A stretch of DNA of 35,248 bases from Olivibacter sp. XZL3. GTDB taxonomy: Bacteria > Bacteroidota > Bacteroidia > Sphingobacteriales > Sphingobacteriaceae. How positions within the stretch are numbered: position 1 is the first letter of the stretch; each line of letters starts with the position of its first letter. Where the stretch lies: positions 1 to 35,248 of the forward strand of contig NZ_SBJH01000057.1 in assembly GCF_004368405.1 (NCBI RefSeq), given 5' to 3'. The notes beneath the pieces were generated by a model, which was given only the letters and a program-made list of their open reading frames with translations, ran no database searches and had not been told where the DNA came from. The translations under genes were made by a program, and so were the position numbers. Below are positions 1-35,248 of this stretch, piece by piece.

Positions 1-85
1 GATGGAGCTTTTTATCCAAAGATATATTTCACGATCTATTCTCATTTCTTGTATTTATCCTTCAGAGTTCAAACTAACGATGTTA

Positions 86-463
86 TTAAACGGTTAAAAG
101 ATTTCTGATTTCCGATGAATAAAAGAGCTGAATATTCCGCTCCACAAATTGCTTAAATAACTGCTGCCCCAATTCAGTCATATAGTAATATTTACGCTCG
201 GGCCCCTTATTTCCTTTGCGCAGTTCATGATCCACTACACCGACATGCTCAAACTTCCGCAACACGCGGTAAAGACTCTGTTCCTCACAGCGCATGGTGT
301 TGTTCGATCGTTCTTCTACAAAACACTTAATTTCATCTACATACTTTCTGTCCTCCTGTAAGGCAAGAAAAATCCATAGCGTTAATTGTCCTTTCTTATA
401 AGTCTCCTCCCAAGCAGCCAATAGATCATCCAGTTCGTCTTTCATATCAGCAGTATTAAACAT
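86..463 (-). CDS. PadR-family transcriptional regulator
   Basis: A 125-residue protein of the size and layout of PadR regulators: an N-terminal winged helix in which 'GQLTLWIFLALQEDRKYVDEIK' style residues (25-45) form the first helices, a recognition region 'CEEQSLYRVLRKFEHVGVV' (about 59-77) and a wing with 'GPERKYYYMTELG' (87-99), the usual PadR 'R-Y-Y-x-L-T-x-x-G' signature. Family members are dimeric repressors that respond to small molecules, often phenolics or drugs. It is transcribed away from the thiamine-diphosphate enzyme gene starting at 768, so it could control that gene, but the sequence shows no proof. The start at 463 is supported by a good promoter just upstream. The effector is unknown. 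Confidence 0.85.
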   Translation of the reverse strand: MFNTADMKDELDDLLAAWEETYKKGQLTLWIFLALQEDRKYVDEIKCFVEERSNNTMRCEEQSLYRVLRKFEHVGVVDHELRKGNKGPERKYYYMTELGQQLFKQFVERNIQLFYSSEIRNLLTV

Positions 464-767
464 CTTGTATAATACAAATATAACACAAATAATTTATTTC
501 CAAATTTTTTGCCTTTTTTTGTGTATAACTTACAGCGTACGCTATAGGCACCGCTTTTCGTTCTTCGCAACGGCTGTGCTAAAGGAACGCGCTTGACACC
601 TAATGCTTAGCGCTTTTGGCCTATATTTTAAAGCCACACCTCATAACTACTCCCTATTAGCTTACTCCCCTAGTCGCCTATTCCTACAACTTTCGTTTAA
701 ATAAGAGAAGGCAATGGATGAGGAACGGTTTTTGACCCAGATGGCATGGTGACTAAAAATTAGCGAT
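464..767. other. Divergent intergenic region with a 10-bp palindrome
   Basis: This 304-base gap between the divergent PadR and thiamine-diphosphate enzyme genes contains the PadR promoter and a perfect palindrome AGCGTACGCT at 534-543, a possible operator. No convincing promoter for the rightward gene and no RNA gene were seen. Confidence 0.4.
476..504 (-). promoter_or_regulatory. Predicted promoter of the PadR gene
   Basis: On the minus strand TATATTTG (476-483) matches the Bacteroidota -7 element TAnnTTTG, and TTG (502-504) lies 18 bases upstream as the -33 element. It ends 12 bases before the PadR start codon, so the 5' leader would be very short. Confidence 0.5.
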
Positions 768-2534
768 ATGTTAGTAAGCGATTTCATTATTCAGCGATTG
801 GCTGACTGGGGAGTAAAAAGGATCTTCGGCTATCCCGGTGACGGTATTAACGGTTTATTGGGTGCGCTCAACCGAAAAAAAGAAGACATAAGCTTTATTC
901 AGAGCAGACATGAGGAGGCAGCGGCATTTATGGCCTGCGCGCATGCTAAATTCACGGACGAAGTGGGCGTGTGTTTGGCCACCTCCGGACCGGGTGCCAT
1001 CCATCTATTGAACGGTCTTTATGACGCGAAGTTAGATCACCAGCCGGTGGTGGCTATTATCGGACAACAAAAGAGAACATCCCTCGGCAGCAATTATCAG
1101 CAAGAGATCGACCTGATATCTTTATTCAAAGACGTGGCAAGCGATTATGTACAAATGATCAGTCATCCAGCCCAGGTTCGGCAAGTTATAGACAGGGCCT
1201 TACGGATTGCTCAGGCGAAACGCTCGGTGGTTGCAGTCATTGTTCCGAATGATCTACAGGAAGAAAAAGCGGTAGAAGAACCACCCCGAGAACATGGAAG
1301 CGTCTTTACCGGCGTCGGTTTTCCAAAATCGACTTTACTGCCACAAGAACAACACATCAAACAAGCAGCGGAGCTGCTAAATCAAGGAAAAAAAATAGCC
1401 ATTTTAATAGGTATAGGTGCCAAAGGCGCTGAAAAAGAAATATTAAAGGCTGCCGATTTGCTAGGCGCTGGCATTGCAAAAGCCTTATTAGGGAAACCGC
1501 TGATTTCCGACGACCTCCCTTATGTGACCGGGGCTATCGGTATGTTAGGAACTCAGCCCAGCTGGAAGATGATGCAGCAGTGTGATACACTCTTTATGAT
1601 CGGGACCAGCTTTCCTTATGCAGAATATTTACCGAAACCGGGAAGCGCAAAATGCATACAGATAGACCACGACGGCAAAATGCTCAGTTTGCGATACCCT
1701 GCGGATGCCATGTTGTTGGGCGACAGCAAATCCACACTCCAGGCACTCATACCCCTTTTAACCTATAAGGAAGACCGAGCATGGCGAACAGCGATAGAAG
1801 ATGACGTAAAAGAATGGTGGGATGTGGTGGAAAAAAGGGCCGAACAAGACGCGGATCCGATAAACCCGCAAAGCTTCTTTCAGCGCCTCTCACCGCAGCT
1901 TCCCGAAAACTGCATCCTGACAGCCGATTCCGGAACCGCCGCGTTCTGGTATGCACGTAACATAAAAATCCGGGGCACCATGTCGGCCTCCCTCTCCGGC
2001 AGTTTAGCCACCATGTGTCCGTCAGTGCCCTATGCCATTGCCGCCAAATTTGCTTTTCCGGAACGACCCGTAGTGGCCATCGCAGGTGATGGGGCCATGC
2101 AGATGTTGTGCATGAACGAACTGATTACAATTTCGAAGTACTACCGCCAATGGAAAAACGGCCAGTTGATTGTTGTTGTATTGAATAATAGGGATTTGAA
2201 TATGGTGAGCTGGGAACAACGTATGTTATCCGGCGAACCAAAATTTGAAGACTCACAAAATATTCCCGATGTGGACTACGCTGCCGTAGCCACTTTATTC
2301 GGATTGAAAGGAATCCGCGTTGAGCAGGCGGAAATGATCGAAGAGGCCATCCGTACCGCACTGGCATCTACAGTTCCCGTTGTGGTGGATTTGGTTGTCG
2401 ACCCCGCCGTTCCTATTTTACCGGGCCATCTCGATGAAAAAACCATTAGTAACCTCGAAAAAGCACTCGAAAGCAATGATCCGGAAGGCGCCGCCATTAG
2501 CGAACAGCTTCTCAGACAATTAGGAAAAAAATAA
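768..2534 (+). CDS. Thiamine diphosphate-dependent enzyme, pyruvate oxidase/acetolactate synthase-like
   Basis: A 588-residue three-domain ThDP enzyme. The N-terminal Pyr domain carries the start motif 'VKRIFGYPGDGINGLLGAL' and the catalytic Glu in 'SRHEEAAAFMA' (about residue 48-58). A central domain (about 190-330) binds a nucleotide in FAD-type members. The C-terminal PP domain has the ThDP/Mg motif beginning 'AGDGAMQML' and ending 'NNRDLNMV' (about 439-478). Length and motifs fit the pyruvate oxidase (PoxB/YdaP)-like group rather than a biosynthetic acetolactate synthase: there is no small regulatory subunit gene or ilv gene nearby. Likely reaction is oxidative or non-oxidative decarboxylation of pyruvate in the cytosol, but the substrate is inferred only from family. 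It stands alone, divergent from a PadR regulator. Confidence 0.85.
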   Translation: MLVSDFIIQRLADWGVKRIFGYPGDGINGLLGALNRKKEDISFIQSRHEEAAAFMACAHAKFTDEVGVCLATSGPGAIHLLNGLYDAKLDHQPVVAIIGQQKRTSLGSNYQQEIDLISLFKDVASDYVQMISHPAQVRQVIDRALRIAQAKRSVVAVIVPNDLQEEKAVEEPPREHGSVFTGVGFPKSTLLPQEQHIKQAAELLNQGKKIAILIGIGAKGAEKEILKAADLLGAGIAKALLGKPLISDDLPYVTGAIGMLGTQPSWKMMQQCDTLFMIGTSFPYAEYLPKPGSAKCIQIDHDGKMLSLRYPADAMLLGDSKSTLQALIPLLTYKEDRAWRTAIEDDVKEWWDVVEKRAEQDADPINPQSFFQRLSPQLPENCILTADSGTAAFWYARNIKIRGTMSASLSGSLATMCPSVPYAIAAKFAFPERPVVAIAGDGAMQMLCMNELITISKYYRQWKNGQLIVVVLNNRDLNMVSWEQRMLSGEPKFEDSQNIPDVDYAAVATLFGLKGIRVEQAEMIEEAIRTALASTVPVVVDLVVDPAVPILPGHLDEKTISNLEKALESNDPEGAAISEQLLRQLGKK

Positions 2535-2556
2535 TCCGGTTGTTTTTTAAAGCAAA

Positions 2557-2853
2557 CTACCATACTTTTTTGTTTGAAGCGTTCAAGGCGTCTATTATAT
2601 ACGCAGCTACTTCATCGTCATCGGGATGATTTTTTATTCGTTCATCTAGATTATGTTGCCAATTTTTCAAGGCCTCCTGAGGCGATAAGCCGCAGGCAAA
2701 AATCCCCTTTCGGGTATCAGGCCCCAGTACACAACAAAAGTCATTTCCGTCCTGAAAAATAACCGGACGTAGCTCCTTAACCGAACGTGGCAGGTCCTGC
2801 GATTCATAATTGAACGGCACGATCATCTCTTGGGGAATCCTCATCTGTTCCAT
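2557..2853 (-). CDS. Conserved hypothetical protein, 98 aa
   Basis: A 98-residue soluble protein with no signal peptide or membrane segment. The stretch 'FCCVLGPDTRKGIFACGLSPQEALKNW' style region (38-65), a beta hairpin followed by an acidic helix, is reminiscent of the HicB/small alpha-beta fold in which a 'G...G.T..EAL.N' motif occurs, but there is no partner toxin or DNA-binding domain, so no toxin-antitoxin role is proposed. It converges with the thiamine-diphosphate enzyme gene (22-base gap, no clear terminator). Codon use looks like its neighbours. Function unknown. Confidence 0.6.
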   Translation of the reverse strand: MEQMRIPQEMIVPFNYESQDLPRSVKELRPVIFQDGNDFCCVLGPDTRKGIFACGLSPQEALKNWQHNLDERIKNHPDDDEVAAYIIDALNASNKKVW

Positions 2854-3006
2854 AGTAACAAGTTTATTATTGGGTTGCTTATACAGAACAGCTCACGCTG
2901 CCATTTTGTTTGCGTCCTGAAGCGCGGGAACATCTCACCGCTCTTCCGGTACGACGGCACAAAAAGGAAAACCAAATGACCTATTTACATTTTTTTATTT
3001 TTTTTC

Positions 3007-3036
3007 TTGTTTCGTAATAATTCTTGTATATATTTG
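3007..3036 (+). promoter_or_regulatory. Predicted promoter of the aromatic amino-acid operon
   Basis: TTG at 3007-3009 and TATATTTG at 3029-3036, separated by 19 bases, match the Bacteroidota -33/-7 consensus closely. Transcription would begin near 3040, about 15 bases before the leader peptide start codon at 3055. Confidence 0.7.
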
Positions 3037-3054
3037 CGATATCAAAAAGAAAAA

Positions 3055-3120
3055 ATGAAATACACAGCTGCATATTGGTTCTTTGGTTACTTTTACTTTA
3101 GTAGTAAGGGCCGGGATTAA
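3055..3120 (+). CDS. Aromatic leader peptide of the pheA-aro operon attenuator
   Basis: A 21-codon open frame, too short for ordinary gene calling, translating as M-K-Y-T-A-A-Y-W-F-F-G-Y-F-Y-F followed by S-S-K-G-R-D and a TAA stop. Nine of 21 residues are aromatic (four Tyr, four Phe, one Trp), eight of them in residues 7-15. This is the signature of a leader peptide in ribosome-mediated transcription attenuation: starvation for charged Phe, Tyr or Trp tRNA stalls the ribosome on the aromatic run. It lies between a strong promoter and a rho-independent terminator, directly ahead of pheA. A ribosome stalled around 3079-3090 leaves the antiterminator segment 3110-3116 free; one that reaches the stop codon at 3118 covers it. 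Confidence 0.88.
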   Translation: MKYTAAYWFFGYFYFSSKGRD

Positions 3121-3180
3121 TATGCATGTAAAGAAATAATGTATGAAAAAGTCCCGGTGAGCAACCGGGACTTTTTTTTT
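3110..3180 (+). terminator. Attenuator: antiterminator segment and rho-independent terminator
   Basis: The terminator is a perfect 8-bp stem GTCCCGGT (3151-3158) / ACCGGGAC (3164-3171) with loop GAGCA, flanked by five A and nine T so that the stem can extend to 13 bp, ending in a T run (3172-3180). The segment GCCGGGA at 3110-3116, inside the end of the leader peptide frame, can pair with TCCCGGT at 3152-3158 (six Watson-Crick pairs plus one G-U), which would destroy the terminator. The two pairings are mutually exclusive, as in trp- and phe-type attenuators. The terminator ends 12 bases before the pheA start. Confidence 0.9.
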
Positions 3181-3191
3181 GAAATTTAAAA

Positions 3192-4019
3192 ATGAGCAAA
3201 ATTAGAGTCGCGATTCAAGGAACACGAGCTTCTTTCCACGAAGAAGCAGCTTTCAAATACTTCGGACAGGATATCCAGACGGTAGAGTGTGAAACCTTTA
3301 AACACACCTGTGAAGCTTTGAAAAAAGATGAAGCCGACTATGTCGTCATGGCTATTGAAAACTCCATCGCCGGAAGTCTGCTTCCGAATTACACCCTGCT
3401 GCACGATTACCATTTCCCTATTGTTGGCGAGGTATACCTTAGCATACAGCTTCACCTACTCGCTTTGCCGGGCACCAAGCTGGAGCAAATCAAAAAAGTA
3501 GAATCGCACCCCATCGCCTTGCGTCAGTGTGCCGACTATCTGGAAGAGCATGCTTACCTCAAGGTGTCCGAAGGAACGGACACCGCTTCCTGCGCCAAAA
3601 AGATTGCGGAAAACAAGCTTACCGATACCGCGGCGGTTGCCAATCAGTTAGCAGCTAAATTATACGGTCTGGAAATCATCGATCGACGAATTGAAACAAA
3701 CAAAAAGAATTATACCCGTTTCCTGATCCTCTCAAAAGAAAAAACAGAAAATCCCAAAGCCAACAAAGCGACTCTTCTCTTTCAGACCGACAATAGCATT
3801 GGCTCATTGGCCCGTGTGCTTACTTTTTTTGCCGATGAGCAGATCAACATGAGTAAAATCCAATCGATGCCCGTGCTCGGAAAGCGCAATGAATACGATT
3901 TTTATGTTGACATTGAATGGAAAAAACAGAGCAATTACGATGCAGCCATCCGTAAGACACTTAAACACACCATAAATTTTAACATTTTAGGAGAATATAT
4001 CAAAAACGACAAGGTATAG
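3192..4019 (+). CDS. pheA: Prephenate dehydratase
   Basis: This enzyme converts prephenate to phenylpyruvate, the committed step to phenylalanine. The 275-residue protein has a periplasmic-binding-like catalytic domain (about 1-180; 'IAIQGTRASFHEEAA' type start, 'AIENSIAGSLLPNY' at about 55-68, and the signature 'KKNYTRFLILS' at 170-180 containing the catalytic Thr-Arg-Phe) and a C-terminal ACT domain (about 190-275) that normally binds Phe for feedback inhibition. There is no fused chorismate mutase; that activity sits in the next gene. It is the first gene after the attenuator, and the whole operon runs with short gaps through 7571. Length and motifs are standard. Confidence 0.96.
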   Translation: MSKIRVAIQGTRASFHEEAAFKYFGQDIQTVECETFKHTCEALKKDEADYVVMAIENSIAGSLLPNYTLLHDYHFPIVGEVYLSIQLHLLALPGTKLEQIKKVESHPIALRQCADYLEEHAYLKVSEGTDTASCAKKIAENKLTDTAAVANQLAAKLYGLEIIDRRIETNKKNYTRFLILSKEKTENPKANKATLLFQTDNSIGSLARVLTFFADEQINMSKIQSMPVLGKRNEYDFYVDIEWKKQSNYDAAIRKTLKHTINFNILGEYIKNDKV

Positions 4020-4067
4020 TAAAAACAACAGATTATTAACAGCATATATCAATTTAATACAATAAAA

Positions 4068-5174
4068 ATGAAACTAAATTTAGACATCTTGCCTTTGAGC
4101 TCTTGGCTAGCTACCGGCAAAGAACCTTTAGTAATTGCAGGGCCTTGCAGCGCCGAAACAGAAGAACAGGTCGTTGCCACTGCTCATTTGCTAGCCGCTA
4201 CCGGCAAAATCTCCGTATTGAGGGCAGGTATCTGGAAACCCCGCACCCGTCCGGGCGAATTTGAAGGCATTGGAAGCATCGGTTTGGAATGGTTAAAACG
4301 TGCCAAAGAAGAAACGGGCTTACTGACAGCCACCGAAGTAGCGACAGCAAAACATGTGGAAGAAGCATTGGCTGCGGGTGTTGATATATTATGGGTAGGT
4401 GCACGCTCAACGGCCAATCCGTTTACCGTTCAGGAAATTGCCGATGCATTGCAAGGCGTAGATGTACCCGTTTTAGTGAAAAACCCGGTAAATCCGGATT
4501 TGTCTTTATGGATCGGTGCTTTAGAGCGCATCAACCGTGCCGGCATTAAAAAGTTGGGAGCCATCCACCGTGGTTTTTCTTCCTATGAAAAGACGGCTTT
4601 CCGCAATGAGCCGATGTGGGATCTGGCTATTCAACTTAAAACAGTAGCGCCTGAATTACCAATCATTAACGATCCTAGTCACATTTGCGGTACGCGTGAA
4701 TTAATTCCTTACGTAGCACAAAAGGCAGTTGATTTGGATATGCAAGGATTTATTATTGAATCACATATCGATCCTTCTGTAGCCTGGACAGATGCCAAGC
4801 AACAAGTAACGCCTGCTGCCCTTGCAGAACTCATCAATAACCTTTCCTTGAGAAGAGCAGAATCAAATGATCCTGTATTTGAAGACAAATTAGCGGCTCT
4901 ACGTAAAGAAATCGACACTATTGACGATCAGATCATTAAAAAAGTTGCCGACCGGATGAAAATCGTTGAAAAGATCGGTGAATACAAGCGAGACAATAAA
5001 GTAACCATCTTACAGGTGAACCGTTGGGAAGAAATCATAGAAAAACGCGGTAAGTTTGCGAAAGCCTTGAATCTCGAAGAAGATTTCACCGTCAAATTAT
5101 TGGAACTAATCCATGGTGAGTCCATCCGCAAGCAGAACCAGATCATGAACGCCAAACCTGCAGTGGAGGCCTAA
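4068..5174 (+). CDS. aroG: 3-deoxy-7-phosphoheptulonate synthase / chorismate mutase fusion
   Basis: A bifunctional 368-residue enzyme. Residues about 1-265 are a type I-beta DAHP synthase: 'LVIAGPCSAETEEQV' (21-35), 'RAGIWKPRTRPGEFEGIG' (52-69), 'IHRGFSS' and 'NDPSHICGTR'. Residues about 275-360 are an all-helical AroQ-type chorismate mutase with 'LRKEIDTIDDQIIKKVADRM' and 'VNRWEEIIEKR'. It therefore supplies both the first step of the shikimate pathway and the chorismate to prephenate step that feeds PheA. This domain order is usual in Bacteroidota, where the mutase domain also makes the synthase sensitive to prephenate or chorismate. Its stop codon overlaps the aroA start (TAATG at 5172-5176), which indicates translational coupling. 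Confidence 0.96.
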   Translation: MKLNLDILPLSSWLATGKEPLVIAGPCSAETEEQVVATAHLLAATGKISVLRAGIWKPRTRPGEFEGIGSIGLEWLKRAKEETGLLTATEVATAKHVEEALAAGVDILWVGARSTANPFTVQEIADALQGVDVPVLVKNPVNPDLSLWIGALERINRAGIKKLGAIHRGFSSYEKTAFRNEPMWDLAIQLKTVAPELPIINDPSHICGTRELIPYVAQKAVDLDMQGFIIESHIDPSVAWTDAKQQVTPAALAELINNLSLRRAESNDPVFEDKLAALRKEIDTIDDQIIKKVADRMKIVEKIGEYKRDNKVTILQVNRWEEIIEKRGKFAKALNLEEDFTVKLLELIHGESIRKQNQIMNAKPAVEA

Positions 5175-6448
5175 TGAATACAGAAACACTCAGTGTATCA
5201 TATCCCGGCGGTGCGGTGCATGGCACCGTCCAATTAACAGGATCTAAAAGTGAAAGCAATCGTGCACTTATTTTAAGTGCCCTGAGTAAAGGAAAAGTCC
5301 GCATTGAAAATCTTTCCAATGCGGACGACACCGTTACGTTGCAAGCCATCTTAGAAGCACTTGACACGGCGGCGCAGGAAACTCAAACAATAAATGTTGG
5401 GCCGGCTGGCACGGCCATGCGTTTTTTAACGGCCTATCTTTCTACCATTCCGGGAAATTTTCTATTAACCGGTTCCGAACGGATGAAACAGCGACCTATC
5501 GGTATATTGGTAGATGCACTTAAAAGCATTGGTGCTGACATTCGCTATGCCGAACAAACAGGGTACCCACCGCTGGAAATTAAAGGCGGTTTTATACAAA
5601 CCCAGCCAGAAGTGGTTATCAAGGGAGACGTCAGCAGTCAGTACTTATCAGCACTGCTCCTCGTTGCCGCCTTTTTACCCGAAGGACTTACATTAAACAT
5701 CACAGGCACCTTAACGTCCAAACCCTATGTCAGCATGACGCTGGACATGTTGAACGAAACCGGAATCAGCCACGAATGGCAGGACAACCGCATCGCCGTT
5801 GGCAAACAGCAAGCAAAAGAGTCGGTACTGCGGGTAGAGCCCGACTGGAGCGCGGCTTCATACTGGTATTCCGTAATCGCATTATCTCCTCTGGGAAGCA
5901 GCTTATTTCTGCCAGGCCTGAAAGATCGCAGTTTGCAGGGCGACCGCGCCATTGTTGACATCATGGCAAATTTCGGCGTTCGGTCGACTTTCGAAAACCG
6001 CGGCGTTAAAATCGAAAAAACGGAGGCGGGTGAAGGTGAACGTTTTTTCGATTTAAAAGAGTGCCCAGATCTGGCACAAACGGTTATTACCTGTTGTGCA
6101 GCCCTGGGGTACGACGCCAGTTTTACCGGATTGGAAACGTTAAAGATCAAGGAAACGGATCGTATTCTGGCCCTTCAAAACGAATTGGCTAAATTCGGTG
6201 TGGAACTGCTGGAAGATAAGCAAGTTTATCACGTAAAAACGGCTGGCAGAACCAAGCCAAAAAGCACTACCATCAGTACTTATGAAGATCATCGGATGGC
6301 GATGGCTTTTGCGCCTTTAGCCCTCGTGTTTGAGGAACTGATTATTGAAGATCCAGCAGTTGTCGGCAAATCGTACCCAGCCTTCTGGGAGCATTTGACA
6401 AACGTAGGCTTTGAACTAAACCATAAGCACGACCTTCACACCTCTTAA
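5174..6448 (+). CDS. aroA: 3-phosphoshikimate 1-carboxyvinyltransferase (EPSP synthase)
   Basis: This enzyme transfers the enolpyruvyl group of PEP to shikimate 3-phosphate. The 424-residue protein has the substrate-binding '[14 protein letters not shown]' (22-35), the PEP-loop '[14 protein letters not shown]' (about 76-89), '[10 protein letters not shown]', and near the C-terminus '[11 protein letters not shown]' and '[13 protein letters not shown]' (about 373-385), all hallmarks of the family. It starts at the A of the aroG stop overlap, and 22 bases separate it from aroC. The second position of the PEP loop reads P-A-G-T-A rather than the common N-A-G-T-A, a variation seen in Bacteroidota sequences. 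No frame problems. Confidence 0.96.
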
Positions 6449-6470
6449 TTACTCAAAAATATTCATAGCC

Positions 6471-7571
6471 ATGGCAGGAAATTCATTTGGACAAAGCTTT
6501 CGGATTACAACTTTTGGAGAATCTCATGGAGAGGCTATTGGTGTCATCATTGACGGCTGTCCGCCAAATATACCCATTGAGCTCGACTTTATTCAGTCGG
6601 AACTCGATAAGCGCAAGCCCGGTCAGTCGAAAATCACCACGCAACGTAAGGAAAGTGATACCGTGCAGATACTATCAGGTGTTTTCAAAGGGAAAACAAC
6701 CGGTACGCCTTTAGCAATGTTGATTCCCAATGAAGACCAACGGTCGAAAGATTATTCCCACATCCAAGATAAATACCGGCCTTCTCATGCCGACTACACC
6801 TATCAAACGAAGTACGGCATACGCGACTATCGCGGAGGGGGACGTTCATCAGCGAGGGAGACAGCAGCGCGGGTAGCCGCGGGCGCCATTGCCAAACGCT
6901 ACCTACAGGAACTCGGCATTGCCGTTTTCGCACACGTATCTGCCGTCGGAAATATCGAGGCTCCCAATTTAGGAGACCTAACCTTAGAGGAGCTGGTTGA
7001 CATGCGCGAAGATAATATTGTTCGCTGTGCCGACCCTGCCACCGCCAACCAGATGATCAGTTTTATTGATTCGGTGCGGAAAGACGGCGATACGGTAGGC
7101 GGAATTGTAAGTGCTATTATAAAAGGAGTTCCGGTTGGTTTAGGCGAGCCTGTCTTTGATAAACTGCACGCCGATCTGGGAAAAGCTATGTTAAGCATCA
7201 ATGCGGTTCATGGTTTTGAATACGGTTCGGGCTTCAGTGGCGCAACGATGCGCGGCTCGGAACACAATGATATCTTTGTCAATCCGGCACAGCAAGCGCA
7301 GTCGCTGCAAACGCTCACCAATTTCTCAGGCGGTATTCAAGGCGGTATATCCAATGGAATGGACATTAATTTCAGGGTAGCCTTCAAACCTGTAGCAACC
7401 ATCATGCGGTCGCAACGCACGATCAACCAGTTAGGTGAAGAAACAGAAATTTCTGGAAAAGGGCGCCACGATCCCTGTGTTGTGCCACGTGCGGTAGCCA
7501 TTGTGGAAGCGATGGCTGCGCTGGTAATTACCGACCACTATTTGCGGAACCTCAGCTTAGGTCGCCTTTAA
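6471..7571 (+). CDS. aroC: Chorismate synthase
   Basis: This enzyme makes chorismate from EPSP using reduced FMN. The 366-residue protein begins '[20 protein letters not shown]' and carries the family signatures '[19 protein letters not shown]' (about 121-139) and, near the end, '[20 protein letters not shown]' (about 331-350). It is the last gene of the attenuator-controlled operon, followed by a bidirectional terminator at 7597-7637. With aroG, aroA and pheA it covers the first and last steps of the pathway to chorismate and on to phenylpyruvate; aroB, aroD, aroE, aroK and tyrA are not in this window. Confidence 0.97.
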
Positions 7572-7596
7572 AAAGCAAGCGAAGCTGAGTATCAAC

Positions 7597-7637
7597 AAAA
7601 AAAGCATCAAAAGCAACAGGCTCTTTGATGCTTTTTT
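7597..7637. terminator. Bidirectional rho-independent terminator between aroC and the E1 gene
   Basis: AAAAAAAGCATCAAA (7597-7611) pairs with TTTGATGCTTTTTT (7624-7637), giving a GC-poor but long stem with A and T runs on both sides. It can end transcription of the aro operon on the plus strand and of the convergent E1 gene on the minus strand; the E1 stop codon (7636-7638) sits in the T run. Confidence 0.8.
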
Positions 7638-10050
7638 AAATTATCTTCGGAAACTTATCGGGATTTGACTCGTGCATCATGGAATAAATCGTCTCAATGA
7701 TGTCATCGAGTGACGGCTTCGTAAAATAATCGCCGTCCGAACCATAAGGTGGGCGATGCGCTTTGGCCGACAAGGTACGCGGTTTGCAGTCCAAACTGAA
7801 GTAGCCGTCTTGCTCCTCCAATACCTGCTGTAAAATAAAGGCAGAAGCCCCTCCCGGCACATCTTCGTCCACCACCAACAATTTATTCGTCTTGGCCAGC
7901 GATTGTCCGCAGACATGCAATTTATCAAAAGGCTGGAGGGTTTGCGGATCTACAATTTCCACCGAAATGCCCATTTCCTTCAGCTCAACGGCCGCCTCCT
8001 GTACCAATCGAAGCGTAGAGCCATAAGAAACAACGGTAATATCCGAACCGCTTCTCACCACTTCCGCAATGCCTAGCGGTACGGTAAAATCACCTACATT
8101 AGCAGGCATCCGTTCTTTTAGGCGGTAGCCATTAAGGCATTCGACCACCAGCGCAGGCTCATCCGATCGCAGCAAAGTATTGTACATGCCCGCCGCCTGC
8201 GTCATATTGCGCGGCACGCAAACGTGCAAACCCCTCAAAGATCCCAAAATCATCGACATTGGCGAACCCGAATGCCAGATCCCTTCCAGGCGATGCCCGC
8301 GGGTACGAATGATCAGAGGTGCTTTCTGCCCACCTTTCGTGCGATAGCTCAGGGAAGCCAGGTCATCGCTCATCACCGTGAGCCCGTACAACAGGTAATC
8401 TACATACTGGATTTCGGCTATGGGCTTTAAGCCCCTTAAAGCCATCCCAAGGCCTTGTCCGATGATGGCGGTTTCGCGGATACCGGTATCAAAAATCCGA
8501 TGCTCGCCAAACTGTGCCTGCAAACCTGCAAAGCCATGGTTTACATCCCCAATAGCGCCTACATCCTCGCCAAAAGCCAATAAGCGTGGTTCACGACTAA
8601 AATTGGCAGCGAAACACGCATTCAGCACTTCGCGGCCGTCGACCATTTTCGACTCATCGTTATATACTACCGGCACCACTTCCAGCTTGTCGGGTGCCTC
8701 TAAGGTACCTGTAAACAGCTTTGAATTGTACCGCTCATAATTAAGCACCTGTTGTTCTTTATACCAATTAATCAGCGCTTCTTTCTGCTGATTGTTGTCC
8801 GCCCGCATTTCCCGCAAGGCCTTTCTAACCGTTCCGTAAATTTGCTTTAAGTTCGGTTCCCTCAAGGCAGCCAGTTTGGCAGCCAGCGTCTTTGCCGATT
8901 TATGTTCGATGGCACCTAACAATTCAATTGCCTGTGCCTTTTCTTCGGCAAATGCTCCAATATAGTCTTTCCAAGCCCTTTGCTGCTCTTCCTTCACAAA
9001 ATCTCGAGCCCACTGTTCAATCTCCTCGAGCTGCTCCTTAGCCGCAATGGCCGATTCCAGCATCCATTTTTTCATTTGCACGAGGCAATCGTATTCAGCC
9101 TCCCATTCAAGTCGCTCTTTCGACTTATACCGTTCGTGCGATCCGGAAGTCGAATGCCCTTGCGGTTGCGTCATCTCGATGACATGAATAAAGACGGGCA
9201 CATGCTCTTCCCTACAGAAACGGACGGCACGTTCGTAGGTTTCACAAAGTCCGGGATAGTCCCACCCCCGTACTTTGAAAATCTCATAACCATTGCCTTT
9301 TTCATCCCGTTGAAAGCCCTTCAGCACTTCGGAGATATCTTCTTTAGTAGTTTGATACCGGTTCGGCACCGAGATGCCATAGCCATCATCCCATACCGAA
9401 ATTGCTAAGGGTATCTGCAACACTCCTGCCGCATTGAAAGCTTCAAAAAAAACACCTTCAGAAGTAGAGGCATTGCCTATGGTGCCGAAGGCTACTTCAT
9501 TTCCGTTGTTCGAAAAATGCGTTAAGTAAGCAAGCTCCTTGTTCTGTCTGTATACCTTAGAAGCCTGCGCCAGTCCGAGCAATCGGGGGATCTGTCCCCC
9601 GGTGGTCGAAATATCCGCGGAAGAATTTTTTAGCTGCATCTGATTGACCCAGCTTCCATCTGCATTCAATTCCCTTGTAGCAAAGTGCCCGTTCATCATA
9701 CGACCGCCCGACGCCGGTTCGGCCTCTATGTTAGGATTTGCGTACATCTGCGAAAAGAACTCATACACATTCGACATGCCCGTCGCAAATGCAAAAGTCT
9801 GATCTCTATAGTATCCTGAACGCCAATCTCCCTCCCTAAAAACCTTCGCCATAGCGATTTGTGCCACTTCCTTCCCATCGCCGAAAATGCCGAATTTTGC
9901 TTTACCTGTCAACACCTCTTTCCTTCCCAATAAACTAGCCTCTCTGCTCTCGCACATTATACGGTAGTCATTCAACACAGTAGCTTTAAACTCTTCAAAG
10001 CTAAGTTTTGAGGTGTCAATCGGATCGGTATATTTCATGTTATCAGACAT
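7636..10050 (-). CDS. 2-oxoacid (branched-chain type) dehydrogenase E1, alpha-beta fusion
   Basis: An 804-residue fusion of the E1 alpha and E1 beta subunits of a 2-oxoacid dehydrogenase complex, an arrangement common in Bacteroidota. The alpha half (about 1-385) has 'GDGKEVAQIAMAKVF', 'RDQTFAFATG', and the ThDP motif 'GNASTSEGVFFEAFNAAGV' with 'DDGYGISVP'. A linker of about 70 residues leads into the beta half (about 465-790), with 'LAFGEDVGAIGDVNHGFAGL', 'FDTGIRETAIIGQGLGMA' and 'VVDEDVPGGASAFI'. It decarboxylates a 2-oxoacid and acylates the lipoyl group of E2. Branched-chain 2-oxoacids are the likeliest substrate by resemblance to 2-oxoisovalerate dehydrogenases; E2 and E3 genes are not here. 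Confidence 0.9.
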   Translation of the reverse strand: MSDNMKYTDPIDTSKLSFEEFKATVLNDYRIMCESREASLLGRKEVLTGKAKFGIFGDGKEVAQIAMAKVFREGDWRSGYYRDQTFAFATGMSNVYEFFSQMYANPNIEAEPASGGRMMNGHFATRELNADGSWVNQMQLKNSSADISTTGGQIPRLLGLAQASKVYRQNKELAYLTHFSNNGNEVAFGTIGNASTSEGVFFEAFNAAGVLQIPLAISVWDDGYGISVPNRYQTTKEDISEVLKGFQRDEKGNGYEIFKVRGWDYPGLCETYERAVRFCREEHVPVFIHVIEMTQPQGHSTSGSHERYKSKERLEWEAEYDCLVQMKKWMLESAIAAKEQLEEIEQWARDFVKEEQQRAWKDYIGAFAEEKAQAIELLGAIEHKSAKTLAAKLAALREPNLKQIYGTVRKALREMRADNNQQKEALINWYKEQQVLNYERYNSKLFTGTLEAPDKLEVVPVVYNDESKMVDGREVLNACFAANFSREPRLLAFGEDVGAIGDVNHGFAGLQAQFGEHRIFDTGIRETAIIGQGLGMALRGLKPIAEIQYVDYLLYGLTVMSDDLASLSYRTKGGQKAPLIIRTRGHRLEGIWHSGSPMSMILGSLRGLHVCVPRNMTQAAGMYNTLLRSDEPALVVECLNGYRLKERMPANVGDFTVPLGIAEVVRSGSDITVVSYGSTLRLVQEAAVELKEMGISVEIVDPQTLQPFDKLHVCGQSLAKTNKLLVVDEDVPGGASAFILQQVLEEQDGYFSLDCKPRTLSAKAHRPPYGSDGDYFTKPSLDDIIETIYSMMHESNPDKFPKII

Positions 10051-10073
10051 ATCAACAAATCATGCTTAAAGTT

Positions 10074-10081
10074 CAAAAGTA
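10074..10081 (-). promoter_or_regulatory. Candidate -7 promoter element of the E1 gene
   Basis: The minus strand reads TACTTTTG here, matching TAnnTTTG, 23 bases ahead of the E1 start codon. No clear -33 TTG at the right distance was found, so this is tentative. Confidence 0.35.
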
Positions 10082-10326
10082 ATAAAAAATTGTATAAAAT
10101 TTTGCTTTACCCGCCGCTACCGCTTAGCTATTTTAAATTTTCACAGAAAGAACAAACAAAATTTCAGTACGACAGAAAATGACAGATGCAACAGCCGTAC
10201 CTTTTGTTATCCACGATAAATACAACATTATGAACCAACTACAAATATGCAGAAGCGGTGCCGTTCAACAGCGACACAAGAGCGAGTGCGCCCCGTCAAA
10301 CAGAAACAAACATATTACCTGAATTA

Positions 10327-10358
10327 TTGGCATTATAATTGGCGTAATGATATTTTTG
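10327..10358 (+). promoter_or_regulatory. Predicted promoter ahead of a small ORF
   Basis: TTG (10327-10329), a 21-base spacer and TATTTTTG (10351-10358) match the Bacteroidota promoter consensus. It points at the short frame starting at 10395. Confidence 0.5.
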
Positions 10359-10394
10359 TTATAAATTTATACAAAGAACCGAGCTTCTTTCATC

Positions 10395-10490
10395 ATGAAA
10401 TCGTCAGAAAAAGAAATTGTTGTAAATACACAAAAAAACGAATTCATTATGAAAGAGCGCATTAAGGTAAAGCCTTCTAAAGAGCGATAG
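10395..10490 (+). CDS. Possible small basic protein, 31 aa
   Basis: An ATG-to-TAG frame of 31 codons, rich in Lys, Glu and Arg and ending 'MKERIKVKPSKER'. It sits about 30 bases downstream of a well-formed promoter (10327-10358) and ahead of the DUF1573 gene. I recognise no family. A second in-frame Met at residue 19 could be an alternative start. The charged composition and the promoter argue for a real gene, but a frame this short may be chance. Confidence 0.35.
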   Translation: MKSSEKEIVVNTQKNEFIMKERIKVKPSKER

Positions 10491-10597
10491 ATCGCTTACC
10501 GACATTAAAAACAAATTGTTAATGAATCTTGTATAAGCTATGTTCAAAACACTGAACAAGGTATACAAATTTAAGCTACTTAAAAACAGATTTTCTA

Positions 10598-10978
10598 ATG
10601 AAAAAATTATTAGCCATTGTTACACTTCTAGTTGCATTCACAGCCTTTAGTGCGTGGAAAGCAGACGGTAATGCTGAATTCAAATTTGAGAAAGAGACCT
10701 ATGATTTTGGTAAAATTCCACAGGGCAAACCAGTTTCCTATGAATTTAAGTTTACCAATGTAGGAACCGAACCACTGATCATTACCAAGGTGGAGTCATC
10801 CTGCGGTTGCACAGTGCCTAAATACACCAATGCGCCCGTTAAGCCTGGGGAAACCGGCTCGATCAGCGTCACGTTCAACGCTGCTCAGGCCGCGCCTTTT
10901 AGCAAATCGGTAACCATTCGTTCAAATGCAAAAACGCCACTAAAATCGCTCTATATTAAGGGAGAAGTGGTACAATAA
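10598..10978 (+). CDS. DUF1573 domain exported protein
   Basis: A 126-residue protein with an N-terminal signal peptide (residues 1 to about 19, 'MKKLLAIVTLLVAFTAFSAW') followed by one DUF1573 domain, an immunoglobulin-like beta sandwich recognised by 'YDFGKIPQGKPVSYEFKFTN' (36-55) and 'ITKVESSCGCTVPKY' (about 62-76). Domains of this kind are very common in Bacteroidota, usually in periplasmic or surface proteins; their molecular role is not established. It is a single-gene unit closed by a strong terminator (10996-11050). Confidence 0.88.
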   Translation: MKKLLAIVTLLVAFTAFSAWKADGNAEFKFEKETYDFGKIPQGKPVSYEFKFTNVGTEPLIITKVESSCGCTVPKYTNAPVKPGETGSISVTFNAAQAAPFSKSVTIRSNAKTPLKSLYIKGEVVQ

Positions 10979-10995
10979 ACTGCTATAAATAAACG

Positions 10996-11050
10996 AAAGA
11001 GGCTATCTCCTATCTTTGTCGATACAAATGTAGAAGATAGCCTCTTTTTT
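10996..11050 (+). terminator. Rho-independent terminator after the DUF1573 gene
   Basis: AAAGAGGCTATCT (10996-11008) pairs with AGATAGCCTCTTT (11035-11047) across a 26-base loop and ends in a T run. The loop contains TATCTTTG (11011-11018), a chance-looking match to the -7 promoter element. Confidence 0.85.
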
Positions 11051-11099
11051 ATGCCGTTACTTTTAGTAAGTTTGTGCCTAAATTTGCCAACAATACACT

Positions 11100-12299
11100 A
11101 TGCCGACAATATCAAAAAAGGGAAAGCAAATGCCCGCTTCCCCTATAAGAAAACTAACGCCTTATGCCGATGCAGCAAAGAAAAGCGGTAAGAAGGTTTT
11201 TCATCTCAACATCGGACAACCGGATATTGAGACACCAGACACCATGCTCAATGCCATCAAGAATATAGACTTCAAGGTATGGGCCTACACGCCTTCACAA
11301 GGGAATGCCAGCTATCGCGAAAAGCTGAGCACCTATTATAATAAGCTGGGCTATGATATAAGGGCAGACCATATCTTGGTGACTACCGGAGGATCCGAGG
11401 CCATTACAATAGCCATCGAATCCTGTTTAGATCCCGGAGATCAAGTCATTATACCCGAACCCTTTTATGCAAACTATAACGGCTTTGCCTGTATGGCAGG
11501 TGTAGAGGTAACACCCATCCCATCGAGCATCGAGACGGGATTTGCACTTCCCGAGATTGCGGCGTTCGAGCGTGTAATCGGGCCTAAGACCAAAGCCATC
11601 ATCATCTGTAATCCGAACAATCCGACTGGCTACCTTTATTCACTGGAAGAAATGGAAGCCCTAAAGGAACTTTGCTTAAAAAACGATCTTTATTTGTTCT
11701 CCGATGAGGCCTACCGGGAGTTTTGCTATGACGACAACACCTTTATTTCGCCTATGCAGCTCGAAGGCATGGAGAAGCACGTCGTTGTTTTCGATACGGT
11801 ATCGAAACGATACAGTGCCTGCGGTGCGCGCCTTGGTTGTCTGATCACCAAAAACGAAGAAATTCTGGAAGCCGGCCTGAAATTCGCGCAAGCCCGACTG
11901 AGTCCGCCAGCGGTTGCTCAAATTGCGGGGGAAGCTGCCGTAGACACGCCACAAAGCTACTTTGACAATGTCATTGCCGAGTATACCGAAAGGCGTAATC
12001 TCTTAGTGGCAGGTTTGAACAAAATTCCCGGCGTATATTGCCCAAACCCGGGCGGAGCATTTTATGTAGTGGCCAAACTGCCGATAGACAATGCCGATAG
12101 GTTCTGCCAGTGGATGCTGGAAGCATTCGAATATAACAACCAGACAGTCATGATGGCACCCGCAACCGGCTTTTATTCAGACACACGTTTGGGCGAACAG
12201 CAAGTGAGACTGGCTTATGTGCTATGTTTGGACGATCTGCGCAATGCCTTGGAATGCCTAGAAAAAGGTTTGGAACAATACCCCGGTCGGACGCAATAG
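11100..12299 (+). CDS. PLP-dependent aminotransferase, class I/II
   Basis: A 399-residue fold-type I aminotransferase. Visible are 'NPNNPTG' (171-177), 'SDEAYREF' (201-208, Asp202 to the pyridine N and Tyr205), and 'TVSKRYSACGARLG' (233-246) with the Schiff-base Lys236 and the phosphate-binding Arg244. The sequence resembles aspartate/aromatic aminotransferase relatives of the AspC/AAT-Ib group in Bacteroidota. Given the aro operon 4 kb upstream, transamination of an aromatic 2-oxoacid is possible but not shown. Two TAnnTTTG matches (11067-11074 and 11079-11086) lie just before the start, either of which would give a short leader. A terminator follows at 12322-12355. Confidence 0.9.
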   Translation: MPTISKKGKQMPASPIRKLTPYADAAKKSGKKVFHLNIGQPDIETPDTMLNAIKNIDFKVWAYTPSQGNASYREKLSTYYNKLGYDIRADHILVTTGGSEAITIAIESCLDPGDQVIIPEPFYANYNGFACMAGVEVTPIPSSIETGFALPEIAAFERVIGPKTKAIIICNPNNPTGYLYSLEEMEALKELCLKNDLYLFSDEAYREFCYDDNTFISPMQLEGMEKHVVVFDTVSKRYSACGARLGCLITKNEEILEAGLKFAQARLSPPAVAQIAGEAAVDTPQSYFDNVIAEYTERRNLLVAGLNKIPGVYCPNPGGAFYVVAKLPIDNADRFCQWMLEAFEYNNQTVMMAPATGFYSDTRLGEQQVRLAYVLCLDDLRNALECLEKGLEQYPGRTQ

Positions 12300-12321
12300 T
12301 TAATCCGATTTCATTGTATAA

Positions 12322-12356
12322 AGGGCCGCATCGTGATAACATGATGCGGCCTTTTC
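12322..12356 (+). terminator. Terminator after the aminotransferase gene
   Basis: GGCCGCATC (12324-12332) pairs with GATGCGGCC (12343-12351), followed by TTTTCTT. Leading A residues (12321-12322) allow some function on the opposite strand, where the fructan operon ends at 12398. Confidence 0.85.
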
Positions 12357-12397
12357 TTGTTTCATTCAATCGCTATATGACGGTCGGTGAAGCCGAC

Positions 12398-14041
12398 TCA
12401 CTCTTTCCAGATCGACTTCACGCTGAAAATGTCTAAGTTTGCCACTTCAATGTTGTTCCCCCAGAAATGGAAACCCTCTTCATTGTTATCCTCCGCTTTT
12501 CGGGGCATCGAATACGAATAGGCTCCACCATCAATAAAAACTTCAATACTCGTTTTGTCGATGTAAATATCCGCTGAGATCTCCATGCTGGTGGGATCAT
12601 TTGGCGAATAAAACAGACCATTGAGCTTATTATAGTTTAGATCGTAATCCAAAATCTTTTGCCCAAACAAATTGATTCCGGCACTGGTGGCATGAGATAA
12701 CTTGATGGTAGCCTTCAACCTTAGCCCATCCGCCTTCGAATAGGACGCCAGCAGCTGGTTTGCACGTTCGGCTGTTAGTTTTACATCCTTCTGAACCGGT
12801 GTAAAAAGTTGCTCGGTTTCCTCAACCGGGCGACTGAAAAGTCGCGGACCGTCTTTTGTGCTGTGCAGACTAAGTGCTGTCGGCAGCAACATCATCCCTT
12901 TAAACGGCATCTCGGGATGCGTTATCTGTCCCCAACCAATCTGCACCCTTCGCCCGTCCGACATATTGGTAAAGGTTTGTGCCGCATAGATTGACCCGGT
13001 GGTATACATGTATTTACCAGCTTCCGGCTGAAACACTTTACCATCAAAAGAACCCAGCATATATGTGCCCGAAGCACCATACATCACCCATTTCGAATTG
13101 TTGGGGTCACCGTCTATCGGCAGTTCGAAGAGCTCGGGGCATTCCCAAAAGCCGGTAACATGACTTTCGTATTTCCACGTTTTCAGATCGCCGGAGGTAT
13201 AGATGGAATGGCCATCCCGCTCATTGAGCACCATCACCCAATGTTTTCCCGGTTTGTACCAAAAGACCTTCGGATCGCGGGTATCCGGACTGTTCCATTT
13301 TTCTTTAGAATCAATGATGGGATTGCCCTCATATTTGGTAAAAGTACGCCCTTTATCGAGACTATAGGCGATACACTGCACCTGCCTGTCGGGGCCGGCA
13401 GCGGTATAGGCAGCTACCATCGCCGGTTTTTTGCCTTGATTATAGCCGGCTGTGTTATTATAGTCTATTACCGCCGATCCCGAGAACATGGTGCCCAACT
13501 CATCCGGATAAAGCGCATCGGGCAGCTCCGTCCAATGTACCAGATCTTTACTCACCGCATGGCCCCAGTGCATATTCTCCCAATCACGCTCATAAGGGTT
13601 GTGCTGATAGAACAGATGGTACTCGCCCTCGTAGAAAAGCAGCCCATTCGGATCATTGATCCACCCTCTGCGCGTGGTAAAATGAAACTGCGGACGATTC
13701 CTTTCCTTATAAAGGCTGTCCTGCCCTGCCAATCGATCGTCCTGATAAATTTTTGCCAATCCCGCTTCATCTCCTTCATAGCTTATTTTAAGCGTTTTGC
13801 CTACCAAATCCGAAACGTCTTTAAACACCCAATAATCCGGGTCGGTTTTCGCAAGTCGTATCACAACCGAAAGATCAGGTTTGCCATCAACACTGAAGGT
13901 CATTTTCTGACGTTGCTCTTTATGAGAGACCGGAAAGTTAAGATATCTTTTATTGATTTTTATTTCAATTTCACCCGCAAGTGAGAGCTGTGTAATCAAC
14001 AGCAGCGCGATTGTTAAGATTCTGTTCGCAAATGTCTTCAT
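12398..14041 (-). CDS. Exported GH32 beta-fructosidase (inulinase/levanase-like)
   Basis: A 547-residue secreted glycoside hydrolase family 32 enzyme. A signal peptide (1 to about 22, ending 'QLSLAG') is followed by an extra N-terminal beta-sandwich region (about 24-112, like the DUF4980 domain often seen on Bacteroidota GH32 proteins). The five-bladed propeller then starts at 'RGWINDPNG' with nucleophile Asp130, has 'SPDTRDP' with the transition-state Asp256, and 'FWECPELFEL' with the acid/base Glu300. A C-terminal sandwich ends the protein. It releases fructose from beta-fructans. The signal lacks a lipobox Cys, so it is expected in the periplasm rather than on the surface. It is the last gene of the operon, 84 bases after GH172. 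Confidence 0.95.
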   Translation of the reverse strand: MKTFANRILTIALLLITQLSLAGEIEIKINKRYLNFPVSHKEQRQKMTFSVDGKPDLSVVIRLAKTDPDYWVFKDVSDLVGKTLKISYEGDEAGLAKIYQDDRLAGQDSLYKERNRPQFHFTTRRGWINDPNGLLFYEGEYHLFYQHNPYERDWENMHWGHAVSKDLVHWTELPDALYPDELGTMFSGSAVIDYNNTAGYNQGKKPAMVAAYTAAGPDRQVQCIAYSLDKGRTFTKYEGNPIIDSKEKWNSPDTRDPKVFWYKPGKHWVMVLNERDGHSIYTSGDLKTWKYESHVTGFWECPELFELPIDGDPNNSKWVMYGASGTYMLGSFDGKVFQPEAGKYMYTTGSIYAAQTFTNMSDGRRVQIGWGQITHPEMPFKGMMLLPTALSLHSTKDGPRLFSRPVEETEQLFTPVQKDVKLTAERANQLLASYSKADGLRLKATIKLSHATSAGINLFGQKILDYDLNYNKLNGLFYSPNDPTSMEISADIYIDKTSIEVFIDGGAYSYSMPRKAEDNNEEGFHFWGNNIEVANLDIFSVKSIWKE

Positions 14042-14125
14042 CTGTTTATTTTTTTATTTCATTTGTTAATTCGGCCGATATACTAATCAGCTCTTTGTTT
14101 GTCGAATTTCATTGGCCTAACACCT

Positions 14126-15712
14126 TCAGGGTTTAGCATACCAGTAAGTAGTTGCGGCAATATCCACATAGCCACCATCCCAACTTAGCATTTCCATATC
14201 ATAGGAAAAGCTTTTCTTAAAAGGAATAGCATCCAGTATCCGCGTCCGCGTAAAGGTATTATGCCCTGTGGAAGAAGTGTGGTCGGCCCTCGTGGCATTG
14301 GCAAAAGGCGTCTGGTAAATAATAACGGGTGCCCAAGAGGTATTGTAATAATCTTCCAATCCGGTACCAAATTCAGAAGGGAAGTCTTCCCCATCTACAT
14401 AAGCTTTCGCATCCCCTTCCCCATACCACGAATTCATATGATTCAGCGTTGCCAAGGTATTACCCATGTATACCCCCTCGCCCTTCACCTCAATAAAATT
14501 CCAATCAATCGGTGCGCGGGCATCTCCTTTCGGGCTCTTCTTCGGGTCGTAATCCCATTTTGCATCCCACACCTGTTCTTCCATTTTAGTGAAGGCATGG
14601 AAATACATCGCGCGCTTGTCCCATTCAAAACGATCAGTTGCAATAGAAAGCGTTAACTCTATAGGAAAGTCATTGTTATTGATTAACCGAACCACCGCCG
14701 ACTCCCGAAAAGGCATCACCCAGTGAGAAGTAAGCGTTTTTTTATCCGCAAGTGCTCGATACCAGCTAGCGATATCATTTCCACCATAACCGCTACCTAT
14801 GAAATCACCCAGCGGACACGATACCGTTTCGCGATTATCAAATGATATTTTAAGTGTCACCTTTCTCCAAAGCACCTCCTTATCGCGGTTCAGGTCGGCC
14901 AGCTGCACCTGCAGCAAACGGATGGCCTGATTGGCATCTCTTAATTCCACCATGCATTCCTCCGAAGGGTTTAATCTGCGAGCTATCGAATCGGTCACGG
15001 CACGGTTTACCGAGGGATGCCAAAGGATGTTTTCCGTGTCTTTAATCTCATCCTTTACTTGTTCGAGCTGCTCGAAGGAAAAGGTTTCGGCCTTTGTATC
15101 CTTGGGATAGGTTCGGTAATTGATCTGATAATAATGTGGCTTTTTTAAATCTGCGCTGTCGGCAAACTCCCAGGTCACTTTGCAATGCTTATTGTATACC
15201 AAGGGCAAATACAGCGTATTTCCTCCCTTTCCTTTCGGATCATAATTAGTATGTGGATTCAGTAAGGCGGGTCCTAAATCCAGTCCTGCTTTCAGCAAAT
15301 CGAATCCAGGAACCGTGATCGTCGGCTCTTTTTCATGATCAAAGTAAAAACGCATGGTGCCGGGCTTTTCCAGGCAAGTTAACCAAAACCGAACAATTGC
15401 ACCCGGGCCTTCTGCATCCATCATAACATGTTCCACACGTCCGTCTTGTTCCTCCCGACGGATAAATTGGTTAAAATCACTGTTTGCGAACCATCCGGCG
15501 CCATTTCGCAGGGTCGACCGCCTATCGTAGCTGCTCGCCTGTTTCAAGGTATAAATAGGTTCCGGGAAACGGGCAACCTGTTCAAAATCACGCATTTCCT
15601 TCAATAAGTTCGCCATATTGACTACGTGCTGACAATGGCCGAGCCGAGCAAAAACGCCAAGGCCTGTACAGATCAGTAAAACAATTTTGATTTTCATGCT
15701 AAGTTTATTCAT
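14126..15712 (-). CDS. GH172 (DUF2961) alpha-fructofuranosidase-like enzyme
   Basis: A 528-residue exported protein with a signal peptide (1 to about 27) and a DUF2961 domain, now glycoside hydrolase family 172. Recognisable blocks are 'ASSYDRRSTLRNG' (59-71), 'AEGPGAIVRFWLT' (100-112), 'GDFIGSGYGGND' (about 302-313), 'WYGEGDAK' (429-436) and 'GTGLEDYYNTSW' (449-460). Glu432 and Glu453 are the likely catalytic pair: their 21-residue spacing equals that of Glu270/Glu291 which I recall for the Bifidobacterium dentium difructose dianhydride I synthase/hydrolase. Other GH172 members are alpha-D-arabinofuranosidases. Its place between susD and a GH32 gene, in a locus with a fructokinase, favours alpha-fructofuranosides. 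Confidence 0.85.
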   Translation of the reverse strand: MNKLSMKIKIVLLICTGLGVFARLGHCQHVVNMANLLKEMRDFEQVARFPEPIYTLKQASSYDRRSTLRNGAGWFANSDFNQFIRREEQDGRVEHVMMDAEGPGAIVRFWLTCLEKPGTMRFYFDHEKEPTITVPGFDLLKAGLDLGPALLNPHTNYDPKGKGGNTLYLPLVYNKHCKVTWEFADSADLKKPHYYQINYRTYPKDTKAETFSFEQLEQVKDEIKDTENILWHPSVNRAVTDSIARRLNPSEECMVELRDANQAIRLLQVQLADLNRDKEVLWRKVTLKISFDNRETVSCPLGDFIGSGYGGNDIASWYRALADKKTLTSHWVMPFRESAVVRLINNNDFPIELTLSIATDRFEWDKRAMYFHAFTKMEEQVWDAKWDYDPKKSPKGDARAPIDWNFIEVKGEGVYMGNTLATLNHMNSWYGEGDAKAYVDGEDFPSEFGTGLEDYYNTSWAPVIIYQTPFANATRADHTSSTGHNTFTRTRILDAIPFKKSFSYDMEMLSWDGGYVDIAATTYWYAKP

Positions 15713-15734
15713 TGGTTCCGCTTTTCAAATATAA

Positions 15735-17456
15735 CTACCAGCCGAAATTCTGCACATATAATCCTTGACTAAAATTTATCTGATTCTGCGGAATCGGTAG
15801 GTATTCATCGCGGTTTTTCTTGAAGGCTGCACCCGCTAAATGAGGAGTTCTTCGCTGTTCAACGGCAAAATAGTCATTGATAAATCCGGCAGCAATACCC
15901 CATCGCACGAGATCAAAAAAGCGGTAACCCTCCATTGCGAATTCCAGTCGACGTTCAAAGCGTAGCGCCTCCCGTGCAAATTCGTTCGTCCAAACACAAT
16001 TTACCCCGGGCTGATACGTGGAAACATGGTAACTTGAGGTAGGTGTACCATCCGCCTGTGTCAGTCGAGCCGCGCTGTTCTGTGCTCGCTGTCGGATCGC
16101 GTTGATCAGCGGCAACGCTTCTTGCTCGCGCCCCAATTCTATTAACGCTTCCGCTTTGATCAGCAGCACATCCGCATACCTGATCACCGGCCAGTCCTTG
16201 GCACTCGACATAAAGGGTGGGTATTTCATGAAGGTCGGATCTGTATAAGCAACGGTTTCCTTCATGCTCATAAAATTACCATAGGTAGCATTATCGCGAT
16301 TCCAGGAAGCCTGAAATACCAAGCGCTGCTGATACTTATAGGGATGTCCCGGGATTGCGACGGTATGATCCAGCCTGGTATCGAAACTTTGCTTTTGAAA
16401 ATCGCCGGAAGGCACAATGTCATTTGTATTGTAGTCGTCCAACAAGGGCAGGCCTTGTGCGTCCGTTTTGAAAGCATTCACCAAATTAGAGCTCGGTTGG
16501 TGGAAGCCACAGCAGCCATATTCCTGGTTCATGGGGTAATTAGTGCCGACGCCCGCATTGATCCTTCCTTGCGGTGTACCATCGCTCTTGGAGAAGACGA
16601 TGGCAAATACAGACTCCGGACCGCCTTCATATTCCGAGAGAAAGTTTTCAGCAAAGTCGTCCGACAGGCGATACCTGCCCGAGTTGATCACACTATCGCA
16701 GTATGTCACCACTTCATTAAACTTAGCATGGTCTTTCGAAACAACGTTATGCTGCTCATTCTGAACATAACTTTGATAAAGCAAGGTTTTCGCGAGGTAA
16801 GCGTGTGCGGCCCCCTTGGTAATGCGAGCCGCATCGGTTTGATTTAGCGGCAAATGCTGCGAGGCAAAACGGAAGTCGTCGGCTATTTTGGTCCAAAGTT
16901 CATCGTTGCTGTATAAGTCATTTCCAATGGTTTGATAGACCGACTTCTCTACGCTTTCGTCAATATATGGAATACGCTTGAAAAGAACCTTCAACAGAAA
17001 ATAAAAGTGGGCTCTAATGAAGCGCACCTCCGCGGAACGCGTTAGCTTCTGTGGAAAAATATCGTCACCGATCTCATTAAGCAACGCCAAGGCTGTGTTA
17101 CACCTCGCTATTCCGACATAGAGCCGGAACCAAGTGGCATCGCTTTGCCCCAGATCCACCCGATTGATGGAAAATAGCTCATAGGCATGCACATCATTCT
17201 GGTCGCCTGTACCGCCTCCTCCTTTGTAGGCATCGCCGCCTCGCACGCTTCCGTAGGCCCACATGGTTGTATAAGGCCTGCTCCAATGATCGTTGCCAAG
17301 AGCCGAGTAAGCACTGATAACCATTGCCTCCACATTTTCCGGCGTTTTCAGATTTTCGTTGAATACGACTCCTTGTGGAAGCTTCTCTAGATTCTTCGAG
17401 CAGCCTGAGAATAGCAGGATGCTCAAAAACAGTTGTACTATATGGTGATTTTTCAT
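15735..17456 (-). CDS. SusD/RagB-family nutrient-binding outer membrane lipoprotein
   Basis: A 573-residue SusD homologue with a lipoprotein signal: 'LLFSGCSKN' places the lipidated Cys at residue 19. The N-terminal tetratricopeptide-like helices (for example 'AMVISAYSALGNDHWSRPY') and the C-terminal block 'REALRFERRLEFAMEGYRFFDLVRWG' (in pieces, about residues 495-520) followed by 'LPIPQNQI' are typical. SusD proteins cap the SusC barrel on the cell surface and bind the oligosaccharide. The gene follows susC by 29 bases and precedes the GH172 gene by 22 bases. By context the ligand is a fructan or fructose-containing oligosaccharide. Confidence 0.94.
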   Translation of the reverse strand: MKNHHIVQLFLSILLFSGCSKNLEKLPQGVVFNENLKTPENVEAMVISAYSALGNDHWSRPYTTMWAYGSVRGGDAYKGGGGTGDQNDVHAYELFSINRVDLGQSDATWFRLYVGIARCNTALALLNEIGDDIFPQKLTRSAEVRFIRAHFYFLLKVLFKRIPYIDESVEKSVYQTIGNDLYSNDELWTKIADDFRFASQHLPLNQTDAARITKGAAHAYLAKTLLYQSYVQNEQHNVVSKDHAKFNEVVTYCDSVINSGRYRLSDDFAENFLSEYEGGPESVFAIVFSKSDGTPQGRINAGVGTNYPMNQEYGCCGFHQPSSNLVNAFKTDAQGLPLLDDYNTNDIVPSGDFQKQSFDTRLDHTVAIPGHPYKYQQRLVFQASWNRDNATYGNFMSMKETVAYTDPTFMKYPPFMSSAKDWPVIRYADVLLIKAEALIELGREQEALPLINAIRQRAQNSAARLTQADGTPTSSYHVSTYQPGVNCVWTNEFAREALRFERRLEFAMEGYRFFDLVRWGIAAGFINDYFAVEQRRTPHLAGAAFKKNRDEYLPIPQNQINFSQGLYVQNFGW

Positions 17457-17485
17457 TTTTAGTAATTTTTAATGCGACTTAACAT

Positions 17486-20400
17486 TTAGAATGACAGATT
17501 AAAGCCCAGCGTAGCAATGACGGGTATGGGATAGGCGTTGCCCGGGTTTTCCGGATCGGGCGCCGTGTATGCCTCGTTTTTCAAACGCAATAAATTGGAG
17601 GCCTGCATATACACCCGCGCACGACTCACATTAAATCTTTCAAAGGCGTCCTTCAGGTCGTATCCAATTTCAATGTTCCGCAATTTCAGGTAGCTTCTCG
17701 GTTCAAGAAAGTAAGTTGAAAACCTATTCTCATTATTCGTATTGACCAACGTAAGAGCCGGGACAGTAGCAGTCGGATTTTCCGGGGTCCAGCCTTCCAA
17801 TACCCGACTACCCCAGTTCGATCCGGGTGCCAATGACGTGAAATCCGTTAAGTTCTTATAACTGTTATTGACGACGCCTCCCTGTATACCTTGAAAGAAT
17901 AGGGCTATATTAAATCGTTTGTAGCTTAAAGCAAGATTTAAACCATAGGTAAAATCAGGGTCTGAAGTACCTAAGTACTGCTGATCGTTATTGTCAATGC
18001 GCCCGTTCTGATCGAGGTCGAGGTAGCGGATCCGACCAAGTGCTTTTCCCGGTTGTTCCGGACTATTATCGAGTTGCTCCTGGGTAGTGAACAAACCATC
18101 TGCTACCCAGCCAAAATGCGTATTCGGCGAGTGCCCGATAATGGTATACGTAGTTCCATTCCCCGGATAACCGATAATTGCATTATTCGGCAGCTCCGTG
18201 ATCTTTAATCGGTTTCGGGTGATATTAGCTGCGATATCCAAGCGCAAATCCGGCCCCAAGCTTTGTGTATAATTGACGGCCGCCTCTAAGCCTTTATTCT
18301 CCAGCGACGCGCCGTTAATCCATGTATTGCCTCCCTCGCCCACCACACCGAGGTAAGGCGGACTGATCAAAATATCTTCGGTGTTCTTTATATAATATTC
18401 CACCGAACCAGTAAGCTTATTAGACAGCAGTCCGAAATCCACACCAAAGTTCGATTGCGTGGTGGTTTCCCATTTCAAATCCGGATTGCCCGTTTGTATG
18501 GCCGTATATCCGGAGGGAAGTGTACCGGTACCCTGCCCGCCTATATCATAGGCGCTGCCCTCACTCGGATCCCAAGTCAGGTCGGTTCCATATATCGCAC
18601 GGTAGAGTGAGTACGTAGCATACGCAGGAATACTCTGATTGCCTGTTTGGCCCCAGCTATAGCGCAGTTTAAAGTCGGAGATAAAACCTATGTGGTCTTT
18701 AAAAAAACTTTCTTCACTAATCCGCCATCCAAGGGATGCCGCCGGAAAATTCGCGTATCGGTTGTTCGAACCAAACTTGCTCGACCCGTCTCTTCTGATG
18801 GTAACAGAAGCCAAGTAGCGATCGTGATAATTGTAATTTGCCTTAAAGAAAAATGACTGCAGCGCATCCGAATTGCCATCACCGCGCGCAAGAATATTTC
18901 GGGTACCCTGTGTGAGGTAGGCATAATTCATATCCGCAATAGCTAAGCCCTGCGCACTGGCATTAAATCCCTGATATTGGTTATTGACCGTTTCCGAACC
19001 CAGCAGAAAATTGACGCGGTGCTCGTTCGAGTTCAAGTCGTAAGTCAAGATATTTTGCCAGGTTAATGAGCCACTATAATCGAAATTCGTGTTGACCTGT
19101 GTAACATCACTGTTCAGGAACCCCGATTGGTAAGGCAAGAGCAGATGGCGGTAAAAAGTCCCGGCATAATCGACATTAAAAGCGGTTCTAAAATTCAGTC
19201 CCTCTAAAATGGAAAGATCGGCAAAAGTACTGCTCAGAATACGGCCAAAATGGTTGTTATTCTGCTTATTGTCTTCGATCAATCTAACTGGATTTTGTCG
19301 ATCGTCCATCCCCGCTACAGGTCCTCCCCAACCGCCGTCAAGTGTACGAACCGGCAAAATAGGATTCAAGATCAGCGCGAGCGAAGTAATATCCCCGGTT
19401 GGGATTTGCGCATCCTTGAAATAAGAGAGGTTCAGATTTTCCCCTATTTTAAGTTTTCCGTTAAACAAAGAATGATCGATGTTCATGCGTAAGGTTAACC
19501 GTTGACTCCGCGTACGCTTAATAATCCCCTCATTATCGTAGTACCCCAACGAAAAGAAGGAAGTTCCGTGCTGTCCGCCATTTGCAAGGGCCAGGTTGTA
19601 TTGTTTAATCTGCGAAACCCGTGAAACCTCATCAAACCAGCGCGTGTCGGACGTAAGCATCGTCTGTTCCGGATCTACATATTGCCCGAGTATAACGGCA
19701 TTTAGCTGCGGATTTGAAAAATCGCGATTCCAGTCGAAGTCGTAAATTAAGCTTAAATCAGCGGGATCCTGCGGGTTGTTAAGGGCCGGCCCGAATCGCC
19801 CGTCATTCACCGCTGCCTGCCAATAGGCACGGGCGCGCTGATCGGTATTCAAGGTGTTGATTTTACTGTTATAAAATTGCAGCGAATGCGAAGCGTCCAC
19901 ATCAATCCGCCTCACGCCCGACTTCCCTCGTTTGGTGGTCACGATGATGACCCCTGCCGCTGCTCTCGACCCATAAATCGAAGCGGCCGACGCATCCCGC
20001 AGTACCTGCATCGACTCGATATCGCTTTGATTGATCTCCTGCAATCCCCGTTGGGTCGGTACACCATCGATAATATAAAGGGGATCGTTACTGATATTGA
20101 GTGTCGTCTGGCCGCGCATGCGTACGGTTACCCCGCCATTCGGTGCACCGGTGGCGCCGACCTCCACGCCGGGAACCCGACCCTGCATCGCTTTTACCGG
20201 ATTTCCGAGCGGCACATTTTCAATATCCGCTATTTTAACGACCGAAACAGCCCCCGTCAGGTCTTTTTTGCGCTCCGATGTATAGCCCGTAACAATCACA
20301 TCTTCGAGCGCATTCACGCTGGTTTTCATCTCCACATTAATCGGATCGCCGTTTCTGATCACCATCCGTACCGGCTCGCTACCGAGCATGCTGAAAGAAA

Positions 20401-20608
20401 TCGTTTCACCGATGGCAGCAGCAATTCTGTACGCCCCGTTTTTGTCGGTAATGACCGAGCCCGTTTTCCCGACAATCGATACCGTTACGCCCTCCAACGG
20501 AACCGAACTCGTATCCCGCACTAGGCCGGATATCATAACTTCCTGCGCCGCAGCGCTCAGAAAAAGGAACATACTTAGGCAGTATGCAATAAATACTTCT
20601 TTTCTCAT
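17486..20608 (-). CDS. SusC/RagA-family TonB-linked outer membrane transporter
   Basis: A 1040-residue outer membrane importer. Order: signal peptide (1-21), a carboxypeptidase-regulatory-like beta-sandwich (about 24-105), a TonB-box-like 'EDVIVTGY' (about 102-109), the plug (about 113-230, with 'VPGVEVGATGAPNGGVTVRM' and 'DPLYIIDGVP', 'ASIYGSRAAAGVIIVTTKRG'), then the 22-strand barrel ending in 'VIATLGFNLSF'. It imports oligosaccharide into the periplasm with energy from TonB. It is co-directional with the sugar porter upstream (55-base gap) and susD downstream (29-base gap), forming the core of the utilisation locus. Confidence 0.95.
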   Translation of the reverse strand: MRKEVFIAYCLSMFLFLSAAAQEVMISGLVRDTSSVPLEGVTVSIVGKTGSVITDKNGAYRIAAAIGETISFSMLGSEPVRMVIRNGDPINVEMKTSVNALEDVIVTGYTSERKKDLTGAVSVVKIADIENVPLGNPVKAMQGRVPGVEVGATGAPNGGVTVRMRGQTTLNISNDPLYIIDGVPTQRGLQEINQSDIESMQVLRDASAASIYGSRAAAGVIIVTTKRGKSGVRRIDVDASHSLQFYNSKINTLNTDQRARAYWQAAVNDGRFGPALNNPQDPADLSLIYDFDWNRDFSNPQLNAVILGQYVDPEQTMLTSDTRWFDEVSRVSQIKQYNLALANGGQHGTSFFSLGYYDNEGIIKRTRSQRLTLRMNIDHSLFNGKLKIGENLNLSYFKDAQIPTGDITSLALILNPILPVRTLDGGWGGPVAGMDDRQNPVRLIEDNKQNNNHFGRILSSTFADLSILEGLNFRTAFNVDYAGTFYRHLLLPYQSGFLNSDVTQVNTNFDYSGSLTWQNILTYDLNSNEHRVNFLLGSETVNNQYQGFNASAQGLAIADMNYAYLTQGTRNILARGDGNSDALQSFFFKANYNYHDRYLASVTIRRDGSSKFGSNNRYANFPAASLGWRISEESFFKDHIGFISDFKLRYSWGQTGNQSIPAYATYSLYRAIYGTDLTWDPSEGSAYDIGGQGTGTLPSGYTAIQTGNPDLKWETTTQSNFGVDFGLLSNKLTGSVEYYIKNTEDILISPPYLGVVGEGGNTWINGASLENKGLEAAVNYTQSLGPDLRLDIAANITRNRLKITELPNNAIIGYPGNGTTYTIIGHSPNTHFGWVADGLFTTQEQLDNSPEQPGKALGRIRYLDLDQNGRIDNNDQQYLGTSDPDFTYGLNLALSYKRFNIALFFQGIQGGVVNNSYKNLTDFTSLAPGSNWGSRVLEGWTPENPTATVPALTLVNTNNENRFSTYFLEPRSYLKLRNIEIGYDLKDAFERFNVSRARVYMQASNLLRLKNEAYTAPDPENPGNAYPIPVIATLGFNLSF

Positions 20609-20663
20609 CTTTGGTTTAATTAATTAGATTAGTTTGGTTTATTCGTATTGGTTAATAGACAAA

Positions 20664-22004
20664 TTAGATGAGCGGCTCATTGGCCAGCTGTGCTTCGATG
20701 GCTTCCAGACTGATGCCTTTGGTTTCAGGCATCCACCAGATTACAAAGACCAGCTGCAGCACCATCATCCCGGTAAAGAATAAAAATGTCATCACAGCGC
20801 CGAAAGCCTCCGCCAATATCGGAAAGGCAAAGGTCACCAGTGCTGCAAGCATCCAATGGATAGAACTCCCGAAGGTTTGTCCCTTCGCCCGCACCTGATT
20901 TGGAAAAATCTCCGCTATAAAAACCCAGATAACGGCTCCTTGAGAGAAGGCAAAACAAGCTATAAAAAGCATGAAATAGAATGAAATGTACATGCCCGAC
21001 TCTGTCGGATTATTAAAAGAGAACACCACCAACAACAGGGAAACGATAATGCCCGCCGAGCCAATTTTCATCAACATTTTTCTACCCACCTTATCAATTA
21101 GCTGAACCGCCAGCAGCGTAAACACAAAATTGGTCATGCCGATCCCGATTGTCGACAATAAAGAAGAATGAACTCCCAATCCAGCCATCTCAAAAATGCG
21201 CGGTGCGTAATAAATAATGGCGTTAATACCTGATAACTGGTTAAAGAGTGCAAACAGCCCGGCCAATATCAACGGCTTTCTGTAATCTTTAACGAACAGT
21301 GCATGCGTCTCTTTGCTAGCCTTTAGCCCAGCCGCGTTTTCAATAGCAAGAAGCTCCTGATGATAACCCAGCGGATTAATAAGGCTCAATGTTTCGATTG
21401 CCTCGTCCCTACGCAATCCTTTCATCAGCAGCCATCTGGGGCTCTCCCGGATGAAATAAATAGCTACCAGAAAAAGAAGCGACGGTACAGCCTGAACACC
21501 AAGCATCAGGCGCCACGACTCACCGCCCAGTTGATTGATCAAATAGTTTGATAAATATGAGATCAGTATACCCAATACCACATTAAATTGAAATAGCCCA
21601 ACTAGCGCACCTCGGCGATCAGGAGGGGATATTTCAGATATATAAATTGGTGCTGTGACCGACGAAGCTCCTACACCGAGACCCCCAATAAACCGAAAGA
21701 GCACAAAAAGATACCAGTTACTGGTAAAGGCGGTTCCTAGAGAAGCAAAGAGGTAGGCAAGAGCAACGAGGTATAAAGTTTTTTTTCGTCCCAGCTTATC
21801 GGTTGGATAAGAGCCCAGCAACGATCCGATTACGGTGCCGATGAGTGCAACCGAAATGGTAAAACCATGTTCGAAGATGGTAAGTTGCCAATATTGCTCG
21901 ATCGCTTTCTCCGCTCCGGAAATAACCGCTGTGTCAAAGCCGAAAAGAAAACCTCCTAAAGCCACTACTACTGACCATAGTTTTACAATGTGATTTTTCA
22001 TCAT
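20664..22004 (-). CDS. MFS sugar porter (sugar:H+ symporter), probable fructose importer
   Basis: A 446-residue inner membrane protein with about 12 hydrophobic segments. Sugar porter signatures are clear: 'GSYPTDKLGRKKTL' (about 64-77), 'RFIGGLGVGASSVTAPIYISE' (in part, about 104-124), 'PESPRWLLMKG' like 'RESPRWLLMKG' (190-200), 'QLSGINAIIYYAP' (about 258-270) and 'PETKGISLEAIE' at the end. It resembles XylE/GLUT relatives and the importer of the B. thetaiotaomicron fructan locus (BT1758). It is first in the minus-strand operon, so its upstream region (22005-22319) should hold the operon promoter. Fructose is inferred from context. Confidence 0.92.
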   Translation of the reverse strand: MMKNHIVKLWSVVVALGGFLFGFDTAVISGAEKAIEQYWQLTIFEHGFTISVALIGTVIGSLLGSYPTDKLGRKKTLYLVALAYLFASLGTAFTSNWYLFVLFRFIGGLGVGASSVTAPIYISEISPPDRRGALVGLFQFNVVLGILISYLSNYLINQLGGESWRLMLGVQAVPSLLFLVAIYFIRESPRWLLMKGLRRDEAIETLSLINPLGYHQELLAIENAAGLKASKETHALFVKDYRKPLILAGLFALFNQLSGINAIIYYAPRIFEMAGLGVHSSLLSTIGIGMTNFVFTLLAVQLIDKVGRKMLMKIGSAGIIVSLLLVVFSFNNPTESGMYISFYFMLFIACFAFSQGAVIWVFIAEIFPNQVRAKGQTFGSSIHWMLAALVTFAFPILAEAFGAVMTFLFFTGMMVLQLVFVIWWMPETKGISLEAIEAQLANEPLI

Positions 22005-22112
22005 GTCGATCTATCTTGATTTTTTGAATTGGTGCTGCAAGATAGAGCAGCCTAAAAGCAAGGACGTGCTGGTTACGATCAAATCGTTTAACTTTTATAA
22101 CATACCACAAAA

Positions 22113-22156
22113 TGATAATTATCAGTACGTTACCGATAAAACAATCCGATTATCGG
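22113..22156. promoter_or_regulatory. Candidate operator: two inverted repeats of YGATAA half-sites
   Basis: The palindrome TGATAATTATCA (22113-22124) is followed by CCGATAA (22133-22139), ten bases and TTATCGG (22150-22156). All four arms share (T/C)GATAA. They lie about 110-150 bases ahead of the sugar porter start and 160-200 bases ahead of the sensor gene, a good place for the binding sites of the hybrid sensor's AraC-type domain. Confidence 0.45.
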
Positions 22157-22239
22157 CCTTAACATTTCAACCGTGTAACATCGTCTTTTACTATTGTACC
22201 ATAGATGTTGAACCACCTAAATAAGGAAAACATTTTTTC

Positions 22240-22271
22240 TTGCCGCTCAAAGAAGCAATCGCTTATATTTG
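22240..22271 (+). promoter_or_regulatory. Predicted promoter of the hybrid sensor gene
   Basis: TTG (22240-22242), a 21-base spacer and TATATTTG (22264-22271) match the Bacteroidota consensus. The implied leader before the ATG at 22320 is about 43 bases. Confidence 0.6.
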
Positions 22272-22319
22272 TCGGAACCTACCGCCAACAACCGGTGGCC
22301 TGCTAACTGAATTATAAAC

Positions 22320-25088
22320 ATGAATGCTATTTTTTTCAACAGATTTCCCATTGTCTTGCTTTTGGTTTTAGGTTTCGGCTTAATCCTTTCCTGCAAAACC
22401 GCTAAAAAAAATAATACCTTCACCATTGGATTTTCTCAATGTACCGGTAACGATCTGTGGAGAAGAAACATGCTTGCAGAAATGCTGACTGAGTTAAGTC
22501 TTCATCCGGAAGTCGATTTCCATTATCTAGAGGCAGGCGGTAATAGCGAAACTCAGCGGGCACAGGTCGATACGCTCATCGATAAGGAAATTGATTTGCT
22601 GGTAATTTCTCCCAATGAGGCCGAACCTTTGACCGCCACCGTAAAGAAAGTGATGGATCGCGGAATTCCGGTGATTGTGATCGATAGAGAAATTAAGGGT
22701 CGCGATTATACCGCATTTATTGGCTCCGATAATGTGGAGATTGGCGAAATGGCCGGACAGTACCTGTCTCAACTCATCGGCGACAAGGGAAGGGTGATCG
22801 AGATTATGGGATTATTAGGTTCTTCTCCGGCTATAGACAGAGGCAAAGGTTTCGCTAAAGCAATTAATCGGTCGAAAGGCCTGACTATAGCGAAAACCGT
22901 TTATGGCGATTGGATGGAAGATACCACAAAAAACATGTTGAGCGATATGCATCGGCAATTAGCAAGTATAGACGCCATATTTGCCCATAACGATAATATG
23001 GCTCTCGGCGCACGAAAAATTCTCCATAAATATTATCCGGAAAAGCACATACCCATTATCGGCGTTGATGCCTGTTTCGGCGAAGGCGGAGGACTGGACA
23101 TGGTGTACGATGGAAAGATCACGGCATCGCTCATATATCCCACCTTCGGAAAAGAAGCTATACGGACGGCTTTGGACATCCTAAGAGGCCAACCTTTCAA
23201 AAAAGAAAATAAACTGAGCTCCATCGTGATCGATTCAACGAACGTGCGCGTGATGAAGATGCAAGCCGCCATGATCAGCAGCCAAAAAGACGATATTTAC
23301 AGTCAGCGTAAGCTGCTGGACGAACAGAAAATAGTATATAAAAGCCAACAGGCAGTGCTGAATGCAATTATCGTATTGCTTGTATTGTCATTAATTTTTG
23401 GAAGCATCGTTGTGATTTTGCTGAGAGATAACCGGAAAATCAATAAAAACCTAGCCAAAAAGAATTTAGAAATCGATACGCAGCGGAAGCAGCTTATCGA
23501 AATGTCCAAACAAGCAGCGGCCGGCACCGAAGCCCGGCTCAACTTCTTTACCAACATCACCCACGAGCTCCGGACTCCGCTGACGCTTATCCTATCCCCC
23601 ATAGAAGATATGGCCAAAGATACCCGTCTTTTATCGCTGGCCGGCGATAAGATAAAAGCCGTCCAGCGGAACTCAGTAAGACTGCTCAACATTGTCAATC
23701 AACTGTTGGATTTCCGGAAAATTGAAATAGAAGGCTATGTCATACAAGCGTCGCCCAATAATTTGGTGTCCTTCATCCGGGATCTGATGGAACCTTTTAA
23801 AATCTATGCGCTGAAAAGACAAGTGCAACTGTCCTTTGTGCCCGCTGAAAAAGAGATTTCGGTATGGTTCGACCTCAATATGCTCGACAAAGCTTTGCTA
23901 AACCTTCTATCGAACGCTTTTAAATTTGTGAACGCAGGAGGTTTCATCAAAGTTTATGTGGAACGCATGGGAAGCGATGTAAGCATTAAAATCAAGGACT
24001 CAGGTATCGGCATGCACGAAAAAGATATTACATTGATTTTTGACCCTTACTATCAAGCCGATAACGCACCTGCCAACGGTTTCGGCATCGGCTTATCACT
24101 GGCCAAAGAAATCATCACAAAACATAAAGGACAAATACAGGTAGAGTCGAAAAAAGGGTTAGGCTCTACCTTTATCGTCATCCTTCCTCTGGGCAGTCAA
24201 CATTTAAGCGACCGGGAAAAACTAACACTTCATAACCCTTCACCTCAAAGAGCGGAAAAGACTTCTATTCAGGAAATCTATTCGGACACCGAGATCCAGG
24301 AAATGGAGCAATCCGAGCAATGGGGTGTAAAAGAACACTCTTTACTTATTGTAGAAGACAACCCTGATCTTTTAAATTATCTGGTGACGGAGTTGAGTGA
24401 TAAATACGATGTATTTTTTACGAGCAGCGGCCCGGAGGCGATTCGACTTGCGAGGGAAAAGGTGCCCGATCTCATCATCACCGATAACGTGATACCGGAG
24501 CTGTCCGGCAAGGAGGTCTGTAGAACCTTAAAAAGCGACTTCAAAACCTCCCATATCCCTATTATTCTCCTGACGGCCCAAGCGAGTTCGGAACAGGTTA
24601 TTTCGGGCATGGACGCCCTTGTCGATATGTATATCACCAAGCCCTTCCTCATCAAAAACCTGTCGGCCAGTATCCGGGCCTTAATACACAATAGGAAAGT
24701 ATTAAAAACCCACTTCACCAGTGCCATCGAACTCCCTACTGAAAGCGTCAAATTAAGTGCGATGGACCGGAAGCTATTGAACGATTTTTCCAGTGTGGTG
24801 GAAGAGAATTTAAGTAACGACCGGTTCTGCGTTGAAGACATCTGTCGATTGATCGGCATTTCCCGCATGCATCTGTATAGAAAGATCAGATCCTTAACGG
24901 GAATGACGGTGAACGAATATCTGCTGGAACGCCGTTTAAAGAAGGCTTCTTACCTTCTCCAACACGAATCGCTGAACGTCGCAGAAATCACTTATGCCGT
25001 AGGCTTTTCCAGTCCGAGTTATTTCTCCACCACATTCAAAGCAAAATTCGGTTATTCGCCTAGTCAATACAAAAGTAAAATCAAATAG
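22320..25088 (+). CDS. Hybrid two-component system sensor/regulator (HTCS) with sugar-binding domain
   Basis: A 922-residue one-protein signalling system. Residues 1-25 are a membrane anchor or lipoprotein-like signal ('GLILSCKTAKK', Cys25). Residues about 33-315 form a LacI/RbsB-type periplasmic sugar-binding domain ('IGFSQCTGNDLWRRNM', 'VIDREIKGRDYTAFIGSDN', 'IFAHNDNMALGA'). A transmembrane helix (about 345-368) and coiled region lead to the histidine kinase: H box 'FFTNITHELRTPLTLI' with His415, N box 'LLNLLSNAFKF' and ATP lid 'GFGIGLSLAKEI'. A receiver domain (675-790) has Asp722 in 'LIITDNVIP' and Lys774. An AraC HTH (about 815-922) binds DNA. It matches the plan of BT1754, which senses fructose, and is divergent from the operon it should control. 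Confidence 0.94.
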   Translation: MNAIFFNRFPIVLLLVLGFGLILSCKTAKKNNTFTIGFSQCTGNDLWRRNMLAEMLTELSLHPEVDFHYLEAGGNSETQRAQVDTLIDKEIDLLVISPNEAEPLTATVKKVMDRGIPVIVIDREIKGRDYTAFIGSDNVEIGEMAGQYLSQLIGDKGRVIEIMGLLGSSPAIDRGKGFAKAINRSKGLTIAKTVYGDWMEDTTKNMLSDMHRQLASIDAIFAHNDNMALGARKILHKYYPEKHIPIIGVDACFGEGGGLDMVYDGKITASLIYPTFGKEAIRTALDILRGQPFKKENKLSSIVIDSTNVRVMKMQAAMISSQKDDIYSQRKLLDEQKIVYKSQQAVLNAIIVLLVLSLIFGSIVVILLRDNRKINKNLAKKNLEIDTQRKQLIEMSKQAAAGTEARLNFFTNITHELRTPLTLILSPIEDMAKDTRLLSLAGDKIKAVQRNSVRLLNIVNQLLDFRKIEIEGYVIQASPNNLVSFIRDLMEPFKIYALKRQVQLSFVPAEKEISVWFDLNMLDKALLNLLSNAFKFVNAGGFIKVYVERMGSDVSIKIKDSGIGMHEKDITLIFDPYYQADNAPANGFGIGLSLAKEIITKHKGQIQVESKKGLGSTFIVILPLGSQHLSDREKLTLHNPSPQRAEKTSIQEIYSDTEIQEMEQSEQWGVKEHSLLIVEDNPDLLNYLVTELSDKYDVFFTSSGPEAIRLAREKVPDLIITDNVIPELSGKEVCRTLKSDFKTSHIPIILLTAQASSEQVISGMDALVDMYITKPFLIKNLSASIRALIHNRKVLKTHFTSAIELPTESVKLSAMDRKLLNDFSSVVEENLSNDRFCVEDICRLIGISRMHLYRKIRSLTGMTVNEYLLERRLKKASYLLQHESLNVAEITYAVGFSSPSYFSTTFKAKFGYSPSQYKSKIK

Positions 25089-25092
25089 CACG

Positions 25093-26001
25093 CTATTGCC
25101 ACTTCAGTTGTTCCAACTGCTTCCGCCACATAAAGTGCGCTAAATCGGTCGTCTTATAATCGGGATTGGCACCAGCTTGAGCGGTAACATAAGCACCGAG
25201 CGCGGCTGCATAATCCAACATATCTTCGATGGATTTTCCCAACAGCTTTTGCGCAACAAAGGCGGCCAAAAAAGAATCACCACTGCCTACGGTGTCTTTT
25301 ACAATCACCGAATAGGCTTTATAATCGTATCGCTCTGTTAGTGTATAATAAGAGGCACCATCTCCGCCTTTGGTAACAATGAGCTCCCCGATTCCGTAAA
25401 CATCCTGCAATCGATTTATACTTTCTTGCTCATTGTCGCCATCACCGCCAAGCCACGATGCGATAATCCGAAGTTCATGATTATTCAGCTTTACGATATC
25501 GGCCTTACGTAGTAGGTAATCGACAATCGATTGCTCGTAGTGGGGTGCCCGGAAATTAACATCGAACAGCTTAAGTTTTGCGTGTTCTATCAGTTCGTAC
25601 AATGTAGTCCGACTAACTTCATTACGCGCGGCGAGAGTTCCGAACACCATCAGATCAGCGCTTTCAATCAAGGTTGATGTCTCGGTATCTGAAACTATAA
25701 AGTCCCAAGCGACCGGCTGCACGATATCATAGCTCATTTCGTGGTTGGCTCCTTCGGTGGCTATGACTTCACTGGTTTTGTGATCTGCGTCTACTTGAAT
25801 ATAATCGGTGGTTAAACCCATTTTTTTCAAGAACATAGTCAGCTCCTCCCCTAGCGGATCGGCTCCGACCCTGCTGACCACATAGCTCTCTAAACCCAGT
25901 CGGTTCAGATGATAAGCGACATTCATGGGTGCGCCGCCTGGCTTTTTCCCCTCGGGAAGCATATCCCATAATACCTCTCCGTAACAAACTACTTTTTTCA
26001 T
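25093..26001 (-). CDS. PfkB-family carbohydrate kinase, probable fructokinase
   Basis: A 302-residue ribokinase-fold kinase. The N-terminal part has 'GEVLWDMLPEGKKPGGAPMNVAYHLNRLG' style substrate-binding residues (in pieces, 8-36), matching bacterial fructokinases, and the C-terminal signature 'KDTVGSGDSFLAAFVA' (about 237-252) contains the catalytic Asp and anion hole. It phosphorylates fructose, probably to fructose 6-phosphate, in the cytosol. It ends 5 bases from the convergent HTCS gene. The locus order sensor-kinase-transporter-SusCD-GH32 is that of the known fructan locus of Bacteroides. No terminator is visible between the convergent genes. Confidence 0.92.
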   Translation of the reverse strand: MKKVVCYGEVLWDMLPEGKKPGGAPMNVAYHLNRLGLESYVVSRVGADPLGEELTMFLKKMGLTTDYIQVDADHKTSEVIATEGANHEMSYDIVQPVAWDFIVSDTETSTLIESADLMVFGTLAARNEVSRTTLYELIEHAKLKLFDVNFRAPHYEQSIVDYLLRKADIVKLNNHELRIIASWLGGDGDNEQESINRLQDVYGIGELIVTKGGDGASYYTLTERYDYKAYSVIVKDTVGSGDSFLAAFVAQKLLGKSIEDMLDYAAALGAYVTAQAGANPDYKTTDLAHFMWRKQLEQLKWQ

Positions 26002-26163
26002 TATGCGATGCTGAATTAATGAGCGTTTACTTGACTAAAGTAAAGACAAAATTCGACGATCACGTTCTATATCCTCCGGATTTTTTTAAATTTTGTACCA
26101 TGGCGATGATAGTACGGCTTTGCGCGGCGTTCCGACAAGCCATGTGTTCTGTATGGAATATGC

Positions 26164-28053
26164 TTAAAAGTGACGCCGTCTCATCTGCTTATCAAGCTCC
26201 AAGGCTGCGCTGATCAGTGCCAGATGGGTAAATGCCTGCGGAAAATTCCCCAAGTGCTCCCCCTTTTTTCCGATTTGCTCGCTAAAAAGTCCTAGGTGAT
26301 TACTATATCCCAGCAATTTTTCAAAATTTTCCACTGCTTGCTCCACCTTACCCGCCTTCGCCAAGCATTCCACATACCAAAATGAGCACATATTAAAAGT
26401 CCCCTCGTCCCCATCCAGTCCATCTATTTTTTCAATATGATTATGATAACGATAAACTAGCACATCCAATCGCAGTTCCTTATCTACGGCCTCCATAGTT
26501 TTGATCCATCGCGGCTCTTGAGGTGTCAAGAAATGCACCAACGGCATGAGCAACACACTGGCATCGACGCTATCACTTCCCTTATGTTGCACCCAGCTCT
26601 CCAACTTTTCATTCCAGAAATTATGGTAGATATCCTCATAAATCTCGTTCCTTGCAGCCTTCCATTCTTGTTCGGGATAAGGAAAAGTGCGGTGTTCGGC
26701 AATTTTAATCGCCCTATCGACAGCCACCCAGCACATCAGCCGTGTATGCAAAAACTCCCGTTTTTCGTTTCTTATTTCCCATATCCCGTGATCGGGTTCG
26801 CGCCACCGCATTAACACAATCTCGACCTGTTTTACCAGAATTTCCCAGAACTCGTGGGTAATCGGTCGGAAATTTTTGTTATAAATATAGATCGTATCGA
26901 TCAGTTCCCCATATATATCCAGTTGCAACTGTTGTGCAGCGCCATTACCGATACGCACCGGTTTAGCCCCTTTATATCCATCCAAATGCAGCAGCTCTTT
27001 TTCTGTCAAATCGCCCTTTCCATCCAAAGGATAAATCAACTGTAAATCCTTATCTATGCACTGCTCATGAATCCAAGCCATAAACTTTTCCGCCTCCTCT
27101 TCAAAACCAAGTCGTAAAAAAGCATACAAGGTAAATGCAGCGTCTCGAATCCAGGTAAAACGGTAATCCCAATTCCTGTTTCCTCCCAAAGTTTCCGGTA
27201 GGCCAAACGTCGGAGCTGCTACAATGGAGCCATACTTCATCGAAGTCATTAATTTCAATGTAATAGCTGATCGGGCAACCAGTTCCTGCCAGTTACCACG
27301 ATAGGTCGATTTGCTCAACCATTTACGCCAATAACTGATTGTTTCATAATAAGTATGCTGCGCATAATGTGCCAAATCAAAGAAGCGCTCTTCTTCACCC
27401 TCTTCCACCGATTCAAGCACGATAAACACCGATTCTCCTTCTTTCACGGAAAAGGCAGCATAAGCGTCGTTGTTCTTTTTCTCCAGTTTTACCTCTGCCA
27501 TCAGTCGGACTTTTGCCCCTCCATCATTGATCGCCTCAAAAGTGAGTCTGTTGTGGTATTTGTGTAAGCTGTGCGACACCATTGCATAGTCAAAACGCGG
27601 ACAGCAGGACATTTTATAATCGATGTTCCCTCGTATACTCGAGATTTTCCGGACAATCGCACAATTGCTATGTAGCTGTCCATCACTGTTCTCGACAGGC
27701 ATATAATCCGTTAACTCAGCTATGCCTTCATCGGAGAAAAAACGAGTAATCAATACAGCTGTACCCGGCATATAGAGTTGCTTGGTTTCTATCCCTTCCA
27801 TCTGTGGTTCGATCGAAAAATAGCCGCCTTTTTGCGCGTCGAGTATTGAAGCAAAGATCGTCGCTGAATCGAATTGAGGAAAACACATAAAGTCGATGGA
27901 GCCTGTTTTAGACACAAGGGCTGATGTTTTCATATTTCCGATAATACCATAGTTGGCGATAGGCTGGTAATCTCTTTTTTCATGCTGCATATGACTAAAA
28001 CATTGTGGAAGAAGTAATGTTTGTCGCATTTTACCAAGCCATTTGCCGCACAC
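26164..28053 (-). CDS. GH15 glucoamylase/trehalase-like glycoside hydrolase
   Basis: A cytosolic family GH15 (alpha/alpha-barrel) enzyme. 'YQPIANYGIIGNMKTSALVSKTGSIDFMCFPQFD' like start (in pieces, residues 29-60) is the conserved N-terminal beta-sandwich; the catalytic barrel has 'GNRNWDYRFTWIRDAAFTLYA' (in pieces, about 295-315), 'IGNGAAQQLQLDIYGELID', and 'DGDEGTFNMCSFWYVECL' (about 552-569) with the second catalytic Glu. Members hydrolyse alpha-1,4 glucans or trehalose. The open frame runs from 28053, but the family start and a better start is Met22 at 27990, giving 608 residues. It has no signal peptide and no clear link to the fructan genes 162 bases away. Confidence 0.88.
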   Translation of the reverse strand: MCGKWLGKMRQTLLLPQCFSHMQHEKRDYQPIANYGIIGNMKTSALVSKTGSIDFMCFPQFDSATIFASILDAQKGGYFSIEPQMEGIETKQLYMPGTAVLITRFFSDEGIAELTDYMPVENSDGQLHSNCAIVRKISSIRGNIDYKMSCCPRFDYAMVSHSLHKYHNRLTFEAINDGGAKVRLMAEVKLEKKNNDAYAAFSVKEGESVFIVLESVEEGEEERFFDLAHYAQHTYYETISYWRKWLSKSTYRGNWQELVARSAITLKLMTSMKYGSIVAAPTFGLPETLGGNRNWDYRFTWIRDAAFTLYAFLRLGFEEEAEKFMAWIHEQCIDKDLQLIYPLDGKGDLTEKELLHLDGYKGAKPVRIGNGAAQQLQLDIYGELIDTIYIYNKNFRPITHEFWEILVKQVEIVLMRWREPDHGIWEIRNEKREFLHTRLMCWVAVDRAIKIAEHRTFPYPEQEWKAARNEIYEDIYHNFWNEKLESWVQHKGSDSVDASVLLMPLVHFLTPQEPRWIKTMEAVDKELRLDVLVYRYHNHIEKIDGLDGDEGTFNMCSFWYVECLAKAGKVEQAVENFEKLLGYSNHLGLFSEQIGKKGEHLGNFPQAFTHLALISAALELDKQMRRRHF

Positions 28054-28117
28054 ATTCCTTTTGACGTGGATCGTTGGTTTTCTTTGTTGCGATTTCCGAA
28101 ATAATTTTGGTTGCGTT

Positions 28118-28659
28118 TTATATAGAACTTCGATCTAGATGATTAAGTCGATAAGATGGTTTGTCTATTCTATACCAATTACATTTTACGGCATCAAGTT
28201 CAAACACTTCAACAAAAGTGAATCCAACCTTAGTCAAAACGCTGTTTGAGCCCTTATTTTGACATGCTGCGATAGCATACATTTCGTCTAATCCTAAGGT
28301 CTTAAAACCATAATCAAGTGAAGCTATCGCTGCTTCCGTTGCAATTCCTCTTCCCCAGTACCGTTTATTAATCGATAGCCGAGATCGTAATAATTCTTTT
28401 GTCCATTCGTCTCTTCCGTAATATACTTAAGACCTGCCCATCCTATAAAATCATTCGTTTGCTTATCGACGACTGCCCACCTTCCGATACCATGTTCAAT
28501 ATATTGCTTTCTAATGAAGTCGATAATACCAGGAACTTGATCCTTATCTTTTATCGGGTTGTTACCTAAATATTTATGTACCTCTGGATCGGAATCCAAT
28601 TCGTACATGCCTTCAATATCCGTCGGCAGTATTTCTCTTAAACCCAGATTACGCGTTAG
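28118..28659 (-). pseudogene. Frameshifted GNAT (RimJ/RimL-type) acetyltransferase
   Basis: The first part reads in one frame from about 28659 ('LTRNLGLREILPTDIEGMYEL') through 'NDFIGWAGLKYI' to 'YYDLGYR' near 28375. The protein then continues in another frame ('INKRYWGRGIATEAAIASL' onward, with 'NKGSNSVLTKVGFTFVEVF') to a TAA at 28118-28120. A net loss of one base at about 28366-28375 explains the break, which falls just before the acetyl-CoA-binding 'GRGIAT' motif. In addition no start codon is present upstream of 'LTRN' in its frame. Only a 94-codon frame (28324-28608) remains open. It is called a pseudogene; a sequencing error could explain the frameshift but not the missing start. Confidence 0.75.
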
Positions 28660-28863
28660 GAATTAAAACGAAAGGGAATGATCCAAAACAGGCATGAAAT
28701 AGGGAATGAGACATACTGGGGTATGGCGAATGAGCTATTGAAATGGATGTAAAGGAGCATTTCATTGCAGTTCATGAGCTAATGCGTATTCTGGGTTAAA
28801 ATTAGCGTTCAGTTTCCGCGTATATGTTCATCATTGTATTCGATCTATTATTTTATATCTTTC

Positions 28864-29340
28864 CTATTTTATCCAGCTTATTTTGACTGCCGATAATGCC
28901 GGGAGTTCCAAACGTTGATCTGGAACAACTTCAAAACCATGTTTTAAATAAAAATTCAGGGGTGACGTATACGGCTTGCCGTTTACTTTAACATCTCTGT
29001 TATGATCGATGACCCAGCCATGGAGTTGTGATTCGTAGTTTTTAAGTCGGTCCATTATAACCGAACCGATACCCTGACCATGAATGGAACTGGAAAGGAT
29101 GAGAACAAACCATCTAGCTTGATCTCTACTGAACTTAGTCCCCCAACCAGCAATTTGGTCATCGGATCTGACGAGAATATGTATCGGTTTTTCTAATCCA
29201 CCAATATATCGTTCGAAAGCTGCTAAATTATTGTAAGCCAGTTTAGCCGGGTATTCGTGATTCCACAAATCCATAATTTGCTGTTTTTCGTCTTGAGAAA
29301 GCATTCCTGTTGTTCGAAACGCTAGATCTTCTTTATTCAT
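28864..29340 (-). CDS. GNAT-family N-acetyltransferase
   Basis: A 158-residue protein with the GNAT fold: 'GGLEKPIHILVRSDDQIAGW' (about 47-66) gives the central strands, 'WFVLILSSSIHGQGIGSVIMDRL' (in pieces, about 76-98) contains the acetyl-CoA motif A with 'GQGIGS', and 'NFYLKHGFEVV' (about 128-138) is the motif B helix and strand. The acceptor substrate cannot be told from sequence. It is minus strand like its neighbours, but 76 bases separate it from the nitrilase gene, so co-transcription is only possible. Confidence 0.8.
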   Translation of the reverse strand: MNKEDLAFRTTGMLSQDEKQQIMDLWNHEYPAKLAYNNLAAFERYIGGLEKPIHILVRSDDQIAGWGTKFSRDQARWFVLILSSSIHGQGIGSVIMDRLKNYESQLHGWVIDHNRDVKVNGKPYTSPLNFYLKHGFEVVPDQRLELPALSAVKISWIK

Positions 29341-29416
29341 CCCTTTCGTATTAGCAGCATTTTCACTCAGACTCCCTTTTATACAGTTAGTAAGAAAGAG
29401 GCCGAATTAATTTTAA

Positions 29417-30205
29417 CTACAAAAATAAATGCGATTTGAATCGCTTCGCAAGTAAGCCGGTTGCTTTATCAAGGTCAAGGTCAACAACTAAAACCCCTGC
29501 TTCACCATATCCTTGATGCGCTATACAAGAACCGTCGGGAGCAATCATTGCAGAAGCTGATTCCGGATAGTTCGATGCATAATTTACACTGGCAAAATAG
29601 ATGGTGTTTTCTAATGCCCGCATCATCATCGCGCGTTCATAATAGGGGTTTTCAATTGCACCAAATCTTTTTAAAATCGGCCCTTGATCATTGCTGCCCG
29701 AGAAATGGGGATGAAAAACGATTTTTGCGTCGTTAACAGCACACCAACGCACTGACTCAGGATAGCGAAACCCTTCATGGCAGATCGTGATACCAAATTT
29801 TACTCCATTAACTTCAAATACCTGGCGCTTTTCACCCGCAGTCCAGATGTCGTCTTCGCTAGGATCGAGCTGGTTCTTCGTCTGATAACCCAGTATCTTA
29901 CCACTCTTATCTATCACATAGGCCAGATTATATAGCTGATCATCGATGCAACCATCCATCGGAAGTATGATTGCTATATTATTAGTCTTCGCTATAGTTA
30001 CAGCTGAATTTAGTGCTTTTTGTAATGACAAAGGAGACCGGTCGTCGATGGGATATCCCATACCAGGATATCCTGGAAGAAAGGATTCTGGAAAACAGAC
30101 GATTTCAGCTCCTTGTGCCACGGCATCGGCTGAAAACGACTGGAGTATTTTCAACCCGTGGCTGATTGATCCCGGGAATGGTGGTGATGCAAGCGCTATT
30201 TTCAT
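29417..30205 (-). CDS. Carbon-nitrogen hydrolase (nitrilase superfamily)
   Basis: A 262-residue protein with the nitrilase fold and a full catalytic triad: Glu40 in 'IVCFPESFLPGYPG', Lys110 in 'LGYQTKNQLDP' and Cys142 in 'FGITICHEGFRYPE'. It probably hydrolyses a small-molecule amide or carbamoyl compound; the reaction specificity is not readable. It has no signal peptide and acts in the cytosol. The neighbours (acetyltransferases, a methyltransferase) give no pathway. The region between it and the O-methyltransferase (30206-30317) shows nothing notable. Confidence 0.85.
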   Translation of the reverse strand: MKIALASPPFPGSISHGLKILQSFSADAVAQGAEIVCFPESFLPGYPGMGYPIDDRSPLSLQKALNSAVTIAKTNNIAIILPMDGCIDDQLYNLAYVIDKSGKILGYQTKNQLDPSEDDIWTAGEKRQVFEVNGVKFGITICHEGFRYPESVRWCAVNDAKIVFHPHFSGSNDQGPILKRFGAIENPYYERAMMMRALENTIYFASVNYASNYPESASAMIAPDGSCIAHQGYGEAGVLVVDLDLDKATGLLAKRFKSHLFL

Positions 30206-30317
30206 TTCTTAAGCTATTTAAATTAAGTCGATCGAATTGCCAGAAGTTATGAATAGTTGCAAACCCTTTCATCTTCCGGCTTTACATAATACGGCTACTT
30301 CTAGTATCATAGTGTCC

Positions 30318-30893
30318 CTATTTTTTAGCGATAAAAATCAACCCAGTCGACCAGTTCATTTTAGTCATTTGGATATCGCTTCGTTGTTCAAGATGCGCGA
30401 TTAGCTTGTCGACATTATCCGGGTGCCCTTCCGGCCAATTGGGCTGTGGGAGCATGTCGTCGATCAGGTAAAAACCACCCGGCTTCAGCATCGCCAGTGT
30501 CTCCTCAAGCACACTATATTTTCCCGGCCATGTATCTGCAAAGATGAGATCAAATTCCTCCTGTTGGTTTTCTACTATCCATTGGTTTCCATCTGTACAA
30601 ATCAACTCCACGCGCGGGTCAGTTCCGAAAAAATGTTTAGCCACTGATTGGTACAGCTCATTATTATCCACCGAAACGACGGTAGATTCGCTATTCATGG
30701 CTTCTACTATCCAAGATAGTGCAAGACCGGTACCTGTACCGAGCTCCAAAAAACGACCTGCCGGCTTCGAAGCAACTAAAGTTCTTAACAAACTACCGGT
30801 GTATACGTCCGATAGCATGGGGAATCCCAATTTCCGGGACTGCGCCAATATTTCTTCATAGGCTGGTGGTAAAGGAATGTTTTGCTGATTCAT
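30318..30893 (-). CDS. SAM-dependent O-methyltransferase
   Basis: A 191-residue class I methyltransferase. Motif I 'RFLELGTGTGLALSWI' (about 47-62) binds S-adenosylmethionine, the acidic strand end 'TVVSVDNNE' holds the ribose, 'FDLIFADTWPGKY' (about 114-126) is motif IV and 'LLKPGGFYLIDDM' type 'MLKPGGFYLIDDMLPQPNW' follows. It resembles the O-methyltransferase 3/YrrM-like group. The acceptor is unknown. A 53-base stretch of this gene (30608-30660) recurs 460 bases away at 31070-31123, next to the broken hipA. Confidence 0.85.
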   Translation of the reverse strand: MNQQNIPLPPAYEEILAQSRKLGFPMLSDVYTGSLLRTLVASKPAGRFLELGTGTGLALSWIVEAMNSESTVVSVDNNELYQSVAKHFFGTDPRVELICTDGNQWIVENQQEEFDLIFADTWPGKYSVLEETLAMLKPGGFYLIDDMLPQPNWPEGHPDNVDKLIAHLEQRSDIQMTKMNWSTGLIFIAKK

Positions 30894-31069
30894 ATTTTTA
30901 GCTTGTCTTAAATGGCGTCGAGTTTACTGTCCGCCCTAATCATTCACTCTAAATATCGTTATTTCTGGTGAAATCGACATACCACCTGTAAAAATAAATA
31001 CAGGAGCGACTTTGAACAGCGACCGTATAGAGACTAGCGCTAATCTCTTGGGGAAGAAACCAAAGAAAC

Positions 31070-31123
31070 CCACGCGCGGATCAAGTTCCGAAAAAATGTT
31101 TAGCCACTGATCGGTGCAGCTCA
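31070..31123 (-). pseudogene. Duplicated scrap of the O-methyltransferase gene
   Basis: Fifty-four bases match 30608-30660 with three substitutions and one extra base. On the minus strand both encode 'SVAKHFFGT', followed in the copy by a frameshift before 'DPRV'. It abuts, and slightly overlaps, the point where the hipA reading frame is lost. The rest of the stretch to 30936 gives an open frame without recognisable character. Confidence 0.65.
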
Positions 31124-31228
31124 CTTTTTACTTTTGGCATAGTGAGCGGAAAGAATTCCCATCAGTTTTGGATCCGGAATCCCTTTCCAATGCGCATATA
31201 CGTATATGTCAAATTTGCTTTTTGCCAT
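31121..31228 (-). pseudogene. hipA: N-terminal remnant of a HipA-type kinase toxin
   Basis: From an ATG at 31228 the frame reads 'MAKSKFDIYVYAHWKGIPDP' and then 'KLMGILSAHYAKSKK' before a TGA at 31121-31123. This is the typical opening of Bacteroidota HipA-like serine/threonine kinase toxins, which are normally about 400 residues long. Only 35 residues survive; the sequence then changes abruptly to the duplicated O-methyltransferase scrap. It lies 3 bases downstream of the hipB remnant, in the normal hipBA order. Non-functional. Confidence 0.7.
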
Positions 31229-31231
31229 TAC

Positions 31232-31533
31232 TTACTTCAATAATTCCAGATCCTGTAATTTTCGTCCCAATTCATCATCAGCAGCTAATTTCAATACATC
31301 ATCCTGTAAACCTAAGACACGAAGTACATTTAAGTAGGCACCAAAGGCCACACCGGTATCGCCCTTTTTCGATAAGATATAATGTTGAACCTGCAATCCC
31401 AGCCCGCTCCGAAACTTGGCTGGTCGTCAATTTACGACGCTTCCTCGCAAGCTTTATATTTTCGCCGACCTGTTCCATAAAGTTTGTTATACTTGGGGAA
31501 GACGACTTGTTTTTTAGAACTCATAGCGCCCAT
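31232..31533 (-). pseudogene. hipB: Frameshifted HipB-like XRE antitoxin
   Basis: Reading from an ATG at 31533 or 31524, 'MSSKKQVVFPKYNKL' is followed, after one frame change, by 'EQVGENIKLARKRRKLTTSQ' and 'VSERAGIAGSTLYLIEKG', a classic XRE helix-turn-helix. A second frame change in a GGG run near 31360-31370 leads to 'GAYLNVLRVLGLQDDVLKLA' and 'DDELGRKLQDLELLK' with a TAA at 31232-31234. Two indels in 300 bases, together with the truncated hipA next to it, mark a dead toxin-antitoxin module. A 6-bp inverted repeat TTGATT-GATA-AATCAA at 31535-31550 sits just upstream and may be its old operator. Confidence 0.72.
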
Positions 31534-31598
31534 TTTGATTGATAAATCAAACAAAAACAATGAATATGATTGAAATAACAAACAATTATTCAGGTTTA

Positions 31599-31619
31599 CA
31601 CGTAATAGATTGTTACGTG
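31599..31619. repeat. Inverted repeat CACGTAA-N7-TTACGTG
   Basis: Perfect 7-bp arms at 31599-31605 and 31613-31619, in the 163-base gap between the hipB remnant and the HigA-like gene. It could be a regulator site or a weak hairpin; there is no T run. Confidence 0.4.
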
Positions 31620-31696
31620 GTATGTGTTCAATAGCGTCAACATTATCTTGCTTGATACACTCCCAGTATTTACTGCATTAACATATTAGATCGTTA

Positions 31697-32188
31697 TTAA
31701 TTTGGTTTATAGATGGTGTAAGGAATTCTAGCTTTGGACTCTTCTAACGCCTGCCTTACTTTTTCAACGCCATAAAAACGTGTTATCTCTCCTTTTTCAT
31801 CTTCGTTACCACGTTCAAAGACACGTTGGATAACAGCACGGTACTGCCTCTGCCAATCTATCTTGTTGATATCCGTATCCCAAAAAAGTGATGTACTGAG
31901 AACGGACAGATCTGGCGTGGGTTGAATTTCTTTTTCTTTGACCTTTTGAATATCGTAATAAGCCTGTAGAATGACAAAGGCACCTTCTTCCAAACCTAGT
32001 TCCCGTTCGATTTTTAATGCCAGGGCTGTACTAAGCCCTCGTTTTCCTTTGGTTATCGCGTTAAACGTTTGTGGATGTTCGTCTAAAGACAATGCAAAGG
32101 GACGCTGCTTAATCGCACGCTTCTTTAATTCTCGTTCGAGAACAATCCCCGGATGTATGCCTTTATATTTTTCGAACCGCTTAATCAT
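31697..32188 (-). CDS. HigA-like XRE antitoxin with C-terminal DUF6922-like domain, orphan
   Basis: A 163-residue protein. Residues about 10-85 form a HigA-type helix-turn-helix: 'GIHPGIVLERELKKRAIKQR' then 'FNAITKGKRGLSTALALKIE'. Residues about 100-163 ('LFWDTDINKIDWQRQYRAVI' and on) form a short domain, DUF6922 as I recall it, that in Bacteroidota often precedes an AbiEii-type nucleotidyltransferase toxin gene. Here the downstream side (below 31697) has no such toxin, only the hipBA remnant, so it is an orphan antitoxin. The same domain appears, without the helix-turn-helix, in the gene at 32645 on the other strand. Confidence 0.78.
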   Translation of the reverse strand: MIKRFEKYKGIHPGIVLERELKKRAIKQRPFALSLDEHPQTFNAITKGKRGLSTALALKIERELGLEEGAFVILQAYYDIQKVKEKEIQPTPDLSVLSTSLFWDTDINKIDWQRQYRAVIQRVFERGNEDEKGEITRFYGVEKVRQALEESKARIPYTIYKPN

Positions 32189-32209
32189 AGAATAAATATA
32201 AACATTTTT

Positions 32210-32418
32210 GTTTATATAAATATAAGATTATGATTTTGGATATTCTTACTCGCGGGATTCAAATGACCGTCTTGATCTGCTAGGGCAACAATTTCCTCCC
32301 AAACCTTACCGTCATTTCCAGCCCCAGATTCAAAAACTATTGGAATCCCCTTGCCAGGCTTTACCGTAAAGTTTAGTTTATGGGTACCTACATCTATTAT
32401 GGCGACATACTTGCTGAA
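32210..32418 (-). pseudogene. N-terminal scrap of an alpha/beta hydrolase
   Basis: On the minus strand an open frame without a start codon reads 'YVAIIDVGTHKLNFTVKPG' then 'KGIPIVFESGAGNDGKVWEE'. This is the opening strand pair and oxyanion-hole region ('PIVFESGAG') of alpha/beta hydrolases. After 'IVALADQ' the similarity ends and the frame runs into unrelated sequence. It lies in the 456-base gap between the two antitoxin genes. The fragment is about 50 codons of a normally 280-300 codon gene. Confidence 0.5.
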
Positions 32419-32498
32419 GGAGGACGACGAATGCCTTATTTCCTTCCCTTCATACTATTCTGTCATAAACAAACGTAATAGAAAATGAATTGGTGTTT

Positions 32499-32559
32499 AT
32501 TACCTTTTGTGGTACGATAAGACCTAAAAATTGGGTCTTATCGTACCACAAAAGGTAAT
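32499..32559. repeat. Perfect 26-bp inverted repeat
   Basis: Arms 32499-32524 and 32534-32559 are exact reverse complements, joined by a 9-base loop TAAAAATTG. Each arm begins ATTACCTTTTGTGG and continues ACGATAAGACC. The stem is too long for a simple operator and there is no T run on either strand, so it is not a typical terminator. It stands about 90 bases ahead of the AbiEii toxin-antitoxin operon. Confidence 0.9.
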
Positions 32560-32571
32560 GACATGTCATTA
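32556..32571. promoter_or_regulatory. 16-bp perfect palindrome, candidate antitoxin operator
   Basis: TAATGACATGTCATTA is self-complementary over all 16 bases and overlaps the end of the 26-bp inverted repeat by four bases. It lies 74 bases ahead of the antitoxin start at 32645, a plausible autoregulation site. Confidence 0.5.
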
Positions 32572-32631
32572 AATAGATGGCTTATGCCCAAATTTATTTT
32601 ACTTTTATTTTCTTTTGTTTCCAATATGCCG

Positions 32632-32639
32632 TAAATTTG
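32632..32639 (+). promoter_or_regulatory. Candidate -7 element of the AbiEii operon
   Basis: TAAATTTG matches TAnnTTTG but ends only five bases before the ATG at 32645, so transcription from it would give an almost leaderless mRNA. A -33 TTG at the right spacing was not found. Confidence 0.3.
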
Positions 32640-32644
32640 TATAA

Positions 32645-32929
32645 ATGAGCGTAATAAAGGATATATCGCAAATCTTTCCCAAACACTTATTTTGGGATGT
32701 CGATCCAAAGAATTTAGATGTTCAGGATGACAGGGATTTTATTATCCCTAGAGCGCTAATCGCTACAACTGCGGAGACATTTGCTAAAGATATCCAACCC
32801 TTGGAAAAGCTTTATAGCAAAACTCAAATTGTTAGGGAATTGCAAAAAACAAAAGAACGCATTAGTAATGAGGTCTGTAAACTTGTTGCTCGTCGTTACC
32901 ATGTTCGGCAATTTTTACGTTATCAATAA
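32645..32929 (+). CDS. Putative antitoxin with DUF6922-like domain (AbiEii partner)
   Basis: A 94-residue protein. Residues 10-45 ('IFPKHLFWDVDPKNLDVQDD' and on) match the C-terminal domain of the orphan antitoxin at 31697-32188 ('LFWDTDINKIDWQRQYR'), and the rest is helical and charged. There is no DNA-binding domain. Its stop overlaps the start of the next gene (TAATG at 32927-32931), the tight coupling expected of an antitoxin-toxin pair. In Bacteroidota, proteins of this kind are regularly found just ahead of AbiEii/AbiGii nucleotidyltransferases. The antitoxin role is inferred from that arrangement. Confidence 0.65.
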   Translation: MSVIKDISQIFPKHLFWDVDPKNLDVQDDRDFIIPRALIATTAETFAKDIQPLEKLYSKTQIVRELQKTKERISNEVCKLVARRYHVRQFLRYQ

Positions 32930-33699
32930 TGTCTGCGATTTCTCAAGGTCTATTAAAGACTATTCGTGAGTTACAATCTTTTGAAAGTTTTGAGGGGTCT
33001 GCTTTAGGTGGAGGTACTAACTTAGCTATTCGATATCATCATCGGATATCCACTGACATTGATGTCTTTTTCCATCATATTGTCGGAAAAGCAGGTTATG
33101 AAAGAATCAAAGACGAGATCCAGAATTTTTATGGCGCACGGGTATTTGGTCTCCAATTCCCATGCGATATCAATGACCAGTATGTTTTTCTTCGTTTCTT
33201 CATTATATGCGATGGAGAAACGATTAAGGTAGAGATTCTTCAAAATATGAAAATGCTCGACGACATCGAAAATATAGATGGCATTAAATTCGTTTCTGAA
33301 CTGGATATTGCATTATTTAAGATGATGTCCGCTGCAAACCGTGCCACTCAAAAAGATATTTATGATCTTGACCTCCTTTCCGAGAAATTCCCATTAATAT
33401 ACCTTTTTGAACAGCTTAAAAGAAAACGTTCTCTATTTTCAGCAGAGGAGCATCGTACTATTTTTGATCTCGATGGAGAAACAAATCCGTTGGATCAACC
33501 TCTAACTTTATTGAAGTTTGATGAGGGAGATGTACAAGGTAGAAAATCAAGACCTCACCATTCACAAAACAGAGTTGATATTCTAAAAGACCAAAAAAGT
33601 TGGCCCGTCGCTCGATCAAGTTGGAGAAAAAAGGTTCGCACTCTCTTCGACGAATTAAATATAGAATTCCCAGGCCCTTCCTCTTCGGATGTGGAATAA
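32929..33699 (+). CDS. AbiEii/AbiGii-type nucleotidyltransferase toxin
   Basis: A 256-residue nucleotidyltransferase. The core motif 'LGGGTNLAIRYHHRISTDID' runs from residue 26 to 45, with the Gly-Gly-Gly-Thr loop (27-30) and the metal-binding Asp43 and Asp45; 'IKVEILQNM' supplies a later acidic strand and 'DIALFKMMSAANRATQKDIYDL' the conserved helical region that follows the active site. AbiEii toxins transfer nucleotides to RNA (tRNA in studied cases) and give growth arrest or phage exclusion. The protein is close to full size for the short family branch. It overlaps its antitoxin by one base, and its last 11 bases overlap the next, broken gene. Confidence 0.75.
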   Translation: MSAISQGLLKTIRELQSFESFEGSALGGGTNLAIRYHHRISTDIDVFFHHIVGKAGYERIKDEIQNFYGARVFGLQFPCDINDQYVFLRFFIICDGETIKVEILQNMKMLDDIENIDGIKFVSELDIALFKMMSAANRATQKDIYDLDLLSEKFPLIYLFEQLKRKRSLFSAEEHRTIFDLDGETNPLDQPLTLLKFDEGDVQGRKSRPHHSQNRVDILKDQKSWPVARSSWRKKVRTLFDELNIEFPGPSSSDVE

Positions 33700-33960
33700 T
33701 AGCTTTTATCTACTCCATAAAATAGATGCTATATTTTCGATAGATTCCTGCAGAGAAGCGCTAATCTTCAAAGGAGGAACATGTTTACGGAAATGTTATA
33801 TCCCGGATTACCGTTTTTCAGAAGATTTAGATTTCACATCCATCAATCCGGATTTTCAATTGGATGAAGATTTATTGTGGCAAATCATGTCGTTAGTACT
33901 GGTGTGGAGCTGTTATTGGTATTTGCTGAGTTTACTCCGGAACGCAGGGGATTGGCTGCG
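33689..33960 (+). pseudogene. Truncated second AbiEii-type nucleotidyltransferase
   Basis: The frame from 33689 reads 'CREALIFKGGTCLRKCYIPD' and 'YRFSEDLDFTSINPDFQLDE', the strong AbiEii active-site signature (Gly-Gly-Thr, then Ser-Glu-Asp-Leu-Asp). Normal members are 250-300 residues and begin with about 25 more residues, so the N-terminus is short. Around 33880-33890 the protein-like signal moves to another frame ('NHVVSTGVELLLVFAEFTPE'), which indicates a one-base loss, and that frame runs straight into the first unit of the 131-bp tandem array at about 33928. The original frame remains open to 34000 only by chance. Non-functional remnant. Confidence 0.65.
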
Positions 33961-34678
33961 TCCCACGGAGCCCGCACTCACGCCCGCAGCCATCCCTTAG
34001 TAGGGGGGTAAAGCAACAGCAAGCTATTCGCTATCCTCAAATATCTTTTTGTATTACTGAGTTTACTCCGAAACACAGGGGATTGGCTGCGTCCCACGGA
34101 GCCCGCACTCACGCCCGCAGCCATCCCTTAGTAGGGGGGTAAAGCAACAGCAAGCTATTCGCTATGCTCAAATATCTTTTTGTATTACTGAGTTTACTCC
34201 GAAACACAGGGGATTGGCTGCGTCCCACGGAGCCCGCACTCACGCCCGCAGCCATCCCTTAGTAGGGGGGTAAAGCAACAGCAAGCTATTCGCTATGCTC
34301 AAATATCTTTTTGTATTACTGAGTTTACTCCGAAACACAGGGGATTGGCTGCGTCCCACGGAGCCCGCACTCACGCCCGCAGCCATCCCTTAGTAGGGAG
34401 GAAAGCAACAGCAAGCTATTCGCTATGCTAAAATATCTTTTTGTATTACTGAGTTTACTCCGAAACACAGGGGATTGGCTGCGTCCCGCGGAGCCCGCAC
34501 TCACGCCCGCAGCCATCCCTTAGTAGGGGGGTAAAGCAACAGCAAGCTATTCGCTACGCTCAAATATCTTTTTGTATTACTGAGTTTACTCCGAAACACA
34601 GGGGATTGGCTGCGTCCCACGGAGCCCGCACTCACGCCCGCAGCCATCCCTTAGTAGGGGGGTAAAGCAACAGCAAGC
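33928..34678. repeat. Tandem array of a 131-bp unit (5 full copies and a partial sixth)
   Basis: Units begin with GAGTTTACTCCG at 33928, 34059, 34190, 34321, 34451 and 34582; spacing is 131 bases except 130 for the fourth. The sixth stops after about 97 bases at 34678. Copies differ by only a few bases; the first is the most divergent (CCGGAACGCAGG against CCGAAACACAGG). Each unit contains an imperfect inverted repeat, GGGATTGGCTGCG and CGCAGCCATCCC, with a 24-base loop and one bulged T, and the 15-mer AAAGCAACAGCAAGC, which is also one arm of the ssrA terminator. Since 131 is not a multiple of three, open frames through the array are not coding. Confidence 0.95.
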
Positions 34679-34707
34679 CCGACTAACGTCGGGCTTGCTG
34701 TTGCTTT
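34664..34707 (-). terminator. 20-bp hairpin at the end of ssrA, likely its terminator
   Basis: AAAGCAACAGCAAGCCCGAC (34664-34683) and its exact reverse complement (34688-34707) flank a 4-base loop. The hairpin begins two bases after the mature 3' end of tmRNA. On the minus strand it is followed by only TTT before ACCCCCC, so the T run is weak, but the stem is very stable. Its distal arm is the last copy of the 15-mer of the tandem repeat. Confidence 0.75.
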
Positions 34708-34708
34708 G

Positions 34709-35072
34709 TGGAGCCGGAGGGATTCGAACCCTCGTCCAAACATGGTACTGTTTATGCTTTCTACATGCTTAGCTTCCGTTTAATTGTCGGGAAGTAGAAG
34801 GTCGGACGCTTACCTATACTTGCTTCCGTAGGCACTGAATTTCGCTAACTTATCGTGCCGCTAAGTCAGCTAGCTTCGTTGATCGATGCTCCTGGTGTTA
34901 CAGCACGAAGCAGACTGCAACGGAACAAAAGCTATGCTAATTCTAAATTAGGCAGCTAAGGCGTAGTTATTTTCGCCATTTATAAGGTTGAAAGTTCAGA
35001 TTATAGTGCTAGACTCACAACGCACTGCATGCTTACATAACCGTCTCCATCCTGTCAATTCCGGTCGACCCC
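34709..35072 (-). ncRNA. ssrA: Transfer-messenger RNA (tmRNA)
   Basis: About 364 bases. The 5' end GGGGTCG (35066-35072) pairs with CGGCTCC (34710-34716), forming the tRNA-Ala-like acceptor stem with discriminator A at 34709; CCA is not encoded. 'GAGGGTTCGAATCCCTC' is the T arm at the 3' end. The tag frame reads GENNYALAA then TAA (34977 down to 34948), possibly preceded by an Asn codon at 34978-34980, with the Bacteroidota-type ALAA end that proteases recognise. tmRNA rescues ribosomes stalled on broken mRNA and tags the peptide for degradation. A good promoter lies just upstream. Confidence 0.96.
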
Positions 35073-35090
35073 ATGTATCATTCAAGCCTA

Positions 35091-35121
35091 CAAAGATACT
35101 AAATAAACTGATTTTTAGCAA
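35091..35121 (-). promoter_or_regulatory. Predicted ssrA promoter
   Basis: On the minus strand TTG (35119-35121), a 20-base spacer and TATCTTTG (35091-35098) match the Bacteroidota consensus exactly. Transcription would start near 35086, so about 14 bases would be removed, presumably by RNase P, to give the mature 5' end at 35072. Confidence 0.75.
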
Positions 35122-35248
35122 GGGGCGGCCAATATCAATCTTAAGTTTACACTATTTTAATATATATCTTTCCTCTATAAATTAAAGAGAGTCGCATGTC
35201 TTATTAATGTTGTTAACCAAGGAAGTCGTTTTAATAGGGCATGCACGA

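Follow-up and report, generated by a model that had tools for sequence, protein, structure and literature searches.

Ribosome-mediated transcription attenuation is a textbook mechanism that has been studied mainly in Proteobacteria. The enterobacterial pheA leader comprises a Phe-rich leader peptide, alternative hairpins and a terminator located before pheA, and the leaders of the trp, thr and his operons follow the logic of 1:2, 2:3 and 3:4 pairings. The ilvGMEDA leader is a multi-amino-acid leader, which reports on several branched-chain amino acids. The aromatic genes of other phyla are controlled by T-boxes or TRAP, and E. coli possesses separate DAHP synthase isozymes regulated by Phe, Tyr and Trp. 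A study of proteobacterial attenuators from 2004 and a comparative study from 2010 may already mention Bacteroidota.

The available text of one report states that no leader-peptide system was known outside Proteobacteria and Actinobacteria before Firmicutes were added there (PMC2965389). Leader genes close to start codons are mentioned in the accessible part of another study (PMC4833913). For Bacteroidota, the accessible sections of PMC9723704 describe structured 5′ elements that are conserved upstream of pheA and hisG in Flavobacteriaceae, including Flavobacterium psychrophilum, as well as clues for leader-peptide attenuation before amino-acid operons and conserved elements, that of pheA included, with no Rfam hit. 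Short frames reminiscent of leader peptides occur in long 5′ UTRs of Bacteroides thetaiotaomicron, according to the available text of PMC7366714. The original prediction described such leaders as little described in Bacteroidota; this is true of the literature searched, with one partial exception, as far as the available text of that report goes (PMC9723704).

In the present study, the DNA ahead of pheA was analysed in a stretch of 35,248 nucleotides of Olivibacter sp. XZL3, which as a whole is called the window below. It is very probable, judging by the sequence, that a ribosome-mediated transcription attenuator controls the operon of pheA, DAHP synthase/chorismate mutase, aroA and aroC. Such attenuation, originally proposed for pheA-aroG-aroA-aroC, is strongly supported by the anatomy of the region, its conservation, the compensatory changes in the terminator and the spacing. 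The mechanism is classical; what is new is how widely the element is spread in Bacteroidota, that the code at a shared aromatic operon mixes Phe and Tyr, and that some relatives carry tandem copies.

Organisation of the leader region and the operon

The features of the locus are listed in Table 1. The motif TTG / TAnnTTTG with 17-21 nt between its parts, which we take to be the housekeeping promoter motif of Bacteroidota, is found at 3007-3036, and the pattern occurs three times per strand across the whole window. It is located within 95 nt upstream of 45 of the 49 family leaders, compared with 0.26 expected from mononucleotide shuffles. Bacteroidota rarely use Shine-Dalgarno initiation. The aromatic residues of the leader peptide are Y3, Y7, W8, F9, F10, Y12, F13, Y14 and F15.

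Table 1. Coordinates of the leader elements and operon genes in the window
Feature	Position	Strand	Details and basis
Bacteroidota-type promoter, TTG-N19-TATATTTG	3007-3036	+	-7 box 3029-3036; sequence
Leader peptide frame, MKYTAAYWFFGYFYFSSKGRD	3055-3120	+	ATG 3055, TAA 3120; 21 codons, nine aromatic
1:2 hairpin (protector): leader codons with antiterminator arm and its 3′ flank	3067-3129	+	fold, alignment
Strand 2, antiterminator 5′ arm GCCGGGA, within the last leader codons	3110-3116	+	pairs with 3152-3158
Strand 3, terminator 5′ arm; 3152-3158 doubles as antiterminator 3′ arm	3147-3158	+	sequence, fold
Strand 4, terminator 3′ arm	3164-3175	+	sequence, alignment
Nine-T tract of the intrinsic terminator	3172-3180	+	sequence
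pheA, prephenate dehydratase, probable ACT domain	3192-4019	+	Pfam PDT 3.9e-57
DAHP synthase fused to chorismate mutase	4068-5174	+	Pfam DAHP_synth_1 and CM_2
aroA, EPSP synthase	5174-6448	+	Pfam 2.7e-84
aroC, chorismate synthase	6471-7571	+	Pfam 3.1e-146

An intrinsic terminator (3147-3180) is present between the leader and the first gene, pheA. Its stem pairs GTCCCGGT (3151-3158) with ACCGGGAC (3164-3171) and is lengthened by four A-U pairs, formed by A and T tracts, to 12 bp (3147-3175). The sequence GCCGGGA at 3110-3116 is complementary to TCCCGGT at 3152-3158, with one G-U pair. All the coordinates previously assigned to the parts of the attenuator were confirmed by direct reading of the sequence. 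The fold of the leader RNA contains, in addition, the 1:2 hairpin (3067-3129), which had been overlooked, and this hairpin completes the classical 1:2 / 2:3 / 3:4 layout. The terminator 3147-3175 was not listed by a generic terminator scan; a separate terminator finder did detect it.

The segment 3106-3120 is both coding and structural, the C-terminal KGRD/KSRD of the leader being the translated antiterminator arm. In the family alignment A1, relatives with earlier leader stops retain the antiterminator arm in the RNA and lose the KGRD/KSRD residues.

The four genes from pheA to aroC probably form one transcript. The ACT domain of the pheA product scores 22.5 bits, below the Pfam cut-off of 27. 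Apart from the DAHP synthase/chorismate mutase, no DAHP synthase was found in the genome: a second DAHP_synth_1 (PF00793) match was rejected as being KdsA by NCBIfam, and a search of the genome for type II DAHP synthase gave no match. The tyrA gene is located on another contig, beside an aminotransferase. The 696 nt before the aminotransferase of this cluster contain neither an ATG-started short frame with at least five aromatic residues nor a terminator-like hairpin, so that a leader before the tyrA cluster was rejected. At the far end of the window, a tmRNA gene was found on the minus strand (34706-35072; 126 bits to RF00023).

Competing pairings and position of the ribosome

The folding energy of the leader RNA is -44.7 kcal/mol, compared with a mean of -24.3 kcal/mol for shuffled sequences (z -6.66), and none of the 200 shuffles was as good. 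The antiterminator (-9.7 kcal/mol) is weaker than the terminator (-19.9 kcal/mol), and in the complete transcript at equilibrium the terminator is favoured in all three states tested, its probability being 0.999 even with a ribosome at F10. This indicates that readthrough must be kinetic, as in the classical model. In the ribosome-free partial transcript extending up to strand 3, the 2:3 antiterminator wins at equilibrium (0.97), and termination without a ribosome therefore depends on the 1:2 helix forming first; before strand 3 emerges, this helix has formed almost completely (0.92-1.0 across eight tested pairs).

The effect of a stalled ribosome was computed by masking its footprint at each codon and calculating how the transcript, extended as far as strand 3, would pair. 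With the 3′ edge of the footprint set at +9, +12 and +15, a stall at any aromatic codon of the window leader leaves strand 2 free, and a ribosome at codons from 18 to the stop masks it. For the family (49 leaders), 2:3 pairing has an average probability of 0.999 with the ribosome at an aromatic codon (389 codons), compared with 0.004 at the stop codon; the corresponding values outside the family are 0.92 and 0.22. Non-aromatic codons further upstream are permissive too, so the scan shows a boundary, not the choice of codon. The last aromatic codon ends 10-11 nt before strand 2 in 39 of the 49 family leaders, a distance at which strand 2 just escapes a stalled ribosome, and 4-14 nt before it in the 31 leaders outside the family. 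The spacing had been expected to let a ribosome stalled at the control codons free strand 2 and a ribosome at the stop codon mask it, and the computation agrees with this expectation.

What is seen in the sequence and in the comparison, namely the frame and the three pairings with their conservation and spacing, suggests how leader translation, stalling, termination and the response to amino acids would be connected. Transcription would start just after 3036, and the ribosome would enter the leader frame at 3055. With charged tRNA-Phe and tRNA-Tyr plentiful, the ribosome at the stop codon would cover strand 2, strand 3 would pair with strand 4, and RNA polymerase would stop at 3172-3180. Were tRNA-Phe or tRNA-Tyr uncharged, the ribosome would stall on a codon within Y7-F15 and open the 1:2 hairpin; strand 2, thus freed, would pair with strand 3, and transcription would continue into pheA. 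Phe and Tyr would be the main signals, with a possible contribution of Trp by way of the one W8 codon. With no translation at all, the 1:2 hairpin would form first, allowing the terminator. The attenuation reading presupposes transcription-translation coupling in Bacteroidota.

Conservation of the leader

The counts and shuffle controls for alignment A1, which comprises 48 distinct leaders of the family of the window, ignore kinship. On this alignment, standard pairs of the terminator are found in 97.2% of cells (24-65% in slid controls), and 7 of its 12 pairs show changes on both sides, a value as high as this being reached by none of 500 shuffles. An aromatic-rich short frame together with a terminator carrying compensatory changes is thus present ahead of pheA in the relatives, as the original prediction had anticipated. 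The antiterminator is paired in 91.4% of cells (11-66% in slid controls). Its changes on both sides are found in 3 of 9 pairs, a number reached by 38 of the 500 shuffles, and 10 of the 12 double-change cells are on one pair, probably representing one clade; the covariation of the antiterminator is weak and comes mainly from one pair.

The 1:2 helix is paired in 82.3% of cells (40-46% in slid controls) and has 51 double-change cells, compared with 27.7 in shuffles. Changes on both sides occur in 11 of its 26 pairs, which is not above the shuffles (mean 9.5; 11 reached by 112 of 500), and the three outermost pairs are weak and poorly kept across the alignment.

The leader frame is kept in all 48 aligned sequences. 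Within the aromatic core (A1 columns 38-69), gap runs are only 6 nt (47 rows) or 3 nt (20 rows) long, and a one-base difference at the very end of the core, in column 70, alters the stop. The aromatic fraction of the core is 0.76 in the leader frame, compared with 0.17 and 0.21 in the other frames, and the leader frame is the highest in 75 of the 75 leaders that could be located among 80, the core being bounded by in-frame aromatic codons, which somewhat favours this frame. What is conserved in the family leaders is the coding frame together with the arms of the hairpins and the distances between them.

Distribution among Bacteroidota

The closest named relatives among the 80 loci listed are Olivibacter jilunii (97% PheA identity) and O. 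domesticus (92%). A search with PheA as a query gave a match in 183 of 201 family genomes. These genomes were scanned with R1, a covariance model built from 48 leader sequences; genomes counted in the scan contributed at least 30 of them. At E <= 1e-7, a cut chosen by ourselves, with matches counted by eye, R1 matched 180 of the 183 genomes with pheA and none of the 18 without it. Only weak R1 matches were obtained in the remaining pheA-bearing genomes (G007, G008 and G032), and at E <= 0.01 some match was found in each of the 201 genomes. In all 76 genomes compared (76/76), the R1 and PheA matches share a strand, and the R1 match precedes the PheA match with a gap of 1-84 nt. No further copies of the element were found in the Olivibacter genome at E <= 0.01 under strict filters, with which 16 of 2844 candidates were scored, and the sole other R1 match within the window is a weak one (25.4 bits) on the minus strand over the same hairpin.

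A detector was also applied, with criteria fixed once positives were known: it requires a hairpin followed by a T run near a gene start and, 5-75 nt ahead of this hairpin, a short frame rich in aromatic codons. It recognised 55 of the 55 family pheA upstream regions, with 52 distinct leader-terminator cores (two loci, L010 and L034, belong to one genome). In other Bacteroidota, it recognised 40 of 95 (15 of 53, 18 of 24 and 7 of 18 in three samples). These matches include other families of the class and three genomes of other classes of the phylum (L121, L123, L126). On visual inspection, a leader is present in some of the 55 regions missed, e.g., L101 and L106. The element is widespread among Bacteroidota genomes with pheA. 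It is not universal in the phylum, since a PheA match was present in only 39 of 149 genomes of the class sample and in none of the other 110.

In the set of 80 listed loci, the detector found a leader in 33 of 36 with a DAHP synthase gene downstream of pheA, and in 2 of 37 without it; this count covers at most 3 kb downstream, less on short contigs, and leaves out five repeats and L076. Lineage and operon type are confounded in this comparison. The downstream sequence covered in 38 of the loci L055-L098, mostly from Prolixibacteraceae and their kin, contains no DAHP synthase gene.

Amino-acid specificity

Of the 95 leaders detected, 80 entered the analysis; the other 15 (6 family, 9 others) scored less than 17 for strand 2 and were dropped. 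Phe codons are present in 80 of these 80 leaders, Tyr codons in 79 and Trp codons in 39, the last as a single codon per leader (family, 21 of 49; others, 18 of 31). The family totals are 195 Tyr, 173 Phe and 21 Trp codons. On account of these counts and totals, the element is best read as a Phe/Tyr leader with an optional Trp codon. It had been supposed that Phe, Tyr and Trp are sensed together. As regards Phe and Tyr, this part stands, and sensing of both by the leader is well supported; Trp, found in fewer than half of the family leaders, is not supported as a conserved signal across the family, and sensing through the single W8 codon is only possible.

There is an even chance that the attenuator responds to Phe and Tyr alone, or to translation stress in general, and that its Trp codon is incidental. 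This reading would explain why Trp never exceeds one codon per leader and is rare beside Tyr and Phe, and the trp operon of the same genome has a WWW leader and a terminator of its own. On the other hand, the Trp codon of the window leader is at a permissive stall position, with a 2:3 probability of about 1, it is kept in several genera and in more than half of the leaders outside the family, and the operon carries the single DAHP synthase found, an enzyme that supplies Trp synthesis as well.

Alternative explanations

A fixed terminator serving the upstream transcript, accompanied by an aromatic short frame that arose by chance and regulates nothing, might account for the arrangement, as Phe codons arise easily in T-rich DNA and a terminator ahead of an operon can serve the upstream gene. 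The promoter immediately upstream of 45 of the 49 leaders, the frame-specific aromatic residues, the restriction of core gap runs to 3 or 6 nt and the maintenance of the alternative pairing in 91.4% of cells speak against it, as does the strong R1 match, which tracks the presence of pheA. The detector found nothing in 3000 dinucleotide shuffles (150 upstream regions, 20 each) or before 488 other ORFs of at least 150 aa of the same loci. By these two controls a chance short frame was rejected, and the explanation as a whole is extremely improbable. A protein or small-molecule sensor (riboswitch, T-box or TRAP-like) using the terminator, with the short frame secondary, is hardly more credible. 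Such control of aromatic genes is known from other phyla, as noted above, but no Rfam model matched the leader region at its gathering score, and the conserved part is made up of the coding frame, the arms and their spacing, no separate conserved aptamer being seen in the 48 family leaders of A1. A riboswitch or T-box was rejected, the tmRNA being the only match at the Rfam gathering score in the whole window.

The leader peptide could also act in trans, besides or instead of control in cis. The trp leader peptide peTrpL of Sinorhizobium is reported to act in this way in the available text of PMC7298713. The C-terminal KGRD/KSRD, however, is explained by the RNA arm that it encodes, and several relatives stop before this arm; a role in trans is thus very unlikely, if a little less so than the two explanations above. 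Ribosome-mediated attenuation in cis is the preferred reading of the locus.

Relation to described systems and meaning

The best sub-threshold Rfam match is RF01859 (Phe_leader), whose full model covers 3054-3180 of the window with 28.5 bits, compared with a gathering score of 55 (E 0.0044 for the 221-base search). The element thus works like Phe_leader and is not a member by the curated threshold. The likeness to the enterobacterial pheA leader lies in the Phe-rich leader, the alternative hairpins and the terminator before pheA. Unlike in Phe_leader, Tyr is as frequent as Phe here, and the operon adds DAHP synthase/chorismate mutase, aroA and aroC. The trp, thr and his leaders (RF00513, RF00506 and RF00514), none of which reaches its cut-off (23.1, 23.0 and 18.6 bits, respectively), share the pairing logic but differ in codons and target operons. 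The ilvGMEDA leader likewise covers several related amino acids, although these are branched-chain and not aromatic, and belongs to another phylum. The pheA 5′ element of Flavobacteriaceae concerns the same phylum and gene, and the available text of its description gives no leader sequence, codon specificity or pairing scheme (PMC9723704).

The attenuator stands before the central aromatic operon of nearly all pheA-bearing genomes sampled in the family, and well beyond it. This distribution would imply transcription-translation coupling in Bacteroidota, at any rate across leaders of this type. It further points to one common sensor at the apparently sole DAHP synthase of this genome, replacing separate regulated isozymes of the E. 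coli type. A more far-reaching and rather doubtful possibility is that the sole aromatic entry enzyme in Bacteroidota is governed by one ancient attenuator, which reads the charging state of tRNA-Phe and tRNA-Tyr together, joined in some lineages by that of tRNA-Trp. In certain lineages, two attenuators differing in codon set would be arranged in series, one with FEYNYFYF followed by one with FFFFW or FFYFFW, and act as a two-step gate.

Other leaders in the genome and tandem units

Leaders of other specificities were encountered in the same genome. An RNWWWP leader with a terminator is located before trpE (L165, C113; reverse strand 1543-1708), and a Thr/Ile-rich leader, MKRTIAITTSTIITTGTAWYRGK, containing TIAITTSTIITT, with a terminator, is located before thrA (L198:285-461, C113). 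Similar Thr/Ile leaders are present in L169 and L170. Weak R1 matches were noted in three other family genomes, and the two located before thrA were examined; in these two genomes the second-best R1 match is a Thr/Ile leader before thrA. A His-rich leader, MSKVFTHHVHFHHRLCGDM (HHVHFHH), precedes hisG (L164, C100; reverse strand 1999-2167). The terminator finder detected no T-run terminator after the latter frame, which was therefore not counted as an attenuator of the same kind and possibly reflects another mode of control. Leader-peptide attenuation thus looks like a general habit in this genome.

Tandem aromatic leader-terminator units before pheA were observed in five MAG loci labelled Bacteroides sp. 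(L096, L097, L100, L101 and L106). They lie about 300 nt upstream of pheA, the first leader containing FEYNYFYF(N/T) and the second FFFFW or FFYFFW. In a sixth locus, L108, a remnant of the first tandem unit was found, whose frame survives without a start codon or terminator.
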